Assembly (NCBI RefSeq): GCF_900177615.1
Contig: NZ_FXAP01000003.1
Location: forward strand, 372,001 to 436,000
Direction: 5' to 3'
Source of the DNA: Plantibacter flavus
GTDB lineage: Bacteria; Actinomycetota; Actinomycetes; Actinomycetales; Microbacteriaceae
DNA: 64,000 nucleotides
Shown: in pieces, positions 1 to 64,000 of the stretch
Layout of the letters: every line of letters starts with the position of its first letter
Numbering within the stretch: position 1 is the stretch's first letter
The notes under the pieces: model-generated
The model's database searches: none
The model's input: the letters and a program-made list of their open reading frames with translations, nothing else
Told to the model about the DNA's origin: nothing
Position numbers and translations under genes: made by a program

Positions 1-133
1 TTGTCGAAGCGCCCACGAGGAACCGCCGCATGACGACAAGCACCACCCGGACCACCCTTCGACAAGCTCAGGGACCGAGACGGTGATCATGGGCAGAGAC
101 GGCCCGACGGGCGAACCTGGAGATCAAACTGCA

Positions 134-526
134 ATGACGTCGACTCGACCACCGCTCACCCCAGAACAGCTCGCCTACATTGCAGGAGGCAGCGAATGGC
201 AAGAACTGGACTCGGTCTGGCTGTATTTCGATCAGCCACTCGGGTACCCCTTCCTCCCGCACGCACTGGACACCTTCGTCGAACGTCGTGAGGGGTTCCT
301 CTGGACCCTGAAGCGACTGCTCGAGCACGGCCACATCCGTCTGCTCTGGTGGACCGACAAGTCATTGGTCACCGGCACCCCCGAGGAACAGGTCGACATC
401 ATCCGCCAAGCCTTCCCCGAAGACGACGAGGGCATGGAAGAGGGCCTCTGGTTCTACCCCGTCGGATGCCCCGTCGGCGTCATCTGGCAATGGCCAGGCC
501 GCAACCCCATCCCCTTCACAGAGTGA
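134..526 (+). CDS. Small DUF596-like protein, array copy 1
   Basis: A 130-residue soluble protein without signal peptide or membrane segment. The conserved part reads LLEHGHIRLLWWTDKS, then TPEEQVDIIRQAFPEDDEGM, then a Trp-rich end (VIWQWPGRNPIPFTE). As I recall it, this pattern resembles DUF596, small proteins found beside secreted polymorphic toxins; the assignment is tentative. I start at the ATG preceded by GGAG 11 nt upstream; a longer frame would translate repeat-derived DNA. Against copies 2 and 3 it differs in three patches: the first 10 residues, about residues 29-45, and the segment after GLWFY. Its length is unchanged. An immunity-type role fits but is inference. Confidence 0.7.
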   Translation: MTSTRPPLTPEQLAYIAGGSEWQELDSVWLYFDQPLGYPFLPHALDTFVERREGFLWTLKRLLEHGHIRLLWWTDKSLVTGTPEEQVDIIRQAFPEDDEGMEEGLWFYPVGCPVGVIWQWPGRNPIPFTE

Positions 527-777
527 CACCGCCTATCGTGCGCCCTTCGACACGCTCAGGGACCTGATGGAAGCGTCTCAGGGACCGGTGGAGGCGACTC
601 AGGGACCGACCCTTGGTCGCTGACCCCATCCCCGGTCGCTGAGCCTGTCGAAGCGCCCACGAGAAACCGCCGCATGACGACAAACACCACCCGGACCACC
701 CTTCGACAAGCTCAGGGACCGACACGGTGATCATGGGCAGAGACGGCCCGACGGACGAAACTGGAGATCAAACTGCA

Positions 778-1170
778 ATGACAACCGATGACGCACCCCT
801 GAGCCGAAAAGACCTGCAGTACATCGCAGGAGGGAGCGAATGGCAGGAACTCGACTCGGTCTGGGACAACTTCGACACCCCCGGCGGAATGAAACCGATC
901 CTGCACAACCTGCAGACGTTCGTTGAACGTCGTGACGGTTTCCTCTGGACCCTGGAACGGCTCCTCGAGCACGGCCACATCCGTCTGCTCTGGTGGACCG
1001 ACAAGTCATCGGTCACCGGCACCCCGGAGGAACAGGTCGACATCATCCGCCAGGCATTCCCCGAAGACGACGAGGGCATGGAAGACGGTCGCTGGTTCTT
1101 CTACGACGAGAGCCAAGTCGGCGTCATCTGGCAATGGCCAGGCCGCAACCCCATCCCCTTCACGGAATGA
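778..1170 (+). CDS. Small DUF596-like protein, array copy 2
   Basis: A 130-residue paralogue of the preceding gene in the next repeat unit, with the same upstream GGAG and start context. It shares the GSEWQELDSVW and TPEEQVDIIRQAFPEDDEGM blocks. It carries a different N-terminus (TTDDAPLSRKDLQ), a different middle (DNFDTPGGMKPILHNLQ) and WFFYDESQVG instead of WFYPVGCPVG near the end. No transmembrane or secretion signal is visible. It is nearly identical to copy 3 (Met against Thr in the GGxKPI segment). Function unknown; a DUF596-like immunity or partner protein is the best guess. Confidence 0.7.
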   Translation: MTTDDAPLSRKDLQYIAGGSEWQELDSVWDNFDTPGGMKPILHNLQTFVERRDGFLWTLERLLEHGHIRLLWWTDKSSVTGTPEEQVDIIRQAFPEDDEGMEDGRWFFYDESQVGVIWQWPGRNPIPFTE

Positions 1171-1421
1171 CACCGCCTATCGTGCGCCCTTCGACAAGCT
1201 CAGGGACCTGATGGAAGCGTCTCAGGGACCGGTGGAGGCGACTCAGGGACCGACCCTTGGTCGCTGACCCCATCCCCGGTCGCTGAGCCTGTCGAAGCGC
1301 CCACGAGAAACCGCCGCATGACGACAAACACCACCCGGACCACCCTTCGACAAGCTCAGGGACCGACACGGTGATCATGGGCAGAGACGGCCCGACGGAC
1401 GAAACTGGAGATCAAACTGCA

Positions 1422-1814
1422 ATGACAACCGATGACGCACCCCTGAGCCGAAAAGACCTGCAGTACATCGCAGGAGGGAGCGAATGGCAGGAACTCGACT
1501 CGGTCTGGGACAACTTCGACACCCCCGGCGGAACGAAACCGATCCTGCACAACCTGCAGACGTTCGTTGAACGTCGTGACGGTTTCCTCTGGACCCTGGA
1601 ACGGCTCCTCGAGCACGGCCACATCCGCCTGCTCTGGTGGACCGACAAGTCATCGGTCACCGGCACCCCGGAGGAACAGGTCGACATCATCCGCCAGGCA
1701 TTCCCCGAAGACGACGAGGGCATGGAAGACGGTCGCTGGTTCTTCTACGACGAGAGCCAAGTCGGCGTCATCTGGCAATGGCCCGGCCGCAACCCCATCC
1801 CCTTCACGGAATGA
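1422..1814 (+). CDS. Small DUF596-like protein, array copy 3
   Basis: The third 130-residue paralogue, almost the same as copy 2, so this duplication is recent. The intact frame and identical length in all three copies argue that each is kept functional and is not decaying. Downstream lies a run of hairpin repeats and then the convergent GH15 gene. No toxin gene is visible on this side; if the family is an immunity array, the toxin would be expected to the left of the window. Confidence 0.7.
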   Translation: MTTDDAPLSRKDLQYIAGGSEWQELDSVWDNFDTPGGTKPILHNLQTFVERRDGFLWTLERLLEHGHIRLLWWTDKSSVTGTPEEQVDIIRQAFPEDDEGMEDGRWFFYDESQVGVIWQWPGRNPIPFTE

Positions 1815-1830
1815 CACCGCCCAGCGTGCG

Positions 1831-1985
1831 CCCTTCGACAGGCTCAGGGACCGAGGGACGGGCAGCGACTGGAGGAGGCCGCCCGGGGGCACCCTTCGAC
1901 AAGCTCAGGGACCGGTTGAGGCGGCTCAGGGACCGGTTGAGGCGGCTCGGGGACCGGTGGAGGCGGCTCAGGGACCGTCGGAGGT
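1831..1985. repeat. Hairpin-repeat cluster A (convergent gap)
   Basis: Two copies of the 19-mer CCCTTCGACARGCTCAGGG are followed by degenerate 21-bp repeats of the half-element CTCAGGGACCG plus TTGAGGCGG. They fill the gap between the convergent array copy 3 and the GH15 gene. No coding signal is seen; the open frames here are low-complexity translations of the repeat. Confidence 0.85.
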
Positions 1986-2034
1986 GCAACGGCTGAGGGA
2001 GGCAGCCCGAGGGGGCGCCTCAGGCTAGGAGTGC

Positions 2035-3819
2035 TCAATCCTGCTCGGTGAGCTCCTTGATCGTGAGGGCCGCGTTGATGAGCGCGAGGTGGCTCAGCGC
2101 CTGCGGCAGGTTGCCCCAGTGCGCGCCGTCGGCCGGGTCGATCATCTCGGCGAGGATCCCGACGTCGTTGGTCATGCCGACGAGCTCGTCCATGGCCGCG
2201 ATCGCCTCCTCGTGACGACCGACGCAGGCGAGCGCGGAAGCCCGCCAGAACGCACAGGCGACGAAGGTGTACTCCTCCTGCTGCACGCCCGAGTACCGGT
2301 ACAGCAGCGCCCCCTCGCCGAGTTCGGCCGTCAGCGCGTCGATCGTCGAGGACATCCGGTCACCGCGGTCGAACCCGCTCATCGCGTGCAGCAGCACGGA
2401 GGCGTCGAGGTCGTCGCTCCCGGGGAACATGACGTACGCCCCGCGCTCCTCGTTCCACCCGTGCTCGTCGATCCACTCCCGGATGCGGGTCTGCTCGGTG
2501 CGCCAGCGGTCGGCGCTGCCGGCGACCTGCCCGAGCTCCGCCAGGTGCACCGCATCACCGAGCGCCTGCCAGCACCCCATCTTCGACGACACGTAGTGCT
2601 CCTCCTGGGGCAGCTCCCACATGCCGGCGTCGCGGTTCCGCCACAGGTCGCAGGTGCGGTCGGCGACCTCGGCGAGGAGACGGCCGGTCTCCACGTCGAG
2701 GACGTTGCCGGCGTCGACGTAGGTGCGGCAGATCGCGAAGAGGTCGCCGTAGACGCCGAGCTGCAGCTGCCCCTGAGCCGGGTTCCCGCTGACCACCGGA
2801 CCGATGCCGCGCCAGCCGGCGACGTCGTGCTCGACGACACCATCGGGCACGCCGCCCTCGAGTCCGTAGAAGATGTGCAGCTCCGGCCCGTTCTCGCGGA
2901 TGGTGCGCAGCAGCCACGACACGGCCGCGTGCGTCTCCTCGCGGAGACCGAAGCGGACGAGCGCGTGCGCGGTGTACGCGAGGTCGCGCACCCAGGCGAA
3001 GCGGTAGTCCCAGTTCTTGGCCCCGCGCGGGTTCTCCGGGAGCGAGGTGGTCGCCGCGGCCGCGATGGCACCGGTGGGGCTGAAGATCAGGAGTTTGAGC
3101 GCGAGCGCGCTGCGTTGCACCTGATCCGCCCATGGGCCTTCGTAGGAGAAGGCCCGCGACCAGGCGCGCCAGTTGTCGATCGTCCGATCGATGCCCACGT
3201 CGACGTTCGCGGGGACCGGCAGATGGATCGGCTCACCGTGGGTGGCGACGATGATCAGCAGGTGACGGGACTTCTCGGTCGTCGTGAAGCGACCGGAGAG
3301 CTCCGTCGACATCGCCCCGTCGGCCTCGACCGCCTCCGGCCCGTACTCGTCGCCGACGACCGCGATCGTCGTCGCGCCGGAGCGGATGATGGGGCCGCGC
3401 GTGCTGTCCTCGATCCAGGGCGAGGCCGTCCCCAGCGCCGTGCCGGGCCGGACGCGCCAGGTGAACTCGACGCTGCCGGACACCCCGTCGATCCGGCGCG
3501 CGAGTTCGGCCCAGGGCAGGCGACCCGCGATGCCGGTGACGAGTGCGTCCGTGATCGTCGCACGCCCGTGCTCGGTCGTGAAGGTCGTGCGCAACACGTT
3601 GGTGCCGGACACGTAGCGCCGCTTGACGGTGTACTCGCCGACCGGCTCGAGCTCGATGCACCCGCCGGAGTCGTCGTCGAGCAGCCGGGCGAACACCGGC
3701 ATGGAGCCGAGGTCGGGGATCGGTAGCCAGTCGACCTGGCCACGGAGTCCGATGAGGGCGACGGTGCGGCCGTCCCCGATCGGTGCGTACGAACGGAGAT
3801 CCTCGCCAGCTGCGGTCAT
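2035..3819 (-). CDS. Glycoside hydrolase family 15 protein (glucoamylase/trehalase-like)
   Basis: About 594 residues, the usual length for bacterial GH15 enzymes. The N-terminal beta-rich domain begins SYAPIGDGRTVALIGLRGQVDWLP. The (alpha/alpha)6 barrel contains the family motif NWDYRFAWVRD near residue 270-280, and the C-terminal segment EMIDPADGAHWGNLPQALSH holds the expected catalytic-base region. Members hydrolyse alpha-glucosidic bonds, and several actinobacterial ones are trehalases; the substrate cannot be read here. There is no signal peptide, so it is cytosolic. I prefer the ATG with AGGG 8 nt upstream; a GTG three codons earlier, with GGAGGT 12 nt upstream, is possible. Single gene, divergent from the next SDR. 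Confidence 0.92.
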   Translation of the reverse strand: MTAAGEDLRSYAPIGDGRTVALIGLRGQVDWLPIPDLGSMPVFARLLDDDSGGCIELEPVGEYTVKRRYVSGTNVLRTTFTTEHGRATITDALVTGIAGRLPWAELARRIDGVSGSVEFTWRVRPGTALGTASPWIEDSTRGPIIRSGATTIAVVGDEYGPEAVEADGAMSTELSGRFTTTEKSRHLLIIVATHGEPIHLPVPANVDVGIDRTIDNWRAWSRAFSYEGPWADQVQRSALALKLLIFSPTGAIAAAATTSLPENPRGAKNWDYRFAWVRDLAYTAHALVRFGLREETHAAVSWLLRTIRENGPELHIFYGLEGGVPDGVVEHDVAGWRGIGPVVSGNPAQGQLQLGVYGDLFAICRTYVDAGNVLDVETGRLLAEVADRTCDLWRNRDAGMWELPQEEHYVSSKMGCWQALGDAVHLAELGQVAGSADRWRTEQTRIREWIDEHGWNEERGAYVMFPGSDDLDASVLLHAMSGFDRGDRMSSTIDALTAELGEGALLYRYSGVQQEEYTFVACAFWRASALACVGRHEEAIAAMDELVGMTNDVGILAEMIDPADGAHWGNLPQALSHLALINAALTIKELTEQD

Positions 3820-4021
3820 GCGATTCACCCTACGAGCCGCACCTCCGAATCGTCGGGGCTGGCGGCCCCGCCACGCGGCTGCTAGCGCTGGACGCCCGGT
3901 GCCGGGCGGGCGTCAACCCCTGGAGGCGGATCGCTCGGATCGGCTTGGGTTGGAGCACCACAACCGCAGCATGCCGCCATCCACAGCAGCACGGATCCAC
4001 AGCAGCACAGGGAGGAACACC

Positions 4022-4861
4022 ATGAATCAGCCCGCTCAGCAGCAGCAACCGCCCGGGACCGAGGGAGCACTCACACCGCAGGCCGACCACGGCGAGACCG
4101 GCTACCGGGGCTCGGGCAAACTCGAGGGCAAGGTCGCCATCATCACCGGCGGCGACAGCGGCATCGGCAAGGCCGTCGCGATCGCCTACGCCCGCGAAGG
4201 GGCGGACGTCGTCGTCAGCTACCTCGACGAGGACGAGGACGCGGCCGACACGGTCCGCTGGGTCGAGGAGGCCGGCCGGACCGCCCTCAGCATCAGTGGT
4301 GACCTGACGAGCCCCGAGCACTGCCGCGAGATCGTCCGCACGACGGTCGAACGCTTCGGGAAGGTCGACATCCTGGTGAGCAACGCCGCGTACCAGATGA
4401 CGCGGGAGACGCTCGCCGAGATCCCGGACGAGGAGTGGGACCACACGCTCGCCACGAACCTGAGCGCGTTCTTCCACCTGAGCAAGGCGGCCGTCCCGCA
4501 CATGGCCCCGGGTTCCTCGATCATCGCGACGAGCTCGGTGCAGGCCGACTCACCGTCGCCGCAGCTCATGCCCTACGCCATGACCAAGGCGGGTCTCGCG
4601 AGCATGACGGCCTCGCTCGCCCAGATGCTCGGCGGCGACGGGATCCGCGTGAACGCGGTCGCCCCCGGTCCGATCTGGACGCCCCTGATCCCGTCGACGA
4701 TGCCGCCCGAGACGGTCGAGTCGTTCGGGACGGACACCCCGCTCGGGCGTCCGGGGCAGCCTGCCGAGGTCGCTCCGCCCTATGTGCTGCTCGCCTCGGA
4801 CGAGGGGAGCTACATCTCGGGTGCCGTGATCGCGGTGACCGGCGGTAAGCCGATCCTCTGA
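4022..4861 (+). CDS. SDR-family oxidoreductase, general-stress (YhxC/YghA-like) type
   Basis: 279 residues. A polar Gln/Pro-rich head of about 35 residues is followed by a complete Rossmann SDR: cofactor loop ITGGDSGIG (about 41-48), NAA motif at 121-123, catalytic Ser near 171-172, and YAMTK (Tyr185, Lys189). The late motif VAPGPIWTPL and the tail SGAVIAVTGG are typical of this subgroup, which in other bacteria is stress-induced. The substrate is unknown. The start is set by GGGAGG about 8 nt upstream of the ATG. The 5' region carries a short direct repeat (ATCCACAGCAGCAC, with an imperfect partner). Convergent with the FUSC gene, 23 bp apart. Confidence 0.9.
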   Translation: MNQPAQQQQPPGTEGALTPQADHGETGYRGSGKLEGKVAIITGGDSGIGKAVAIAYAREGADVVVSYLDEDEDAADTVRWVEEAGRTALSISGDLTSPEHCREIVRTTVERFGKVDILVSNAAYQMTRETLAEIPDEEWDHTLATNLSAFFHLSKAAVPHMAPGSSIIATSSVQADSPSPQLMPYAMTKAGLASMTASLAQMLGGDGIRVNAVAPGPIWTPLIPSTMPPETVESFGTDTPLGRPGQPAEVAPPYVLLASDEGSYISGAVIAVTGGKPIL

Positions 4862-4884
4862 GGACCGGGCGCGCCGGGCACCGG

Positions 4885-6075
4885 TCAGGCGTCGGGCGAA
4901 CGCTCCGAGCGCTCGATCTCGGCGTGGATGCGGCGCAGCGCGAACAGCAGGTTCTCGCCGCCCGCATCCTCCGCCGGGTCATCGTCGTCCGGCTCGCGAC
5001 CCGCGGCCCCGTTCGCACCCGCATGAGCCGAACGCACCGCCCGCCGCAGCATCGTCAGCGCCCGGTCGGAGGTACGCAGCGCCTCGGAGAGACGCTCGTC
5101 GTCGATCGCGGCCTCGACGAGGTCGGCCGAGGCGTCGATCGCATCGGCGAGCGCACTCCGGACGCCCTCGTCGAGGTCGACCGGCACCGGGATCCCCCAG
5201 AGCGCCGCACGCAGGGCGTCACCGATCTCCACGACCACCGGCGCGATCCGTTCAAGGGCGGCGAGCGCCCCCTCATCCCCGCGGAAGTCGTGCCGGTTCC
5301 ACCGCGTGCGCGGGTTGGCCCGACGGCTCTCCGCGGCGTCCTTCATCAGCCCGCGGGCGGCGTCGACGTCGTGCCGGATGGCGAGCAGCGAGCTGTCCCA
5401 GGACGGCGGGTCGTCCGGGGTCGGTGCCGACTCGGATCGGAGGGTGTCCGACATGCTCCGGAGAGCACCGACCATCCGCGACCTCGCGGCAGTGATCCCC
5501 GCTGCCGACTCGCGGACGAACAGCGGCGGCATGATGAGCAGGTTCACGAGGAGCCCGACGAGCACGCCGAGGGCCATCTGCACGAGATAGCCGACCGAGA
5601 AGTCGTTGGCGTTCGCTCCGCCGATGATGATGACGAACAGCGCCGCGATGGGGACGTAGTCACGGCCCTGTCCGAGCCCAGGCAGCCCGGCGAGCAGCGT
5701 GCCGAGCCCCACCGACAACGAGACGGACACCCCGCCGGGCGCGGGCGAGATGATGAGCAGCCACGCGAGTCCGATGCCGAGGCCCAGACCGATGAGGGTC
5801 TGCAAGCTCGAGCGCACCGAGTCCATGAGCGTCGGCGTGAGGCTCACGAGGGCGCCGAGCGGTGCGTAGTAGGAGAAGTCGCCGAGCTCGCCCGGGAGCA
5901 GGCTGCCGAGGAACCAGGCGGCGGTGGCCGCGATGGCGACCTTGAGCGCGAGCATGAGGCGCCACGGACGGAGCGCGGGCATGACCCACGCGCCGACCCG
6001 TTGCTTCGGTGTGCGGATGCTCCCCGTCGGGGTCTCGCGCCCGGTCACCTCATCACCGCTCATCACAGCCGCCAT
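4885..6075 (-). CDS. FUSC/aromatic-acid-exporter-like membrane protein
   Basis: About 396 residues. The first half has about six hydrophobic segments (for example LMLALKVAIAATAAWFLGSL and LIGLGLGIGLAWLLIISP), and the second half is a charged, helical cytoplasmic domain. This is the architecture of the FUSC/ArAE transporter-like family; the substrate is not known. The reading frame is open to an upstream TTG, but that extension translates a partial copy of the hairpin repeat (CTTCGACAGGGCC). I therefore start at the ATG just after it, with moderate certainty about the start. Confidence 0.8.
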   Translation of the reverse strand: MAAVMSGDEVTGRETPTGSIRTPKQRVGAWVMPALRPWRLMLALKVAIAATAAWFLGSLLPGELGDFSYYAPLGALVSLTPTLMDSVRSSLQTLIGLGLGIGLAWLLIISPAPGGVSVSLSVGLGTLLAGLPGLGQGRDYVPIAALFVIIIGGANANDFSVGYLVQMALGVLVGLLVNLLIMPPLFVRESAAGITAARSRMVGALRSMSDTLRSESAPTPDDPPSWDSSLLAIRHDVDAARGLMKDAAESRRANPRTRWNRHDFRGDEGALAALERIAPVVVEIGDALRAALWGIPVPVDLDEGVRSALADAIDASADLVEAAIDDERLSEALRTSDRALTMLRRAVRSAHAGANGAAGREPDDDDPAEDAGGENLLFALRRIHAEIERSERSPDA

Positions 6076-6180
6076 GGTGGTCTGGCCCTGTCGAAGCGTC
6101 AACCCCCACGCGCCGATCAGCTCCGCGGCCTAGCGTTGGTCTGGTCATCTCCGATGGCGACAACCAGGAAGGAAGCGAAC

Positions 6181-6309
6181 ATGACGAACGCATCTGCATC
6201 ATCCTCACGTCCTGACGCGGAAGAGATCCCCGACGGTTCGGGCTCCGACGGTTCCGAGCCGAACGACGGCGAGGACACGGCGTCGGGTGGCGGCGCCGAC
6301 GACAAGTAG
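6181..6309 (+). CDS. Small acidic disordered protein, 42 aa
   Basis: A 42-residue ORF with an AGGAAGG ribosome site 7 nt before the ATG and a strong hairpin terminator right after it, so it has the parts of a real small gene. Composition is Asp/Glu/Gly/Ser-rich (GSGSDGSEPNDGEDTASGGG) with no fold signature. It is one of several small acidic proteins in this window (see also the 49-aa and 66-aa ones near 30.5 kb). Function unknown. Confidence 0.6.
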   Translation: MTNASASSSRPDAEEIPDGSGSDGSEPNDGEDTASGGGADDK

Positions 6310-6342
6310 TCGTCGCCAGCCCTTGGTCGTCGACGAACGACC

Positions 6343-6383
6343 GGGCGGCGCTGCCGACGACGCGTGGTCGTCGGGCGCCGCCC
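6343..6383. terminator. Bidirectional hairpin terminator
   Basis: Arms GGGCGGCGC and GCGCCGCCC enclose a second pair, CCGACGAC and GTCGTCGG, with a 2-nt bulge and a 5-nt loop. It lies between the convergent 42-aa gene and dps, where a shared terminator is expected. There is no clear T-tract on either side. Confidence 0.75.
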
Positions 6384-6401
6384 AGGGTCACCGACTGCAG
6401 G

Positions 6402-6965
6402 TCAGCGACTGCGGGTCGCCGTCCGGTTCTCCGCGCTGATCATCCACGCGAACTGCTCCAGCTGCTGGATGATCGCGTGGAGGATGTCCGCGCTCGTCGG
6501 GTCCTCGTCGTCGACCTCGTCGTGGACCCGACGCATCGTGCCGACGGTCGCCTCCAGTCGGACGGTGATCAGGTCGATGGTCTCCGAGGTGTCGATCTCG
6601 CCCTGCGGGTATTCGGGCAGTGTCGTGGTCTCGGCGACGATGTCGCTGCGGCCGTCCGGCACGGCGTGCAGGGCACGCATGCGCTCCGCGACGGTGTCGC
6701 TGAACTCGCGAGCGGCGTCGATGATCTCGTCGAGCTGCAGGTGCGTGTCGCGGAAGTTGCGTCCGATGACGTTCCAGTGCGCCTGCTTGCCCTGGATCGA
6801 CAGCTCGATGAGGTCGACGAGGACGGCCTGCATGTTCGCGTCGAGTTCCTTCGACGCGACGAAGCCCTTCTCGGCGTTCTGCCGACGGGTGGGCTTCGGC
6901 CCGGATCCTCCGGGAGCCGATCGGGTCGTGCTCTCGGTCTTGCTGGTCTTCTCTGCTGTTGCCAT
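6402..6965 (-). CDS. dps: Dps-family DNA-protecting ferritin-like protein
   Basis: 187 residues. After a Lys/Arg/Ser/Thr-rich N-terminal tail of about 35 residues comes the Dps four-helix core with the ferroxidase signature KQAHWNVIGRNFRDTHLQLD and the paired EIID/E-rich helix. Dps dodecamers oxidise and store iron and bind DNA; the basic tail would do the DNA contact, as in mycobacterial Dps. The start is fixed by AGGAGGT 7 nt before the ATG; an in-frame codon further upstream would place the Shine-Dalgarno inside the gene. Divergent from a DUF7882-type gene, with a 188-bp shared upstream region. Confidence 0.95.
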   Translation of the reverse strand: MATAEKTSKTESTTRSAPGGSGPKPTRRQNAEKGFVASKELDANMQAVLVDLIELSIQGKQAHWNVIGRNFRDTHLQLDEIIDAAREFSDTVAERMRALHAVPDGRSDIVAETTTLPEYPQGEIDTSETIDLITVRLEATVGTMRRVHDEVDDEDPTSADILHAIIQQLEQFAWMISAENRTATRSR

Positions 6966-7153
6966 GGTTGGCACCTCCTGCACGGCAGGTTACGCACCGT
7001 ACCTGTCGATCCCGGGGCCCTTGACATCGACGCCGAAGCATTCCATTCGCGCCCGCGCGGCGCTCAGCTGGGTTTTCGGAGCCGGGAGTCTTAAGGTGAA
7101 GCGACACTGCGATGGACACCGCGTGACGCACAACGAGGAGAGCACGGCCCGCC

Positions 7154-7474
7154 ATGGGAAAACTGATCTACGGTTCTGAGGTCTCGATCACCTTCGAGGA
7201 CCGGCTGCTTGCGCACCTGCAGTTCGTGATCGGTGCGAAGCTCCGCCGGAACGAGGCCTTCTACTTCGGTTGGAAGGACGACCCGCGCGCCGGCGACGGA
7301 CGCAGCGTCATCTGGATCCACCCCTCGGTGCCGTTGCGTTTCAAGTACTCGGGCAGCGTCCCGATCGACCTCAACCGCGCGTGGATCGACGCGCTGAACG
7401 TCACGGCGAACTCCGCCCACGGCCTCTCGGTCATCGCGGAGCCCGCTCCGAGCCGGACAGGACAAGTCGCATGA
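7154..7474 (+). CDS. DUF7882-like small protein (type A)
   Basis: 106 residues, starting MGKLIYGSEVSITFEDRLLAHLQ. The family pattern is an N-terminal G-x-L-x-Y-G, a D-R-x-L-A-H-L segment, KLRRNEAF, then W-I/L-H-P-S and a strand-rich end. I know this as a short Microbacteriaceae family (DUF7882), sometimes mislabelled ATP-dependent DNA ligase; no catalytic motif of a ligase is present. This copy carries FYFGWKDDP, shared with the gene at 29.6 kb. The stop codon overlaps the next start (ATGA), suggesting translational coupling. Function unknown. Confidence 0.8.
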   Translation: MGKLIYGSEVSITFEDRLLAHLQFVIGAKLRRNEAFYFGWKDDPRAGDGRSVIWIHPSVPLRFKYSGSVPIDLNRAWIDALNVTANSAHGLSVIAEPAPSRTGQVA

Positions 7475-7737
7475 GCCGTATGGAGATCGTCTACCAGGGA
7501 CTTCCGTACTCGATCGCCGTCGAGGATCCGGACGAGTTCCGTGCCGAGGTGCTCGACAGCATCTCCGCCGGACAGTTCCGGTGGCTGCAGGTCGACCGTG
7601 GTGAGGGTCAGCTGGAGCCCATCACCATCCTGATCGGCCCCGGGATCGGCATCGCGATGGGCACACCGGACGGTCCTTCCCAGGACACGCCGTCCTCGGC
7701 ACTCCCCCAGGGACAGGACCCCGACCTGCTGTCCTGA
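7471..7737 (+). CDS. Hypothetical 88-aa partner of the DUF7882-like gene
   Basis: 88 residues, MSRMEIVYQGLPYSIAVEDP onward, with a Pro/Gln/Ser-rich C-terminal tail and one weakly hydrophobic stretch (ITILIGPGIGIAMG). It starts in the ATGA overlap with the preceding gene and therefore very probably shares its mRNA. I do not recognise a family. The second type A gene (29.6 kb) has no such partner next to it. Confidence 0.65.
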   Translation: MSRMEIVYQGLPYSIAVEDPDEFRAEVLDSISAGQFRWLQVDRGEGQLEPITILIGPGIGIAMGTPDGPSQDTPSSALPQGQDPDLLS

Positions 7738-7918
7738 CCGCCTCGCCAGCGGAAGCTGGCATAGCGCAGCCGACACCTGGAAATCAACAGTTCAGAACGA
7801 CGATTTCAAGTTTCCTACACTTGTTCGGCGGACATTGAAGTGGGTCTCCAGGCTGGCCGCTCGACACCGGCGCATCTCGCCGTGTCGATCGTCGGAGGCC
7901 CGGAGAAGGGCACAGCAC

Positions 7919-8221
7919 ATGGGCGCGATCGTATACGGCACGGGCGAGAACCGGTTCCACCTCGAAGACCGGATGCTGGCTCACGTCAAGACCATCACCC
8001 TCATGAAGCTCCGTCGGAACGAGTCGTTCTCGGTGACCCTGCGCGACACCTCGACGGAGCGCGGCCGCGTCACGCTCTGGCTGCACCCGTCGATCCCGCT
8101 GCAGTTCAGCTTCGATTCGGACGAGACGTTCGAGATGGACCGGCCCCTGCTCGAGGACCTGATGCACGGCGCCAACGGCGGCGAGGTCACCGTCCGCGCT
8201 GACGCGGACGAACTGGCGTAG
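7919..8221 (+). CDS. DUF7882-like small protein (type B)
   Basis: 100 residues with the same family frame as the gene at 7.2 kb (GAIVYGTGENRFHLEDRMLA, KLRRNESF, LWLHPSIPLQFSFDSDE). It lacks FYFGWKDDP and closely matches the copy at 31.4 kb (type B). GAGAAGGG lies about 9 nt before the ATG. An AT-richer stretch with TACACT lies about 100 nt upstream and could hold a promoter. Convergent with the GH3 gene through a hairpin terminator. Function unknown. Confidence 0.8.
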   Translation: MGAIVYGTGENRFHLEDRMLAHVKTITLMKLRRNESFSVTLRDTSTERGRVTLWLHPSIPLQFSFDSDETFEMDRPLLEDLMHGANGGEVTVRADADELA

Positions 8222-8233
8222 TCCTCGGGACCA

Positions 8234-8281
8234 CTCACGGGTGCTGCACGAAACAGGAGGGACTTCGTGCGGCCTCGTGAG
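8234..8281. terminator. Hairpin terminator between convergent genes
   Basis: Nested arms: CTCACG pairs with CGTGAG outside, GCACGAA pairs perfectly with TTCGTGC inside, and the loop is 11 nt. Position between two converging 3' ends fits a shared terminator. Confidence 0.6.
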
Positions 8282-8300
8282 GGTTCCGGCGGCCGACGGC

Positions 8301-10609
8301 TCAGTCGGTGATCGTGAAGCGGACCGCGTGCAGCGCATCGGCCCGTGAGGAGCCGCCCACCCGCAGCTCGAACTCGCCCGCTTCGACGACCCGTCGTCCC
8401 CTCGCGTCGACGATGGAGCAGTCGGCGACGGGCAGCTCGATCGTGACCGTCGCCGTGTCGCCCGGTTGGATCGCGACCTGGCGGAACGTCTTCAGCTCCT
8501 GGTCGGCCCAGCTGACCGAGGTGACGAGGTCGCTGACGTACACCTGCACCGTCTCGAGGACGGGGCGCGACCCGCTGTTGCGCACCTCGACCTCGGCGCG
8601 CACGGTGTCGTCACGTCCGTAGACGGCCTGGTCGAGGCGCGGCTCCCCGTACTCGACGCTCGAGTAGGACAGCCCGTCGCCGAACGCGAACGCAGGCTCC
8701 TGGGTGAGGTCGGCATAGCGGTCGCCGTGCTGTCCGCGGATCTGGTTGTAGTACGTCGGCTGCTGGCCGGCGTGCCGCGCGAAGGAGATCGGCAGGCGAC
8801 CGGTCGGCTCGATGAGACCGAGCAGGAGTTCCGCGATCGCGCGGCCACCCTGCATGCCGGGGCTCGCCGCCCACACGATCGCGTCGGCGTGCAGCGCGGA
8901 CGGCGGCAGCACGAGCGGCTTCGAAGCGAGCAGGACCACGACGATCGGCTTGCCGGTGGCCGCCAGGGCGTCGAGCAGTGCCACCTGTCCGCCGATGAGC
9001 TCGAGCGTCGCGGTGGAGCGGCCCTCCCCCACGAGCTCGATGCGGTCGCCCACGACGGCGACGACCACATCGGCGTCCTCGGCCAGCGCGACGGCTTCCG
9101 CGATGAGCGCCTCGTCGGGTCGCGCGGGCGTGACGACCGGCGGACGCGGCTGACCGTCGGGGAAGGTCGCCCCGGCGGGATCGGGTGAGAGCGTGAGGAT
9201 GTCCGCTCCGAACGCGGTCGTGACCGTGCTCCCGGCGGGTGCGACCGCACGCAGGCCGTCGACCACGGTGGTGATCATCTCGCGCGGCTGGCCGTCGGGC
9301 AACCAACCGGCCTGGCCGGAGTTGCCCGCCCAGTCGCCGAGCTGCATCTGCGCGTCGTCCGCGAGCGGACCCACGACGGCGATGCGCTGCGGCCCGGCCT
9401 CGGACGTCGCGATCGCCCTGCCTGCCTCGTCCGCCCGGTAGCCGCCGGCGAGCGGCAGCACGCCCTCGTTGCGGAGCAGGACGAGGGAACGCCGCGCGGT
9501 CTCGAGGTTGAGCTCGGTGTGCTCCGGCGAGCCGATCACCGCGAGCTGCTCAGCGGAGTCCGGGTGCCGTGGGTGCTCGAAGAGCCCGAGCGCGAACTTC
9601 AGGGTGAGGATGCGACGGACCGCCCGGTCGAGGTCGGCCTCCTCGAGCAGCCCGCGCTCGAGCGCCTCCAGAGCGCCCGCGAAGAAGCCGGGCGTGGTCA
9701 TCACCATGTCGTTGCCGGCTCGGATCGCGGCAGCCGAGGCGTGCACGTAGTCCGGGCTGACGTGCTGCTCCCACACCATGCGGCCCACGTTGTCCCAGTC
9801 GGTGATGAGCGTCCCCTCGTACCCCCACTCACCGCGCAGGACGTCGCCCAGCAGCCACTCGTTGACCGTGATCGGCACCCCGTCGATCGACTGGTAGCCG
9901 AGCATGAAGCTGGCGCAGCCCTCGCGGGCGACCCGCTCGAACGGCGGGAGGAACCATGACCGCAGCTTGCGCGGGGAGATGTCGGCCTCGCTCGCGTCGC
10001 GCCCACCCTGCGTCTCGGAGTAGCCGGCGAAGTGCTTGGCCGTCGCGAGGATGGCGGTCGGGTCGGACAGGCCGTCGCCCTGGTAGCCGCGCACCATCGC
10101 GGAGGCCAGCTCACCGATGAGGAACGGGTCCTCGCCGAAGGTCTCACCGACGCGGCCCCAGCGGAGGTCACGGGCGATGCAGAGCACCGGCGAGAACGTC
10201 CAGTGGACACCCGTCGCGGCGACCTCGACGGCCGTGGCCCTGGCGACCCGTTCGAGCAGCCCCGCGTCCCAGCTCGCGGCCATCGCCAGTTGCGTCGGGA
10301 AGATCGTCGCGCCGAGGTGGAAGGAGTGACCGTGGATGCAGTCCTCCCCCACGATCAGCGGGATCCGCAGTCGCGTGCGCCCGACGAGTTCATGGGCGAC
10401 CACGAGACGCTCCGGCGAGGCGTGCAGGATCGAGCCGACGTGCGTCTCGAGGACGTGGGCCTCGATGTCGTCGCGCGCGTCGAGTTGCATCATCTGCCCG
10501 ACCTTCTCGCGGACGGTCATCCGCTCGACGAGGTCGTCGACGCGGGCCGCTATGGGCAGTGTGGCGTCGAGGTAGCGGGCGTCCTCGAGGTGAGGGGCGG
10601 TGTCGGTCT

Positions 10610-10613
<4 letters not shown>
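8301..10613 (-). CDS. Beta-glucosidase, glycoside hydrolase family 3
   Basis: 770 residues. The N-terminal barrel has the family marks VGEDCIHG, KHFAGYSE (about 193-200) and the nucleophile region LITDWDNVG (Asp near 272). The second domain (LVLLRNEGVLPL onward) should supply the acid/base residue, and a fibronectin-III-like domain closes the chain. There is no signal peptide, so it acts in the cytosol on imported glycosides. Its ATG overlaps the stop of the upstream permease (ATGA). It is the last gene of the importer operon, which implies it cleaves the imported oligosaccharide, probably a beta-gluco-oligosaccharide (inference). Confidence 0.93.
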
Positions 10614-11662
<1,049 letters not shown>

Positions 11663-11663
11663 G

Positions 11664-12647
11664 TCAGGACTCCATCTGGCGGGTGCGGGGGTCGAGCACC
11701 GCGTAGGCGACGTCGGCCAGGATGTTCGCGACGAGGACGGTGAGCGTGATGACGAGGAAGAGCCCCTGCATGAGCGGGTAGTCCTTCGCCGTCGTGGCGT
11801 CGAGCAGCAGCTTGCCGACGCCCGGGTAGGAGAAGACCATCTCCATGACGATCGTGCCGCCGACGATGAAGCCGAGCGACAGGGCGAAGCTCGACAGCTG
11901 CGGCAGCATCGCGTTGCGTGCGGCGTAGTCGACGAGCACCCGGCGGGTCGGCAGCCCCTTCGCCTGGGCGACGGTCACGTAGTCCTCGTCGAGGACGGTG
12001 ACCATCATGTTGCGCATGCCGAGGATCCAGCCGCCGAGCGAGGCGAGCACGATCGTCGCCGCCGGCAGGAAGCCGTGCGCGATCACCTGCCCGAAGAAGT
12101 CGAGCGAGAACTCGGGCCTCGATCCCTTGCCGTAGGCATGGGAGGCGGGGAACCAGCCGAGCAGGGTGGAGAACACCGCGATCGCGATGAGGCCCATCCA
12201 GAAGTACGGCACCGTCGAGAAGAAGGTGGACAGCGGGACGATGAAGTCCGCCTTGCTGCCGCGCCGCCAGCCGATGAGGGCGCCGATGGACGTGCCGAGG
12301 ACGAACGACAGGATCGTCGCGATCCCGACGAGTCCCACGGTCCAGGGCAGGGCGGCGGCGATCACGTCGGTGACGGGCGCGAGGCCCTTCGAGAAGGACC
12401 GTCCGAGGTCGCCCGAGAAGAGCAACCGCCAGTAGTCGAGGTACTGCTCGAGCATCGACTTGTCGGCGTCGAGTCCGAACAGGGTGCGCAGTGAGTCCGC
12501 TGCCTCGGGGCTGATGCGGCCCTGGTTCTTGGCGATGTACGCCGACACCGGGTCGCCCTTGAGCATCCGTGGCAGGAAGAAGTTGATCGTGATCGCGGCC
12601 CACGCGGTGAACGCGTAGAAGGCGGCGCGACGGAGGAAGAAGGTCAT
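11664..12647 (-). CDS. ABC importer permease, OppB/DppB-like
   Basis: 327 residues with about six membrane helices. Typical OppB features are LPRMLKGDPVSAYIA near the start, the cytoplasmic segment DEDYVTVAQAKGLPTRRVL and the VFSYPGVGKLLLDATTAKDYP loop near the end. It pairs with the OppC-like permease to form the membrane channel. Its stop codon is one base upstream of the OppC-like start, and its own start overlaps the upstream ATPase stop (ATGA). Confidence 0.92.
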   Translation of the reverse strand: MTFFLRRAAFYAFTAWAAITINFFLPRMLKGDPVSAYIAKNQGRISPEAADSLRTLFGLDADKSMLEQYLDYWRLLFSGDLGRSFSKGLAPVTDVIAAALPWTVGLVGIATILSFVLGTSIGALIGWRRGSKADFIVPLSTFFSTVPYFWMGLIAIAVFSTLLGWFPASHAYGKGSRPEFSLDFFGQVIAHGFLPAATIVLASLGGWILGMRNMMVTVLDEDYVTVAQAKGLPTRRVLVDYAARNAMLPQLSSFALSLGFIVGGTIVMEMVFSYPGVGKLLLDATTAKDYPLMQGLFLVITLTVLVANILADVAYAVLDPRTRQMES

Positions 12648-13437
12648 GCGATGGTCTCCGTTCCCGCGAAGTGGCGGTCGGGGTCGGGCGACGCGTTGCG
12701 GAGGGCGAGCGTGTAGGGGTGCTGCGGGCGGAGGATCACGTCGTCGGCCAGGCCCCGCTCGACCACCTCGCCGTGGTGCAGGACCATGATCTCGTCGCTG
12801 AAGTGCCGCGCGGTCGCGAGGTCGTGCGTGATGTAGAGCACGCCGAGTTGCGACTCGCGCTGCAGCTCGGCCAGGAGGTTGAGGACACCCAGCCGGATGG
12901 AGACGTCGAGCATCGAGACGGGCTCGTCGGCGATGAGGAGGGACGGACGCGACGCGAGCGCACGGGCGATGGCGACCCGCTGGCGCTGACCGCCGGACAG
13001 TTCGTGGGGCCGGCGGTCGATCGTGCCGGCCGGGTCGAGCTGCACGCGCTCGAGGAGGCGATGCACCTCGTCCTCCACCTCGGCCTCAGGGACGACGTGG
13101 TCGAGGCGCAGCGGTCGCTCCAGATGGTGACGGATCGTGTGCGACGGGTTCAGCGAGGCGAACGGGTCCTGGAAGACCATGCGGACCTGCTGACGGTAGC
13201 GGCGGAGTGCACGACCACGACGCGGGATGGCTTTGCCGTCGAGCAGGATGTCGCCGCTCGTCGCCCGTTCCAACTGGGTGAGGATCTTCGCGATGGTCGA
13301 CTTGCCACTGCCGGACTGACCGACGAGGGCGAGCGTCCGGCCGGACCGCAGGGTGAAACTGACGTCGTCGAGCGCGAGCATGTGACCGGAGCCACGGACC
13401 CGGTAGCGCTTCGAGACGTGCGAGAACTCGAGGGTGG

Positions 13438-13441
<4 letters not shown>
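12644..13441 (-). CDS. ABC importer ATPase, OppF-like
   Basis: 265 residues with a full nucleotide-binding domain: Walker A GQSGSGKST (about 41-49), signature LSGGQRQR, Walker B LLIADEP and the switch His in ITHDLA. It forms the heterodimeric motor with the OppD-like ATPase encoded just upstream; starts and stops overlap on both sides. No sign of damage. Confidence 0.93.
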
Positions 13442-14284
<843 letters not shown>

Positions 14285-14310
<26 letters not shown>

Positions 14311-14397
14311 TGCATGAGTCCGTTCTGTGCTGGTGAGGAGCGGCGCCGGACCGTCAGCAGGTCGTCGTTGGTCACTGCATGAGTCCGTTCTGTGCTG
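14285..14397 (-). repeat. 65-bp tandem duplication of the OppD start, creating a mini-ORF
   Basis: A 48-bp block (14285-14332) recurs exactly at 14350-14397, offset 65 bp. Each copy holds the GTG start, the first codons and the upstream AACGGACTCATGCA leader of the ATPase gene. The outer copy is read as a mini-ORF (14307-14375, minus strand) of 22 residues that begins MTNDDLLTV and ends NGLMQ. Its TGA overlaps the real GTG start. Seen directly in the sequence. Confidence 0.85.
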
Positions 14398-14433
14398 ATC
14401 GCGGTGCATGCCGTTGCGCATGCGGGAGGTGAC

Positions 14434-14459
14434 GGGCGGGGCGGATGAGCGCCCCACCC
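14434..14459 (-). terminator. Intra-operon hairpin downstream of the binding-protein gene
   Basis: GGGCGGGGCG pairs with CGCCCCACCC (one mismatch) around a 5-nt loop, 20 nt after the lipoprotein stop. Hairpins in this place commonly stabilise the abundant binding-protein mRNA or attenuate the downstream genes; which one applies here is inference. Confidence 0.55.
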
Positions 14460-14478
14460 GTCGGTGTGGTGCCCGTGC

Positions 14479-16137
14479 CTACTTCGCGGCCTTGAGCTGC
14501 GTGAGGATGTAGACCGCGGTCGGCTGCGTCGGGTCGGCGGGCGCGTAGGGGTCGTCCTCGCTCGGCCATCCGGTGTAGTTCCGCGTGTTGTACGAACCGA
14601 TGAACGGGCGCGTGCCGATCGGCATGGCCGGGACGTCGGAGACGAACAGCTTCTGCACCGTCTCGAGGGCGGCTGCGCGCGTGGCGTCGTCCGTCGCGTT
14701 GGCGTAGGCGGCGAGCGCCGCGGTGGCCTCTGGGCTGTCGTACCGACCGAAGTTGAAGTCGGCCGCCTCACCCTCGGCGACGAGCCAGCGGCCGTCCATG
14801 ATGTCGGAGTACAGGTCGTACGGCGTCGCGCCGGTGTCGGTCCAGTGCAGGATGGCCTGGAAGTCGCCGTCCGACTTCGCCGCCCACCAGGTGTCCTGGT
14901 CGGGGGTGTCGACCGTGGCAGTGACGCCCAGCGTCTTGACCGAGTCGGCGATGAGGCTGATGCCGGTCACGTAGTCGTTCCAGCCCTGCGGCACCGACAG
15001 CGTGAAGGTGACGGCCTCGCCGGACGGGTCGGTGAGGACGTCGTCCTCCCAGGTGTAGCCGGCGTCGGTCAGGACCTGCTTTGCGGCCTTCGCGTCGACG
15101 GTATAGTCCTCGCCCTCGAACGCGGAAGCGATGAACGCGTCGCCCGCCGGGGTCGGGAGCCCGGTCACCGAGCTGAGCTCCGGGACGCCGCCCTCACGGG
15201 CGATCTGCTGGTGCTGCTCGCGGTCGATGACGAGGTTCACCGCCTGGCGGAACGCGGGGTCGTTGAACGGCTTCGTCTGCGTGTTCACGAACATCGCGTC
15301 GACGGCGAGACCGGCGGCCGCCCAGTAGACGTTGTGCTCCTTGTCCTTGTCGAGGTACGCGGACTGCACGTTCGGGATGAAGGCCTGCGCCCAGTCGGCG
15401 TCGCCGTTCGCGAGGGCGGTGGTGAGGGCCGTGTTGTCGTTGTACGACACGTAGTAGAGCGTCGGCACGGCCGGCTGCTCACCCCAGTAGTCGTCGCGGG
15501 CGGAGAGCTCGACGCTCTCGGTGCTGAAGCTCGTGAGCGTGTACGGACCGGTGCCGACGGGCTCGGGGTTCTCGAAGGTGGCGGGGTCGTCGACGGACTC
15601 CCACACGTGCTTCGGGACGATCTGCTTGAGGAGCACCTTGTCCTGCTTCACGAACATGGGGTTCGTGAACGACAGGGTGACGGTGTCGCCCTCGGTCGCC
15701 ACCGTGGTGAGGCCGAGGGCCGAGTTGTCGAGCTCCGGGTGGTCGATGAACTGCTGGAAGGTGAACGCGATGTCGTCAGCGCTGAACGCCTCGCCGTCGT
15801 TCCAGGTGACGCCGTCGCGAGCGGTCAGCGCGACGGAGGTGTAGTCGTCGGACCAGGCGATCTCGGAGGCGAGCCAGGGCTTCACCTCAGCGCTCGGGTC
15901 GACGAGGTTGACGATCGCGAGCGGCTCCAGGATCGCGTTGATGTAGCCGAGTTTCATGGCGGACGAGTCGCCGACGTAGGGGTTGTTGGATTCGGTGGCG
16001 ATCGAGCCGTCCGGCTTCGCGATCGTCAGGGCGGCGCCGCTCTCGGGGCCGTCGCTCGACCCGCCGCCACCGGTGCATCCGGTGAGCAGCAGGGCTGTGG
16101 CCGCGAACGCGGCCAGCAGTGGGGTTCTCAGCTTCAT
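14479..16137 (-). CDS. ABC importer substrate-binding lipoprotein, SBP_bac_5 family
   Basis: 552 residues. A lipoprotein signal ends LLLTGC with the lipidated Cys at 21, followed by a Gly/Ser linker. The mature part is a family-5 extracellular binding protein with GTGPYTLTSFS and the usual DREQHQQIA segment. Family 5 proteins bind peptides or, in several bacteria, gluco- or manno-oligosaccharides; the GH3 gene at the end of the operon favours sugars. GAGGAG 6 nt before the ATG sets the start. First gene of the operon, divergent from the TetR gene with a perfect palindrome between them. Confidence 0.93.
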   Translation of the reverse strand: MKLRTPLLAAFAATALLLTGCTGGGGSSDGPESGAALTIAKPDGSIATESNNPYVGDSSAMKLGYINAILEPLAIVNLVDPSAEVKPWLASEIAWSDDYTSVALTARDGVTWNDGEAFSADDIAFTFQQFIDHPELDNSALGLTTVATEGDTVTLSFTNPMFVKQDKVLLKQIVPKHVWESVDDPATFENPEPVGTGPYTLTSFSTESVELSARDDYWGEQPAVPTLYYVSYNDNTALTTALANGDADWAQAFIPNVQSAYLDKDKEHNVYWAAAGLAVDAMFVNTQTKPFNDPAFRQAVNLVIDREQHQQIAREGGVPELSSVTGLPTPAGDAFIASAFEGEDYTVDAKAAKQVLTDAGYTWEDDVLTDPSGEAVTFTLSVPQGWNDYVTGISLIADSVKTLGVTATVDTPDQDTWWAAKSDGDFQAILHWTDTGATPYDLYSDIMDGRWLVAEGEAADFNFGRYDSPEATAALAAYANATDDATRAAALETVQKLFVSDVPAMPIGTRPFIGSYNTRNYTGWPSEDDPYAPADPTQPTAVYILTQLKAAK

Positions 16138-16195
16138 CGCTTTCTCCTCTTGGGTGTGCGCTGCGGCAGTGCGGCGCAAGTCGGGATTCGGTGAT

Positions 16196-16219
16196 AACTT
16201 ACTGACCATTCAGTAAGTT
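16196..16219. promoter_or_regulatory. Perfect TetR-type operator
   Basis: Ten-base arms AACTTACTGA and TCAGTAAGTT flank CCAT, a perfect 24-bp inverted repeat in the 132-bp gap between the lipoprotein gene and the divergent TetR gene. Size, symmetry and place fit a TetR dimer site controlling both genes. Confidence 0.85.
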
Positions 16220-16269
16220 GGCAAGCGCGGTAGTGTCGGGCGCATCGAGGCCCCCGCGGAACGGACACC

Positions 16270-16917
16270 ATGAGCACGGTGAAACGACAGAACACGGCGA
16301 AACGACCAGCCCAGCCACGCCCGGCGACTGTGGCGAGGCGAGCAGAGGTCGTCCGCTCCGCGCTCGACGTCTTCGGCGCCAAGGGGTACGCGAACGGCAC
16401 CCTCATCGACATCGCCGAGCTCGTCGACATGACGCCGGCGGGCATCCTGCACCACTTCGGATCGAAGGACCAGCTCCTCCTCGAGGTCCTCAGCTACCGC
16501 GACGCGACGGACGTGCAGGACCTCGACGACCAGCACATCCCCGGCGGTATCGACCTGTTCAAGCACCTGATCCGCACCGCAGCCGCGAACGCGCAGCGCG
16601 CCGGGATCGTGCAGGCGTTCGTCGTACTGTCGGCGGAGTCGGTGACGGAGGATCACCCGGCCAGGCACTACTTCGACGACCGCTACCGGACCCTCCGGCG
16701 TGAGATCGCGGAGGCGTTCGAGGTGGTGTGCGCCGAGCGGGGCGTGGATGCGCCCGAGACGATCCACCGTGCGGCGGCGTCCATCCTGGCGGTCATGGAC
16801 GGTCTGCAGGTGCAGTGGCTCATCGACCCTGCGGACGTCGACCTCGCCGAGACCAGCGAGTACGCGATCCGGGTCATCGTCGAGTCGGTGCTCGGGCCGG
16901 GCGCGCTGGACGGCTGA
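16270..16917 (+). CDS. TetR-family repressor of the glycoside importer operon
   Basis: 215 residues. After a basic N-terminal tail, the helix-turn-helix domain runs through ALDVFGAKGYANGTLIDIAE and MTPAGILHHFGSKDQLL, the classical TetR N-terminus. The rest is an all-helical ligand and dimer domain. It is transcribed away from the importer operon with the palindromic operator in between, so autoregulation and control of the importer are likely. The ligand is unknown; a beta-glucoside or its hydrolysis product is a guess. Confidence 0.88.
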   Translation: MSTVKRQNTAKRPAQPRPATVARRAEVVRSALDVFGAKGYANGTLIDIAELVDMTPAGILHHFGSKDQLLLEVLSYRDATDVQDLDDQHIPGGIDLFKHLIRTAAANAQRAGIVQAFVVLSAESVTEDHPARHYFDDRYRTLRREIAEAFEVVCAERGVDAPETIHRAAASILAVMDGLQVQWLIDPADVDLAETSEYAIRVIVESVLGPGALDG

Positions 16918-16972
16918 GTCGCCCGGATCGGTCCGTTTTCGGGCTGTTTTCGAGCACTTCTGGGCGACTCAG
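16914..16972 (+). terminator. Long-looped perfect inverted repeat at the TetR 3' end
   Basis: CTGAGTCGCCC, which includes the TetR stop codon, pairs perfectly with GGGCGACTCAG 37 nt away. The loop contains a doubled TTTTCG motif. It may be the TetR terminator or a regulatory hairpin before the DUF1801-like gene. Confidence 0.45.
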
Positions 16973-17028
16973 TGGGCTGAGGTCTACCGTGAGAGGCGGA
17001 CCACAGCCCCGAACGGAAGGACGCCGAC

Positions 17029-17460
17029 ATGGCCGAGAAGCAGTCGAGCACGAAGAGTGGATTCAGTGCCGAGGAACGCGCGGCGATGAAGGAGCGCGCC
17101 AAAGAGCTGAAGGCGGCAGCGAGTCGCGAGGAGGCCATGCAGGCCGTCGTCGACGCGATCGCCGACATGGAGGACGCCGACCGCGCGATCGCCGAGCCGT
17201 TGCACGAGCTGATCATGGGTGGCGACTCCGGCCTCGCGGCCAAGACCTGGTACGGCATGCCCGCCTACGTCGGCGCCGACGGCAAGGCGGTCGTGTTCTT
17301 CCAGGCGGCGGCGAAGTTCAAGGCGCGCTACGCGACCATCGGGTTCAACGACTCCGCGAAGCTCGACGACGGCGACCTGTGGCCGACCGCGTTCGGGGTC
17401 ACCGCGTGGAACGACGCCGTCGCGAAGCGCGTCGCGGACCTGCTCGCCCGGGCCGTCTGA
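17029..17460 (+). CDS. DUF1801-like (YdhG/iron-chaperone-type) small protein
   Basis: 143 residues: a charged, Ala/Lys/Glu-rich helical N-terminal 45 residues, then a compact domain with the core LAAKTWYGMPAYVGADGKAV and VFFQAAAKFKARYATIGFND. This matches the DUF1801 (YdhG/Fra-like) pattern as I know it. The biochemical role is not settled. GGAAGGA lies about 8 nt before the ATG. It stands alone between the TetR gene and a large hairpin-repeat array. Confidence 0.75.
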   Translation: MAEKQSSTKSGFSAEERAAMKERAKELKAAASREEAMQAVVDAIADMEDADRAIAEPLHELIMGGDSGLAAKTWYGMPAYVGADGKAVVFFQAAAKFKARYATIGFNDSAKLDDGDLWPTAFGVTAWNDAVAKRVADLLARAV

Positions 17461-17545
17461 CCCGTCCGGCCGCTCGTCGAGCGCCCTCCTCCGGTCCCCA
17501 AGCCCGCAGAAGAGCACATGGACACGCGAATCGCGCGCCCTTCCC

Positions 17546-17984
17546 CCGGTCCCCGAGCCCGTCGAAGGGCCCACGGAGACCCTCACGAATCCCGCGCGCT
17601 TCCAGCGGTCCCTGAGCTTGTCGAGGGGCACACGGACCCGCGAATCGGGCACCCTTCCCGCGGTCCCTGAGCCTGTCGAAGGACCCACGGAAGAACCCCA
17701 CGAACCCGGCATACCTCCTCCGGTCCCTGAGCCTGTCGAAGGACCCACGGAAGAACCCCACGAACCCGGCATGCCTCCCCCGGCCCCTGAGCCTGTCGAA
17801 GGGCCCACGAAGACCCCAACGAACCCGGCACACCTCCCCCGGTCCCTGAGCCTGTCGAAGGGCCCACGGAAGAACCCCACGAACCCGGCACGCCTCCCCC
17901 GGTCCCTGAGCCTGTCGAAGGACCCACGGAAGAACCCCACGAACCCGGCATCCCTCCTCCGGCCCCTGAGCCTGTCGAAGGGCG
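17546..17984. repeat. Hairpin-repeat cluster B, about 60-bp tandem period
   Basis: Eight copies of the reverse-oriented element GGTCCCTGAGCCTGTCGAAG. The last six are spaced 59-60 bp by a shared spacer (CCCACGGAAGAACCCCACG, then AACCCGGCAT). Because 60 is a multiple of three, several frames stay open and translate as proline-rich repeats (VPEPVEGPTEEPHEPG). I treat these as artefacts. The array fills the 593-bp gap before the HNH gene; nothing else is visible there. Confidence 0.9.
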
Positions 17985-18053
17985 CACGAGCAACGTCCAC
18001 AATCGGCTCGACTCAGCATCTGGAATGTCAGTGGTCCATGGTGGACTGGTTCC

Positions 18054-19322
18054 ATGACCGAGACCACCACCGCGACCCGCGCAGGCGACGAGTACGCCGC
18101 GCAGCTCGAGGAGTTCTCGGACCAGTGGGCCGAGCTCCACCGGCAACAGGCCGTCCTGGACGCGCGGAAGGCGCGCCTCCTGGCCCGCTCCGCCGCCTAC
18201 GCGGATGCGTTCGCGGACGTCACGGTCCCGGCGATCTTCCCGCCGGCTGAACGTCAGGCGCTCTCACGCCGGTCAACGTGTGCGGCCCTCGCGATGGCGA
18301 CCCGGATGCCGGAGCGGACGGTCCAGCTTGCGACCAACGACGCCGAACGTCTGGTGAGTGACGCACCGGCTGTGCTGGCGTCGCTCGAGGCCGGCCGGAT
18401 CTCGGCGCGGCATGCGCAGGTGATCACCGACCAGCTCTGCGACGTCCCGGCTGCCGGGCGGGCGGTGTTCCTCGACAAGGTCCTCGTCGTCGCCGAGCGC
18501 ACCACGGCCGCTGGGCTCCGCACGAGCGCCCGCGTCCTGCGCGAACGACTCCACCCCGAATCGATCACCGCACGCGCAACCCGCTCCGAGTCAGACCGCC
18601 GGGTCGAGTTCGAACCCGCAGCCGACGGCATGGCGTGGGTTCACCTGTTCACCACCGCACCGATCGCCCAGGGCATCATCGAGCGCGTCGAAGCGGCCGC
18701 GGCGGAGTCACGCGCCGCAGGCGACACCCGCACCTGCGCACAACTCCAGGCGGACGCCCTCGCGGCCCTCGCCCTCACCGGAGTAACCCCGGAAGACGTC
18801 ATGTCGAGCCCGGTGCTCCCGCACCCGATCGAGGTCCAGGAGCACATCAAGCCGACCGTGCAGATCACCGTCCCCGCGCTCACCATGGCCGGCGTCTCCG
18901 ACGCACCCGGCATGCTCGACGGCTACGGCCCCATCGACCCGGAGACCGCGGCACGCATCGCGGTGAACGCACCAAGCTTCACCCGCATCCTCGTCCAGCC
19001 GGAAACGGGTGCGGTGCTCTCCGTCGGGCGGAATCAGTACCGCGTCCCAGCCGACCTCCAACGGGCAGTGCGCCTCCGGGACGGCACCTGTCGGGCACCG
19101 GGCTGCGGCAGGCGCGCCAGAGCGTGTGACCTCGATCATTCGGTCGCGTGGGAGGACGGGGGCGCGACGGATGTCGGCAATCTCGCGTGCTTGTGTCGAC
19201 ATCACCACCGGATGAAGCACCTCCCCGGCTGGAACCTTCAACACGGACCCGGCGGCGTGCTCGACTGGACGACACCCAACGGCAAACATCACCGGACCGA
19301 ACCGGACCCCGCACCGTTCTGA
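18054..19322 (+). CDS. DUF222 / HNH endonuclease-domain protein
   Basis: 422 residues. A long helical DUF222 region (about 15-300) is followed by a Cys-containing HNH nuclease domain: CRAPGCGRRARACDLDHSVA, then GGATDVGNLACLCRHHHRMKH (about 360-390), with the Asp-His pair and the HHH end intact. Actinobacterial genomes carry many such genes, including the mycobacterial REP13E12 repeats; their cellular role is not established. Both flanks are hairpin-repeat arrays, an unusual setting suggesting that gene and repeats spread or recombine together. The start is the ATG, with no clear Shine-Dalgarno. Confidence 0.88.
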   Translation: MTETTTATRAGDEYAAQLEEFSDQWAELHRQQAVLDARKARLLARSAAYADAFADVTVPAIFPPAERQALSRRSTCAALAMATRMPERTVQLATNDAERLVSDAPAVLASLEAGRISARHAQVITDQLCDVPAAGRAVFLDKVLVVAERTTAAGLRTSARVLRERLHPESITARATRSESDRRVEFEPAADGMAWVHLFTTAPIAQGIIERVEAAAAESRAAGDTRTCAQLQADALAALALTGVTPEDVMSSPVLPHPIEVQEHIKPTVQITVPALTMAGVSDAPGMLDGYGPIDPETAARIAVNAPSFTRILVQPETGAVLSVGRNQYRVPADLQRAVRLRDGTCRAPGCGRRARACDLDHSVAWEDGGATDVGNLACLCRHHHRMKHLPGWNLQHGPGGVLDWTTPNGKHHRTEPDPAPF

Positions 19323-19348
19323 CCAGGAACGACGAGGTGTTCTCGTGG

Positions 19349-19765
19349 GCACTTCGACAAGCTCAGTGACCGGAAGAAGTGTGCCCGAACCGTTTCGGTC
19401 CCAGAGCCTGTCGAAGGGTTCCTCGTGAGCACTTCGACAAGCTCAGTGACCGGGAGAAGTGTGCCCGAACCGTTTCGGCCCCAGAGCCTGTCGAAGGGTT
19501 CCTCGTGAGCACTTCGACAAGCTCAGTGACCGGGAGAAGTGTGCCCGAACCGTTTCGGTCCCTGAGCCTGTCGAAGGGCAGCCGAGCCGCACCACCTCGG
19601 TGACCGGAAGAGGTTCACCCGGATACACCCGGACCCAGAGCCTGTCGAAGGGTTCCTCGTGCGCACTTCGACAAGCTCAGTGACCGGAAGAAGTGTCCCC
19701 CCAACCGTTTCGGTCCCTGAGCCTGTCGAAGGGCAGCCAAGCCGCACCACCTCGGTGACCGGAAG
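19349..19765. repeat. Hairpin-repeat cluster C, 80-bp tandem period
   Basis: Alternating elements of the two orientations (CACTTCGACAAGCTCAGTG and GAGCCTGTCGAAGGG) repeat with an 80-bp period over the first three units, then more loosely. Each head-to-head pair could fold into a longer imperfect stem. The array fills the convergent gap between the HNH gene and the mycothiol-enzyme-like gene; no other signal is seen. Confidence 0.9.
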
Positions 19766-19781
19766 CGGGCCTGCCCCGCAC

Positions 19782-20387
19782 TCACCGCCCCGGCAGAGCC
19801 AGCCCGGTCGGTCGCCCTGACACCGCGAGCAAGAGGTCGAGCGCCGATCCCCGGACCTCGTCGCCCGCACCCCAGCTCGCCCCGGCGTCCTCGGCGACGA
19901 GCCGAACCCCCTGGGCGCGTTCCTTGCCACCGCCCATCGAGACGCCGGTCCGGAGCTGGTACTCCAACGCCACGTGGATCGCGGCTGTCGGGTAGGCCGC
20001 GCTGATGCCGAGCGGCCGGCGGACGTCCTCACCGTGCACGATGGCCTCGACGAGCCTGGTCGCGAGGTTCGCCGGCGGGGTGTGCGTCAGCTCGGTGGCG
20101 TCCGCCAGGGCGCGGAGCGTCTCCTGCGGGTCGTTCCTCCGCTCCCGCTCGACCCCGCGTGCGTTGTCGAGGTCGAAGTCGAACCGCGCGGCGATGAGTC
20201 GTCGGGCGAACCTCAGCCGCGTCGTCTTCGCCGAGTCGACGAGATGGGCCACGACGTCATGCACATCCCATCCGGTGCAGAGCGACGGCGTCCTCCACTG
20301 CTCGTCGCCCAGCATCGACAGGTCCGCGACGAGCCGCCGACGCTCCTCGTGGACGACCGGCCACACGGCCCTCGGTGACACTCTCAT
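19782..20387 (-). CDS. Maleylpyruvate-isomerase-family mycothiol-dependent enzyme
   Basis: 201 residues of the DinB/MDMPI fold: LCTGWDVHDVVAHLVDSAKT and the second metal-site region RLVEAIVHGEDVRRPLG, giving the H-x3-E-x3-H type metal triad seen in the family. These actinobacterial proteins use mycothiol as cofactor or are simply metal-binding paralogues; the substrate is unknown. The upstream YdeI-like stop is 19 nt before its ATG, with a G-rich ribosome site between, so the two are probably one transcript. Confidence 0.8.
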   Translation of the reverse strand: MRVSPRAVWPVVHEERRRLVADLSMLGDEQWRTPSLCTGWDVHDVVAHLVDSAKTTRLRFARRLIAARFDFDLDNARGVERERRNDPQETLRALADATELTHTPPANLATRLVEAIVHGEDVRRPLGISAAYPTAAIHVALEYQLRTGVSMGGGKERAQGVRLVAEDAGASWGAGDEVRGSALDLLLAVSGRPTGLALPGR

Positions 20388-20406
20388 CCGCGCCGGTCCC
20401 CCATCA

Positions 20407-20979
20407 TCAGCGGTAGTGCTGCTCGCCCCGAGCGGCCTTCTCGACCACGTCCGCGATGCGCGCGGCCCTGATCGCGGGCGTCTTGATGTTGCTGAGGCGG
20501 AAGAAGACACGGAAGCGGTCGGTGCGGCCGAGCGTCGCGAAGTACGCCGCCGCCTCGGGGTTCGCATCGAGCGCCGCCTGGAGATCGTCCGGTGCGACGG
20601 CGTCCTTCTGCCGATACGCCACGTCCCACCGCCCGTCGGCCTTGGCTCGTTCGATCTCCCCGAGCCCGCCGGGACGCATCCGCCCCTCCTCGATGAGGCG
20701 GGCGACGTGCTCCCGGTTGATCTGCGACCACGGGCTGTTCTTCCGCCGCGGGGTGAACGCCTGCAGCGTGTAGTCGTCGTCGAACCGTTTGCTCTGCCCG
20801 TCGATCCACCCGTGGCAGAGGGCGACGTCCAGCGCCTCCGACCAGGTGATCCCCGACGCCTTCGAGGTCTTCTTCCGCAGCTTCAACCGAACACCGGCGT
20901 CGCTCGGCGCACCGGCGAGATAGGCCTCCCACTCATCGAGCGTGAGGTCCAGGATCGGTTTCTCCTCGAAGCTCGCCAC
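20407..20979 (-). CDS. YdeI/OmpD-associated-like protein
   Basis: 190 residues. Typical family segments are EWEAYLAG, KKTSKASGITWSEALDVALC, HGWIDGQSKRFDDDY and the FTPRRKNSPWSQINREHVAR motif. The E. coli homologue is linked to peptide and bacteriocin resistance, but the biochemical role is unclear. I start at a GTG lacking a ribosome site; TACGCT lies 7 nt upstream of it, the layout of a leaderless mRNA. Upstream of that is a triple GCAGCCCAGAC repeat, then the divergent proline dehydrogenase gene. Confidence 0.8.
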   Translation of the reverse strand: MASFEEKPILDLTLDEWEAYLAGAPSDAGVRLKLRKKTSKASGITWSEALDVALCHGWIDGQSKRFDDDYTLQAFTPRRKNSPWSQINREHVARLIEEGRMRPGGLGEIERAKADGRWDVAYRQKDAVAPDDLQAALDANPEAAAYFATLGRTDRFRVFFRLSNIKTPAIRAARIADVVEKAARGEQHYR

Positions 20980-21007
20980 GTGAGCGAGCGTAGCGCGCAC
21001 GGGCGAC

Positions 21008-21057
21008 GCAGCCCAGACTCGGTGCAGCCCAGACCTCGGTGCAGCCCAGACCCCGGT
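21008..21057. repeat. Three short direct repeats in a divergent promoter region
   Basis: GCAGCCCAGAC(C)TCGGT occurs three times in a row (16, 17 and 17 bp) between the YdeI-like and proline dehydrogenase starts. Helical phasing is not conserved (about 1.6 turns), so a simple operator array is not obvious. Confidence 0.6.
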
Positions 21058-21097
21058 GCCGTCCGGACCGCCACCCACGACTGGATAGGGTCGAAGC

Positions 21098-22060
21098 ATG
21101 CTGATGAACGACGAGACGCTGTCGCGCGCCGCCGACACCCTGCGAGCCTGGGCCCTCGACGAGGACCTCAAAGCACGGGTCCTCGCTCACCCTGAAGCCG
21201 CCGCCGTCGCCAAGCGGGCCGCCCTGCGATACATCGCCGGCGAGGACGCGGCCTCCGCATTGCGGCTCCTCGAAGCGAACGCCGATCGTGGGCATCGCTG
21301 GAGCATCGAGCTCGTCGGCGAGTCCGTCCGTGACGCACGTGTCGCCGACGAACAGACCGCGGAGTTCATCGACCTCGCCCGCCGGATCAGCGAATCCGAC
21401 CAGACCGCGACGATCTCGCTCGACCTCTCGCACATCGGTTCCGTCGTCTCCCCCGAGCTCGGCCTGCGCAACGGCCTGGCGCTCGCGCAGGCAGCACGGG
21501 ACGCCGACACCTCGCTCATGATCTCCGCGGAGGGTTCCGACCGCACGGACCTCGTGTTGTCGATCTACGAGCAGATCGCCGGCCGGTTCCCGGAGACCGG
21601 CGTCACCCTGCAGGCGAGACTGCACCGCACCCCCGCGGACCTCGACCGCGTGCTGGATCGGCCCGGGCCGATCCGCGTCGTCAAGGGCGCCTTCCTCGAA
21701 TCGACCGAGGTGGCCTACCCCCGCGACTCCGCGCCGATGACCGCGGCTTACATCAGCATGGTCACGCGACTCGTGGGGTCGGGTCGCCGGGTCAACGTCG
21801 CCACCCACGACGCCAACCTGGTCGCCGCACTCGAGGGCGCGCTCGGTGACGACCTCCGCCAGCCGCATGTGGAGTTCGAGATGCTGCAGGGACTCGGCAC
21901 CGAACTGCTCGACGACCTCCGCCGCCGCGGGTTCGCGACGCGCGAGTACCTCGTCTACGGACCCGAGTGGTGGCTCTACGTCCTGAACCGGATCGCCGAG
22001 CACCCCGAGCGGGTCATCGAGGCGATCGCGGACATCGGCCCGATCGCGCTCCTCACCTGA
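21098..22060 (+). CDS. Proline dehydrogenase-like protein (PRODH domain)
   Basis: 320 residues forming the FAD-binding (beta/alpha)8 PRODH barrel alone, without the P5C dehydrogenase half of PutA. Family marks: IRVVKGAFLES, VNVATHDANLV, HVEFEMLQGLG and the C-terminal REYLVYGPEWWLYVLNRIAE. Some positions differ from the classical enzyme, so activity on proline is likely but not certain. No P5C dehydrogenase gene is nearby. TAGGGT lies 6 nt before the ATG, giving a probable leaderless transcript. The stop codon directly abuts the stop of the convergent flavin reductase gene. Confidence 0.82.
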   Translation: MLMNDETLSRAADTLRAWALDEDLKARVLAHPEAAAVAKRAALRYIAGEDAASALRLLEANADRGHRWSIELVGESVRDARVADEQTAEFIDLARRISESDQTATISLDLSHIGSVVSPELGLRNGLALAQAARDADTSLMISAEGSDRTDLVLSIYEQIAGRFPETGVTLQARLHRTPADLDRVLDRPGPIRVVKGAFLESTEVAYPRDSAPMTAAYISMVTRLVGSGRRVNVATHDANLVAALEGALGDDLRQPHVEFEMLQGLGTELLDDLRRRGFATREYLVYGPEWWLYVLNRIAEHPERVIEAIADIGPIALLT

Positions 22061-22600
22061 TCAGCCGAGCGGGTCGGACTCCAGGCGGTGGAAGTTGCGG
22101 TTCTGGTAGACGAGCGCCGGCGCGTCCGTGCCGGGCGGGACGACCTCCAGCACCTCGGCTATGACGAGCATCGAGCTGCCGGCCGGGACCGTTTGCACGA
22201 TCCGGCAGCGCAGCGCCGCACGGGCGCTCGGCAGATAGGGCTCGCCGGTCGCGAGTCGCTCCCAGTGCTGTTCCGGGGTGAAGCGCGGCTCCCCCGTCTT
22301 GGCGAACGCCTTCGCGACCTCCAGGTGATGATCCGCCAGGAGGTGGACGACGACCGTCCCCGCACTGAGCAGTCCGCCCGCGGACCCCGTGGCCCGCGTG
22401 ACCGAGAAGGACAGCATCGGAGGGTCGACGGCCACCGAAGCGACCGATGACGCCGTCAGCCCGACGTCTCCCCGATCGGTCGAGGCACTGATCAGCGCGA
22501 CGCCCGCCGGGTGGTCACGGAACGCCGTCTTGAACCCGTCGACGGTCGCGGCGCGGGCGAGGGCATCGGGATCAGCGGACGGCGTGGTGGGAATGGTCAT
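22061..22600 (-). CDS. Flavin reductase-like (FMN-binding split-barrel) protein
   Basis: 179 residues: DGFKTAFRDHPAGVALISAS, the GLTASSVASVAVDPPMLSFS flavin-binding core and GEPRFTPEQHWERL are typical of the HpaC/RutF flavin reductase family. Such proteins supply reduced flavin to a partner monooxygenase or act alone; no partner is adjacent. Although it follows the HIT gene in the same direction, it has its own promoter. TACGGT lies 6 nt before the ATG, and a MerR/SoxR-type operator sits in a 19-bp spacer. Confidence 0.88.
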   Translation of the reverse strand: MTIPTTPSADPDALARAATVDGFKTAFRDHPAGVALISASTDRGDVGLTASSVASVAVDPPMLSFSVTRATGSAGGLLSAGTVVVHLLADHHLEVAKAFAKTGEPRFTPEQHWERLATGEPYLPSARAALRCRIVQTVPAGSSMLVIAEVLEVVPPGTDAPALVYQNRNFHRLESDPLG

Positions 22601-22606
22601 GCTTCA

Positions 22607-22637
22607 ACCGTAGAACCTCAATCGGTCTTGAGGTCAA
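22607..22637 (-). promoter_or_regulatory. MerR/SoxR-type promoter with 19-bp spacer and operator
   Basis: On the minus strand TTGACC (-35) and TACGGT (-10) are 19 bp apart, longer than the standard 17. Within and beside the spacer lies ACCTCAA-N6-TTGAGGT, a perfect 7-6-7 palindrome. This is the geometry of promoters activated by MerR-family regulators such as SoxR. The ATG begins 6 nt after the -10 box. Confidence 0.75.
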
Positions 22638-22659
22638 CTCAAGGAGCAGCGATCTCCGG

Positions 22660-23082
22660 CTACTCGAACATCTCCGCGAGGAGCGCATGCGGGTCGCCGT
22701 CGACCCGGTGCTTCGAGCGGCCCTCGGGCCAGAACGTGACCCCGTCGTCATCCCAGCACGGGACGACGTGGAGATGGAGGTGGGGGACGCTCTGCCCGGC
22801 ATCGGCACCGGACGCACTCAGCACGACGACGCCGGTCGCACCGAGCGCCGCCCGCATCGCGCGTCCCACCCGCTGAGCGAGGGCGGTCGTCGCTTGCAGG
22901 GCACGCGGGTCGGCATCCAGCAGGCCGACGCTGTGCGCCCGCGGCACCACGAGGGTGTGGCCGGGGGCGAGTTCCGACTCGGGCAACGGCCGGAAGGCGA
23001 CCGCCTCGTCCTCGCGCTCCACCCAGATGACGTCGTCGGGCTCGTCACGCAGGATGCGGCAGAAGGTACACGTTTCGGGCAT
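22660..23082 (-). CDS. HIT-family nucleotide-binding hydrolase
   Basis: 140 residues. The N-terminus CTFCRILRDE with its paired cysteines and the histidine triad PHLHLHVVP (about 100-108) define the HIT family, which hydrolyses or transfers nucleoside phosphates. There is no nearby gene to suggest a substrate. The start chosen is the ATG at MPETCTFC; earlier in-frame codons would add a poorly conserved tail. It lies 40 nt downstream of the DUF6328 gene and may share its mRNA. Confidence 0.9.
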   Translation of the reverse strand: MPETCTFCRILRDEPDDVIWVEREDEAVAFRPLPESELAPGHTLVVPRAHSVGLLDADPRALQATTALAQRVGRAMRAALGATGVVVLSASGADAGQSVPHLHLHVVPCWDDDGVTFWPEGRSKHRVDGDPHALLAEMFE

Positions 23083-23122
23083 CGTCCCATTCTCGGGGCT
23101 CACCGCGGGCACGTCGATCACC

Positions 23123-23629
23123 TCAGGACACGCGGTCGCGCGCACCCCGGATCAGGCGCGGGCCGACGATCCACACCAACCCGATGACGACGCCCACGGC
23201 ACCACCCGCCCACAGCCCGACCGCAGGCGATGCGACGAAGTCGAAGACGAACAGGACGATCCCCGCGAACAGCAGCGACGCCGCCCCGAGACACACCATG
23301 AGGATCCTGCTGGACAGCCGCACCAGCTGTGGTTTCTCCAGCCGTCCGAAGACGAGCCGGTGCATGATGACCGGCGCGAGCGCCAGGAGCGTCACCGTCA
23401 CGGCCAGGACCACGAGGACGAGGTACAGCACGTGGTCGAATCCACTGAGCTCGGTGAACCGGGGCTGGAACGGCAGCGTCAGCAGGAAGCCCGCGAGGAT
23501 CTGCGTGCCCGTCTGGAGGACGCGGAACTCCTGCAGCAGCTCCGACCAGTTGCGGTCGGATCGCTCGTTCAGCGTCTCGTCGCGACCGTCCCCGGGTAGG
23601 GCGTCGGCCGGCTCACTCGCGGCAGGCAT
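23123..23629 (-). CDS. DUF6328-family membrane protein
   Basis: 168 residues. The soluble N-terminal part contains ETLNERSDRNWSELLQEFRV followed by LQTGTQILAGFLLTLPFQPR, the recognisable start of DUF6328. About four transmembrane helices follow. Function unknown. It is 12 nt downstream of the SRPBCC gene and probably co-transcribed. Confidence 0.85.
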   Translation of the reverse strand: MPAASEPADALPGDGRDETLNERSDRNWSELLQEFRVLQTGTQILAGFLLTLPFQPRFTELSGFDHVLYLVLVVLAVTVTLLALAPVIMHRLVFGRLEKPQLVRLSSRILMVCLGAASLLFAGIVLFVFDFVASPAVGLWAGGAVGVVIGLVWIVGPRLIRGARDRVS

Positions 23630-23641
23630 GACCGGACACCG

Positions 23642-24223
23642 TCAGCGGGAGAGCTTGCGCGCGACCGCTACCACCGGCACGGCGACGACGAGGACCGACG
23701 CCACCCGCGCGAACAACGACCGCTTCGGGAACTCGGCGTTCTTCCGGTCTTCTACCGTCGGCTCGGCCGCCTCCACGAGGTGGGTCCCACCGGCACCGCC
23801 CTCAGCGAGGTGGGCGAGTCGGCGCAGCGTCTCGATGTTGCGGAGGTGCAGCCCGATGTCGAGGAGCCAGACCGGGATCAGCGCACCAGGGCCCGTCACG
23901 GCGTGCTCATGCAGGTGGACGATGCACCCGCGCTCGTGCGGCTCGACCTCGACCGCGACGCGGGCCTCACCGAGCGGCCACCCCTTCGGCTGGATGACGA
24001 ACCGGTGCGGAGCATCCCACTGGAGCACGGTCGTCTCGTCGTTCAGCACCGCCGGCCAGACACCGAAGGAGTGGTGCAGCTTCCCGCCCACGTGCGGCCA
24101 CTGGTCACCGACGTCGCGCATGCGGGACGCGCCGACCACCCACGCCGGGAAGAGCCAACCGTCGGCGAGGACGGCGAAGACACGGTCGGGCGGGCAGTCG
24201 AGGACCCTGGAGGTGTGGGACAC
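23642..24223 (-). CDS. SRPBCC-family protein
   Basis: 193 residues: a START/SRPBCC-like ligand-binding fold (residues about 1-140, beginning SHTSRVLDCPPDRVFAVLAD) and a C-terminal basic hydrophobic segment (FARVASVLVVAVPVVAVARK) that may anchor it to the membrane. Start is GTG, supported by AAGGA 8 nt upstream. It sits 33 nt after the CrtI-like oxidoreductase in what looks like a small operon; a lipid- or isoprenoid-like ligand is an inference from that neighbour. Confidence 0.82.
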   Translation of the reverse strand: MSHTSRVLDCPPDRVFAVLADGWLFPAWVVGASRMRDVGDQWPHVGGKLHHSFGVWPAVLNDETTVLQWDAPHRFVIQPKGWPLGEARVAVEVEPHERGCIVHLHEHAVTGPGALIPVWLLDIGLHLRNIETLRRLAHLAEGGAGGTHLVEAAEPTVEDRKNAEFPKRSLFARVASVLVVAVPVVAVARKLSR

Positions 24224-24256
24224 GGTGGTGTTCCTTTCGCTGGAGCAGGGACGAGG

Positions 24257-25735
24257 TCAGGAGGTCGGACGCGGGCGGTCGGGCGCGAGCGACGGCATGC
24301 GGTCGCGGCCGAAGACCGAGCGGAGGGCGCTGCGGGCGGCGTGCCAGCCGGCGAGACCGTGGACGCCCGGGCCGGGCGGGGTCGACGAGGAGCAGAGAAA
24401 GATCCCCGGTGTCGGTGTCCGCCACGGGTCGTTCGAGAGCACGGGACGCGCGACGAGCTGCGCGAAGCTCGCAGCGCCGGCCGCGATGTCGCCGAGCACG
24501 TAGTTCGGGTTGTACCTCGCCATGTCGCGGGCGGTCATCGACGCCGACGTCAGGATCACGTCGCGGAACCCGGGGGCGAAGCGCTCGATCTGCCGGGTGA
24601 TCGCCTCGGTCTGGTCGAGACCGGACCCGCTCGGCACGTGCGTGTACGCCCAGAGGACCTGGGCGTCACCGGGAGCCCGTCCCGGGTCGCCGACGTCGGG
24701 CTGCGAGACGAGGACGTAGGGCGACTCGCTGTGCCGACCGCGGGCGACGTCGCGCTCGGCGGCGGCGATCTCCGGGCGGGTCCCGCCGAGGTGGAGCGTC
24801 CCGGCTCGGGCGAGTTCCGGGTTCGTCCACGGAACGGGTCCCGAGAGCGCGAAGTCGACCTTGGCGACACCGTCGCCGTACCGGAACCGGGAGAGTCGAC
24901 GGAGATACGCGTCGGGCAGTCGGCTGCCCGCGATCTCGGCGAGCGCTTTCGGCGTCGTGTCGAACAGGACGGCGCGGGCGGACGGCAGTTCGTCGATGGA
25001 GCGCACCTCGGTTCCGGTGACGATCTCACCGCCGTGGGCCAGCAGGTCGGCTGCGAGCGCGTCGACGATCGCTTGGCTTCCGCCGACGGGGATGGGCCAA
25101 CCGCGGGCGTGCGCATACGCGCCGAGCGACAGGGCGGCGGCCGAGGTGGACAGGCTCGGCATCGGCCGGATGGAGTGGGCGGCGACACCGCTGAGCATCG
25201 CCGGAGCGGTCTCCTCGCGGAACCGGAGGTTCCAGGCCGGGCTGCCCTGCTCGAGCGCGCGGAGGCCGAAGCGCGCGACCGTGACCGGGTGGCGCGGCAC
25301 CTGCAGGAGCTTGCCACCGGTGAACTGCGAGACGCGGTCGGCATCGGCGGCGAGCGGGCCCATGAGCGAGCGCCAGGCGTCGCCGTCGCGTCCGAGGGCG
25401 TCGGCGGTGCGGTCGATGTCGCGGTAGGCGATCCCGGCCCGTCCACCGTCGAGCGGGTGGGCGTAGGAGATCTCCGGCACGACGAGGTCGATGCGGCGCT
25501 CGAGGCCGAAGGATCGGAAGAACCCGGAGGCGAGCGCCATCGGGTGGACCGCGGAGCAGATGTCGTGGTGGAAGCCGGGCAGCGTCAGCTCGGCGGTCCT
25601 GGCACCACCACCGATCGTGTCGCCCCGCTCGACCACCTGCACGTGCAGGCCGGCCCTGGCGAGGGTCACCGCGGCAGCGAGCCCGTTGGGGCCCGCGCCG
25701 ACGACCACCGCGTCGAACTGCTCGCGCCGCGCCAT
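24257..25735 (-). CDS. NAD(P)/FAD-dependent oxidoreductase, phytoene desaturase-like
   Basis: 492 residues. Dinucleotide-binding motif VVGAGPNGLAAAVTLARAG near the N-terminus, the GGGARTAEL flavin loop, and the C-terminal FAD segment STPPGPGVHGLAGWHAA are those of the CrtI/all-trans-retinol-dehydrogenase-like group. No other carotenoid genes are present, so the substrate is open. The ATG (MARREQF) follows the SDR stop by 5 nt, implying a joint mRNA. An in-frame extension upstream would overlap the SDR and is rejected. Confidence 0.88.
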   Translation of the reverse strand: MARREQFDAVVVGAGPNGLAAAVTLARAGLHVQVVERGDTIGGGARTAELTLPGFHHDICSAVHPMALASGFFRSFGLERRIDLVVPEISYAHPLDGGRAGIAYRDIDRTADALGRDGDAWRSLMGPLAADADRVSQFTGGKLLQVPRHPVTVARFGLRALEQGSPAWNLRFREETAPAMLSGVAAHSIRPMPSLSTSAAALSLGAYAHARGWPIPVGGSQAIVDALAADLLAHGGEIVTGTEVRSIDELPSARAVLFDTTPKALAEIAGSRLPDAYLRRLSRFRYGDGVAKVDFALSGPVPWTNPELARAGTLHLGGTRPEIAAAERDVARGRHSESPYVLVSQPDVGDPGRAPGDAQVLWAYTHVPSGSGLDQTEAITRQIERFAPGFRDVILTSASMTARDMARYNPNYVLGDIAAGAASFAQLVARPVLSNDPWRTPTPGIFLCSSSTPPGPGVHGLAGWHAARSALRSVFGRDRMPSLAPDRPRPTS

Positions 25736-25740
25736 CGTGC

Positions 25741-26739
25741 TCAGCGCCGCTTCGCCGCGCCGGCCACCAGGGCGACACCCGCTGCGAGGGTGCCGGCGGC
25801 GGTCGCGTACACGGCCCGCCGGTGGCGGATCGCCCAGGTCTGCGGGCTCCACGAGTGGGCCTTGTCGCTGAACACGCCACGGGCGCCGTGGTCACCGGGG
25901 GCCGGCGTGTAGACGTTGTCGGGCATCCGCGGGTCGTGCTTGTCCGGCGCGAGCTGCCCGGAGTATCCGGTCCTGGCGAGGAACCAGTCGAGGAATCCGC
26001 CGGCGAAGCGGTCGCCGAGGATCGTGCCGACGGTGGACTCCCCCACCCAGGTGCGTCGCCTCGGTCGGTCTGCGACGTCGGCGATGGCGGTCGCACCGAC
26101 CTCGGGCTGGTAGATCGGCGGCACCGGCTGGGGGTGCTCGGGCAACTGCGACTTGACCCAGCTGAACTGGATGGTGTTGAGCGCCGGCATGTCCACGGTC
26201 GAGAGCTTGACGTTGCTGCCGTCGTGGAGCAGTTCGGCCGTCACCGACTCCGTGAAGCCTCGGGCACCGAACTTCGACCCGCAGTACGCGGCCTGCAGCG
26301 GGATGCCGCGGTGGGCGAGGGCGGAACCGACCTGGATCACGTGCCCACGATCGCGCGGCGTCATTCGCGAGAGGGCGGCTCTGGTGCCGTTGACGAAGCC
26401 GAAGAAGTTGACGGCGACCGCGCGCTCGAAGTCCGCCGGTTCGGTCGTGAGGAAGTCCCCGAAGACGCCGACCATGGCGCAGTTCACCCACAGCTCGATC
26501 GGTCCGAGTTCCGCCTCGACCCGGTCCGCCGCCTGCTCGACGGCCTCCCGGTCGGCGACGTCCGTCGGGACGCCCAACGCGCGACGCCCGGCCTGTTCGA
26601 CCTCGGCCACGGTCGCCTCGAGTCCGTCCTCGCCACGCGCCAGCACCGCGACGTCCCAGCCGCGCTTCGCGAGTTCACGGACGGTCGCACGACCGAGCCC
26701 CGCGGTTCCGCCGGTGACGACGGCGATCCCGCGGCTCAT
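25741..26739 (-). CDS. SDR-family oxidoreductase with C-terminal extension
   Basis: 332 residues, longer than a classical SDR. The cofactor loop VVTGGTAGLG, N-C-A motif, and YCGSK active site are intact in the first 200 residues. The last 130 residues include PEHPQPVPPIYQPEVGATAI and a terminal hydrophobic segment (AVYATAAGTLAAGVALVAGA) that may be a membrane anchor. It heads the group SDR, CrtI-like, SRPBCC, DUF6328, HIT. This co-occurrence suggests modification of a hydrophobic, membrane-associated substrate (inference). Confidence 0.85.
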   Translation of the reverse strand: MSRGIAVVTGGTAGLGRATVRELAKRGWDVAVLARGEDGLEATVAEVEQAGRRALGVPTDVADREAVEQAADRVEAELGPIELWVNCAMVGVFGDFLTTEPADFERAVAVNFFGFVNGTRAALSRMTPRDRGHVIQVGSALAHRGIPLQAAYCGSKFGARGFTESVTAELLHDGSNVKLSTVDMPALNTIQFSWVKSQLPEHPQPVPPIYQPEVGATAIADVADRPRRRTWVGESTVGTILGDRFAGGFLDWFLARTGYSGQLAPDKHDPRMPDNVYTPAPGDHGARGVFSDKAHSWSPQTWAIRHRRAVYATAAGTLAAGVALVAGAAKRR

Positions 26740-26947
26740 CGTGCCGACCGATCGGTTGCTGCGGACCGGTTGGCGGAGGGGCACGGTGGGGTTGTCGTCG
26801 TCAGAGGCATGACGCCACGTTAGGCGAATCCATCCCGCCGAGGCGGCCCCTTGCTTTCCCAGGCAGGACGGATCGTCACCCGGCGATCGCGGCCGGATGG
26901 CCGTACGATGAGCGGAGATCATCCCCGAGCCCGGAAGGAATGCGGAC

Positions 26948-27652
26948 ATGAGCGACACTTTCGCCATCGTGTACAGCGCACTCGACCGGGTCGACGAGGA
27001 CGACCAGCTGGTGGAGCCGATCCTCCGGCTCATGCCCCTCAGCGGCGTCTCGATCGCGACACTCGGCGACACCCTGAGCCCCGAGACGATCGCCGCGAGC
27101 GACGAGCAGATCGCGTTGATCGACGAACTCCAGTTCGACCTCTCCGAGGGCCCCTGCTGGGACGCCGTCGGCAGCGGCCGCCCGGTGCTCGAGGAGGCCG
27201 TCAAGCGGAACGGCTACGACTCCTGGCCGTCGTTCACCGAGGCGATCCGCGACCACGCGGTCGGCTCCATCTTCGCCTTCCCGCTCCGCGTCGGGCCGCT
27301 CCAGGTGGGCGCGGTCGAGCTGTACGACACCGAGGAGCGCACGCTGGACGCGCAGGCGGTCGGCGACATGATGTCCCTCACCCGCCCGCTCAGCCGGTAC
27401 GTGCTCCGACGCACCCTCGAACTCGCGAGCCTCCCCGACACGACGCAGCTGAAGCCCCACGCCCGACGCCGGATCCATCAGGCGACCGGGTTCGTGATCG
27501 CGCAACTCGGCCTCACCCCCGACGACGCCCACCTGCTGATCCAGGCTCAGGCCTTCGCCCAGAACCGCTCGATGTCGGACGTCGCCGAGGACATCCTCGA
27601 ACGTCGCACCGGGTACGTGCTGCACGACGACACGATCGAAGACGAGCGATGA
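26948..27652 (+). CDS. GAF-ANTAR regulator, first of an overlapping pair
   Basis: 234 residues. GAF-like sensor domain (about 25-165; ELQFDLSEGPCWDAVGSGRP, FAFPLRVGPLQVGAVELYD) and a C-terminal ANTAR region (about 170-225; ARRRIHQATGFVIAQLGLTP, FAQNRSMSDVAEDIL). ANTAR proteins bind paired hairpins in nascent RNA and prevent termination. The ANTAR part deviates somewhat from consensus. Its stop overlaps the start of the second GAF-ANTAR gene (ATGA). Upstream are AAGGA and a possible -10 TACGAT 38 nt before the start. Confidence 0.88.
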   Translation: MSDTFAIVYSALDRVDEDDQLVEPILRLMPLSGVSIATLGDTLSPETIAASDEQIALIDELQFDLSEGPCWDAVGSGRPVLEEAVKRNGYDSWPSFTEAIRDHAVGSIFAFPLRVGPLQVGAVELYDTEERTLDAQAVGDMMSLTRPLSRYVLRRTLELASLPDTTQLKPHARRRIHQATGFVIAQLGLTPDDAHLLIQAQAFAQNRSMSDVAEDILERRTGYVLHDDTIEDER

Positions 27653-28389
27653 GCGCGCGCGGCGACGACGGGACCGGCTCCGAGCTCCGTCACTCGACCG
27701 CCCTGCTCGACGTGTTCGCGACGCTCGCCGACACCCTGGTGGACGACTACGACGTCGTCGACCTGCTCCAGGCCCTGGTCGACGCCACCGTCGACCTCCT
27801 GGACGTCCAGGCCTCGGGCATCCTCCTGGCGGACCCGCACGGCGACCTCGAACTGATCGCGTCGACCAGCGAGTCCGGGAAGCTCGTCGAACTCATCCAG
27901 CTGAGCGCGGACGAAGGCCCCTGCATCGACAGCTTCCGTGATGCGACGCCGGTGTCGATCCCCGAGATCGCCGCGGTCGCAGCCGACTGGCCGAGATTCG
28001 CCGAGGTCGCGGCGACCGCGGGATTTCGGTCGGCTCATGCCTTCCCGCTGCGACTCCGCCGGACGACCATCGGCACCCTCAACCTGTTCCGCACGACTCC
28101 GGAAGCCCTCGACCGGTTCGAGTCCCAGGCCGCGCAGGCGATGGCCGACGTCGCGACCATCGGCATCCTGCACGAGCGGACCCTCCGCGAGAGCGACGCG
28201 ACCCGCGAGCAGCTGGAGTCCGCGCTGCAGTCCAGGGTCGTCATCGAGCAGGCGAAGGGCGTCGTCGCCTACACCGCCGCGATCTCGGTCGAAGAGGCCT
28301 TCGAGCGCATCAGGAAGCACGCTCGCGGTGGACGTCGTGCCCTGGCCGACGTCGCTCGCGACATCGTGGAGCGACGCCTCGAGCTCTGA
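27649..28389 (+). CDS. GAF-ANTAR regulator, second of an overlapping pair
   Basis: 246 residues. GAF sensor (about 15-180; LLDVQASGILLADPHGDLEL, SADEGPCIDSFRDATPVSIP) and a canonical ANTAR domain (ALQSRVVIEQAKGVVAYTAA, then ISVEEAFERIRKHARGGRRA). It starts within the stop codon of the first regulator, so equal synthesis and heterodimer formation are plausible. The signal sensed by either GAF domain is unknown. Confidence 0.92.
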   Translation: MSARGDDGTGSELRHSTALLDVFATLADTLVDDYDVVDLLQALVDATVDLLDVQASGILLADPHGDLELIASTSESGKLVELIQLSADEGPCIDSFRDATPVSIPEIAAVAADWPRFAEVAATAGFRSAHAFPLRLRRTTIGTLNLFRTTPEALDRFESQAAQAMADVATIGILHERTLRESDATREQLESALQSRVVIEQAKGVVAYTAAISVEEAFERIRKHARGGRRALADVARDIVERRLEL

Positions 28390-28390
28390 G

Positions 28391-28405
28391 GCCCGGTCAC
28401 CGGGC
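28391..28405. terminator. Short hairpin between convergent genes
   Basis: GCCCGG-TCA-CCGGGC directly after the second GAF-ANTAR stop; six GC pairs, three-base loop. Weak on its own, but it sits exactly between two converging 3' ends. Confidence 0.4.
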
Positions 28406-28416
28406 TCGATCGACCT

Positions 28417-29079
28417 TCAGCGCGGCTTCCGCGCGAACACATAGTGCACGACGCCGCTCGGTGATGCGGTCACCTCGACCGTGAACCGATCCTCCAGGCC
28501 TTCGAGCCCGTCCCAGAGCCGCACACCACGACCGAGCAGGATCGGGACGACGACCACGTGGAGATGGTCGACCAGGTCGGCCTCGAGGAACTGGCGGACC
28601 GTCGTCGGCCCTCCGCCGAGACGGACGTCGAGTCCGTCGGCGAGCGACGTCGCGAACGACAACGCGTCGACGGCGGACAGGTCGCGGAAGAGGAACGTCG
28701 TCTCACCGACCACCAGGTCCGGGCGTTCGTGGTGGGTCAGCACGACGACCGGCGTGTGGAACGGCGGTTCCTCGCCCCACCATCCCCGCCAACTCTCGTC
28801 CTCCCAGGGTCCGAGCTGCGGACCGAACTTGCGCCGGCCCATGATCTCGACACCGATGCGGTCACCGGTTGCCGCGGCGAACGCGTCGTCGACCCCACGC
28901 GTTCCGGCGCCGACCGCCTCGTCCTCGTGCCCGCTCATGGACACGAAGGTGCGGGTGGGGAAGAACCACTGCATGAGCCGGTGCTGGGCGTGGCCGAAGG
29001 GGGTCTCGAAGGACTGGCCCTCGCCCGTGGCGAACCCGTCGAGCGAGACGGCGAGATTGTGGACCCGGAGCTTCGTCAT
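28417..29079 (-). CDS. Dihydrofolate-reductase-fold (RibD C-terminal-like) protein
   Basis: 220 residues: KLRVHNLAVSLDGFATGEGQ at the N-terminus, a GxxGVEIMGRRKFG nucleotide-binding segment and LGGGPTTVRQFLEADLVDHL near the C-terminus are the marks of the DHFR/RibD-C family widespread in actinobacteria. They are NADPH-binding reductases of mostly unknown substrate. A GTG lies two codons earlier, but TAGCGT is 6 nt before the ATG chosen, so a leaderless start there fits best. Confidence 0.87.
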   Translation of the reverse strand: MTKLRVHNLAVSLDGFATGEGQSFETPFGHAQHRLMQWFFPTRTFVSMSGHEDEAVGAGTRGVDDAFAAATGDRIGVEIMGRRKFGPQLGPWEDESWRGWWGEEPPFHTPVVVLTHHERPDLVVGETTFLFRDLSAVDALSFATSLADGLDVRLGGGPTTVRQFLEADLVDHLHVVVVPILLGRGVRLWDGLEGLEDRFTVEVTASPSGVVHYVFARKPR

Positions 29080-29263
29080 GGGCACACGCTAGTCCGGACG
29101 TCCGGGCCCCGTCGAGTAGCAGCTCGACGACGGAAAGGCAAGAGCGCGCCGAACGGCCGAACGGGAACGACACTCGAAGGAGGGCACGGCGGTCTGACGA
29201 CCGGTCGACGCAGCCGGCCCGCCTGACATCGGGGGCCACGACGCTCCCAGAGAGGAGATGCTC

Positions 29264-29464
29264 GTGTTCACCGAGCTCGACGAATTCCTACGCGGCATGG
29301 AGTACCGCTGCCGCCCCAGCGACCTGACGCGTGAGGCCCGCCGCGACCTGCTCCCGGCCCACCTGGTCGAGGCGCTCCGCTCACTCCCCGAGCGCAGCTA
29401 CACCAGCCGCTGGGACGTCCTGCACCGCACCTCGATCGCCGAGGCGCTGCCGATCAGCGTCTGA
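29264..29464 (+). CDS. Hypothetical 66-aa protein
   Basis: A basic/acidic mixed short protein, FTELDEFLRGMEYRCRPSDL onward, predicted helical. AGGAG is 6 nt before the GTG I choose; the ATG two codons earlier sits too close to the ribosome site. No family recognised. Confidence 0.55.
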   Translation: MFTELDEFLRGMEYRCRPSDLTREARRDLLPAHLVEALRSLPERSYTSRWDVLHRTSIAEALPISV

Positions 29465-29624
29465 GCGATCGCGCACCACCGCTGAGCGGCACCGGCATCG
29501 CGCCGGTGCCGCTTCGGCGTGTCAGGTCCGGCGACTCGCGCCGGTTCGCAACCCCCTCGTGGAACGTGGTGCTTCCACAAGACCGGGCCTACGGTGGAAA
29601 CCGGAGAGTGGAGCAGGAGAACCC

Positions 29625-29930
29625 ATGGGCAAGATGATCTACGACGCAGATGTGTCGGTGACGTTCGACGACCGCGTCCTCGCCCACCTGCAGCAGGTCA
29701 TCGGTGCGAAGTTGCGCCGCGGCGAAGCGTTCTACTTCGGATGGAAGGACGACCCGCGGTCAGGCGACGGCCGGACGACGATCTGGCTGCACCCGGCGAT
29801 GTCCCTCCGGTTCAAGTACGCGGGCAGCGTCCCGGTCGAACTCAACCGCGCCTGGCTGGATGCGCTCGCGATCAGCGCCGATTCGAATCAGGGGCTCGTC
29901 CTCGTGCCGGAGCCGGGTCCGCGCAGCTGA
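29625..29930 (+). CDS. DUF7882-like small protein (type A), second locus
   Basis: 101 residues, closely similar to the gene at 7.2 kb: GKMIYDADVSVTFDDRVLAH, KLRRGEAFYFGWKDDPRSGD and LNRAWLDALAISADS. GCAGGAG about 8 nt before the ATG and TACGGT further upstream give it normal expression signals. Unlike the first locus, no 88-aa partner follows. Function unknown. Confidence 0.8.
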   Translation: MGKMIYDADVSVTFDDRVLAHLQQVIGAKLRRGEAFYFGWKDDPRSGDGRTTIWLHPAMSLRFKYAGSVPVELNRAWLDALAISADSNQGLVLVPEPGPRS

Positions 29931-29979
29931 ACCTCGCGGTCTCGCGAACCTCGCGGCGTGACCGCGACCCGGGCTGCAC

Positions 29980-30321
29980 TCACATCGAGCGTTCGTCGAA
30001 CTCCAGATCGTCGACGTCGGTGAGTTCGGTCGCCCACTCCGGCCGCGCCGGCTGGAGCGCGGCGGTGCGCCGTTCGAGCTCGGCGATGATCTCCTCGTCG
30101 AAGGGTTCCTTCGACGCGTTCTCCACGGGGGTCGAGAACAGCTGGCTCGCTGGTCCGACGAGGAGGTGGGCGTACCCGAGGCTGCCGCCGTCGGAGATGG
30201 TCGGCACCACCGCGATGTCGGACTCGCCGGTCTGGGCGAGAGCCCGCGCGTACCGGAGCAGCGCCTTGCAGGTCTGGTCGGCCATCAGCAGGTACCCGCC
30301 GGCGTAGTGCAACTTCCTCAT
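29980..30321 (-). CDS. Hypothetical 113-aa protein
   Basis: 113 residues, MRKLHYAGGYLLMADQTCKA onward, with an acidic C-terminus (ELTDVDDLEFDERSM). No known domain is recognised; no membrane segment. It shares a divergent upstream region with the 66-aa acidic protein gene. CACAAT lies 6 nt before the ATG, a weak leaderless-type promoter. Confidence 0.65.
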   Translation of the reverse strand: MRKLHYAGGYLLMADQTCKALLRYARALAQTGESDIAVVPTISDGGSLGYAHLLVGPASQLFSTPVENASKEPFDEEIIAELERRTAALQPARPEWATELTDVDDLEFDERSM

Positions 30322-30424
30322 ACGACCATTGTGGGAACCGAAGCCGTCAGCTCGTCAGACCTTGCATCCGCAACCCGGAGGGTATACCGGGAGGCACCGC
30401 GTGCCCGTGCGCTATCGTCTGGGC

Positions 30425-30625
30425 ATGACCGACAGCGACCAGACTCCCAACACGCACGACGAGAACCGGCACGACCAGCTGACGACCGCCCCGAACGCGA
30501 CCGAAGCCGACGCGGCTCCCCGCATCGACGTCACCGACCAGGGCGACGGCGTCACCCGCATCGACATCCGCGACGACGCGGCGGTGCGCCCGGGCGCAGA
30601 CCCCGAGGACACCGAGCAGGGCTGA
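30425..30625 (+). CDS. Small acidic protein, 66 aa
   Basis: 66 residues, Asp/Glu/Thr-rich, with the segment RIDVTDQGDGVTRIDIRDDA that looks like a two-strand motif in an otherwise disordered chain. TATCGT is 6 nt before the ATG (leaderless layout) and a very strong hairpin terminator follows, so it is very probably a real monocistronic gene. Function unknown. Confidence 0.65.
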   Translation: MTDSDQTPNTHDENRHDQLTTAPNATEADAAPRIDVTDQGDGVTRIDIRDDAAVRPGADPEDTEQG

Positions 30626-30643
30626 GCCCGCCCGCTGCACGAC

Positions 30644-30677
30644 GAAGCGCCGCCGACCCGAGGGTCGGCGGCGCTTC
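30644..30677. terminator. Strong bidirectional terminator
   Basis: Perfect 16-bp arms GAAGCGCCGCCGACCC and GGGTCGGCGGCGCTTC separated by GA. It lies between the 66-aa gene and the convergent 49-aa gene and ends in TTC on the plus strand. Confidence 0.9.
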
Positions 30678-30691
30678 CGCGTGAGGTGGAC

Positions 30692-30841
30692 TCAGCGGGC
30701 GTCGGTGTCCGGCTGCTCGAGCACGTCCGGCTCGTCCGCCGTGTCCTCATCCGTCGACTCGTCCGGGATCTCGGTGGGCGGCGTGCCGACCACCATGTCC
30801 GGGTCGGTACCCAATGCGTCTGCTCCGGTGAAGTCGCTCAT
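30692..30841 (-). CDS. Small acidic protein, 49 aa
   Basis: 49 residues, MSDFTGADALGTDPDMVVGT onward, with about 12 acidic residues in the second half and no hydrophobic core. The AGGAAGCAGGAG ribosome site lies just before the ATG and the strong terminator just after the stop. It is 60 nt downstream of a DUF7882-like gene on the same strand. Function unknown; similar in style to the 42-aa and 66-aa acidic proteins. Confidence 0.6.
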   Translation of the reverse strand: MSDFTGADALGTDPDMVVGTPPTEIPDESTDEDTADEPDVLEQPDTDAR

Positions 30842-30901
30842 GTCGCTCCTGCTTCCTGTGGTGGTGGTCTCGGTGTGGTGCTGGTGTCGGTCTGCTGCTG
30901 G

Positions 30902-31183
30902 TCAGGCGACGACGACGTGCAATCCGCCGGTGATCTCGATCTCCTCGAGCATCTCGGCGGCCATGCGTTCGTCGATCGGCGGCTCGAACTCCGCGTCGAA
31001 CGCGAAGACGATCGGCTGCTCGGGCGACACGGTGATCGGCTCGGACGACTGGAAGCGTCCACGATGCAGCTGCAGCCGGAACGACCGCTCGCCGAGCATC
31101 CGCGTGAGGATCACGCGTTCCAGGTGGGCGAGCGTCTGATCGTCGACCTGTGATCGGAGCGCACCGAGGCGGAGGAATCCCAT
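30902..31183 (-). CDS. DUF7882-like small protein (divergent type C)
   Basis: 93 residues. The frame GFLRLGALRSQVDDQTLAHL, ERVILTRMLGERSFRL, then IVFAFDAEFEPPIDERMAAE follows the family order (N-terminal strand, D-x-T-L-A-H-L, arginine helix, strand-rich end) but is clearly diverged and lacks the LWLHP motif. GGGAG is about 8 nt before the ATG. It is divergent from the type B copy at 31.4 kb, so a single 257-bp region controls both. Confidence 0.65.
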   Translation of the reverse strand: MGFLRLGALRSQVDDQTLAHLERVILTRMLGERSFRLQLHRGRFQSSEPITVSPEQPIVFAFDAEFEPPIDERMAAEMLEEIEITGGLHVVVA

Positions 31184-31440
31184 GGTCAGCTCCCTTCTCA
31201 GGCATGCCACGCTAGCGCGGGAGGGTCGGCCGGTCGGGGCCATTGCGCGCGAGGCCCGAGCAGCGGACAATGCGCGTGCGCGTCGGCGATCGGTCACCGC
31301 ATTGTGGATAACCGGGCGCGCACCAAGAATGTCTCGTATCCTGAGAGAGCGCTTCACCGGCCCGGACCCCGTCGGGATGCGCACAGCAGTCGGCCGTTCG
31401 TGTCGTCGGCCATCGCAGGGGTCGGAAGTCGAGGGATCCC

Positions 31441-31758
31441 ATGGGACAACTGGTCTACGGCACCGGCGATGCACGCGTTCGGCTCGACGATCGAACGCTC
31501 GCCCATGTCAAGACGATCGCGCTCATGAAGCTGCGACGGAACGAGTCGTTCGCGCTCACGATCCGACAGGACTCCACCAGCGACGGACGCACGACGCTCT
31601 GGCTGCACCCGGCGATCGCTCTGCAGTTCTCCTTCGACTCCGACGAGGTCGGCGAGATGGACCGCGCCCTGCTCGAGGGCTTCATGCACGAGGCGAACAC
31701 CGGCGAGGTCGTCGTGCACGCGACGACCGGCGACGACGCTGCCGCCCAGGCGAAGTAG
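31441..31758 (+). CDS. DUF7882-like small protein (type B), second locus
   Basis: 105 residues, near relative of the gene at 7.9 kb: GQLVYGTGDARVRLDDRTLA, KLRRNESFALTIRQDSTSDG, LWLHPAIALQFSFDSDEVGE. The Ala/Asp-rich tail is longer than in the first copy. GAGGG lies 5 nt before the ATG. Convergent with the Rho_N-like gene, 22 bp apart. Function unknown. Confidence 0.8.
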   Translation: MGQLVYGTGDARVRLDDRTLAHVKTIALMKLRRNESFALTIRQDSTSDGRTTLWLHPAIALQFSFDSDEVGEMDRALLEGFMHEANTGEVVVHATTGDDAAAQAK

Positions 31759-31780
31759 CCCGGGCTGCAGCGCCGCCTGC

Positions 31781-32047
31781 TCAGCTGTCGCGGAGCATCG
31801 CGATGAGTTCGCTCTTCCGCTTGCCGGAGTAGCCGGTCAGGCCGATCTCCTTCGCGCGCTCGCGGAGCTGCGCGACCGTCCAGTCCTCATAGGACCCGGC
31901 CTCGCCGCCCTTCTCACCGATCGTCGAGCGTCCCTGCTTCGCGGCGGCGTTCGAGATCCGAGCGGCCTTGCCCTTCGATGCGCCGTCGTCGCGGAGCTTC
32001 TCGTAGAGCTCGGGGTCCTTCAGCGACGGGTTCTGTTCGTCAGGCAT
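31781..32047 (-). CDS. Small protein with Rho_N/SAP-like C-terminus
   Basis: 88 residues. The N-terminal half (LYEKLRDDGASKGKAARISN) is a basic helical segment shared by a family of short actinobacterial proteins. The C-terminal half WTVAQLRERAKEIGLTGYSG followed by KRKSELIAMLRDS is a Rho N-terminal/SAP-like helix-extended-helix fold, usually a nucleic-acid-binding unit. GGAGGG lies 5-6 nt before the ATG. Probably a small DNA- or RNA-binding protein. Confidence 0.82.
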   Translation of the reverse strand: MPDEQNPSLKDPELYEKLRDDGASKGKAARISNAAAKQGRSTIGEKGGEAGSYEDWTVAQLRERAKEIGLTGYSGKRKSELIAMLRDS

Positions 32048-32076
32048 GTCGTCCCTCCAGATGATCTGCGGGCAGA

Positions 32077-32832
32077 CTACCCCTGCGCGTTCAAGAACCA
32101 GTCCCGTGGGTGCTGGTCCGCGGTCGGCGGCGTGCGCTCGATCGTCGGGCGCGCCCACTCGGCCGCGTTCGCCAGCACTCGGCGGATGTCGGGGTGATGG
32201 TAGACCGGGTACTCCTGGTCACCGGGCGAGAAGTAGAACACGCGCCCGCGACCGCGGTGGTAGGCGACGCCGGACCGGAAGACCTCGCCGCCCGCGAAGG
32301 TGGAGAGGAACACCTCCTCGTCGGGACGCGGGATGTCGAACTGCTCCCCGTACATCTCCTGGCGGTCGATGACGATCGGGTGCGGGACACCCTGCGCGAT
32401 CGGGTGGTCCGGGAGCACCGTCCAGACGAGCTCTCGCTCGCCGTCGTTCCGCCACTTGAGGGCGCAGCTCGTGCCCATCAGCCGCTGGAAGACCCGCGAG
32501 TAGTGGCCGGAGTGCAGCACGACGATGCCCATGCCGGCGTGGACGTGCCGGACGACCCGCTCGACGACCTCGTCGGAGACCTGGTCGTGGGCGATGTGCC
32601 CCCACCAGAAGAGGACGTCGGTGTTCGCGAGGACCTCCTCGGTGAGACCGTGCTCGGGATCCTGGAGGGTCGCGGTCGAGACGGACACGGCGTCGCCGAG
32701 CGACTCCTCGAGGCCCGCCGCGATCACGGCGTGGATGCCGTCGGGGTAGTGGCCGAGCACCACGGCGTCACCGCGGGACTCGTGGACGAACTCGTTCCAG
32801 ACGCGGATGCGGATCGGTGTCGTGGTGCTCAT
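32077..32832 (-). CDS. ThuA-domain protein
   Basis: 251 residues of a class I glutamine-amidotransferase-like fold of the ThuA type: [28 protein letters not shown]-type segment [39 protein letters not shown] and [20 protein letters not shown]. ThuA proteins occur in trehalose and other sugar catabolic clusters; the reaction is not fully settled. The ATG overlaps the stop of the Gfo/Idh/MocA gene, so the two act together. Confidence 0.9.
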
Positions 32833-33965
32833 GCGGGGACCTCCAGTTCGTGCCCGGCGGCGGCCGAGGCGTAGGCGGCGTCGATGACGCGGCTGCGGTG
32901 CAGTGCATACTCGCCGTGGTGACCGGCGAACCGGAGCTCACCGCCGGCGGTCTCGCCCGCGCGGATGGTGTCGAGGAACTCCGCGATGACCGACTGGTGG
33001 TGGCCGGCCGGGACCTGCACGGCGGGTCGCTCGATCGTCGGCGCACCGGCGACGTCGCGGTAGATCGTGACCGTGCCCTCGGTGTTGTAGTTGTCGACGT
33101 GGAGGCGGACGCCGCCCTCCGAGCCGAGGAGCTCGACCGAGATGTCCTCGTGCGCCTTCGAGTAGGACGCCCACGACGCCTCGAGGTGCAGGCTGCCGCC
33201 GTCTTCGAACCGCAGGAGGGCGGACGCGAAGTCCTCGACGTCGAAGGCGTGCGTGGACCGGCTCGAGACCGGACCACCGCCGGAGGAGCCACCGCGACCG
33301 GCGCGGCCGAGCTCGTTGTACGCAACGGCCGAGACGTGCGTCACGCGCGGCTCGCCGAGGAGCGACAGTGCGATGTCGAGCACGTGGGAGCCGAGGTCGA
33401 TGAGCGGCCCGCCACCGGCCGCGGCCTTGTTCGTGAACCAGGAGTCGATGCCGGGCACGCCCTGACGACGGAGCCAGGAGGCGCGCGAGTGGTAGACGCG
33501 ACCGATCGGCTCCTCGGCGAGGTAGCGCGCGAGGTAGGCGACGTCGGCACGACGGCGGTGGTTGTACGCGACCTCGAGGACGCGGTCGGCGGCGGTCGCA
33601 GCCTCCACCATCTCTGCGGCGAGGTCGGCGGTCGTGGCGAGCGGCTTCTCGCAGAAGACGTGCTTGCCGCTGCGGAGCGCGGCCACGGCGATCGGGTGGT
33701 GCAGGGCGTTCGGCACACCGATCGAGACGATGTCGAGGTCGTCGCGGGCGACGAGGTCCTCCCAGTCGGCGTAGGTCTCGGGGACCCCGCGGCTCTCGGC
33801 CAGCTCGGCGAGGCGCGCCGGTTCCTGGCCGGACAGGGCGACGACGGTGGCACCGGGGAGTGCGGTGAAGGCGTCCAGGTGCGTGGTCCCGGCGAAGCCG
33901 AGGCCGATGACGCCGACCCGGAGGTCCGAAGCGTCTGATGATGTCGGGGCGGTACTGGTGCTCAT
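32829..33965 (-). CDS. Gfo/Idh/MocA-family oxidoreductase
   Basis: 378 residues. Rossmann motif [18 protein letters not shown], the conserved [11 protein letters not shown] with the Lys of the EKP motif, and the C-terminal alpha/beta domain with [20 protein letters not shown]. Members oxidise sugars or inositols with NAD(P). Forms a coupled pair with ThuA and is divergent from a ROK regulator, so it belongs to a carbohydrate pathway; the sugar is not identifiable. AAGGA about 11 nt upstream supports the chosen ATG; an upstream in-frame codon is rejected. Confidence 0.92.
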
Positions 33966-34032
33966 GCTCGGACGGTTCCTTTCGGGGTGCGGAGCCGAGC
34001 ACTGTCGTGACCGGCGGTGGTCGACCTTCGCC

Positions 34033-34057
34033 ACTAAATATAGCGGCCATATCTAGT
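34033..34057. promoter_or_regulatory. Operator-like inverted repeat for the ROK regulator
   Basis: ACTAAATATA and CATATCTAGT (8 of 10 positions symmetric) flank GCGGC. This AT-rich palindrome is conspicuous in very GC-rich DNA and lies between the Gfo/Idh/MocA start and the ROK start. Confidence 0.7.
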
Positions 34058-34082
34058 AATGCAACACTGCTACAGTCACCCC

Positions 34083-35279
34083 ATGGCGGAACCGGGGATC
34101 GAGACGGGCAGGGCGAGCGTCGAACTCGTCGCCGCCTACGCCTTCGACCACGGCGCGTTCACGGCGAGCGACGTCATGGACGGCACCGGCCTGACCCGCG
34201 CCACCGTACTGAACGCCTGCGACGCCCTCGCCGACCGCGGCTGGATCCGGGAGCTCGACGACGCCCGGGCCGCCGGTGACTACCGGCGGGGACGACCCGC
34301 CAGGCGCTACGAACTCGCCGCGGACACCGCGTTCGTGGTCGGACTCGACGTGGGGCAGCATCGGGTCGCGGCAATCGTCGCGACGCTCCGTGGTGAGGTC
34401 GTCGGCCGGGCCGAACGCGCCATCGTGGGCGGGGACGAAGACCCGGACCTCCGCCTCGCGACCGCACGGACCGTCGTCGAGGAGGCGACCGTGCAGGCCG
34501 GCGCGACGCCGGGGCAAGTGCTCGTGACAGCCGTCGGCGTCCCGGCACCGGTGGACGCGCACGGCCGCTCCCCGCGCGGCGATCACGACTACTGGGCCCG
34601 GATGAACCCCGACTTCGCGAGCCGCCTCGGCCCCTGGGGCGACGTCGTGCTCGAGAACGACGCCAACCTCGCAGCCACGGCCGAGCGCGCCCTCGGAGAA
34701 GTGGCGCGCGAGTCCATCGCCGTCCTCCTGGCCGAGGCGAGCTTCGGCGCGGGACTCATCGTGGACGGCGTGCTGCTGCACGGCGGGGCCGGCGGTGCGG
34801 GCGAACTCCGGGTGCTCGGGATGGTCGAGGGCGTCGGTTCGCCGGAGGGCCTCGACGGTGCGGCACGGTCGTGGCTGGAGGAGGATCAGCGATCCGGCGC
34901 GGTGCCGGCGGCCTCCCCGCTCGCCCGGATGCCGATCGGCACGCTCGACGTCGGCCGCGTCATCGACGCCGCAGCCTCGGGCGACGCCTACGCCGGCAGA
35001 CTCGTCGAACGTCTCGGGGAGCGCCTCGGGCGGGTGTGCGTCCTGCTCGGCAGCCTGCTCGACGTGGACGAGGTCGTCGTCGCCGGCGGCGTGGCCCGCG
35101 TCGCCTCCCCCGTCATCGCCGCGGCGCAGACCTGGCTCGACGAAGGCACCTACGCGCCGACGCCGATCGTGCGGGCCTCGCGACTCGGCGCTGACGTCGT
35201 CGCCCTTGGTGCGATCACCCGGGCCGTCGCGACGATCCGCTCCCAGCCGTGGCGCTTCGCCGCTGCGATCGCGCGCTGA
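34083..35279 (+). CDS. ROK-family transcriptional regulator
   Basis: 398 residues: an N-terminal winged-helix (about 1-75, TASDVMDGTGLTRATVLNAC) joined to a ROK sugar-kinase fold (VVGLDVGQHRVAAIV, AVGVPAPVDAHGRS, VLENDANLAATAERA). The cysteine-rich zinc motif of many ROK proteins is missing; the equivalent stretch is GGAGGAGELRVLGMVEG. TACAGT is 6 nt before the ATG (leaderless layout). It most likely represses the divergent ThuA/oxidoreductase operon in response to a sugar. Confidence 0.9.
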   Translation: MAEPGIETGRASVELVAAYAFDHGAFTASDVMDGTGLTRATVLNACDALADRGWIRELDDARAAGDYRRGRPARRYELAADTAFVVGLDVGQHRVAAIVATLRGEVVGRAERAIVGGDEDPDLRLATARTVVEEATVQAGATPGQVLVTAVGVPAPVDAHGRSPRGDHDYWARMNPDFASRLGPWGDVVLENDANLAATAERALGEVARESIAVLLAEASFGAGLIVDGVLLHGGAGGAGELRVLGMVEGVGSPEGLDGAARSWLEEDQRSGAVPAASPLARMPIGTLDVGRVIDAAASGDAYAGRLVERLGERLGRVCVLLGSLLDVDEVVVAGGVARVASPVIAAAQTWLDEGTYAPTPIVRASRLGADVVALGAITRAVATIRSQPWRFAAAIAR

Positions 35280-35296
35280 GCGGCCCGGACACAGCG

Positions 35297-35333
35297 CAGG
35301 GCCCCACCTTCCGCCAAGATCGGTGGGGCCCTG
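35297..35333 (+). terminator. Terminator of the ROK gene
   Basis: Twelve-base perfect arms CAGGGCCCCACC and GGTGGGGCCCTG around a 13-nt loop, 18 nt after the stop. The following 185 bp before the convergent SDR stop contain no gene or repeat that I can recognise. Confidence 0.85.
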
Positions 35334-35518
35334 TGAGCGGCGTCACCGCAGTGCGAACAGTCGTTCCGGCCGTACTCGTTCAGACCGTTCGCAGGGGACG
35401 GGCGGCGCAGAGCGGCCCGTGTGCTTCAAGATTCGCAGCAGAAACGCCTTCATCCCGCCCCGAACGGTCGTTAAGAATCGTCCTTCTTACCGATTGCTGA
35501 AGTTCCGCGGGACGACGG

Positions 35519-36523
35519 CTACTGCACCGACCATCCGCCGTCGGACGGCAGGATGACGCCGTTGACGTTGACGCCGTCGTCGCTCAGCAGGAAGGTGATG
35601 GACGCGGCGAGCTGCTCCGCGGTCGCGATCGTCGGGATCGCCGCCTGGAACGGTCCGAGCCGCGCCGAACCCGCCTCGGAGACGTTCGGCGGGAAGGGGA
35701 TGCCCGTCGCGACGCCGCCAGGAGCGACCGCGTTGACCCGGACACCGTGCGGGCCGTACATGAAGGCGGCGCTCTTGGTCATGCCGACGACCGCGTGCTT
35801 CGAGGTCGTGTAGGCGTTCCCCGAGGCGTTGCCACGAAGCCCGGCCTCGGACGCGATGTTGACGACCGAGCCGGATCCGGCCGCGACCATCGACGGCAGG
35901 ACGGCGCGGGTCAGCTTGAAGGCGCCGGTGACGTTCACGCCCATCACCCGCTCCCAGGTCGCGTCGGAGGTCTCGTGGAGCGGGGAGAAGTCGTCGTTGA
36001 TGCCGGCGACGTTGGCGAGCGCGTCGATCCGCTCCCCTGCCGCGGCGACGATCGCGTCGATGTCGTCCTGCTTGGTGATGTCGCCGGCGACCGTGACGAG
36101 GTCGGTGTCCGGCAGGCTCGAGGCGAGGTCGGCGAGCTTGTCCTCGAAGAGGTCGACGGCGACGACCCGGCCGCCCTCGCGTGCGACGCGGGAGGCCGTG
36201 GCACGGCCGATGCCGGAAGCGGCGCCGGTGACGATCACGGTCTTGCCGGCGAACCGACCGACGGTGATGCGCTCCTGCCACCCCTGGGGCGCGTCACCGA
36301 CGGGCGCGACGCCGTCGTTCGCGGCGAGGACGAGCTCGTCGATGAGCGACTGGGGCAGCTTGCCCTGGCTCAAGGCGACGAGCTGCTGGAGCGGGAGGCC
36401 CGAGATCGGCGCGAGCTGCGACTCCTCGGTGCCCAGCTGGGTGAGGAGGCCGCGGATGAGCGGTCCGCCGGTGGGGTCGGCGAGCCACGCGGCGATCGGG
36501 GTGTTGGCGGTGAGGGCGCTCAT
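35519..36523 (-). CDS. SDR-family oxidoreductase with N-terminal extension
   Basis: 334 residues. The first 90 (TPIAAWLADPTGGPLIRGLL, LPLQQLVALSQGKLPQSLID) are not part of the SDR fold and resemble a small helical domain I have also seen at the end of some actinobacterial glycosidases. The SDR itself is intact: TGAASGIG (about 99-106), NVAG, and YTTSK. The substrate is unknown. A perfect palindrome upstream and a divergent TetR gene indicate local repression. Confidence 0.87.
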   Translation of the reverse strand: MSALTANTPIAAWLADPTGGPLIRGLLTQLGTEESQLAPISGLPLQQLVALSQGKLPQSLIDELVLAANDGVAPVGDAPQGWQERITVGRFAGKTVIVTGAASGIGRATASRVAREGGRVVAVDLFEDKLADLASSLPDTDLVTVAGDITKQDDIDAIVAAAGERIDALANVAGINDDFSPLHETSDATWERVMGVNVTGAFKLTRAVLPSMVAAGSGSVVNIASEAGLRGNASGNAYTTSKHAVVGMTKSAAFMYGPHGVRVNAVAPGGVATGIPFPPNVSEAGSARLGPFQAAIPTIATAEQLAASITFLLSDDGVNVNGVILPSDGGWSVQ

Positions 36524-36581
36524 GGGGTTCCTTCGGTCTCGGGAGGGCGATGTGCGGCGGGATCGCATGGGCCTCGATCCA

Positions 36582-36603
36582 TACCGGACATCATTGTCCG
36601 GTA
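36582..36603. promoter_or_regulatory. Perfect TetR-type operator
   Basis: Nine-base arms TACCGGACA and TGTCCGGTA separated by TCAT, between the divergent SDR and TetR starts. Size and perfect symmetry suit a TetR dimer. Confidence 0.85.
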
Positions 36604-36695
36604 CACGTTACGCCGTCCAGGTCATGGCCACCAGCCCTCACGGCGGGCTCCCAGCCGGGTGCTCAGGACCGGCCGCGCGGCGTTACGCTACCGGG

Positions 36696-37253
36696 ATGTC
36701 GTCCACGCCCCCGAAGCCGAACCGAGGCCCGAGCGCGGGACCCGAGAACCGCCGGGCGCTCGTCGCCGCAGCGCGTCAGGTCTTCGCCGCGGACGGCTTC
36801 AGCGCTCCCCTCAGCGCGGTCGCGAAGCGGGCAGGCGTCGGACAAGGAAGCCTGTACCGGCACTTCCCCGACCGGCTCTCCCTCGCGCTCGCAGTGCTCG
36901 ACGAGAACGTCGGCGAACTGGAGGAGCACGCCGGGCTGCCCGATGCGACCCTCGACACCCTGCTCGACGTCGTGATCGACCAGGCCCTCGTCACCTCGCC
37001 CTTCGTCGAGGCGATCCTCGGCGAGGGCGACGACCCCCGCGTGATCGCGCTCGGCACCCGCCTCGACCGCCTCGCGCACGCCCTGCATGCCAAGGAACTG
37101 GCTGCGCACCGCATCGCCGACCACGTCGAGCCCGACGACATCCTCATGGCGATCTCGATGGTGGGAGCGACCCTCACCCGCATCCCCGATTCCCATCGAG
37201 CCGACACCGCGGCGCGCGCGAAGGCGATGTTCCGCCGCTCGTTCGGCCGATGA
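36696..37253 (+). CDS. TetR-family repressor
   Basis: 185 residues with the helix-turn-helix ARQVFAADGFSAPLSAVAKR, then AGVGQGSLYRHFPDRLSLAL, followed by a helical ligand domain. TACGCT lies 6 nt before the ATG, so the mRNA is probably leaderless. It should bind the palindrome upstream and control the divergent SDR gene. The ligand is unknown. Confidence 0.88.
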   Translation: MSSTPPKPNRGPSAGPENRRALVAAARQVFAADGFSAPLSAVAKRAGVGQGSLYRHFPDRLSLALAVLDENVGELEEHAGLPDATLDTLLDVVIDQALVTSPFVEAILGEGDDPRVIALGTRLDRLAHALHAKELAAHRIADHVEPDDILMAISMVGATLTRIPDSHRADTAARAKAMFRRSFGR

Positions 37254-37378
37254 ACCGGGGCGGGACGATCGACGCGGCTGGGTCGGTGGCACAGGACCCA
37301 CGCGAACCGTGTGCCGACAGCCCATTGAGGCGTCTGCGGGACGACCGTAGGGTCGGAGGGACAGAGAAGGGGTCCGCC

Positions 37379-38005
37379 ATGCAGGCCAGCGCGTTCGCGT
37401 CGATCGACGTCGACACCATCCGTCGGTCGCTCGGCGAACCGGATCCCGCGGCGACGGCCAAGATCATGGACGAGCTCGACGAGAACTGCCTCGCCTTCCT
37501 CGCCCACTCGCCGTTCTGCACCATCGCGACGTCCGACGCCGACGGCCGGTGCGACAACTCCCCGCGCGGGGACTACCCGGGGTTCGTCCGGGCGCTCGAC
37601 ACCCGCACACTCGTGATCCCGGAGCGCCTCGGCAACCGCCTGGCCGACTCCCTGCAGAACATCGTCCAGAACGGCCACATCGGCATGCTGTGCTTCGTCC
37701 CCGGCATGAGCGAGACCCTCCGGATCAACGGCACGGCCACCGTCACCGACGACCCGGCACTGATGGCCATGCTCGAGCAGGACCACGTGACGCCGCAGCT
37801 CGCGATCGTCGTGCGCACCGAGGAGGTCTACCTGCACTGCGGGCGGGCACTCCTCCGCGGCGGGCTGTGGGACGCCGAGATGCAGGAGCTCGCGGCCGAG
37901 GTGCCGAGCGCGGGTCGGATCTGGGCGAGCATGTCGGGCCTCAGCACCGAGGTCGGCGACGCCATCGACGAGGCGGTCGCCGTCGGGAACCAGAGCCTGT
38001 ACTGA
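37379..38005 (+). CDS. PPOX-class FMN-dependent protein (MSMEG_1061-like)
   Basis: 208 residues of the pyridoxamine-phosphate-oxidase-like split barrel: FCTIATSDADGRCDNSPRGD, the LVIPERLGNRLADSLQNI segment and RINGTATVTDDPAL. These actinobacterial proteins bind FMN or F420; the reaction is unknown. AGAAGGGG precedes the ATG by about 8 nt. Its stop codon (TGATG) leads into a chain of three mini-ORFs ending at the start of the reductase gene, which suggests coupled synthesis of a flavoprotein and an electron-transfer partner. Confidence 0.87.
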   Translation: MQASAFASIDVDTIRRSLGEPDPAATAKIMDELDENCLAFLAHSPFCTIATSDADGRCDNSPRGDYPGFVRALDTRTLVIPERLGNRLADSLQNIVQNGHIGMLCFVPGMSETLRINGTATVTDDPALMAMLEQDHVTPQLAIVVRTEEVYLHCGRALLRGGLWDAEMQELAAEVPSAGRIWASMSGLSTEVGDAIDEAVAVGNQSLY

Positions 38006-38200
38006 TGGCTGGAAGCAACGAGCCTGCACTGATGGCTGAAAGCAGGAGGGGCTACTGATGCGCAACCGCGCAGGCATGACCGGTCCTGATCTCCAGATCG
38101 GCGATGCTACCGATATGAGGGATTCCTGATGCGCAACCGCGCGGGCATGACCGGTCCTGATCTCCAGATCGGCGATGCCATCGACACGAGGGATTCCTGA
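38005..38200 (+). other. Chain of three mini-ORFs joined by TGATG, with a 71-bp tandem repeat
   Basis: Mini-ORF 1 (38005-38058, 17 residues), mini-ORF 2 (38058-38129, 23 residues) and mini-ORF 3 (38129-38200, 23 residues) each begin in the TGATG that ends the previous frame. The third ends on the start codon of the reductase gene. Mini-ORFs 2 and 3 begin with the same codons as the reductase (MRNRAGMT), because its start and ribosome site (GAGGGATTCC) have been copied twice with a 71-bp period. An AGGAGGGG site precedes mini-ORF 2. Whether the peptides matter or only the reinitiation does is not known. Confidence 0.8.
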
Positions 38201-39144
38201 TGCGCAACCGCGCGGGCATGACCCCGCTCATCGTCCAGGAGATCGTCCGCGAGACGCCGACGATCGTCAGCGTCGTGCTCGCCGATCCGGAGGGTCACCG
38301 GCTCCCGCCGTGGGACCCAGGAGCGCACATCGACCTGCAGCTCATCACCCGCCACGAACGGCAGTACTCGCTCTGCGGTGATCCGGCGGACGAATACCGG
38401 TACCGGATCGCCGTCCTGCGGGAGGAGCACTCGCGGGGCGCCTCGCACTACATCCACAACTTCCTCAAGGTCGGTCGGAAGGTGTTCATCCGGCCGCCGC
38501 GGAACCTGTTCCCGCTCTCGGACGCGAAGCGGCACCTGCTCCTCGCGGCCGGCATCGGGATCACGCCGCTGCTCTCGATGGCCCGACGGTTGGCCGCGGG
38601 CGACGCCGACTGGACCCTCGTCTACGCGGTGCGCACGCGGGAGGACATCGCGTTCGCGCCGGAGCTCGAAGCCCTGGGCGACCACGTGCGGATCCATGTC
38701 AGCGCGGAGAGCGGTCGACTCGACCTGGCCGGCCTCCTCGCTGCACTCGAGCCGGGCACCGACGTGTCGGCCTGCGGGCCGCGCGGGTTCACGGACACCC
38801 TCACGAACCTGGCCGAGACACTGCCCGAGGACTGCCGGTTGCACCTCGAGCGGTTCGAGCCCAAGCCCCGCTCCTACCTGCCGAACACGGCGTTCACCGT
38901 CGAGTGCGCGAGGTCGGAGCGGACCGTCGAGGTTCCCGCCGGGCAGACGATGCTGCAGGCGATGCAGGCCGCGCGGGTCGGTGTCGCCGGGTCGTGCATG
39001 CGCGGGGTCTGCGGCTCCTGTGCCGTGCAGGTGGTTGACGGGACGCCGGAGCATCGCGACTCCCTGACGACCGATGACGCGTCGATGATCATGTACCCGT
39101 GCGTATCGCGGTCGCTGACGCCGACCCTCGTGATCGACGCGTAG
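38200..39144 (+). CDS. Phthalate-dioxygenase-reductase-type ferredoxin reductase
   Basis: 314 residues in the PDR order: flavin-binding barrel (RQYSLCGDP), NAD domain (LLAAGIGITPLLSMARR) and C-terminal plant-type [2Fe-2S] domain with Cys266, Cys271, Cys274 and Cys301 (C-x4-C-x2-C-x26-C). It passes electrons from NAD(P)H to an oxygenase, not encoded nearby. The start is the third copy of a duplicated initiation region (GAGGG, 7 nt, ATG). Followed by hairpin-repeat cluster D. Confidence 0.93.
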   Translation: MRNRAGMTPLIVQEIVRETPTIVSVVLADPEGHRLPPWDPGAHIDLQLITRHERQYSLCGDPADEYRYRIAVLREEHSRGASHYIHNFLKVGRKVFIRPPRNLFPLSDAKRHLLLAAGIGITPLLSMARRLAAGDADWTLVYAVRTREDIAFAPELEALGDHVRIHVSAESGRLDLAGLLAALEPGTDVSACGPRGFTDTLTNLAETLPEDCRLHLERFEPKPRSYLPNTAFTVECARSERTVEVPAGQTMLQAMQAARVGVAGSCMRGVCGSCAVQVVDGTPEHRDSLTTDDASMIMYPCVSRSLTPTLVIDA

Positions 39145-39160
39145 GCGGAGCGGCGCGACC

Positions 39161-39497
39161 CCGGTCCCTGAGCCTGTCGAAGGGCGACGTACCCCGTGGA
39201 CACTTCGACAAGCTCAGTGACCGGAGGAAATACGCCGGACCACGAGGCCCCAGCCCCAAACCGGAACACCCACCCCGGCCCCTGAGCACCCACCCCGGTC
39301 CCTAAGCACCCAACCCGGTCCCTGAGCCTGTCGAAGGGCGACGTACCCCGTGGACACTTCGACAAGCTCAGTGACCGGAGGAAGGAACAGCGACCACAAG
39401 AGCGGATCCGGTCCCAGAGCCGGACAACCTCTCCCGGCCCCTGAGCCTGTCGAAGGGCGACGTGCCCCGTGGGCACTTCGACAAGCTCAGTGACCGG
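39161..39497. repeat. Hairpin-repeat cluster D (convergent gap)
   Basis: Three head-to-head pairs: CCCTGAGCCTGTCGAAGGG, a spacer of about 20 bp (GACGTACCCCGTGGACA-like), and CACTTCGACAAGCTCAGTG. Degenerate CCCGGTCCCTAAGCACCCAA-type half-elements lie between. They fill the gap between the reductase and the convergent hydratase gene. No gene is visible in it. Confidence 0.9.
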
Positions 39498-39529
39498 AGG
39501 AAGAGCACCGTGACCTGAGGGGCAGTCCC

Positions 39530-40387
39530 TCAGGTTCCGTGCAGTGCCGCTCGCCAGGTGGCGTCGGCGGAGGCCAGGACGGTGCCGTCGGCGGCACGCA
39601 CGACGACCGAGGTGCCCTCCGGGCCGTCCGTACCCGCGATGCGGAACGCCGTGTCGACGAGCACCGGCGCCTTCGCCCGGAAGTGGACCGACGCGAGCCG
39701 ACGACCACCGGCGTTCGCCGTGAGGGCGTCGAGCACCAGGATGCGGGTGAGTGGGCCGTGCACGAGGAGGTCGTCGAGCCCCTCGACCTCACGCGCCCAC
39801 TGGCGGTCGTAGTGGATGCGGTGCGTGTTGCCCGTCACGGCCGAGAAGCGGAACAGCTGGCGGGAGTCGAGCGAGCGGGTCACGGTCCAGTCGGCTCCGG
39901 CGTCGGGATCGACCGCGTCCTCGGCGGCCACCTCGGGCGCCGCCGTCCGCGGCGAGGGCACCGCGGGCTGCGCCTCGAGGAACACGTCGTGCCAGGTGCT
40001 GCGGACGGCGACCTCGCCATCGACGAGGTATTCACGCACGAGGTCGGCGAAGACGAGCCGTCCGGCCCGCCCCTGCTTCTCGACGAGCGAACCGAGGCTC
40101 GTGCGCTGCGTCACCACGTCGCCGTAGCGGAGAGGCGCCAAGAACTCGGTGTCCTCCCCCGCGTACATGCGGCGCGGGAGGTCGATGACCGGCAGCACGC
40201 CGTCCTCCGCGGGCGAGCCGTCCTCGCGGAGCTGCGCGAACGGCGTCTCGAACGGGAAGTGGACGCCCTCCCAACCGGCGGGGAGCTCCTCGCCCAGGAC
40301 CGGTTCCGGTGCCGCGGTCGCGAAGGTGCTGCGGTACCAGGAGGCGGGACGCAGATCGAGCTGCTCCGTCCGGGCCACGGCTCCCAC
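39530..40387 (-). CDS. Hot-dog (MaoC/FAS1-like) hydratase, mesaconyl/itaconyl-CoA type
   Basis: 285 residues in two hot-dog halves: an N-terminal FAS1-like dehydratase part (PRRMYAGEDTEFLAPLRYGD) and a C-terminal MaoC-like part with FSAVTGNTHRIHYDRQWA and the HGPLTRILVLDAL helix. It resembles 3-methylfumaryl-, mesaconyl- or itaconyl-CoA hydratases; the exact substrate is inferred from the CoA-transferase next door. Its GTG start directly follows a TGA, and the first nine residues (MGAVARTEQ) are the unit copied in the mini-ORFs upstream. Confidence 0.82.
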   Translation of the reverse strand: MGAVARTEQLDLRPASWYRSTFATAAPEPVLGEELPAGWEGVHFPFETPFAQLREDGSPAEDGVLPVIDLPRRMYAGEDTEFLAPLRYGDVVTQRTSLGSLVEKQGRAGRLVFADLVREYLVDGEVAVRSTWHDVFLEAQPAVPSPRTAAPEVAAEDAVDPDAGADWTVTRSLDSRQLFRFSAVTGNTHRIHYDRQWAREVEGLDDLLVHGPLTRILVLDALTANAGGRRLASVHFRAKAPVLVDTAFRIAGTDGPEGTSVVVRAADGTVLASADATWRAALHGT

Positions 40388-40710
40388 TCAGATCACCCCG
40401 TCGGAACGCAACACGGCGATGCGGTCGGCAGGCTGCTCCGTCCGGGCCACGGCTCCCACTCAGATCACCCCGTCGGAACGCAACACGGCGATGCGGTCGG
40501 CAGGCTGCTCCGTCCGGGCCACGGCTCCCACTCAGATCACCCCGTCGGAACGCAACACGGCGATGCGGTCGGCAGGCTGCTCCGTCCGGGCCACGGCTCC
40601 CACTCAGATCACCCCGTCGGAACGCAGTGCGACGATGCGGTCGGCAGGCTGCTCTGTCCGGGCCACGGCTCCCACTCAGATCACCCCGTCGGAACGCAAC
40701 GCGGCGATGC
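40361..40710 (-). repeat. Five-fold 72-bp junction repeat with four in-frame mini-ORFs
   Basis: Exact 72-bp period (element starts at 40361, 40433, 40505, 40577, 40649) covers the last codons of the CoA-transferase and the first codons of the hydratase. On the minus strand it reads as four consecutive 24-codon frames, 40604-40675, 40532-40603, 40460-40531 and 40388-40459. Each begins MGAVARTEQPADRI, ends RSDGVI, and has TGA directly followed by GTG. All are in the same frame as both flanking genes, so only TGA codons separate the six coding units. Confidence 0.9.
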
Positions 40711-41953
40711 GACCGGCGCCGTACCCGGCGAGCGCCGTGAGCACGTCGTCCGCGTGTTCGCCCATGTGGTTCGCCGGACGGTCGGTGGTCGCAGGGGTCG
40801 CGCTCAGTTTGATGGGCTGGCCGAAGGAGCGGAGGGTGCCGAAGGAGCCGTAGTCGGTCTCGACGACCATCTCGCGTTCGGCGGTCCCGGGGTCGTCGAC
40901 GACCTCGCCGATGGTCTTCACGGCGGTGAGCGGGACGACGTCGCCGGCCAGCTCCTCGAGCTCGGCACGGGTGCGGTCCGCGAACCAGGAGATGACGAGC
41001 GGCTTGACGCGGCGGGCGTAGACCTCCTCGTCGAATCGCTTGCGCATGGTGTCGATCTCGGGGTCGGCGATCGCCTCGGGCGTGCCGAACAGCTCGCAGC
41101 TGGCCTTCCAGAGCTTGTCGGTGTACGCGCCGAAGAACACCTGGCCGTCGGCACAAGGGAACAGCTCGTACGGCCGCACCCAGGCGTGTTCGTTGCCGGA
41201 CGGCGAGGCGACGGTCCCGTCGACGGTGTAGTCGACCACGGCGGTCTCGGTCATCGCGATGATGCTGTCGACCTGGGCGACGTCGACGAGTTGGCCGACG
41301 CCGGTGCGCTCGGCGTGGCGGAGGGCGGCGAGGGTGCCGATGACGCCGAACATCGTGGCGGACAGGTCGCCGATGGTGACGCCGACGCGCACGGGCGGCT
41401 GGTCCGCGTAACCGTTCATGGACCAGAGCCCGCCGGCGGCCTGTGCCGTGTTGTCGAACGCCGGACGCCGGCTCCGGGCACCCGTCTGTCCGTAGCCGGA
41501 GATCGCGGTGTACACGAGCTTCGGGTTGATGGCGGCGAGCGCCTCGTACGGCAGGCCGAGCTTGGCCATCGTCCCCGGGCGGAAGTTCTCGACGAGGACG
41601 TCGGCGCTCGCGACGAGGTCGCGCAGCACCTCCTTGCCGGCCTCGCTCGCGAGGTCGAGCGCCAGGCCGAACTTGCCGCGGTTGTACTGGCCGTAGTAGC
41701 CGCTGAACTCCTCGTCGCCGTCGCGCAGGTACGGCGGGAAGCCCCGGGAGACGTCGGGGTCGTTCGGGTTCTCGATCTTGATGACGGTGGCGCCGAGGTC
41801 GGCGAGCATCGACGCCGCGTAGGGGCCGGCGAGGACGCGGGAAAGGTCGAGGACCACGACGCCCTCGAGCGAGCCGGGCGGGACGGCGAGTCGTTCCGTG
41901 GCGGCGAGGATCGCTTCGGGGTCGGCTCCGGTCGACGGCTGGTGCTCGGTCAT
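40676..41953 (-). CDS. CaiB/BaiF-family CoA-transferase
   Basis: 425 residues of the family III CoA-transferase fold: VVVLDLSRVLAGPYAASMLA, LGATVIKIENP, NRGKFGLALDLASEAG, LVENFRPGTM and FDNTAQAAGG, where the Asp (about 167) sits at the usual catalytic position. It moves CoA between carboxylic acids. The adjoining hydratase suggests itaconate, mesaconate or a related C5 acid, but the expected citramalyl-CoA lyase is not in the window. GGAGGA lies about 7 nt before the ATG. The C-terminal codons are part of the 72-bp repeat. Confidence 0.92.
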   Translation of the reverse strand: MTEHQPSTGADPEAILAATERLAVPPGSLEGVVVLDLSRVLAGPYAASMLADLGATVIKIENPNDPDVSRGFPPYLRDGDEEFSGYYGQYNRGKFGLALDLASEAGKEVLRDLVASADVLVENFRPGTMAKLGLPYEALAAINPKLVYTAISGYGQTGARSRRPAFDNTAQAAGGLWSMNGYADQPPVRVGVTIGDLSATMFGVIGTLAALRHAERTGVGQLVDVAQVDSIIAMTETAVVDYTVDGTVASPSGNEHAWVRPYELFPCADGQVFFGAYTDKLWKASCELFGTPEAIADPEIDTMRKRFDEEVYARRVKPLVISWFADRTRAELEELAGDVVPLTAVKTIGEVVDDPGTAEREMVVETDYGSFGTLRSFGQPIKLSATPATTDRPANHMGEHADDVLTALAGYGAGRIAALRSDGVI

Positions 41954-42099
41954 GCGTGTCCTCCTGATCGCCGTACTCCGTACCGGTCAACGGTATCGGG
42001 CGACGGAGACCCCACCCATGTGCGAACCCCACACCTCCCGCACCATTCCATGGATCACCTCTCCGTCGCCGACGACGGGTGCATCGGGACCGGGATAGG

Positions 42100-42118
42100 T
42101 GAGGCTAGGCTAACTCCA
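42100..42118 (+). promoter_or_regulatory. DtxR/IdeR-like iron box over a leaderless promoter
   Basis: TGAGGCTAGGCTAACTCCA matches the TTAGGTTAGGCTAACCTAA-type consensus at 14 of 19 positions. Within it TAGGCT (42106-42111) is 6 nt before the ATG, so repressor binding would cover the -10 region and the transcript start at the start codon. Confidence 0.75.
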
Positions 42119-43128
42119 TGCGTAGCGCGACCCTCCTCCGATCGAGACGCGCGCTCGCCGTCGGCACACTGGCCGCCGCGCTCATCGTCGTCGCCCTCGC
42201 GAGCCTGATGCTCGGCAGCAACCTCATCAGTCCCGTGGCCGTCCTCACCGCCCTGTTCGACCCAGCCCAGGACACCGGCGCCGTCGTCTGGGGGTCGCGG
42301 GTGCCGCGCACGGTGCTCGGCGTCCTCGTCGGCGTCTGCCTCGGGATCGCCGGTGCCGTCATGCAGGGGCAGACCCGCAACCCGCTCGCCGACCCCGGCC
42401 TGTTCGGCGTCTCCGCCGGCGCGAGTCTCGCGGTCGTCGTCGGGGTCTACGTGCTCGGCACGAGCTCGGTGGTCACGACCCTCTGGCTCGCCCTGCTCGG
42501 GGCCACCGTCGCCAGCGTCGTCGTGTTCTCCGTCGCCGCGCTCGGCCGCGGACTGTCAAGTCCCGTCCCGCTCGCGATCGCCGGCACCGCCGTCTCGGCC
42601 CTGCTCGTCGCCCTGACCTCGTACCTCGTCCTGTCCGACGAGACGACCCTGGCCGCCTATCGCATCTGGGTGGTCGGGTCGCTCTCCGGTCGATCACTCA
42701 CGGGCGTCGACGCGGCCCTCGTCTTCGCCGGGCTCGGCCTCGTGTTCGCGGTCGCCAACATCCGCTCGCTGAACGCCCTGGCGCTCGGGACCGAGCTGGC
42801 GAACGGTCTCGGCGAGAACCTCATCCGCGCGCGACTCGTGGGGCTCGCCGCGATCACCCTGCTCACGGCGGCCGCCGTCGCCCTGACCGGCCCGATCGCC
42901 TTCGTCGGACTCACCGCCCCGCACATCGCCCGCACGCTCGTGGGCGGGCATCACGGCTGGCTCCTCCCCGCTTCGGGACTCGTCGGCGGGAGCGTGCTGC
43001 TCGCGTGCGACGTGATCGGTCGACTCATCGGTGGCACCGCCGAGGTGCCCGTGGGCGTCGTCCTCACCGTCGCGGGTGGGGTCGCCTTCATCGCCATCGT
43101 GCGCCGCGGACGGATGGCGGAGCTGTGA
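42118..43128 (+). CDS. Iron-siderophore ABC permease (FecCD family), first
   Basis: 336 residues, about ten membrane helices. Family motifs: SRVPRTVLGVLVGVCLGIAG, MQGQTRNPLADPGLFGVSAG and the C-terminal LTGPIAFVGLTAPHIARTLV. Half of the ferric-siderophore channel. The ATG has no ribosome site and directly follows the -10 box. The stop overlaps the GTG start of the second permease (GTGA). Confidence 0.93.
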   Translation: MRSATLLRSRRALAVGTLAAALIVVALASLMLGSNLISPVAVLTALFDPAQDTGAVVWGSRVPRTVLGVLVGVCLGIAGAVMQGQTRNPLADPGLFGVSAGASLAVVVGVYVLGTSSVVTTLWLALLGATVASVVVFSVAALGRGLSSPVPLAIAGTAVSALLVALTSYLVLSDETTLAAYRIWVVGSLSGRSLTGVDAALVFAGLGLVFAVANIRSLNALALGTELANGLGENLIRARLVGLAAITLLTAAAVALTGPIAFVGLTAPHIARTLVGGHHGWLLPASGLVGGSVLLACDVIGRLIGGTAEVPVGVVLTVAGGVAFIAIVRRGRMAEL

Positions 43129-44180
43129 GCGCCGTGCGGGAGGGCAGCCGCCTCTTCGGCCGTCTGTGGCGAGGGCGGGTCGTCGGCGTCACGATCGCCT
43201 GCCTCGTCGTCGCGCTGGCGTTCGCCCTGCTCGGGATCGTCGCCGGTTCGTCTTCCCTGACGATCCCCGACGTGATCACCACCCTGCTCGGCGGCGGGAC
43301 CGGTGGTCAGGAACTCATCGTGTTCGAGCTCCGCCTCCCCCGGGTCGTCGGCGGTCTCCTCGTCGGTGCGTCCCTCGGACTCGCCGGGGCCCTCACCCAG
43401 ACCTTCGCCCGCAACCCACTCGCCACCCCGGACATCCTCGGTGTCACCTCGGGTGCCGCGCTCGGAGCCGTGGCCGCGATCGTCCTCGTCGGCGGCAGCT
43501 ACTCGGTCGGTGCCGGCGCACTCAGTCTCGGCCTACCGGCCATGGCCGCGATCGGCGCGCTCGTCACCTCGGCCGCCGTCTACGCGTTGTCCTGGCGCGG
43601 CGGGGTCGACAGCTTCCGACTCATCCTCATCGGCATCGGTGCCACCGCGACCCTCGGCGGCATCACGAGCTACCTCATCGCCCGGGCGCAGATCACCGAG
43701 GCCGCAGCGGCGGCGCAGTGGCTCGTCGGCAGCCTCTCGGGGATCTCCTGGTCGAGCGTGTGGCCGGTGCTCGTCGCGCTGGTGATCCTGACGCCGATCG
43801 CGGTCCTGCAGACGAGCAGCCTCGACATCAGCCAGCTCGGCGACGAGTTGTCGACCGGCCTCGGCGTCGCGGTCCAGCGGCATCGGATCGTCGTCATCGC
43901 GTGCGCGGTCCTGCTCGTCGCCGCAGCCGTGTCCGCCGCAGGGCCGATCGAGTTCGTCGCCTTCGTCGCACCGCAGATCGCCCGCCGCCTCGCCCGCACC
44001 GGTCGCCCGCCCCTGCTCGCCTCCGCGCTGCTCGGCGCCGTCATCGTCACGGGCGGCGACGCACTCGTCCGCGGCGTCCTGCCGGGCGAGATCCCGGTGG
44101 GTATCATCACCGCGATCGTCGGCGCGCCCTATCTCATCTGGTTGCTGACGCGCCGCAAGGAACGGGAGACCTCCGCATGA
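43125..44180 (+). CDS. Iron-siderophore ABC permease (FecCD family), second
   Basis: 351 residues with the same signatures (LRLPRVVGGLLVGASLGLAG, TFARNPLATPDILGVTSGAA, GPIEFVAFVAPQIARRLART) and about nine to ten helices. Starts at GTG inside the stop of the first permease and ends overlapping the ATPase start (ATGA), so the three genes are translationally coupled. Forms the heterodimeric membrane part of the importer. Confidence 0.93.
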   Translation: MSAVREGSRLFGRLWRGRVVGVTIACLVVALAFALLGIVAGSSSLTIPDVITTLLGGGTGGQELIVFELRLPRVVGGLLVGASLGLAGALTQTFARNPLATPDILGVTSGAALGAVAAIVLVGGSYSVGAGALSLGLPAMAAIGALVTSAAVYALSWRGGVDSFRLILIGIGATATLGGITSYLIARAQITEAAAAAQWLVGSLSGISWSSVWPVLVALVILTPIAVLQTSSLDISQLGDELSTGLGVAVQRHRIVVIACAVLLVAAAVSAAGPIEFVAFVAPQIARRLARTGRPPLLASALLGAVIVTGGDALVRGVLPGEIPVGIITAIVGAPYLIWLLTRRKERETSA

Positions 44181-45028
44181 CCGACCCCGCCACGACCCCA
44201 TCCCTCGTGAAGGAGCGCCCGACGCCCGCCCTCGAGGCTCGGGGCGTCTCCCTGGCCTACGACCAGACGGTGGTCTTCGAGGGGCTCGACCTCCGCATCG
44301 AGACGGGCGAGGTCACGACCCTCATCGGCGCCAACGGTTGCGGCAAGTCGACCCTGCTGAAGGCGTTCGGTCGTCTGCTCACCCCGACCGCCGGCACGGT
44401 CGAGCTCGACGGTCGCGGCGTGCGGTCGATCCCGACCCGCGAGGTCGCGCGCCGGCTGGCGATCCTGCCGCAGAAGCCCCTGACACCGTCGGCGACGACC
44501 GTCCGTGACCTCGTCTCTCGAGGGCGGCACCCGCACCAGAGCCTCCTCAAGCCGTGGACGCCCGCCGACACGATCGCCGTCGACGAGGCCCTCGCCGCCA
44601 CCGGCCTCGAGACCCTCGCCGACCGCGACACGGCCTCCCTGTCGGGCGGGCAGCTGCAGCGGGCCTGGATCGCCCTGGTGCTCGCGCAGCGGGCCCCCAC
44701 GATCCTGCTCGACGAGCCGACGACCTTCCTCGACCTCAGCCACCAGCTCGACGTCCTCCGACTCGTGCGGTCGATCAACCGCGAGCGTGGTGCGACGGTC
44801 GTCATGGTGCTGCACGACCTCACGCTCGCCGGTCGGTACTCCGACCGCCTCGTCGTCGTGGGCGGCGGCCGCGTCATCGCCGACGGCACGCCGTGGGAGG
44901 TCCTCACCCCGGCCGTGCTCCGCGAGGCCTTCGACCTCGACGCGATCGTCATCCCCGACCCGAGCAGCGGCTCGCCGCTCATCGTGCCCGTCGACCCCGA
45001 CGACGCGATCGCCCTCGACGCGGAGTGA
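44177..45028 (+). CDS. Iron-siderophore ABC ATPase (FecE/FhuC-like)
   Basis: 283 residues: Walker A GANGCGKST, signature LSGGQLQRAWIALVLAQ, Walker B ILLDEPTTFLDL and the switch VLHDLTLAGRYSDRL, the classical siderophore-importer ATPase. The start overlaps the permease stop. Downstream 60 bp hold the second iron box and the binding-protein start. Confidence 0.94.
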   Translation: MTDPATTPSLVKERPTPALEARGVSLAYDQTVVFEGLDLRIETGEVTTLIGANGCGKSTLLKAFGRLLTPTAGTVELDGRGVRSIPTREVARRLAILPQKPLTPSATTVRDLVSRGRHPHQSLLKPWTPADTIAVDEALAATGLETLADRDTASLSGGQLQRAWIALVLAQRAPTILLDEPTTFLDLSHQLDVLRLVRSINRERGATVVMVLHDLTLAGRYSDRLVVVGGGRVIADGTPWEVLTPAVLREAFDLDAIVIPDPSSGSPLIVPVDPDDAIALDAE

Positions 45029-45064
45029 TCCGGGCGATCGGGCATTCCGATATCGTTTCGTGAC

Positions 45065-45083
45065 TTAGGTTCGGCTACCCTAA
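45065..45083 (+). promoter_or_regulatory. DtxR/IdeR-like iron box, near-consensus
   Basis: TTAGGTTCGGCTACCCTAA matches the IdeR/DtxR consensus at 17 of 19 positions. The embedded TACCCT (45076-45081) is 7 nt before the lipoprotein ATG, another leaderless-type promoter covered by the operator. The binding protein can thus be transcribed separately from the permease-ATPase genes. Confidence 0.88.
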
Positions 45084-45088
45084 GTATC

Positions 45089-46087
45089 ATGACGATCTCT
45101 TCACGCCTCCGCCGCGCCGCCCTCGTACTCGTGCCGGCGCTCGCCCTGGTCGGCCTCGCCGGCTGCTCCCCCACCGCCGCATCCGACGCCGACAACAGCG
45201 GCGCCTGGAGCTACACCGACGACACCGGCACCACGGTCAAGCTCGACGAGCAGCCGAAGCGCGTCGCGAGCTTCGCCGACTACGCGCTCGGCCTGCACGG
45301 CAACGGCATCGACCCCGTCGCGGTCTTCGGTCGCGTCGACGTCGCCACCGACAACCGGTTCTCGGACTACGACCTCGGCGACACGGCCATCGTCGGCAAC
45401 AGCTACGGCGAGATCGACCTCGAGGCACTCGCCGAGGCGGCACCCGACCTCATCGTGACGGGGATCTACCCGACCGACCGCGACGGCACGCTCGACCTCA
45501 AGGGTCCGTACTACGGCGTCGCCGACGTCGAGCAGCAGGAGCAGCTGGAGAAGATCGCTCCGGTCGTCGCCATCAAGGTCGGCGGCAAGGGCGCCGACGT
45601 CATCGCCTCGCTCAACAAGCTGTCGGAGGCACTCGGAGCCGACGAAGACACCATCGCCGCGGCGAAGGAGAAGTACGACGCCGCAGCTGCAGACCTGACC
45701 GCCGCAGCGAAGGAGACCGACCTCGAGGTCACGCAGATGTACGCGGACGCGAGCGGCATCTACGTCGTCAAGCCGCAGGACGAGCCGGAGACCGAGCTGT
45801 ACAGCGAACTCGGCGTGACGTACACGAACGCGAACCCGGACGGCTACTACTACTGGGACATCTACAGCTGGGAGAACGCGGGCCAGGCGATGACCGGTGA
45901 CGTCCTGCTCGTCAACGTCGAGGGCTTCCAGCAGAGCGACCTCGAGGCGCAGGCGACCTTCGCCTCGCACCCGGCACTCGTCGCCGGTCAGATCCACTCC
46001 TGGAACACCGCCGCCCTCGACTACACGTCGCAGGCGAAGCAGATGGAGACGCTCGCCGGCATCCTCCGCGAGTCGAAGGCGCTGTAG
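45089..46087 (+). CDS. Iron-siderophore-binding lipoprotein
   Basis: 332 residues. Signal peptide MTISSRLRRAALVLVPALAL ends in a lipobox LAGC with Cys26. The mature part is a periplasmic-binding-protein-2 type fold for ferric siderophores (TVKLDEQPKRVASFADYALG, AEAAPDLIVTGIYPTDRDG). It delivers ferric siderophore to the two FecCD permeases encoded upstream. No siderophore synthesis genes are in the window, so the siderophore may be taken from others. Iron-repressed through the box at its promoter. Confidence 0.92.
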   Translation: MTISSRLRRAALVLVPALALVGLAGCSPTAASDADNSGAWSYTDDTGTTVKLDEQPKRVASFADYALGLHGNGIDPVAVFGRVDVATDNRFSDYDLGDTAIVGNSYGEIDLEALAEAAPDLIVTGIYPTDRDGTLDLKGPYYGVADVEQQEQLEKIAPVVAIKVGGKGADVIASLNKLSEALGADEDTIAAAKEKYDAAAADLTAAAKETDLEVTQMYADASGIYVVKPQDEPETELYSELGVTYTNANPDGYYYWDIYSWENAGQAMTGDVLLVNVEGFQQSDLEAQATFASHPALVAGQIHSWNTAALDYTSQAKQMETLAGILRESKAL

Positions 46088-46106
46088 CGAGACGGGGTTG
46101 GGTGGG

Positions 46107-46136
46107 GTGGGGCGCGCCGCTCGCGCGCACCCCCAC
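46107..46136 (+). terminator. GC-rich hairpin after the iron importer
   Basis: GTGGGGCGCGC pairs with GCGCGC-ACCCCCAC (bulged) around CGCTC, 20 nt after the lipoprotein stop. No T-tract follows. Confidence 0.5.
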
Positions 46137-46264
46137 CTCCTGTGCTCCCGACGCACCGGATCGGCTCCGGAGTGTGCCGACCGCACATGGGCTGAGCCTC
46201 CAGACGGCCGGTAGCCTCGTCAGGCGTCCCGGCCGTCCGGGTGCGCCCAACACGAAGGAGTGCC

Positions 46265-47626
46265 ATGGCCATCCAGAGCGCGCGCGAGAGCGACCCACGC
46301 GGACCAGACACCACCGCAGGCCAGAGCGACATCGATCGCGACGGCCTCGACTCCCGGGTGCAGCGCCGCCGCGCCATCCTCGCCAGCTCGGTCGGCACCG
46401 TCATCGAGTGGTACGACTTCACCCTCTACGGGCTGGCCTCAGCGCTCGTGTTCGCGCCGCTGTTCTTCCCCGGCGCAGGCGACCTCGCCGGCCTGCTCGG
46501 CGCGTTCGCCGGGTTCGCGGTCGGCTTCGGCGCCCGCCCGATCGGCGGCCTGATCTTCGCCCACTACGGCGACAAGCTCGGGCGCAAACCGACGTTGCTC
46601 GTCACGCTCCTCTTCATGGGCGTCGCAACCACCTTCATCGGCCTCCTCCCCACCGCCGACAGCATCGGCATCTGGGCTCCGATCCTGCTCATCGTGCTGC
46701 GGATCTTCCAGGGCATGGGCTCGGGCGCCGAGTTCGCCGGCGCGATCACGATGGCGAGCGAGTCCGCCGACGTGAAGCACCGCGCGTTCGCCGCGTCGTT
46801 CCCCGGCGCCTCCGTCTACGTGGGCATGGCGCTCGCCACCACCGTCTTCGCCGTGGTCAGCACCCTGCCGATCGAGCAGTTCCAGAGCTGGGGCTGGCGG
46901 ATCCCGTTCCTCGCGAGCGTCGTCATCGTCGCCTTCGCGCTGTACTTCCGGCTGCGGGTGAAGGAGACGAAGGCGTTCGAGAGCGCCGAGGAGCGCGGCG
47001 CGGTCACCTCGGCACCGTTGGCCGGCGCGATCCGCTCGCACTGGCGGGTGATCCTCTGCGGCATGGGGCTCTTCGCGTTCGCACTGCCGTGGGTCTACGT
47101 CGTGCAGGTGTTCTCGCTGTCGTACGTCACGGGCACCCTGAGCGTGAACCCGACGGAGGCGCTCATCGGCCTCATCGTCGCCGAGGTCCTGACCATCCCG
47201 ACGGCGCTCTTGTTCGGCCGCCTCGCCGACCGCATCGGTCGGAAGCCCGTCCTCATGGGCGCCGCGATCTTCGGTGTGCTCTACGCGTTCCCGATGTTCC
47301 TGCTCTACGACACGGAGCAGTCGGCCCTCGTCGCCCTGGGCCTCATCCTGGGCCTCGCCGTCATCCAGGGTGCCACCATCGGCACCTCGGGAGCACTGCT
47401 CGCCGAGATCTTCCCGACCTCGATGCGCTGGAGCGGCATCGCGCTCTCCCGCGAGATCCCGGCCGCCCTCGTCGGCGGGACGGTCCCGCTCGTCGCGACC
47501 GCGCTCGTCGCCGCGAGCGGCGGCGCTCCGTGGTTGGTGGCGGCGTACCTGCTGGTGCTCAGCGCGATCGGCATCGTCGGGATCGCCTTCCTCCCGGAGA
47601 CCCTCCCGCGCAAGCAGCGCGGCTGA
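46265..47626 (+). CDS. MFS transporter, metabolite:H+ symporter (MHS) type
   Basis: 453 residues, twelve membrane helices. The first helix motif GTVIEWYDFTLYG and HYGDKLGRKPTLLVTLLFMG are hallmarks of the MHS branch (citrate, shikimate, alpha-ketoglutarate, proline/betaine carriers); a second RLADRIGRKPVL follows at mid-protein. Substrate unknown. AAGGAG 5 nt before the ATG decides the start. Followed by the longest hairpin-repeat array of the window. Confidence 0.92.
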   Translation: MAIQSARESDPRGPDTTAGQSDIDRDGLDSRVQRRRAILASSVGTVIEWYDFTLYGLASALVFAPLFFPGAGDLAGLLGAFAGFAVGFGARPIGGLIFAHYGDKLGRKPTLLVTLLFMGVATTFIGLLPTADSIGIWAPILLIVLRIFQGMGSGAEFAGAITMASESADVKHRAFAASFPGASVYVGMALATTVFAVVSTLPIEQFQSWGWRIPFLASVVIVAFALYFRLRVKETKAFESAEERGAVTSAPLAGAIRSHWRVILCGMGLFAFALPWVYVVQVFSLSYVTGTLSVNPTEALIGLIVAEVLTIPTALLFGRLADRIGRKPVLMGAAIFGVLYAFPMFLLYDTEQSALVALGLILGLAVIQGATIGTSGALLAEIFPTSMRWSGIALSREIPAALVGGTVPLVATALVAASGGAPWLVAAYLLVLSAIGIVGIAFLPETLPRKQRG

Positions 47627-47636
47627 CGCGTCCTCG

Positions 47637-48470
47637 GTCCCTGAGCCTGTCGAAGGGCGACGTCACCCGTAGGCACTTCGACAAGCTCAGTGACCGGCGG
47701 AGGTGAGCTCAGTGACCGGGAGGGGTGAGCTCAGTGACCGGGAGGCCAAGCTCCGTGACCGGGAGGCCAAGCTCCGTGACCGGGAGGCCAAGCTCCGTGA
47801 CCGGGAGGCCAAGCTCAGTGACCGGAAGGGCAGGTCCATGACCGGAAGAAGGCCAACCCGGCGAACCCGGTCCCTGAGCCTGTCGAAGGGCGACGTCAGC
47901 CCGAGTGCACTTCGACAAGCTCAGTGACCGGGAGAGGTGAGCTCAGTGACCGGGAGAGGTGAGCTCAGTGACCGGAAGAGGTGAGCCCGGCGCCCGGAAG
48001 AAGGCCAACCCGGCGAACCCGGTCCCTGAGCCTGTCGAAGGGCGACGTCAGCCCGAGTGCACTTCGACAAGCTCAGTGACCGGAAGAGGTGAGCTCAGTG
48101 ACCGGAAGAGGTGAGCCCGGCGCCCGGAAGAAGGCCAACCCGGCGAACCCGGTCCCTGAGCCTGTCGAAGGGCGACGTCAGCCCGAGTGCACTTCGACAA
48201 GCTCAGTGACCGGAAGAGGTGAGCTCAGTGACCGGGAGAGGTGAGCTCAGTGACCGGAAGAGGTGAGCCCGGCGCCCGGAAGAAGGCCAACCCGGCGAAC
48301 CCGGTCCCTGAGCCTGTCGAAGGGCGACGTCAGCCCGAGTGCACTTCGACAAGCTCAGTGACCGGGAGAGGTGAGCTCAGTGACCGGGAGGCCAAGCTCC
48401 GTGACCGGGAGGCCAAGCTCAGTGACCGGCGGAGGTGAGCTCAATGACCGGCGGACTTGAGCTCAGTGAC
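47637..48470. repeat. Hairpin-repeat cluster E, the longest array (about 830 bp)
   Basis: Five head-to-head pairs of CCCTGAGCCTGTCGAAGGG and CACTTCGACAAGCTCAGTG are embedded in larger blocks of 126 to 154 bp that recur three to four times. They include the shared spacer GAAGAAGGCCAACCCGGCG. Runs of degenerate half-elements (GAGCTCAGTGACCGG) lie between. It fills the gap between the MFS gene and the convergent ABC ATPase. I find no gene in it. Confidence 0.92.
47734..47817. repeat. Perfect 21-bp minisatellite inside cluster E
   Basis: GTGACCGGGAGGCCAAGCTC plus C or A is repeated four times without interruption and again one to two times near 48386-48430. The unit contains the GTGACCGG foot of the hairpin element but not its stem. 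Confidence 0.85.
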
Positions 48471-48500
48471 CGTACGCGGCCCGGCCGAGCAGCCGGGCCG

Positions 48501-49289
48501 CTACTCCTCGTCCCAGGTCATGCGACGGCCCATCACGGGCACGGAGGCCAGCAGTTCACGGGTGTAGGCGTCCTCGGGAGCGGCCAGGACGGTGGCCGTC
48601 GGGCCCGCCTCGACGACCCGGCCCGCCTGCATGACGCTCACCGTGTCGCACATGTAATTCACGACGGCGAGGTTGTGGGAGATGAACAGCACCGTGAGCT
48701 CGAGCTCGCGCTGCAGCTCGCGCAGCAGGTTGAGGACGACGCCCTGCACCGAGACGTCTAGCGCCGAGGTGATCTCGTCGGCGATGAGGACCTCCGGTTC
48801 GGCCGCGAGCGCCCGGGCTATCGTGATGCGCTGCCGCTGACCACCCGAGAACGCCGACGGCAGGTCGTTCGCGCGGTCCGGGTCGATGTGGACGCGCTCG
48901 AGCAGCTCGCCCACCCGGGACCGCTGCTCCGAGCGACTCCAGGAGCGCCCCGTCGCGCGGGACCCCTCGGCGATCGACAAACCGATCGGCATGCGCGGGT
49001 CGAGCGCGGAGTAGGGGTCTTGGAAGACGAGTTGCACGCGTCGACGCGCACGACGGGCAGCGGACGAGCGCCCGACGATGTCGGCGCCGTTCAGTCGGAT
49101 GCCGCCGGCGCTCGGGATGACGAGACCGACGGCGGCCGCGGCGACCGTCGACTTGCCCGAGCCGGACTCCCCCACGAGCCCGTGGGACGTGCCCGGGCGG
49201 ACCGTCAGATCGAAGCCGTCGACCGCGGTGTGCGCGGACGCGCCGTGGCCGTAGCGGACCGTGAGGCCGGAGAACTCGAGACCGGTCAT
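48501..49289 (-). CDS. ABC importer ATPase, OppF-like
   Basis: 262 residues with Walker A GESGSGKST, signature FSGGQRQR (Phe instead of Leu at the first position), Walker B VLIADEIT (Ile-Thr in place of Pro after the catalytic Glu) and switch ISHNLA. Last gene of the operon that begins with DUF917. Its start overlaps the stop of the fused permease/ATPase (ATGA). The domain is complete and should be active. Confidence 0.92.
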   Translation of the reverse strand: MTGLEFSGLTVRYGHGASAHTAVDGFDLTVRPGTSHGLVGESGSGKSTVAAAAVGLVIPSAGGIRLNGADIVGRSSAARRARRRVQLVFQDPYSALDPRMPIGLSIAEGSRATGRSWSRSEQRSRVGELLERVHIDPDRANDLPSAFSGGQRQRITIARALAAEPEVLIADEITSALDVSVQGVVLNLLRELQRELELTVLFISHNLAVVNYMCDTVSVMQAGRVVEAGPTATVLAAPEDAYTRELLASVPVMGRRMTWDEE

Positions 49290-51124
49290 GCGCGCTGTCC
49301 TTCGGTGGTGATGGGCCCTTCGGCAAGCGGGTCCTGCCCTTCGACAGGCTCAGGAACCAAGAACGACTCACCGATGACCGGGAGCGGCATGGTGCGGTCG
49401 GAGGTCATGTCGGGGACGCAGGCGATGAGCCCGCGGGTGTACGGGTGTCGCGCCTCGTGGAGGCGGTCGGCGTCGAGCGACTCGACGATGCGGCCGTCCT
49501 TCATGACGAGGATGCGGTCGCAGAACCCGCTGACGAGGGCGATGTCGTGCGAGATGAGCAGGATCGCAGCACCCGTCTGCTCCTGTGCCTCGTGGAGCAC
49601 CCGGAGGACCTGGCGCTGCACCGTCACGTCGAGCGCCGTCGTGGGCTCGTCGGCGATGAGCAGCTTCGGGCGTCCCATGAGCCCCATGCCGATCATGGCC
49701 CGTTGCCGCATGCCGCCGGACAGCTCGTGCGGGAACTGCTTCAGGCGCTTTGCCGGAAGCGGGATCCGCACCGACTCGAGCGCTGCCTCGGCACGCTTCG
49801 TGGACTCGGCCGTCGACAGTCCCTCATGGACCTCGACGGTCTCGCGGAGCTGCTTGCCGATCGTGAGCGACGGGTTGAGCGAGGTGAGCGGGTCCTGGAA
49901 GACCATGGCGAGCTCGAGGCCGAGGCGGCTGCGCTCGGCCTTCGTCAGCGGTGCCGTCATGTCGATCCCGCGGAAGCTCAGCTCCGAGGCCTGCACCGAG
50001 GAGTCGGGCCCGAGGAGGGCGGCGATCGCCATCGCGCTCACCGACTTGCCCGATCCGGACTCGCCGACGACACCGACGACCTCGCCGGGCATGATCGTGA
50101 GGCTGATGCCGTGGACGCGCTCGACGAGTCGGCCGTCGCGGTCCGGGAAGGCGACGCGGAGGTCGCGCACCTGCACGACGGGCTCCTGGTCGGCAGGCGT
50201 CGCAGCCGCAGCCGAGCCGGTCGCGGGAGCCGCGGTGCGACGGCGCGCGGGCGCTGGCAGGCCGAGGAGCCGCTTCGACGACTCGTTCCAGAGCTCGCCG
50301 AGCTGCGTGAAGATGACGCCGCACACGACGAGCGCGATGCCGGGACCGATCGCCGCCATCGGGTTGCCGTAGATGCGGGCGATCCCGAGGCCGAGGAGAC
50401 GACCCCAGTCGTACTCGGGCGCCTGCACCCCGAGACCGAGGAAGGACAGGCCGGCGAAGGCGAGCAGCGTGCCGGAGGCGGAGACCGCCGCGTTCACGAG
50501 CATCGGCGGGAGCATGTTCGGCATGACGTGCCGGACGAGCACCTCCGCCTGCCCGACTCCGGCGATCCGCGCGGCCTTCACGTAGTCGCGACCGATGAGC
50601 GACGACGCGAGCGTGTAGGTGAGGCGGGCGAAGGTCGGCACCCCGGCGAACCCGACGGCGAGCATGGCACCGGTGGCGCTCGCACCCCAGATCACCGAGA
50701 AGAACAGCGCCATCAGGAGCCACGGGAACGACAGCAGGATGTCGACGAGCGCGGTGACGAGTCGGCGGAGCGGTCGAGGCAGGACCGTCGCGACGGCCCC
50801 GAGCAGGACGCCGCCGACGACGGAGATCGCGGTGGCGCCGAGGGTCAGCAGGACGGACACCCGCGTGGCGACCATGACCCGGGCGAAGACGTCGCGACCG
50901 AGCTCGTCGGTGCCGAAGGGGTGGGCGAGGCTCGCACCGGCGAGGCGGTCGGCCACGGACGTCGTGTCGGCGGCGGACCCCCAGACGGTCGGGCCGACGA
51001 CCGCGACCACGATGACGAGGAGCGCTCCGATCGCGCCGGTCAGGCCGCGCGGGGTGCGGAGGCGGTCGAGCACCGGGGACCGGCGTGAGGGGGTGGGACT
51101 GGAGGTGGTCGGACGGGTGCTCAT
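49286..51124 (-). CDS. Fused ABC permease (OppC-like) and ATPase (OppD-like)
   Basis: 612 residues. Residues about 1-290 are an OppC-type permease (HPFGTDELGRDVFARVMVAT, GRDYVKAARIAGVGQAEVLV). An Ala/Pro-rich linker leads to a full ATPase with Walker A GESGSGKS near 355, LSGGMRQR and LLIADEPTTALDV. Such fusions occur in some Actinobacteria. The C-terminal tail SFLVPEPVEGQDPLAEG includes the translation of a hairpin repeat (CCCTTCGACAGGCTCAGGA at 49338-49356), so a repeat has landed in the coding sequence without harming the ATPase domain. Four nucleotides separate it from the OppB-like stop. Confidence 0.9.
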   Translation of the reverse strand: MSTRPTTSSPTPSRRSPVLDRLRTPRGLTGAIGALLVIVVAVVGPTVWGSAADTTSVADRLAGASLAHPFGTDELGRDVFARVMVATRVSVLLTLGATAISVVGGVLLGAVATVLPRPLRRLVTALVDILLSFPWLLMALFFSVIWGASATGAMLAVGFAGVPTFARLTYTLASSLIGRDYVKAARIAGVGQAEVLVRHVMPNMLPPMLVNAAVSASGTLLAFAGLSFLGLGVQAPEYDWGRLLGLGIARIYGNPMAAIGPGIALVVCGVIFTQLGELWNESSKRLLGLPAPARRRTAAPATGSAAAATPADQEPVVQVRDLRVAFPDRDGRLVERVHGISLTIMPGEVVGVVGESGSGKSVSAMAIAALLGPDSSVQASELSFRGIDMTAPLTKAERSRLGLELAMVFQDPLTSLNPSLTIGKQLRETVEVHEGLSTAESTKRAEAALESVRIPLPAKRLKQFPHELSGGMRQRAMIGMGLMGRPKLLIADEPTTALDVTVQRQVLRVLHEAQEQTGAAILLISHDIALVSGFCDRILVMKDGRIVESLDADRLHEARHPYTRGLIACVPDMTSDRTMPLPVIGESFLVPEPVEGQDPLAEGPITTEGQRA

Positions 51125-51128
51125 GAGC

Positions 51129-52181
51129 TCAGCCCTCCGTGATCGAGGAGCGCGGATCGATCGTCGCGAGCGCGATGTCGATGAGGAGGTTGAGGCCGAG
51201 GACGAGGATCGCGTACACGAGCACGATGCCCTGGATCATCGGGTAGTCCTTCGAGGTGATCGACGACACGATGCTCGTCCCGAGACCGGGGATGGCGAAG
51301 ACCGTCTCGATGAGCACGGTGCCGGCGACCATGCCCGTGAGGATGATGCCGCCGATCGTGAGTGTCGAGGTCACCATGTTCGGCAGCGCGTGCCGCAGGT
51401 AGACGAGGTGCGTCGGGAGGCGCTTGCTCCGTGCCGTGGTCATGTACGGCATCTCGAGGACGGCCAGCATCTCCACGTGCACGATGCGGGCGAGATACGC
51501 CATCGGACCGACCGCGAGGGCGACCACCGGCAGGATCGCCTGGTCGAAGCCTCCCCAGCCGGCGGCCGGGAGCACCTTGAGCCCGATGCTGAACACGGCG
51601 ATGAGACCGACGGCGAGCAGGAGGCTCGGGATGGCGATCAACACGCCGAGCAGACCCGAGACGCCGAGGTCGGCGAGGCGACGGCGGCCGGTGCGCGAGG
51701 ACACCGCGGTCGCGACGCCGATGGGGAAGGCGCCGATCGCCGCGAGGAGGAAGGACGCGACCGCGAGGGTGAGCGTCACCGGGAAGCGCTGCGCGATCGT
51801 GTCGGCGACCGGCCGCTGCGACCCGATCGCCGTCCCGAAGTCGCCGCGGAACAGCCCGCTGACGTAATTGACGAACTGCTCCGGCACCGGCACGTTCAGG
51901 CCGAGGTCGGCGCGCGTCCGCTCGACGAGTTCCGGCGTCGCGCTGTTCCCGAGCGCAGCCCGCACCGGGTCGCCCGGCACGAGCTGCACGATCAGGAACG
52001 TCGCGACGATGACGATGGCGAGGGAGACGAGCACCCGGCCGAGTCGTCGGAGGATGAACGAGGTCCGCGGGGAGAGTCCGCCGAGGACGCCACGACCCCC
52101 TCGACGCGCGACCGCCGGGCCGCCGGGGCCCGTGGCCGGGTCGGTGGCCTGCCCGGTGGTCACGGTCGAGGGGATCGCCAT
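51129..52181 (-). CDS. ABC importer permease, OppB-like
   Basis: 350 residues: a polar N-terminal tail of about 35, then helices with LVPGDPVRAALGNSATPELV near the start and the OppB coupling segment MPYMTTARSKRLPTHLVYLR plus VFAIPGLGTSIVSSITSKDY. Partner of the permease half of the fused protein. Two nucleotides downstream of the binding-protein stop. Confidence 0.92.
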   Translation of the reverse strand: MAIPSTVTTGQATDPATGPGGPAVARRGGRGVLGGLSPRTSFILRRLGRVLVSLAIVIVATFLIVQLVPGDPVRAALGNSATPELVERTRADLGLNVPVPEQFVNYVSGLFRGDFGTAIGSQRPVADTIAQRFPVTLTLAVASFLLAAIGAFPIGVATAVSSRTGRRRLADLGVSGLLGVLIAIPSLLLAVGLIAVFSIGLKVLPAAGWGGFDQAILPVVALAVGPMAYLARIVHVEMLAVLEMPYMTTARSKRLPTHLVYLRHALPNMVTSTLTIGGIILTGMVAGTVLIETVFAIPGLGTSIVSSITSKDYPMIQGIVLVYAILVLGLNLLIDIALATIDPRSSITEG

Positions 52182-52183
52182 GA

Positions 52184-53776
52184 TCAGCCGACCATCCGGA
52201 TGCTCGTCGGGCGGATGAAGTTCGGCCGCTCGACCTCGGCGCCGTTCAGGTACATGAAGTCCTGCGCGTCGGCGATCGGGAACACGTCCGTCCGCTCGAT
52301 GAGCTTCGCCTCGGCCTGCTGCCAGAGGTCGCAGGTCTCATCGGGGCTGGCCGTCTTGGCCTGCTCGGCGAGTGCGTCGTACTCCGGGTTGTCGACGAAC
52401 ATGAAGTTGTTGCCGCCCTTGTCCGGGGTCTCGCCACCGAAGAAGGTGTTCACGATGACCGGTCCGCCCGGAGCGATCTGCACGAAGCCGGTGTCCCAGT
52501 CGAAGGTCGAGAACAGCTGCTCGGACCAGGCGTTCGCGTCGTTGCCCGAGAGCTCCGTCGTGACGCCCAGCTCGTCCCAGGTCTGCTGTACGAGCTCGGC
52601 CGCTGCCGCGTGGCTCGGGGTGGCCGCGTCGTAGATGAACTTGATCGTCAGCGGCTCACCGTCCTTCGAGCGCTTGCCGTCGGAACCGAGCGTCCAGCCC
52701 GCCTCGTCGAGCAGTTCGCCGGACTTCTCGACGTCCGTCTCGGGGAGCGTCCACTGCGGGCCGTCGGCGACGCAGAGGTACGGGCTCTTCACGACGAGCG
52801 ACTTGGACTCCTCGGCGGTGCCGTCGGTGACGACCTCACCGACCTGCTCGCGGTCGATCGCGGTGACGAGGGCCTCGCGGACGAGCGGGTCGGAGGTGGG
52901 GCGCTCAGGACGCTCGTTGAAGAGCATCTCGCCGATCGGGTTGCGCACGCCCTCGCTGCCGAGACCGGCGGCCTCGACGCGGTCCTGGTCGGCGCCGCCG
53001 ATGCTCGCGGCGTTCACGTCACCGGAGAGCAGCAGGTTCGCCGCGGTCCCGGGGTCGGTGACGACGCGGACCTCGAAGGTGTCCGGCAGGCCCTTGGTGT
53101 CGCTCGTGACGTCCTCGGGACCCCAGGTGTAGTCGTCGCGCTTCGTGAAGGTGTAGCTGGAGCCGGGGGTGGCCTTGTCGAGGGTGAAGAGGCCGGTGCC
53201 GTTCATCGTCTCGACGAGGGAGTCCGGGTCGTCGAGGCCGGCCTGGCAGACCATCTCGACGGTGCCGGTGTTGGCGAGGATGAACGGGTCGGGCGTCGAG
53301 CTCGTGACGGTGAGCTGGTTGCCGTCGGCGGTCGCGGTCATCCGCTCGGAGACCTGCGCGCCGTAGTAGAAGGTCGCGTTGGCCGGGTCGGCGTTGTAGG
53401 TGATGTTCGCCGCGGCGGTCTCCGCGGTGAACGGGGTGCCGTCGGCGCAGGTGATGCCGTCCTTGAGCGTGTAGGTGATGGAGGTGGAGGTGGCGTCCTC
53501 CTCCCAGCTCTCGGCCAGCCAGGGCAGGAGCTCGCCGTCGGCGTTGACGTACACGAGCGACTCGTAGTGGAAGCTGATGATCTCGCGGGCCTCGAGGCTG
53601 ATCCCCGTCATGGGGACGAGGCTGCCGGGGTCGCCGCTCATCGCGGTGACGAAGGTGCCGCCGGAGACGTACTCGCCGGAGGAATCGGAGGATTGCGAGG
53701 AGGTGCACGCGGTGAGGGCCACCGCGGTGAGGGCCGCGGTGGCGAGTGCCGCCGCGACTTTCCGCTTGCTGTTCAT
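52184..53776 (-). CDS. ABC importer substrate-binding lipoprotein, SBP_bac_5 family
   Basis: 530 residues. Signal MNSKRKVAAALATAALTAVA with lipobox ALTAC (Cys24), Ser-rich linker, then a family 5 solute-binding fold (SWEEDATSTSITYTLKDGIT, ALVTAIDREQVGEVV). AAGGA is about 8 nt before the ATG. A 112-bp GT-rich gap separates it from the hydantoinase gene. The ligand is unknown; the operon suggests a cyclic amide, peptide or related nitrogen compound (inference). Confidence 0.92.
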   Translation of the reverse strand: MNSKRKVAAALATAALTAVALTACTSSQSSDSSGEYVSGGTFVTAMSGDPGSLVPMTGISLEAREIISFHYESLVYVNADGELLPWLAESWEEDATSTSITYTLKDGITCADGTPFTAETAAANITYNADPANATFYYGAQVSERMTATADGNQLTVTSSTPDPFILANTGTVEMVCQAGLDDPDSLVETMNGTGLFTLDKATPGSSYTFTKRDDYTWGPEDVTSDTKGLPDTFEVRVVTDPGTAANLLLSGDVNAASIGGADQDRVEAAGLGSEGVRNPIGEMLFNERPERPTSDPLVREALVTAIDREQVGEVVTDGTAEESKSLVVKSPYLCVADGPQWTLPETDVEKSGELLDEAGWTLGSDGKRSKDGEPLTIKFIYDAATPSHAAAAELVQQTWDELGVTTELSGNDANAWSEQLFSTFDWDTGFVQIAPGGPVIVNTFFGGETPDKGGNNFMFVDNPEYDALAEQAKTASPDETCDLWQQAEAKLIERTDVFPIADAQDFMYLNGAEVERPNFIRPTSIRMVG

Positions 53777-53888
53777 GCTGGATCCTTCGTACTCGGGTGG
53801 CCGTGGTGCGCGGGTGGCCGGATCAGATGGGGTGAGGTGCCGTGTTGGTGCTGGTGCTGGTGGAGAGCTGTGCTGGTGCTGTGGTGCG

Positions 53889-55493
53889 TCAGATGCGCTG
53901 TCGGGTCGCCGTTCCGATGCGGGCGAGCGGACCCGCCGCCTTCACGGAGACCTTCAGGGTGGGGCGGGTCGCGTACGAGACGGGGGTCTCGAGCACGTCG
54001 ACGATCTCGACCGAGCGCGGGTCTGCGCCGGCCTGGATCGCCTTCTCGATCGCGGAGCGTCCTGCCTCCTCGATGGCGGCTGCGCGGTCGGCGAAGTCGC
54101 AGAGCTGATCGGAGCGCCCACCGGCGAGCGCGATGGCCGCGCCCACGGCGTTGGCGACGTTGCCGCGCGCCGGGCGCAGGACCTCGCTCGCGCCGAGGAC
54201 GGCGTCCGGGACGAGGAATCCGCCGCCACCGACGACGACGAGCGGGAGGCCGGTGCGGCCGAGCGACATGCGCTCGACGGCGGACTCGATGCGTTCGTGG
54301 GCGACGCCGAGCGCGTGCTCGAGTGCCTGGCGGGTCGCGCGGTCGAGGGGCGGCAGCTCGCGGTCGGCGATGCCGAACTGGAGCGAGGCGGCGTCGGTGA
54401 GGGTCGGGGTGGTGCCGCCGAACAGCAGCGCCTCCTCGGTGAGCCGGTAGCCGACCGAGTCGTGCCGCGGGACACCGGTCGCGGTGTCGACGATCGTGCC
54501 GCCGCCGAGGCCGACACTCAGGATGTCGGGCATGCGGAAGTTCGTCCGCACACCACCGACCTCGCGGGGCAGGGTCGACTCGCGGGGGAACCGGTCGACG
54601 AGCACACCGAGGTCGCTCGTCGTGCCGCCGACGTCGATGATGATCGCGTTGTCGGCGCCAGAGAGGAAGGCGGCGCCGCGGATGGAGTTCGCCGGCCCGG
54701 AACCGATCGTCAGCACGGGGTAGCGCGCCGCGTACTCGACGGCCATGAGCGTGCCGTCGTTCTGGGCGAAGTAGGTCGTCGCGTCGAGTCGCTCCTCGGC
54801 GACGACGGTCGTGAGCGCGTTCGTGACGTCGCGGGCGACGGCGTACAGGGAGGCGTTCAGGACGGTCGCGTTCTCGCGCTCCAACAACCCGAGCGCGCCG
54901 ATCTCGTGGCTGAGCGACACCGGGATGTCGACCCCGACGTGGTCCTGGACGAGCGCCTCGACCTCGAGCTCCTGCTCGGGGAACGACGGGCTGAAGATGC
55001 CGCAGACGGCGACCGCGTCGAAGGTGCCGGCCAGGGCGTCGAGCTCCCGGCGGATGAGGTCGCGGTCGAGCGGGGCGATCGGGTAGCCGTCGACGAGATG
55101 GCCACCGCCCGCGAGGATGCTCCCCGCGAGGACGACGTCGCGCAGTTCCCGCGGCCAGCCGGCGAGCGGCGGGAGCGAGGTGGCGGCGGGCGAGCCCAGC
55201 CGGATGACGACGACGCGTCCGAGGTCGCGACGGTTGACGATCGCGTTGGTCGCGTGGGTGGTGCCGAGCATGACGCGGGTGACGAGGCCCCGGTCGTCGC
55301 CGAGCTGGTCGAGCACCTCGGCGAGCGCCGCCCGGATGCCGCCCGTGACGTCGCGGGTGGTGGGCTGCTTCGTCCACGAGACGACCTCGCCCGTGCCTGA
55401 GAGCGCGACGGCGTCGGTGTTGGTCCCGCCGACGTCGATGCCGATCGCGAGTTCGCCCGAGGTGTCGGTGACGGTGCTGGTGCCGGCGCTCAT
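53889..55493 (-). CDS. Hydantoinase/oxoprolinase A-family protein (HyuA-like)
   Basis: 534 residues of an ASKHA-type ATPase: IGIDVGGTNTDAVAL at the N-terminus, LGTTHATNAIVNRRDLGRVV, IGSGPANSIRGAAFLSGADN and IIIDVGGTTSDLGVL. Family members open 5-oxoproline, hydantoin or similar rings using ATP, usually with a B subunit; no HyuB is present and DUF917 takes its place next door. The ATG overlaps the DUF917 stop. Cytosolic. Confidence 0.9.
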   Translation of the reverse strand: MSAGTSTVTDTSGELAIGIDVGGTNTDAVALSGTGEVVSWTKQPTTRDVTGGIRAALAEVLDQLGDDRGLVTRVMLGTTHATNAIVNRRDLGRVVVIRLGSPAATSLPPLAGWPRELRDVVLAGSILAGGGHLVDGYPIAPLDRDLIRRELDALAGTFDAVAVCGIFSPSFPEQELEVEALVQDHVGVDIPVSLSHEIGALGLLERENATVLNASLYAVARDVTNALTTVVAEERLDATTYFAQNDGTLMAVEYAARYPVLTIGSGPANSIRGAAFLSGADNAIIIDVGGTTSDLGVLVDRFPRESTLPREVGGVRTNFRMPDILSVGLGGGTIVDTATGVPRHDSVGYRLTEEALLFGGTTPTLTDAASLQFGIADRELPPLDRATRQALEHALGVAHERIESAVERMSLGRTGLPLVVVGGGGFLVPDAVLGASEVLRPARGNVANAVGAAIALAGGRSDQLCDFADRAAAIEEAGRSAIEKAIQAGADPRSVEIVDVLETPVSYATRPTLKVSVKAAGPLARIGTATRQRI

Positions 55494-56626
55494 CGGGTCG
55501 CTCCAATGGTCTCGTCGGCGCTCACGCCGAAGGGCTCGTAGTCGAGGTCGTAGCCGAACGCGCGCGGGCCCGCGAGTTCGAGTCCGCGCTCGGTGCGCCA
55601 CAGCGGATCGCACGCCCAGGCGAGGACGCTCACGCGCTGCCCGAAGCGCAGCATCTCGGTGGAGATCGCGTCGCCCGTCTCGGAGTCGACGATCGTGACG
55701 AGGTCGGGGACGCTGACGATGACCGCTCCGTCCTCCATGACGACGAGGTTCTCGTTCTGGATCTCCACGCGGGTGAGGCGACCGCGGTGCTCGCCGATCC
55801 CCTCGACCGTGACGGAGCCGCGGGTGAAGCCACCCTCGGTGCGGCGCTCGATGTCGACGACCTTGCCGCCCGTGATGAGGGACGCCCCGAGTTCGTCCGT
55901 GAGCGCACCGACGGGGTCGGTGGCGGTGAGGAGCCGGCGCCCGACCTGCACGGCACGGCTGACGCTGCCCTCGATGACCGCTCCGCGGACGGTGTCGCGG
56001 TCCATGACGTAGTTGGCGCCGATCGAGATCGCGCCGCTCGCCACGGTGAGGGCGCGGGCGTGGCGCTCGAGCCAGGCGAGGCTGACCGGTCGCAGGATCG
56101 AGACGTTGCCGATCACGTCGCTCAGGACCGCGTACCCGGGCGGGAGGTTCGCGACGTTCATCGCGGTCATCGGCGCTTCCGGGAAGGCGCGTCCCATGCC
56201 GTCGGCGTCGAGGATGCTGAGGCCGAGGCTCGCGGCCCAGCCGACGGGGCCGACGCCGTTGCTGCCGCCGATCTCCGTCGCCATGATCGTGGTGATGCGC
56301 TTGCCCGTGAGACGCTCGATCTCCTCGACGATGATCTCGGCCTGGCCGCTGGCACCGAGCATCTCGAAGCCCACGGAGGGCGCGCCGATGCCGGACATGG
56401 CGACGACCACGTCGTCCGCGTCGAGGTCGGCGACCTGTTTGACGGGGACCGGGCCGAACTGCTCCAGGGCGATCTCGACGCCGAGCTGCGGGGTCTGCAC
56501 CGCGCCGCCGCCGCCGGTGCCGAAGATGGCGCATCCTGCGGCGAGCGCCGGCACGTCGGCCAGGGTGATGCTGGTGATCGGCGTGGCCGACGCTGCGGAG
56601 CGTGCAGCGGGGTGGTTCGTTGACAT
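55490..56626 (-). CDS. DUF917-family protein
   Basis: 378 residues: ALAAGCAIFGTGGGGAVQTP near the start, VVVAMSGIGAPSVGFEMLGA, then IMATEIGGSNGVGPVGWAAS. This is the DUF917 pattern, commonly encoded beside hydantoinase A and of unknown biochemical role. TACGCT is 6 nt before the ATG, a leaderless layout. First gene of the operon DUF917, HyuA, SBP, OppB, OppCD fusion, OppF. Confidence 0.9.
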   Translation of the reverse strand: MSTNHPAARSAASATPITSITLADVPALAAGCAIFGTGGGGAVQTPQLGVEIALEQFGPVPVKQVADLDADDVVVAMSGIGAPSVGFEMLGASGQAEIIVEEIERLTGKRITTIMATEIGGSNGVGPVGWAASLGLSILDADGMGRAFPEAPMTAMNVANLPPGYAVLSDVIGNVSILRPVSLAWLERHARALTVASGAISIGANYVMDRDTVRGAVIEGSVSRAVQVGRRLLTATDPVGALTDELGASLITGGKVVDIERRTEGGFTRGSVTVEGIGEHRGRLTRVEIQNENLVVMEDGAVIVSVPDLVTIVDSETGDAISTEMLRFGQRVSVLAWACDPLWRTERGLELAGPRAFGYDLDYEPFGVSADETIGATR

Positions 56627-56646
56627 GTACCGAGCGTAGGCAGGGT

Positions 56647-56669
56647 GGGGAACCACGACAATGTTCCCC
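56647..56669. promoter_or_regulatory. Operator-like inverted repeat for PucR
   Basis: GGGGAAC and GTTCCCC, perfect seven-base arms separated by 9 nt, lie in the 73-bp gap between the DUF917 and PucR starts. The arms are centred about 32 nt from the DUF917 start codon. Confidence 0.6.
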
Positions 56670-56699
56670 TGGACCACACAATCGGGGCAGAATGTGCTC

Positions 56700-58199
56700 A
56701 TGGCCCAAGTCACCGTCGCCGACGTCATCCTCCAAGCCGAGCATCTCGGTGCACGCTGCGTCGCCGGCGCCCCTGCCGGCGTCCCGGTCACCGGCGTCGA
56801 GATCCTCGCGCTCGACGAGCTGAACGACGCGACCGAGCACTCCATCGCCATCGTGACGACCTCCGACGGCGCCGTCCCGAGGCCGTACCAGGTCGACATC
56901 GCCATCCGCAGGGCCATCGCCGCGGGCTGCGCCGGGCTCGTGTTCGTCGGTGCCTTCCCCGTCGCTGAGACCTCGCGGGCCCTCGCCGATCGCGGCGGCC
57001 TGCCGGTCATCATGAGCGAGGGCATCGCCTCCGACCTCGCCGTGCTCATGGACCGCACGATCCGCGGTGGTGCCGAGGAGGCGATGTCGCGCGCCGAGTT
57101 CGCGATCCAACGGGTGATCAGCGCGTCCGCGGCCGAAGCGGAGCAGGCATCGGGCGTCGGCGTGCGGGAGGCGATCCTCGAGGTCGCCAGCACGACGCTC
57201 GGGGTGCCGGTCACGCTCGTCGAGGACGCGAGCGCCAGCTGGCTCGAACCCGACGCGGTGTGCATCGGTGAGATCCCGATCGGCCGGGTCCATGCCGAGC
57301 GTGACGACCCGGCCGCGGCGATCGCCCTCCCGGTCATCGCCTCCGTCCTCTCGCGCGCCCTGCAACGGGAGTTGCACGGACGGTTCGGTTCGGTTCGCTC
57401 GCGGGCGGAACTCATCATCGAGCTGATCTTCGCCGAGTCGTCCCGCATCGACGGCTTCGCGATGGACGCGGTCCGCGCCGGCCTGCCGCTGCAGCTGTCG
57501 CACGCGGTGGCGTGGCTGACCCCGAAGCATGCGAGCGACCCCGACCGCCGGGCGCCCACGGTCCTCGCACCCTCCGTCGAGCTCTTCGCACTGCAACTCG
57601 TCGACCAGCGCGAGGAGCAATGGCACCTCGCGATGCGGCGCGACGAGATCGTCGTCATCTCCTCGGAGGAGCTCGGCGCACCCGACCACCAGCGGCGACT
57701 GCGCGACGTGATGGAGCGGATCGTCGCGCACGCCTCGACGATCGCGGGTCCGGAGTGGACGTTCACCGTCGGGCTCGGGACACCGCAGAGTGGGGCGGCG
57801 GGGCTCCGGCAGTCGGCGACCGAGGCGCGGGTCGCGGCTGAGGCCGCCATCGCGGGTGGTCGCTTCGGCACCATGGAGGCGACGGACGTCACCGGGCTCC
57901 GGCGGGTGCTCCTCGACTTCTACGCCTCACCGCTCAGTCGGACGCTCCTCGACGACATCCTCTCGCCGCTCGACGCCCTCGGGCCGGAGCGGGCCACGAT
58001 CTCGGTGCGGACGCTCCTGTCCTACCTCAGCCATCGGAACTCGCTGGCGCGTGCCGGGGCCGAGCTGAACCTGCATCCGAACGCGGTGAACTATCGGATC
58101 CGGCGCATCGAGCAGTCGCTCGAACTCGATCTCGCCGACCCGGACGTCCGCTTCGCCGCGGAACTCGCCTGCCGGGTGCGCCTCATCGGCATGCCGTAG
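56700..58199 (+). CDS. PucR-family transcriptional regulator
   Basis: 499 residues. N-terminal PucR domain (about 1-130, TVADVILQAEHLGARCVAGA), a middle GAF-like/GGDEF-like region, and the C-terminal helix-turn-helix YLSHRNSLARAGAELNLHPN, NAVNYRIRRIEQ typical of PucR/CdaR regulators. Divergent from the DUF917 operon and most likely its activator, responding to the imported nitrogen compound or a product. The shorter start is preferred because the longer frame would begin inside the inverted repeat. Confidence 0.9.
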   Translation: MAQVTVADVILQAEHLGARCVAGAPAGVPVTGVEILALDELNDATEHSIAIVTTSDGAVPRPYQVDIAIRRAIAAGCAGLVFVGAFPVAETSRALADRGGLPVIMSEGIASDLAVLMDRTIRGGAEEAMSRAEFAIQRVISASAAEAEQASGVGVREAILEVASTTLGVPVTLVEDASASWLEPDAVCIGEIPIGRVHAERDDPAAAIALPVIASVLSRALQRELHGRFGSVRSRAELIIELIFAESSRIDGFAMDAVRAGLPLQLSHAVAWLTPKHASDPDRRAPTVLAPSVELFALQLVDQREEQWHLAMRRDEIVVISSEELGAPDHQRRLRDVMERIVAHASTIAGPEWTFTVGLGTPQSGAAGLRQSATEARVAAEAAIAGGRFGTMEATDVTGLRRVLLDFYASPLSRTLLDDILSPLDALGPERATISVRTLLSYLSHRNSLARAGAELNLHPNAVNYRIRRIEQSLELDLADPDVRFAAELACRVRLIGMP

Positions 58200-58214
58200 C
58201 CGAGCAGCGCCCGG

Positions 58215-59063
58215 TCAGCCCTGGGACTCAGCGCTCCTCGCCACCCGGACGATGCCGGCGGCGAGCGTCGGCCAGAGCTCGGCTGGGATGAGGTGGCCCA
58301 TACCGGGGAGGATGTGGAGCTCGGCCGCCGGCATCGCCTGGGCGATGTCCACGGCGGAGGACCAGTGCAGGACGTCGTCCTCACGACCGTGCAGGACGAG
58401 GGTCGGCACGGTCACGTCGCGCAACCGCTCGAGTCGCTCGGGTGCACGCAGGAGCGCCGCCCACTGCCGACTGAAGCCCTCCGGCGCGTAGCCGCGGTCG
58501 TAGGCCTCGCCCGTCGCCCACACCTCCCAGGCCGTGTCCGGCTGGTAGCGCGCGCCGGGCACGGGTGCGGCGAGCTCCGCCATCGCGGCGACGGACTCCT
58601 CCCGGGTGTACCGCACGGGCGCGAGGAGCAGCTCGGGCCGCTCGCCGTGCAGGATGTAGCGCGGGTCCTGTCCGGGGATCGTGGACAGCAGGCCGAGGCT
58701 CAGCACGCGCTCCGGGTGGTCGAGCGCGACCATCTGCGCCATCATCCCGCCCATCGAGTGCCCGACGAGGTGCGCCTGCTCGACCCCGAGGTGGTCGAGC
58801 ACCCGCAGGACGTCGTCGCCCATGTCGCCGAGCGAGTACCCGCCGTCGAGGTCGGTCTCCCCACCGAACCGCTGCGAGAAACCGACGTCGCGGTTGTCGA
58901 ACCGCACGACGCGGAAGCCTTCGTCCACGAGCATGGCCCGGAACGGATCGCGCCAGGTGAGCAGCTGCGCGCCGCCGCCCGCGATGAGCACGATCACCGG
59001 GCCGGCGGGGTCGCCCTCCACCTCGTAGTAGATCGAGACGTCGTCGGTGTCGGTGTACGGCAT
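58215..59063 (-). CDS. Alpha/beta-fold hydrolase
   Basis: 282 residues. Nucleophile elbow GHSMGG (Ser103), acid in LVLHGREDDVLHW and His in ILPGMGHLIPAELW complete a catalytic triad. The overall pattern (RFDNRDVGFSQRF) is that of the bacterial esterase/enol-lactonase-like group. Substrate unknown. GGAGAG about 9 nt before the ATG supports the start; an upstream in-frame extension is not credible. Confidence 0.9.
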   Translation of the reverse strand: MPYTDTDDVSIYYEVEGDPAGPVIVLIAGGGAQLLTWRDPFRAMLVDEGFRVVRFDNRDVGFSQRFGGETDLDGGYSLGDMGDDVLRVLDHLGVEQAHLVGHSMGGMMAQMVALDHPERVLSLGLLSTIPGQDPRYILHGERPELLLAPVRYTREESVAAMAELAAPVPGARYQPDTAWEVWATGEAYDRGYAPEGFSRQWAALLRAPERLERLRDVTVPTLVLHGREDDVLHWSSAVDIAQAMPAAELHILPGMGHLIPAELWPTLAAGIVRVARSAESQG

Positions 59064-59187
59064 GCGGTGCTCACTCTCCTCGAACGTGCTCCCTGGCGGG
59101 CGTTCCGAGGCTAGCCCGCGCCGCGGGCGATCACCATGTGCCCCGGACCCAGCGTTCCCGCCCGAGCTGTGCCGAGCGCCCAAGCCT

Positions 59188-59246
59188 CTGAGGTGAGGCA
59201 GCTCGTCGCCCCGCAGCCCGCCAGGCGACGAGATGCCTCAACTCAG
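59188..59246. promoter_or_regulatory. Long imperfect palindrome upstream of the PdxH-like gene
   Basis: Two 23-base arms, 59188-59210 and 59224-59246, match at 21 of 23 positions around a 13-nt spacer (core TGAGGCA-N-CTCGTCGCC). They end 8 nt before the TAGGCT box (59255-59260) that is 6 nt from the ATG. It may be an operator, or it may fold into a hairpin in transcripts arriving from upstream. Confidence 0.75.
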
Positions 59247-59266
59247 CACACGGGTAGGCTCGCGAC

Positions 59267-59914
59267 ATGAGCGCCGAACCCCTCTCCGGAGACGACACCC
59301 TGAAGCTGCCCGAGTTCGACACCCCGCCCGCCGAACCCATGCTGCTTGCTCAGCAGTGGCTCGCCGCAGCGATCGAGCGGGACGTCAGCGAACCCCGGTC
59401 GATGACCCTCGCGACCGCCACCTCCGTCGGTGTCGTCAGCGCGCGCACCGTCGACGTGAAGACGCTCGACGATCGCGGCCTGATCTTCGGCTCCTCGACC
59501 GAGAGCCGCAAGGGCGGGCAGCTCGCCGAGAACCCGAGCGCCGCTCTCCAGGTGTACTGGCGCGAGACGATGCAGCAGCTCCGCTTCGAGGGCCGCGTCG
59601 AGCAGTTGAGCGACGAGGAGTCCGACGCATTGTTCGCCGACCGCTCACCCAAGTCACGAGCGGCGACGGCGGTCGCCCACCAGTCGACGCCGTTCCGCGA
59701 CGGCCCGGAGGAGACCCTCGACGCCCTCATCGCACAGGCGAACGCGTTGCTCGAGCGCGAGGGCGACGACGTCCCCCGGCCGGCCACGTGGGTCGGGTTC
59801 CGGCTCGTCCCCGACATGGTCGAGTTCTGGCACGCCAGCCGCGACCGCATGCACCGGCGGCTCCGCTACCTCGCGGCCGACGGCGGCTGGATCGTGGACC
59901 GCCTGCAGCCGTAG
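59267..59914 (+). CDS. Pyridoxamine 5'-phosphate oxidase (PdxH-like)
   Basis: 215 residues, the normal PdxH length: EPRSMTLATATSVGVVSART (substrate side), GLIFGSSTESRKGGQLAENP, the WRETMQQLRFEGRVEQL strand pair, and the C-terminal SRDRMHRRLRYLAADGGWIV ending RLQP. The enzyme oxidises PNP/PMP to pyridoxal phosphate with FMN. The tail lacks the exact R-L-x-Y of the E. coli enzyme, so a PhzG-like relative is possible. Leaderless promoter TAGGCT. Confidence 0.85.
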   Translation: MSAEPLSGDDTLKLPEFDTPPAEPMLLAQQWLAAAIERDVSEPRSMTLATATSVGVVSARTVDVKTLDDRGLIFGSSTESRKGGQLAENPSAALQVYWRETMQQLRFEGRVEQLSDEESDALFADRSPKSRAATAVAHQSTPFRDGPEETLDALIAQANALLEREGDDVPRPATWVGFRLVPDMVEFWHASRDRMHRRLRYLAADGGWIVDRLQP

Positions 59915-59947
59915 CGGAGAGGCGACCACCGGCCGCCTCCCCACCCC

Positions 59948-60300
59948 GGTCATTGAGCCTGTCGAAATGCAACGCGGACCAACCCGCCCTTCGACAAGCT
60001 CAGGGACCGAGTAGTCCCGGTCATTGAGCCGAGCCCGGTCATCGAACCGAGACACGGTCATTGAGCCTGTCGAAATGCACCCGGACGAACCCCGCCCTTC
60101 GACAAGCTCAGGGACCGAGGGGGCCACTCAGGGAGTGAGGGGGCCACTCAGGGACCGAGGGGGCCACTCAGGGACCGAGGGGGCCACTCAGGGAGTGAGG
60201 GGGCCACTCAGGGAGCGAGGGGCCACTCAGGGAGTGAGGGGGCCGCTCGGGGACCGAGGGCGCCACTCAGGGACCGAGGGGGCCGCTCGGGGACCGAGCA
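59948..60300. repeat. Hairpin-repeat cluster F with a 20-bp half-element minisatellite
   Basis: Two head-to-head pairs, CATTGAGCCTGTCGAAATG with CCCTTCGACAAGCTCAGGG, are followed by about nine tandem copies of a 20-bp unit GGGGGCCACTCAGGGACCGA and its variant ending AGTGA. The unit keeps the CTCAGGGACCGA foot of the element but has lost the TTCGACA part. It fills the convergent gap between the PdxH-like and MMPL genes; no gene is seen. Confidence 0.9.
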
Positions 60301-60327
60301 GCCCACCCAACGACCGGGCAGACCGCG

Positions 60328-63222
60328 CTACCTCGGCGCGCGGACGACCACGACGCCGCCGACGGGCGGCTCGACGACCGCGGTGCCGTTGTCGGCGTCG
60401 ACCGCGATGACGTAGGCACCGACGGCCACGCGCTGCACGCCGGCGGTCGCCGGGTGCACGATGACGTCGAGCCCGGGCTCCACCCGGGAGACCTGCTGGT
60501 CGGCCGGGTCGGGGTCGGTCGTGAGCACGTGCGCCGGGTGCGTCCGCTCGGCCGCGGCCGCCGCCTCCCGGCGGGTCAGCTCACTCGACGGCGCGGCCAC
60601 GTGTGCGGCCGTCCCCGCGGTCACGCCGGCACCGAGGGCCGCCGTCTCCGCGCCGTCGACCGCGTTCCTCGGCTCGCCGCTCGACGGGGCCGTCGCGACC
60701 GAACCCGTGTCGCCGGCCTCGACGTGATGCGCCGGGTGGCTGCGCTCGAGCGCGGCACCCTCGACGTCGACGTTCGGCAGGATGCGGTCGAGCCACTTCG
60801 GGATCCACCAGGCGCTCTTCCCGAGCAGGTGCATGACCGCCGGGATGAGGAGCATGCGGACGACGAACGCGTCGACGAGCACACCGAACGCCAGACCGAA
60901 CCCGATCGACCGGATCATCGCCGAGTGGGAGAAGATGAACCCGCCGAAGACCGAGATCATGATGATCGCCGCCGCCACGACGACCGTCCGGCCGGCGTGC
61001 AGCCCGCGCTGGACCGCCAGGCGCGCCGGGGCACCGTGGGCGAACGCCTCGCGCATGCCCGACACGAGGAACAGCTGGTAGTCCATCGCGAGCCCGAAGA
61101 GGATGCCGATGAGGATCGTCGGCAGGAAGCTCAGGATGGGCCCCGGGTCGTGCACGCCGAACACCGGGCCGAGCCAGCCCCACTGGAAGATCGCCGTGAT
61201 GCCACCGAACGTGGCCGCGAGCGACAGCATGAAGCCGAGCGTCGCCGTGAGCGGCACGAGGATCGAGCGGAACACGAGGATCATGATGATCAGCGACAGG
61301 CCGACCACGAGCGCCAGGTAGAGCGGGAGCGCGTCGGACAGCTGCTTCGAGACGTCGATGTTGCCGCTCGCGCTGCCGGCCACGCCGAGCTCGACGTCAC
61401 CCGACAGCGGCGAGAGGTCGCGCAGGTCGCGGACGAGCTGCTCCGTGGAGACCGCGTTCGGGCCCTCCTTCGGGATCACCTGGAAGGCGAGCACGGAGTT
61501 GTCGTCCGAGGCACCCACCGGCGCGACGGCCTTCACGTCGTCCTGGTCGGCGATCTCCTGGCCGATCCGCACCTGCTCCTCGAGGACCTCCTCGTCGGTG
61601 GCGGCGTCGGGCAGCGTCGCGACGACGAGCAGCGGGCCGTTGACGCCGGCACCGAACTTGTCCTCGATGAGCGTGTAGGACTGGTACTGCGTCGAGTCGA
61701 CGGCCTCCGAGCTGCCGTCCGGCAGGCCGAGGCGCATGTCGAGCGCGGGGATCGCGACGACGCCGAGCACGACGAGTCCGGCGACGAGCGTGCCGACGGC
61801 CCGCAGCGTGCCCATGGGCTTGGTGGGGACGGCGTCCGGGCGCGGCGTGCCGATGCTGCCGCGTGCCTTCCGGCTGAGGATGCGGAGGCCGAGCAGCGAC
61901 AGCAGGGCGGGCGTCAAGGTGACCGCGAGCAGGATCGCGACGGCGACGCAGATCGCGCCGACGGTGCCCATCAGGCCGAGGAACGGGATCCCCGTGACGT
62001 TGAGCGCCAGCAGGGCGACGAGGACGGTCGATCCGGCGAAGACGACCGCGTTCCCCGAGGTGCCGTTCGCGAGGCCGATGGACTCGTGCAGTTCCACGCC
62101 CGCGAGCAGCTGCTTGCGGTGCCGGTTGAGGATGAACAGCGAGTAGTCGATGCCGACCGCGAGCCCGAGCATGACGCCGAGCACCGGCGTGATCGAGAGC
62201 ATGTCGACGACGCCCGAGAGCGAGAGCGACGCGGTGACGCCGACACCGACGCCGACGATCGCCGAGACGAGCGGGAGCGATGCGGCGATGACCGTGCCGA
62301 GCATGACGAGCAGCGTGATCGCCGCGATGATGAGGCCGATCGCCTCGCCCACGCCGAACAGCTGCGGCAGGCTCTGCGCGAGCTCGTTCGAGAACTCGAC
62401 CTCGACGCCCGACGGGACGTCCTCCTTCACCTGGTCGATGACCGACTGCTTGGTCTCCGGCGTGACCTCCTGCTGACGCTTGTCGAAGACGACGTTTGCG
62501 ACCGCGGTGGTGTCGTCGGTCGAGACGGTGCGGATGCCCGAAGAGAGGTCGAGGAGCTGGGAGGAGAGCTCGAGCTTCGTGCTCTGCTCGTCGAGCTTCG
62601 CGAGGTTCTCGGTGATGGTGGCCTGCTGGGCGTCGAGCGCGGTCTGCTGCTGCGTGAGCGCGGTCTGCTGCGCGTCGAACTGGGCCTGTGCGGCGGCCGG
62701 GAGCGTGCCGCCGGCGGCCTGCTGTGCCTGGGCGAGCGCGGCGCTCAGCTGGGTCTGGGCGTCGGTCAGCTGCTGCTGTCCGGCGTCGAGCTGCGTCTGG
62801 CCGTCGGTCAGCTGGGTGCGGCCGTCGTCGATCTGCGTCTTGCCGTCGGAGATCTGCTTCGCCTGGTCGGCGATCGTCTCCTGCGTCTCGAAGGGGTTGA
62901 CCGTGGTGTCGACGCCCTTCAGGTCGGCCGTCTCGTCGAGCAGCTCGCCGATCGCGGTCTTCTGATCGTCGGTGAAGGCGTCGCCGTCCTTGGTGTGGAA
63001 CACCATCGCCCCGGTGCCGCCGGAGGCGCTCGGGAACGACTCCTCGAGCTGGTCGGTGACCTTCGCGGTCGGTGTGCCCGGGATGGTGACGGCGCTCGAG
63101 AGGGTGCCACCGAAGGCGAGGAACGCACCGACCGAGATGCCGAGGATCACGATCCAGGAGATGAGGACGGCCCACGCGCGACGCGCGGAGAAGCGTCCGA
63201 GGCGATACAGCAGTTCAGCCAA
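60328..63222 (-). CDS. MMPL/RND-family transporter
   Basis: 964 residues. First helix AWAVLISWIVILGISVGAFL, an external domain with a heptad-like GQTQL/GQQQL/AQTQL repeat (about 125-230, coiled-coil or pin-like), then helices with VMLGLAVGIDYSLFILNRHR. After a second external domain come the mirrored set ILIGILFGLAMDYQLFLVSG, then ISVFGGFIFSHSAMIRS. The last 170 residues are an Ala/Val-rich cytoplasmic tail. MMPL proteins export lipids or drugs. It lies 63 nt downstream of the TetR gene, which probably represses it. Confidence 0.92.
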   Translation of the reverse strand: MAELLYRLGRFSARRAWAVLISWIVILGISVGAFLAFGGTLSSAVTIPGTPTAKVTDQLEESFPSASGGTGAMVFHTKDGDAFTDDQKTAIGELLDETADLKGVDTTVNPFETQETIADQAKQISDGKTQIDDGRTQLTDGQTQLDAGQQQLTDAQTQLSAALAQAQQAAGGTLPAAAQAQFDAQQTALTQQQTALDAQQATITENLAKLDEQSTKLELSSQLLDLSSGIRTVSTDDTTAVANVVFDKRQQEVTPETKQSVIDQVKEDVPSGVEVEFSNELAQSLPQLFGVGEAIGLIIAAITLLVMLGTVIAASLPLVSAIVGVGVGVTASLSLSGVVDMLSITPVLGVMLGLAVGIDYSLFILNRHRKQLLAGVELHESIGLANGTSGNAVVFAGSTVLVALLALNVTGIPFLGLMGTVGAICVAVAILLAVTLTPALLSLLGLRILSRKARGSIGTPRPDAVPTKPMGTLRAVGTLVAGLVVLGVVAIPALDMRLGLPDGSSEAVDSTQYQSYTLIEDKFGAGVNGPLLVVATLPDAATDEEVLEEQVRIGQEIADQDDVKAVAPVGASDDNSVLAFQVIPKEGPNAVSTEQLVRDLRDLSPLSGDVELGVAGSASGNIDVSKQLSDALPLYLALVVGLSLIIMILVFRSILVPLTATLGFMLSLAATFGGITAIFQWGWLGPVFGVHDPGPILSFLPTILIGILFGLAMDYQLFLVSGMREAFAHGAPARLAVQRGLHAGRTVVVAAAIIMISVFGGFIFSHSAMIRSIGFGLAFGVLVDAFVVRMLLIPAVMHLLGKSAWWIPKWLDRILPNVDVEGAALERSHPAHHVEAGDTGSVATAPSSGEPRNAVDGAETAALGAGVTAGTAAHVAAPSSELTRREAAAAAERTHPAHVLTTDPDPADQQVSRVEPGLDVIVHPATAGVQRVAVGAYVIAVDADNGTAVVEPPVGGVVVVRAPR

Positions 63223-63285
63223 GGGAGTCTCGATTCTTCGGAAGGTGGTGCTGGTGACGTGTGCGGGGACGGAGCGGGAAGCGGA

Positions 63286-63933
63286 TCAGTGCGTGGACGC
63301 GTAGCCGGTGCGGACGCTCGCGATGAGCCGTTCCAGCAGGTCGGTCCAGAGGGCACGGGCTTCATCGTCCGTGGTGGCGCCGGTACTCGCGATCCAGTGA
63401 TGGGCGAGGACTTCGACGCCGTGCATGAGGGAGGACACCAGGAAGCCGGCTTCGAGTTCGTCGACGTCGGTGTTGCGCTCGGCCAGTTCGTGGGCGAGCT
63501 CCTGGGTGGTGCGGGAGAAGGTGGCCTGGAAGAGCTGCTGCGGGCGCGAGTCGTCGGGTGCGAAGCCGCCGAGCGCGTTCCAGAGGAAGGCGATGACGCG
63601 GGGGATGTCGGTCGTGCGGAGTGCCGCGGCGACGTCCTCGAACATCGAGACGCGCGACCCGGGGCCTGCCGGTCGTGCGTTGACGGCGGACCGGAAGCTC
63701 TCGATCACGACGGCCAGCTCCTCGGTGCAGGAGGTGGTGACGAGGTCGTCGATCGAGGAGAAGTGGTTGAACACCGTGCGGCGCGAGACGTCGGCGTGCT
63801 CGGCGATGACGTCGACGTTGAACCCGGCGATGCCCTGCTCCGCGATCATGACGCGGGCGGCGTCGAGGATCGCGCGATGGTGGCGCGCGCGGAGGGCGGC
63901 GCGTCGATCCTCGGCGGGGGCGGTGGTGGACAC
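63286..63933 (-). CDS. TetR-family regulator of the MMPL transporter
   Basis: 215 residues: HTH AARVMIAEQGIAGFNVDVIA, then EHADVSRRTVFNHFSSIDDL, followed by a helical ligand domain. Start is GTG with no ribosome site, 6 nt after the TAGTGT box, so the mRNA is probably leaderless. A perfect palindrome overlapping the -35 box indicates autoregulation. Transcribed in front of the MMPL gene, as in many tetR-exporter operons. Confidence 0.9.
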   Translation of the reverse strand: MSTTAPAEDRRAALRARHHRAILDAARVMIAEQGIAGFNVDVIAEHADVSRRTVFNHFSSIDDLVTTSCTEELAVVIESFRSAVNARPAGPGSRVSMFEDVAAALRTTDIPRVIAFLWNALGGFAPDDSRPQQLFQATFSRTTQELAHELAERNTDVDELEAGFLVSSLMHGVEVLAHHWIASTGATTDDEARALWTDLLERLIASVRTGYASTH

Positions 63934-63939
63934 GTGGGT

Positions 63940-63969
63940 ACACTACGTGCACCGATGCACTCAGTGCAA
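63940..63969 (-). promoter_or_regulatory. Leaderless promoter and operator of the tetR-MMPL operon
   Basis: On the minus strand TTGCAC (-35) and TAGTGT (-10) are 18 bp apart, and the GTG start follows 6 nt after the -10 box. The perfect palindrome TGCACTCAGTGCA (63956-63968) covers the -35 box, with a second copy of GTGCA-N4-TGCAC overlapping it (63948-63961). Confidence 0.8.
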
Positions 63970-64000
63970 CTTGTTGACGCGGTGTTCACCGATCTGCCAG

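Follow-up and report, generated by a model that had tools for sequence, protein, structure and literature searches.

Mini-ORF relays at gene junctions of Plantibacter probably stem from tandem junction duplication and may sustain termination-reinitiation

Introduction

How do three very short reading frames come to lie between a flavoprotein gene and an oxidoreductase gene, each joined to its neighbours by a TGATG stop-start overlap, and would ribosomes be handed along them? The locus that raises this question lies in a 64,000-nucleotide stretch of Plantibacter flavus DNA (contig NZ_FXAP01000003.1, positions 372,001 to 436,000; this whole stretch is hereafter the window). A first-pass annotation made from the letters of the window had presented the arrangement as an unusual relay laid out for reinitiation. 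Our analysis indicates that tandem duplication of the PPOX/reductase stop-start junction probably gave rise to coupled mini-cistrons that would sustain termination-reinitiation, a reading drawn from the sequence and its comparison between genomes.

Results

Anatomy of the PPOX/reductase relay

The elements of the locus are as follows; the flavoprotein was assigned by its profile score, the oxidoreductase by domain matches and the SD-like sites by energy, and the other features were read from the sequence.

37379-38005, + strand: PPOX-type FMN-dependent flavoprotein gene, MSMEG_1061 family (TIGR04025), 208 aa; 219.2 bits (cut-off 170), also PF01243
37993-38044, + strand: 27-bp tandem duplication spanning the PPOX end and mini-ORF 1
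38003-38007, + strand: TGATG overlap 1 (PPOX stop / mini-ORF 1 start)
38005-38058, + strand: mini-ORF 1, 17 codons, MAGSNEPALMAESRRGY, with the 27-bp in-frame tandem duplication
38044-38051, + strand: SD-like AGGAGGGG ahead of mini-ORF 2, -10.5 kcal/mol
38056-38060, + strand: TGATG overlap 2
38058-38129, + strand: mini-ORF 2, 23 codons, MRNRAGMTGPDLQIGDATDMRDS; copy 1 of the 71-bp unit is 38058-38128
38117-38121, + strand: SD-like GAGGG ahead of mini-ORF 3, -6.7 kcal/mol
38127-38131, + strand: TGATG overlap 3
38129-38200, + strand: mini-ORF 3, 23 codons, MRNRAGMTGPDLQIGDAIDTRDS; copy 2 of the 71-bp unit is 38129-38199
38166-38185, + strand: unit segment like PPOX 37950-37969, by sequence comparison
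38188-38192, + strand: SD-like GAGGG ahead of the reductase, -6.1 kcal/mol
38198-38202, + strand: TGATG overlap 4 (mini-ORF 3 stop / reductase start)
38200-39144, + strand: oxidoreductase gene with NAD_binding_1 and 2Fe-2S Fer2 domains, 314 aa

All four TGATG overlaps that the first-pass annotation had drawn from PPOX through mini-ORFs of 17, 23 and 23 codons to the reductase were found in place, and the -1 frame change that it described is present at every step. The GAGGG motif that it named is present at 38117-38121 and 38188-38192; the first 23-codon ORF has a stronger site, AGGAGGGG. Aligned in register, the two 71-bp units share 93% identity. The 27-bp in-frame duplication within mini-ORF 1 is an additional feature, absent from that first description.

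To set these overlaps against chance, we used a 344-kb sample of the same genome, composed of the window and 14 stretches of 20 kb each, which contains 628 TGATG motifs on both strands. Short ORFs between two TGATG numbered 11, four of them at the PPOX/reductase locus (one being a nested start). Ten order-2 Markov simulations produced 8-19 such ORFs each, so that the single TGATG-bounded ORFs elsewhere are at chance level. Linked TGATG-bounded ORFs numbered three at the relay locus, nested start included; there was none elsewhere in the 344 kb, none in nine simulations and one in the tenth. The relay is not unique: a second one lies in the window (see below). As a raw pattern, TGATG...GAGG...TGATG matched 39 times in the genome of the window.

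The relay in seven Plantibacter genomes

We compared seven Plantibacter genomes, G000 to G006, where G000 is the genome of the window. All seven hold the PPOX-reductase pair with an unbroken relay: the mini-ORFs are open in 13 of 13 cases and the junctions are TGATG in 20 of 20, each a stop-start overlap on one strand as in TeRe-type pairs. Relatives with frameshifted mini-ORFs, which the first-pass annotation had named as evidence against its reading, did not occur among the seven, nor did any broken relay. Between one and three mini-ORFs are present per genome, and the insert that separates PPOX from the reductase measures 26 to 195 nt. Mini-ORF 1 has 8 codons in G003, G004 and G005 and 17 in G000, G001, G002 and G006. 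As had been anticipated, the copy number of the 71-bp unit differs between species, with no copy in G001, G004 and G006, one in G003 and G005, and two in G000 and G002.

On the gene tree, this copy-number pattern would need at least four changes, and an old 71-bp unit was probably lost three times and doubled once. The units of G005 and G003 differ at 8 of 71 sites. An AAT/AAC site near the start is equal in all copies and the reductase within G002, within G003 and within G000; this uniformity within a genome suggests homogenisation between copies.

Judged by sequence only, the SD of each following gene lies within the leader ahead of it, and that leader stops at the start codon of the gene. 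The SD energy at the reductase start is moderate, ranging from -5.6 to -6.7 kcal/mol over the seven genomes, and each 71-bp copy carries an SD-like site. At the start of the first mini-ORF the SD is weak in six of the seven genomes (-2.1 to -2.6 kcal/mol) and reaches -5.8 in G004. The anti-SD used for these energies was found at a 16S-type 3' end in the genome of the window. Values of -6.9 or lower occur at 10% of the 659 + strand ATGs of the window, and values near -6 are thus not rare.

Origin of the 71-bp unit

The unit had been described as a duplication of the reductase start. This holds for its first 24 nt; the other 47 nt are of different sequence and in part resemble the 3' end of PPOX. 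Within those 47 nt, a stretch of 20 nt is identical at 18 positions to PPOX 37950-37969 in equal codon phase, a score that none of 20,000 random 120-nt windows reached (four reached 17). The SD-bearing tail of the unit resembles the tail of mini-ORF 1 by eye. By its composition, the 71-bp unit is best read as a duplicated PPOX/reductase junction and not merely as a copy of the reductase start. A tandem junction copy with a length of 2 modulo 3 yields a relay with -1 overlaps, and 71 fits. For the 71-bp unit together with mini-ORF 1, no other significant copy was found in any of the seven Plantibacter genomes. Outside the genus, the best partial match in 199 genomes searched was 31 nt at 87%.

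The junction outside the genus

Ten orthologues of the PPOX-reductase pair, all from the family of Plantibacter but from other genera, were examined; the reductase-frame start was set at the first ATG or GTG followed by 250 or more open codons. In nine of them this start and the PPOX stop are -1 to +2 nt apart, twice as TGATG, and the SD energy in these nine abutting pairs is weak (-0.5 to -3.8 kcal/mol). PPOX ends in Leu-Tyr in all ten. The tenth pair (G051, L074) has a 33 nt gap with an 11-codon GTG ORF that starts 1 nt past the PPOX stop and, by eye, overlaps the reductase start by GTGA; it is possibly an independent relay. Judging from these orthologues, we infer that the PPOX stop and the reductase start were adjacent or overlapping in the genus ancestor, and that the reductase would have been reached by termination-reinitiation. 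The Plantibacter inserts would then have supplied an SD missing from the conserved PPOX end, with the overlap kept.

Tight PPOX/reductase coupling is not universal, since six of seven pairs outside the family show a gap (four of the class and two Streptomyces); the seventh abuts by TGATG (G728). The family search, limited to the stronger matches, gave 16 PPOX loci outside the genus, nine with the reductase and seven (below 50% identity) without it. A class search added ten PPOX loci, of which two abut the reductase (G762, of the same family, and G728), four are distant from it and four had no match. A scan of genome contigs returned 41 loci, six with a same-strand PPOX match: three in Plantibacter (G002, G005 and G006), two in Streptomyces, where 32 and 197 nt separate the PPOX stop from the reductase match that follows, and one in Mycobacterium, where PPOX lies downstream of that match.

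A second relay between a CoA-transferase and a dehydratase gene

The second relay of the window lies on the opposite strand, close to the first.

40676-41953, - strand: CoA-transferase family III gene, upstream gene, by domain match
40604-40675, - strand: second-relay mini-ORF 1, 23 codons, VGAVARTEQPADRIVALRSDGVI, with TGAGTG abutment
40532-40603, - strand: second-relay mini-ORF 2, 23 codons
40460-40531, - strand: second-relay mini-ORF 3, 23 codons
40388-40459, - strand: second-relay mini-ORF 4, 23 codons
39530-40387, - strand: FAS1_DH-type dehydratase gene with GTG start, downstream gene, by domain match; MaoC match below cut-off

The mini-ORFs were read from the sequence, and all junctions abut as TGAGTG. 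The peptides begin with VGAVARTEQ, which is the start of the dehydratase, and end in ALRSDGVI or VLRSDGVI; the C-terminus of the CoA-transferase is RIAALRSDGVI. Each unit thus reads plainly, from these sequences, as the start of the downstream gene joined to the end of the upstream gene. The unit is 72 bp long, which is 0 modulo 3, the length class required for a gap of 0. Four copies are present in G000, one each in G003 and G006, and none in G001, G002, G004 and G005.

Further loci and their frequency

A third case in the window lacks a coupled upstream gene, both of its features again lying on the - strand.

14307-14375, - strand: 22-codon leader ORF with GTGA overlap, from a 65-bp duplication of the ABC gene start, read from the sequence
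13438-14310, - strand: ABC transporter ATP-binding gene, downstream of the leader, by domain match

This leader is present once in G000 and G001, twice in G004 and not in G002, G003 and G006; the locus was not found in the G005 stretches searched. The kdp operon, some 40 kb away from the reductase, holds two more cases (C7 of G000, L280 7444-7640 and L135 486-560, at the kdpA/kdpB and kdpD junctions). A 74-bp copy of the start of kdpD, a gene assigned by Pfam, forms a 22-codon ORF that stops 5 nt before kdpD; among six genomes compared, it is present in G000, G001, G002 and G004 and absent from G003 and G005. Between two genes that we take, from their position, to be kdpA and kdpB, a 92-bp unit gives 31-codon ORFs, with two copies in G000 and G002, one in G003 and G004, and none in G001 and G005. 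The kdpA stop is TAA in the two genomes without the unit and, in the four with it, TGA in an ATGA overlap with the mini-ORF start. At the junction of a C-C bond lyase gene and a PRTase/TRSP gene, a 77-bp unit gives a 26-codon ORF with GTGA overlaps; it is present in G000 and G003 and absent from G001 (three genomes compared). Another 74-bp case, of 25 codons, was found in G005, the only genome read for it.

The genus thus shows at least seven such loci, and wherever genomes could be compared, at six of them, the copy number differed. The mini-ORFs number 13 at PPOX/reductase, six at CoA-transferase/dehydratase, four at ABC, four at kdpD, six at kdpA/kdpB, two at PRTase/TRSP and one in the G005 case; all 36 are open with their stop -4 to +5 nt from the next start, a count that is partly built into the search, since it was as relays that several of the loci were recognised.

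The first repeat scan was biased in that relays alone were sought. A second scan, of all non-REP tandem pairs, showed these to be few: 744 kb of G000 yielded 20, including a masked run. A third scan applied one rule to five sequence sets, with a REP filter built from Plantibacter motifs that may filter other genera less well, and yielded 54 pairs in G051 and five in G379. It found relays at four places in G000, none in 400 kb of G001 and none in 400 kb each of G379 and G051. The kdpD case was missed by this rule because of an indel, and the hits at kdpA/kdpB were antisense; kdpD and kdpA/kdpB were then read by script in the sense direction. On even sampling, Plantibacter showed two relays in 1,080 kb, both of them in the 680 kb sampled from G000 and neither in the 400 kb from G001, versus none in 800 kb of two other genera, numbers too small to speak for a difference. 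The region of the window is rich in relays, with three in 64 kb and the two of the nearby kdp operon.

Among the hits of the third-scan rule were also repeated starts that lie out of frame and belong to no relay. In Plantibacter, they comprised internal methionines, an antisense hit at units already known, and the L259 tandem pair of G001 (gap 84), where a start might have been duplicated with no relay formed; in the other genera they were five tandem pairs with a repeated start (L224 and L235; L261, L264 and L270). In G001, a 58-bp copy of the kdpB 3' end follows the stop codon of that gene, at a gene pair that does not overlap, with neither start nor relay (L193 2135-2243).

Long tandem arrays are a further trait of this DNA. 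They lie in the window at 17477-17990, 19342-19765, 47682-48472 and 60016-60298, most of them with REP-like units (CTGAGCCTGTCGAAG / CTTCGACAAGCTCAG). An 89-bp intergenic array of more than two copies stands directly upstream of a gene (L135 4614-4831), and G001 likewise has an 89-bp array (L192 17412-17559).

Sequence change and signals in the array

Selection on the mini-ORF frames of the first locus was not demonstrable from sequence changes. None of about 28 changes among these mini-ORFs is nonsense, an outcome with a neutral probability of 0.74, and the open frames alone therefore prove little. When loss of ATG or TGATG was counted as well, the neutral probability was 0.008, or 0.074 without the exchangeable tails. 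Seven of the 13 variable sites of the unit are third positions, and the excess of silent changes is marginal (P 0.02-0.05) and partly shared with the reductase start. The predicted RNA fold of the array was no better than that of shuffled sequences (z -1.29), of which 21 in 200 folded equally well, simple consensus scans gave no promoter or terminator in the array, and no slippery run of the kind that would favour frameshifting through the overlaps was seen at the junctions by eye.

Discussion

A model of junction duplication and reinitiation

The observations can be joined in the following model. A short element with an SD and a second TGATG would have arrived at the Plantibacter PPOX/reductase junction, and 71-bp copies, made of the reductase start, a PPOX-like 3' piece, an SD and a TGATG, would have been gained and lost by recombination between repeats. 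A ribosome finishing PPOX would reinitiate at the overlapping ATG and proceed mini-ORF by mini-ORF through TGATG to the reductase, each mini-ORF also spanning the SD of the following start. Like duplications would have taken place at further junctions and gene starts in Plantibacter, where copies that keep the relay survive and those that break it are presumably lost or selected against. It follows from the model that the mini-ORFs would be translated and ribosomes passed along to the reductase.

Work on other organisms bears on this point. Reinitiation at native pairs was reported to be nearly abolished by an intergenic distance of about 20-38 nt (PMC10666635). With such a limit, inserts of 26-195 nt should weaken or end coupling unless they are themselves translated up to the next start, and the need for translated inserts may be taken as an argument for the relay. 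The same source cites reporter studies with coupling across 73 nt and 150-850 nt, so that distance may not abolish coupling. Of five E. coli pairs, three lost 60-90% of their reinitiation when the SD was removed, and one lost all of it (PMC6728339).

The main rival to reinitiation along the relay is that the array is an inert by-product, with the reductase initiated de novo at the last SD and ATG and the mini-ORFs acting as neutral spacers that are open as their pieces were coding. Every 71-bp copy would supply an entry site of its own, the lack of nonsense changes is uninformative, a duplication of the right length modulo 3 can create a relay by itself, and the kdpB 3'-end duplication in G001 is tolerated with neither start nor relay. 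Against this speak the moderate SDs at the reductase start, the kdpA stop, which is TAA where the unit is absent and TGA within ATGA where it is present, and the preservation of the relay in all seven recognised start or junction duplications; at free length the chance of the last would be about (1/3)^7, a figure to be read with the fact that recognition was partly by the relay itself. We consider an inert array unlikely, though worth serious weight. The claim of the first-pass annotation that stop-start overlaps serve reinitiation is the best reading of a relay unbroken in seven of seven genomes, and initiation at the last ATG only is a possible outcome given moderate SDs and uninformative open frames.

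Regulatory leader peptides, or otherwise functional peptides working by attenuation or stalling, would account for the partial conservation of the peptides between copies and species. Several of their positions change, though (I/T, T/M and S/F/H), the number of ORFs varies from one to three, neither a terminator-like site nor an unusual fold accompanies them, and the peptides of the other loci differ, each resembling its own genes; we regard this explanation as very improbable. A mobile, dispersed repeat family such as MIRU, inserting at stop-start junctions, would explain the architecture, which resembles that of MIRU (PMC12548453). It is hardly tenable given that the 71-bp unit and mini-ORF 1 lack a second significant site within the genus, that their best likeness beyond it is the short partial match noted above, and that each locus has its own unit built from its own flanking genes. 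As a candidate, a dispersed element was rejected on the single site per genome of the 71-bp unit.

Under the reading preferred here, junction duplication with reinitiation along the relay, the number of units could further act as an evolvable dial of the downstream:upstream protein ratio, for instance at kdpA/kdpB or PPOX/reductase, each unit being either a reinitiation step or an SD-borne entry. This extension is tentative, and we think it doubtful. If it is true, an added unit resets that ratio at operon junctions. More generally, no mobile element is needed for extra coupled frames to appear, as the junction can itself give rise to them, and MIRU-like units may have had such an origin. The natural series of 0, 1, 2 and 4 copies between the same genes of related species makes the cost or gain per reinitiation step measurable. 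Chimeric mini-ORFs of this kind could easily be missed in annotation.

Comparison with known systems

MIRUs, which lie at many genome places, are by architecture the nearest known relatives of the Plantibacter units. Both are short tandem intergenic units with a small ORF coupled to the next gene and a copy number that varies between strains. The MIRU ORF lies at a start codon, coupled to its neighbouring gene with -4 nt spacing, and MIRUs are described as apparently mobile (PMC12548453). The senX3-regX3 region has three 77-bp MIRUs in H37Rv; that of CDC1551 carries two of 77 bp and one of 53 bp (PMC4213456). The Plantibacter units likewise contain a small ORF joined to a neighbour by stop-start overlap, a likeness of architecture only, with contacts of -1, 0 or -4 nt or small gaps. 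Unlike MIRUs, each unit tested occurs at a single place and is a chimera of the two genes between which it stands, the comparison being one of architecture and not of sequence; dispersal of the 71-bp unit or of mini-ORF 1 over the genome was seen in none of the seven genomes. Since they are not dispersed and are built from their own neighbours, we do not file them as MIRUs. Promoter activity was reported for the senX3-regX3 region (PMC4213456), whereas the simple scan gave none in the Plantibacter array. Among the titles and abstracts listed by searches of the open PMC literature, we found no report of such arrays outside mycobacteria.

The junction type itself is shared with termination-reinitiation pairs: 13 of 14 ATGA/TGATG overlapping pairs in E. 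coli and H. volcanii were coupled (PMC6728339). To this, Plantibacter adds up to four successive mini-ORF steps.

In bicistronic design, the leader holds the SD of the gene and stops at its start codon. A short leader ORF is there used to pass ribosomes on to the gene proper (PMC12548453, PMC5995908). Bicistronic design may be seen as the engineered counterpart of the relay, of which the Plantibacter version is natural, born of duplication and arranged in tandem.
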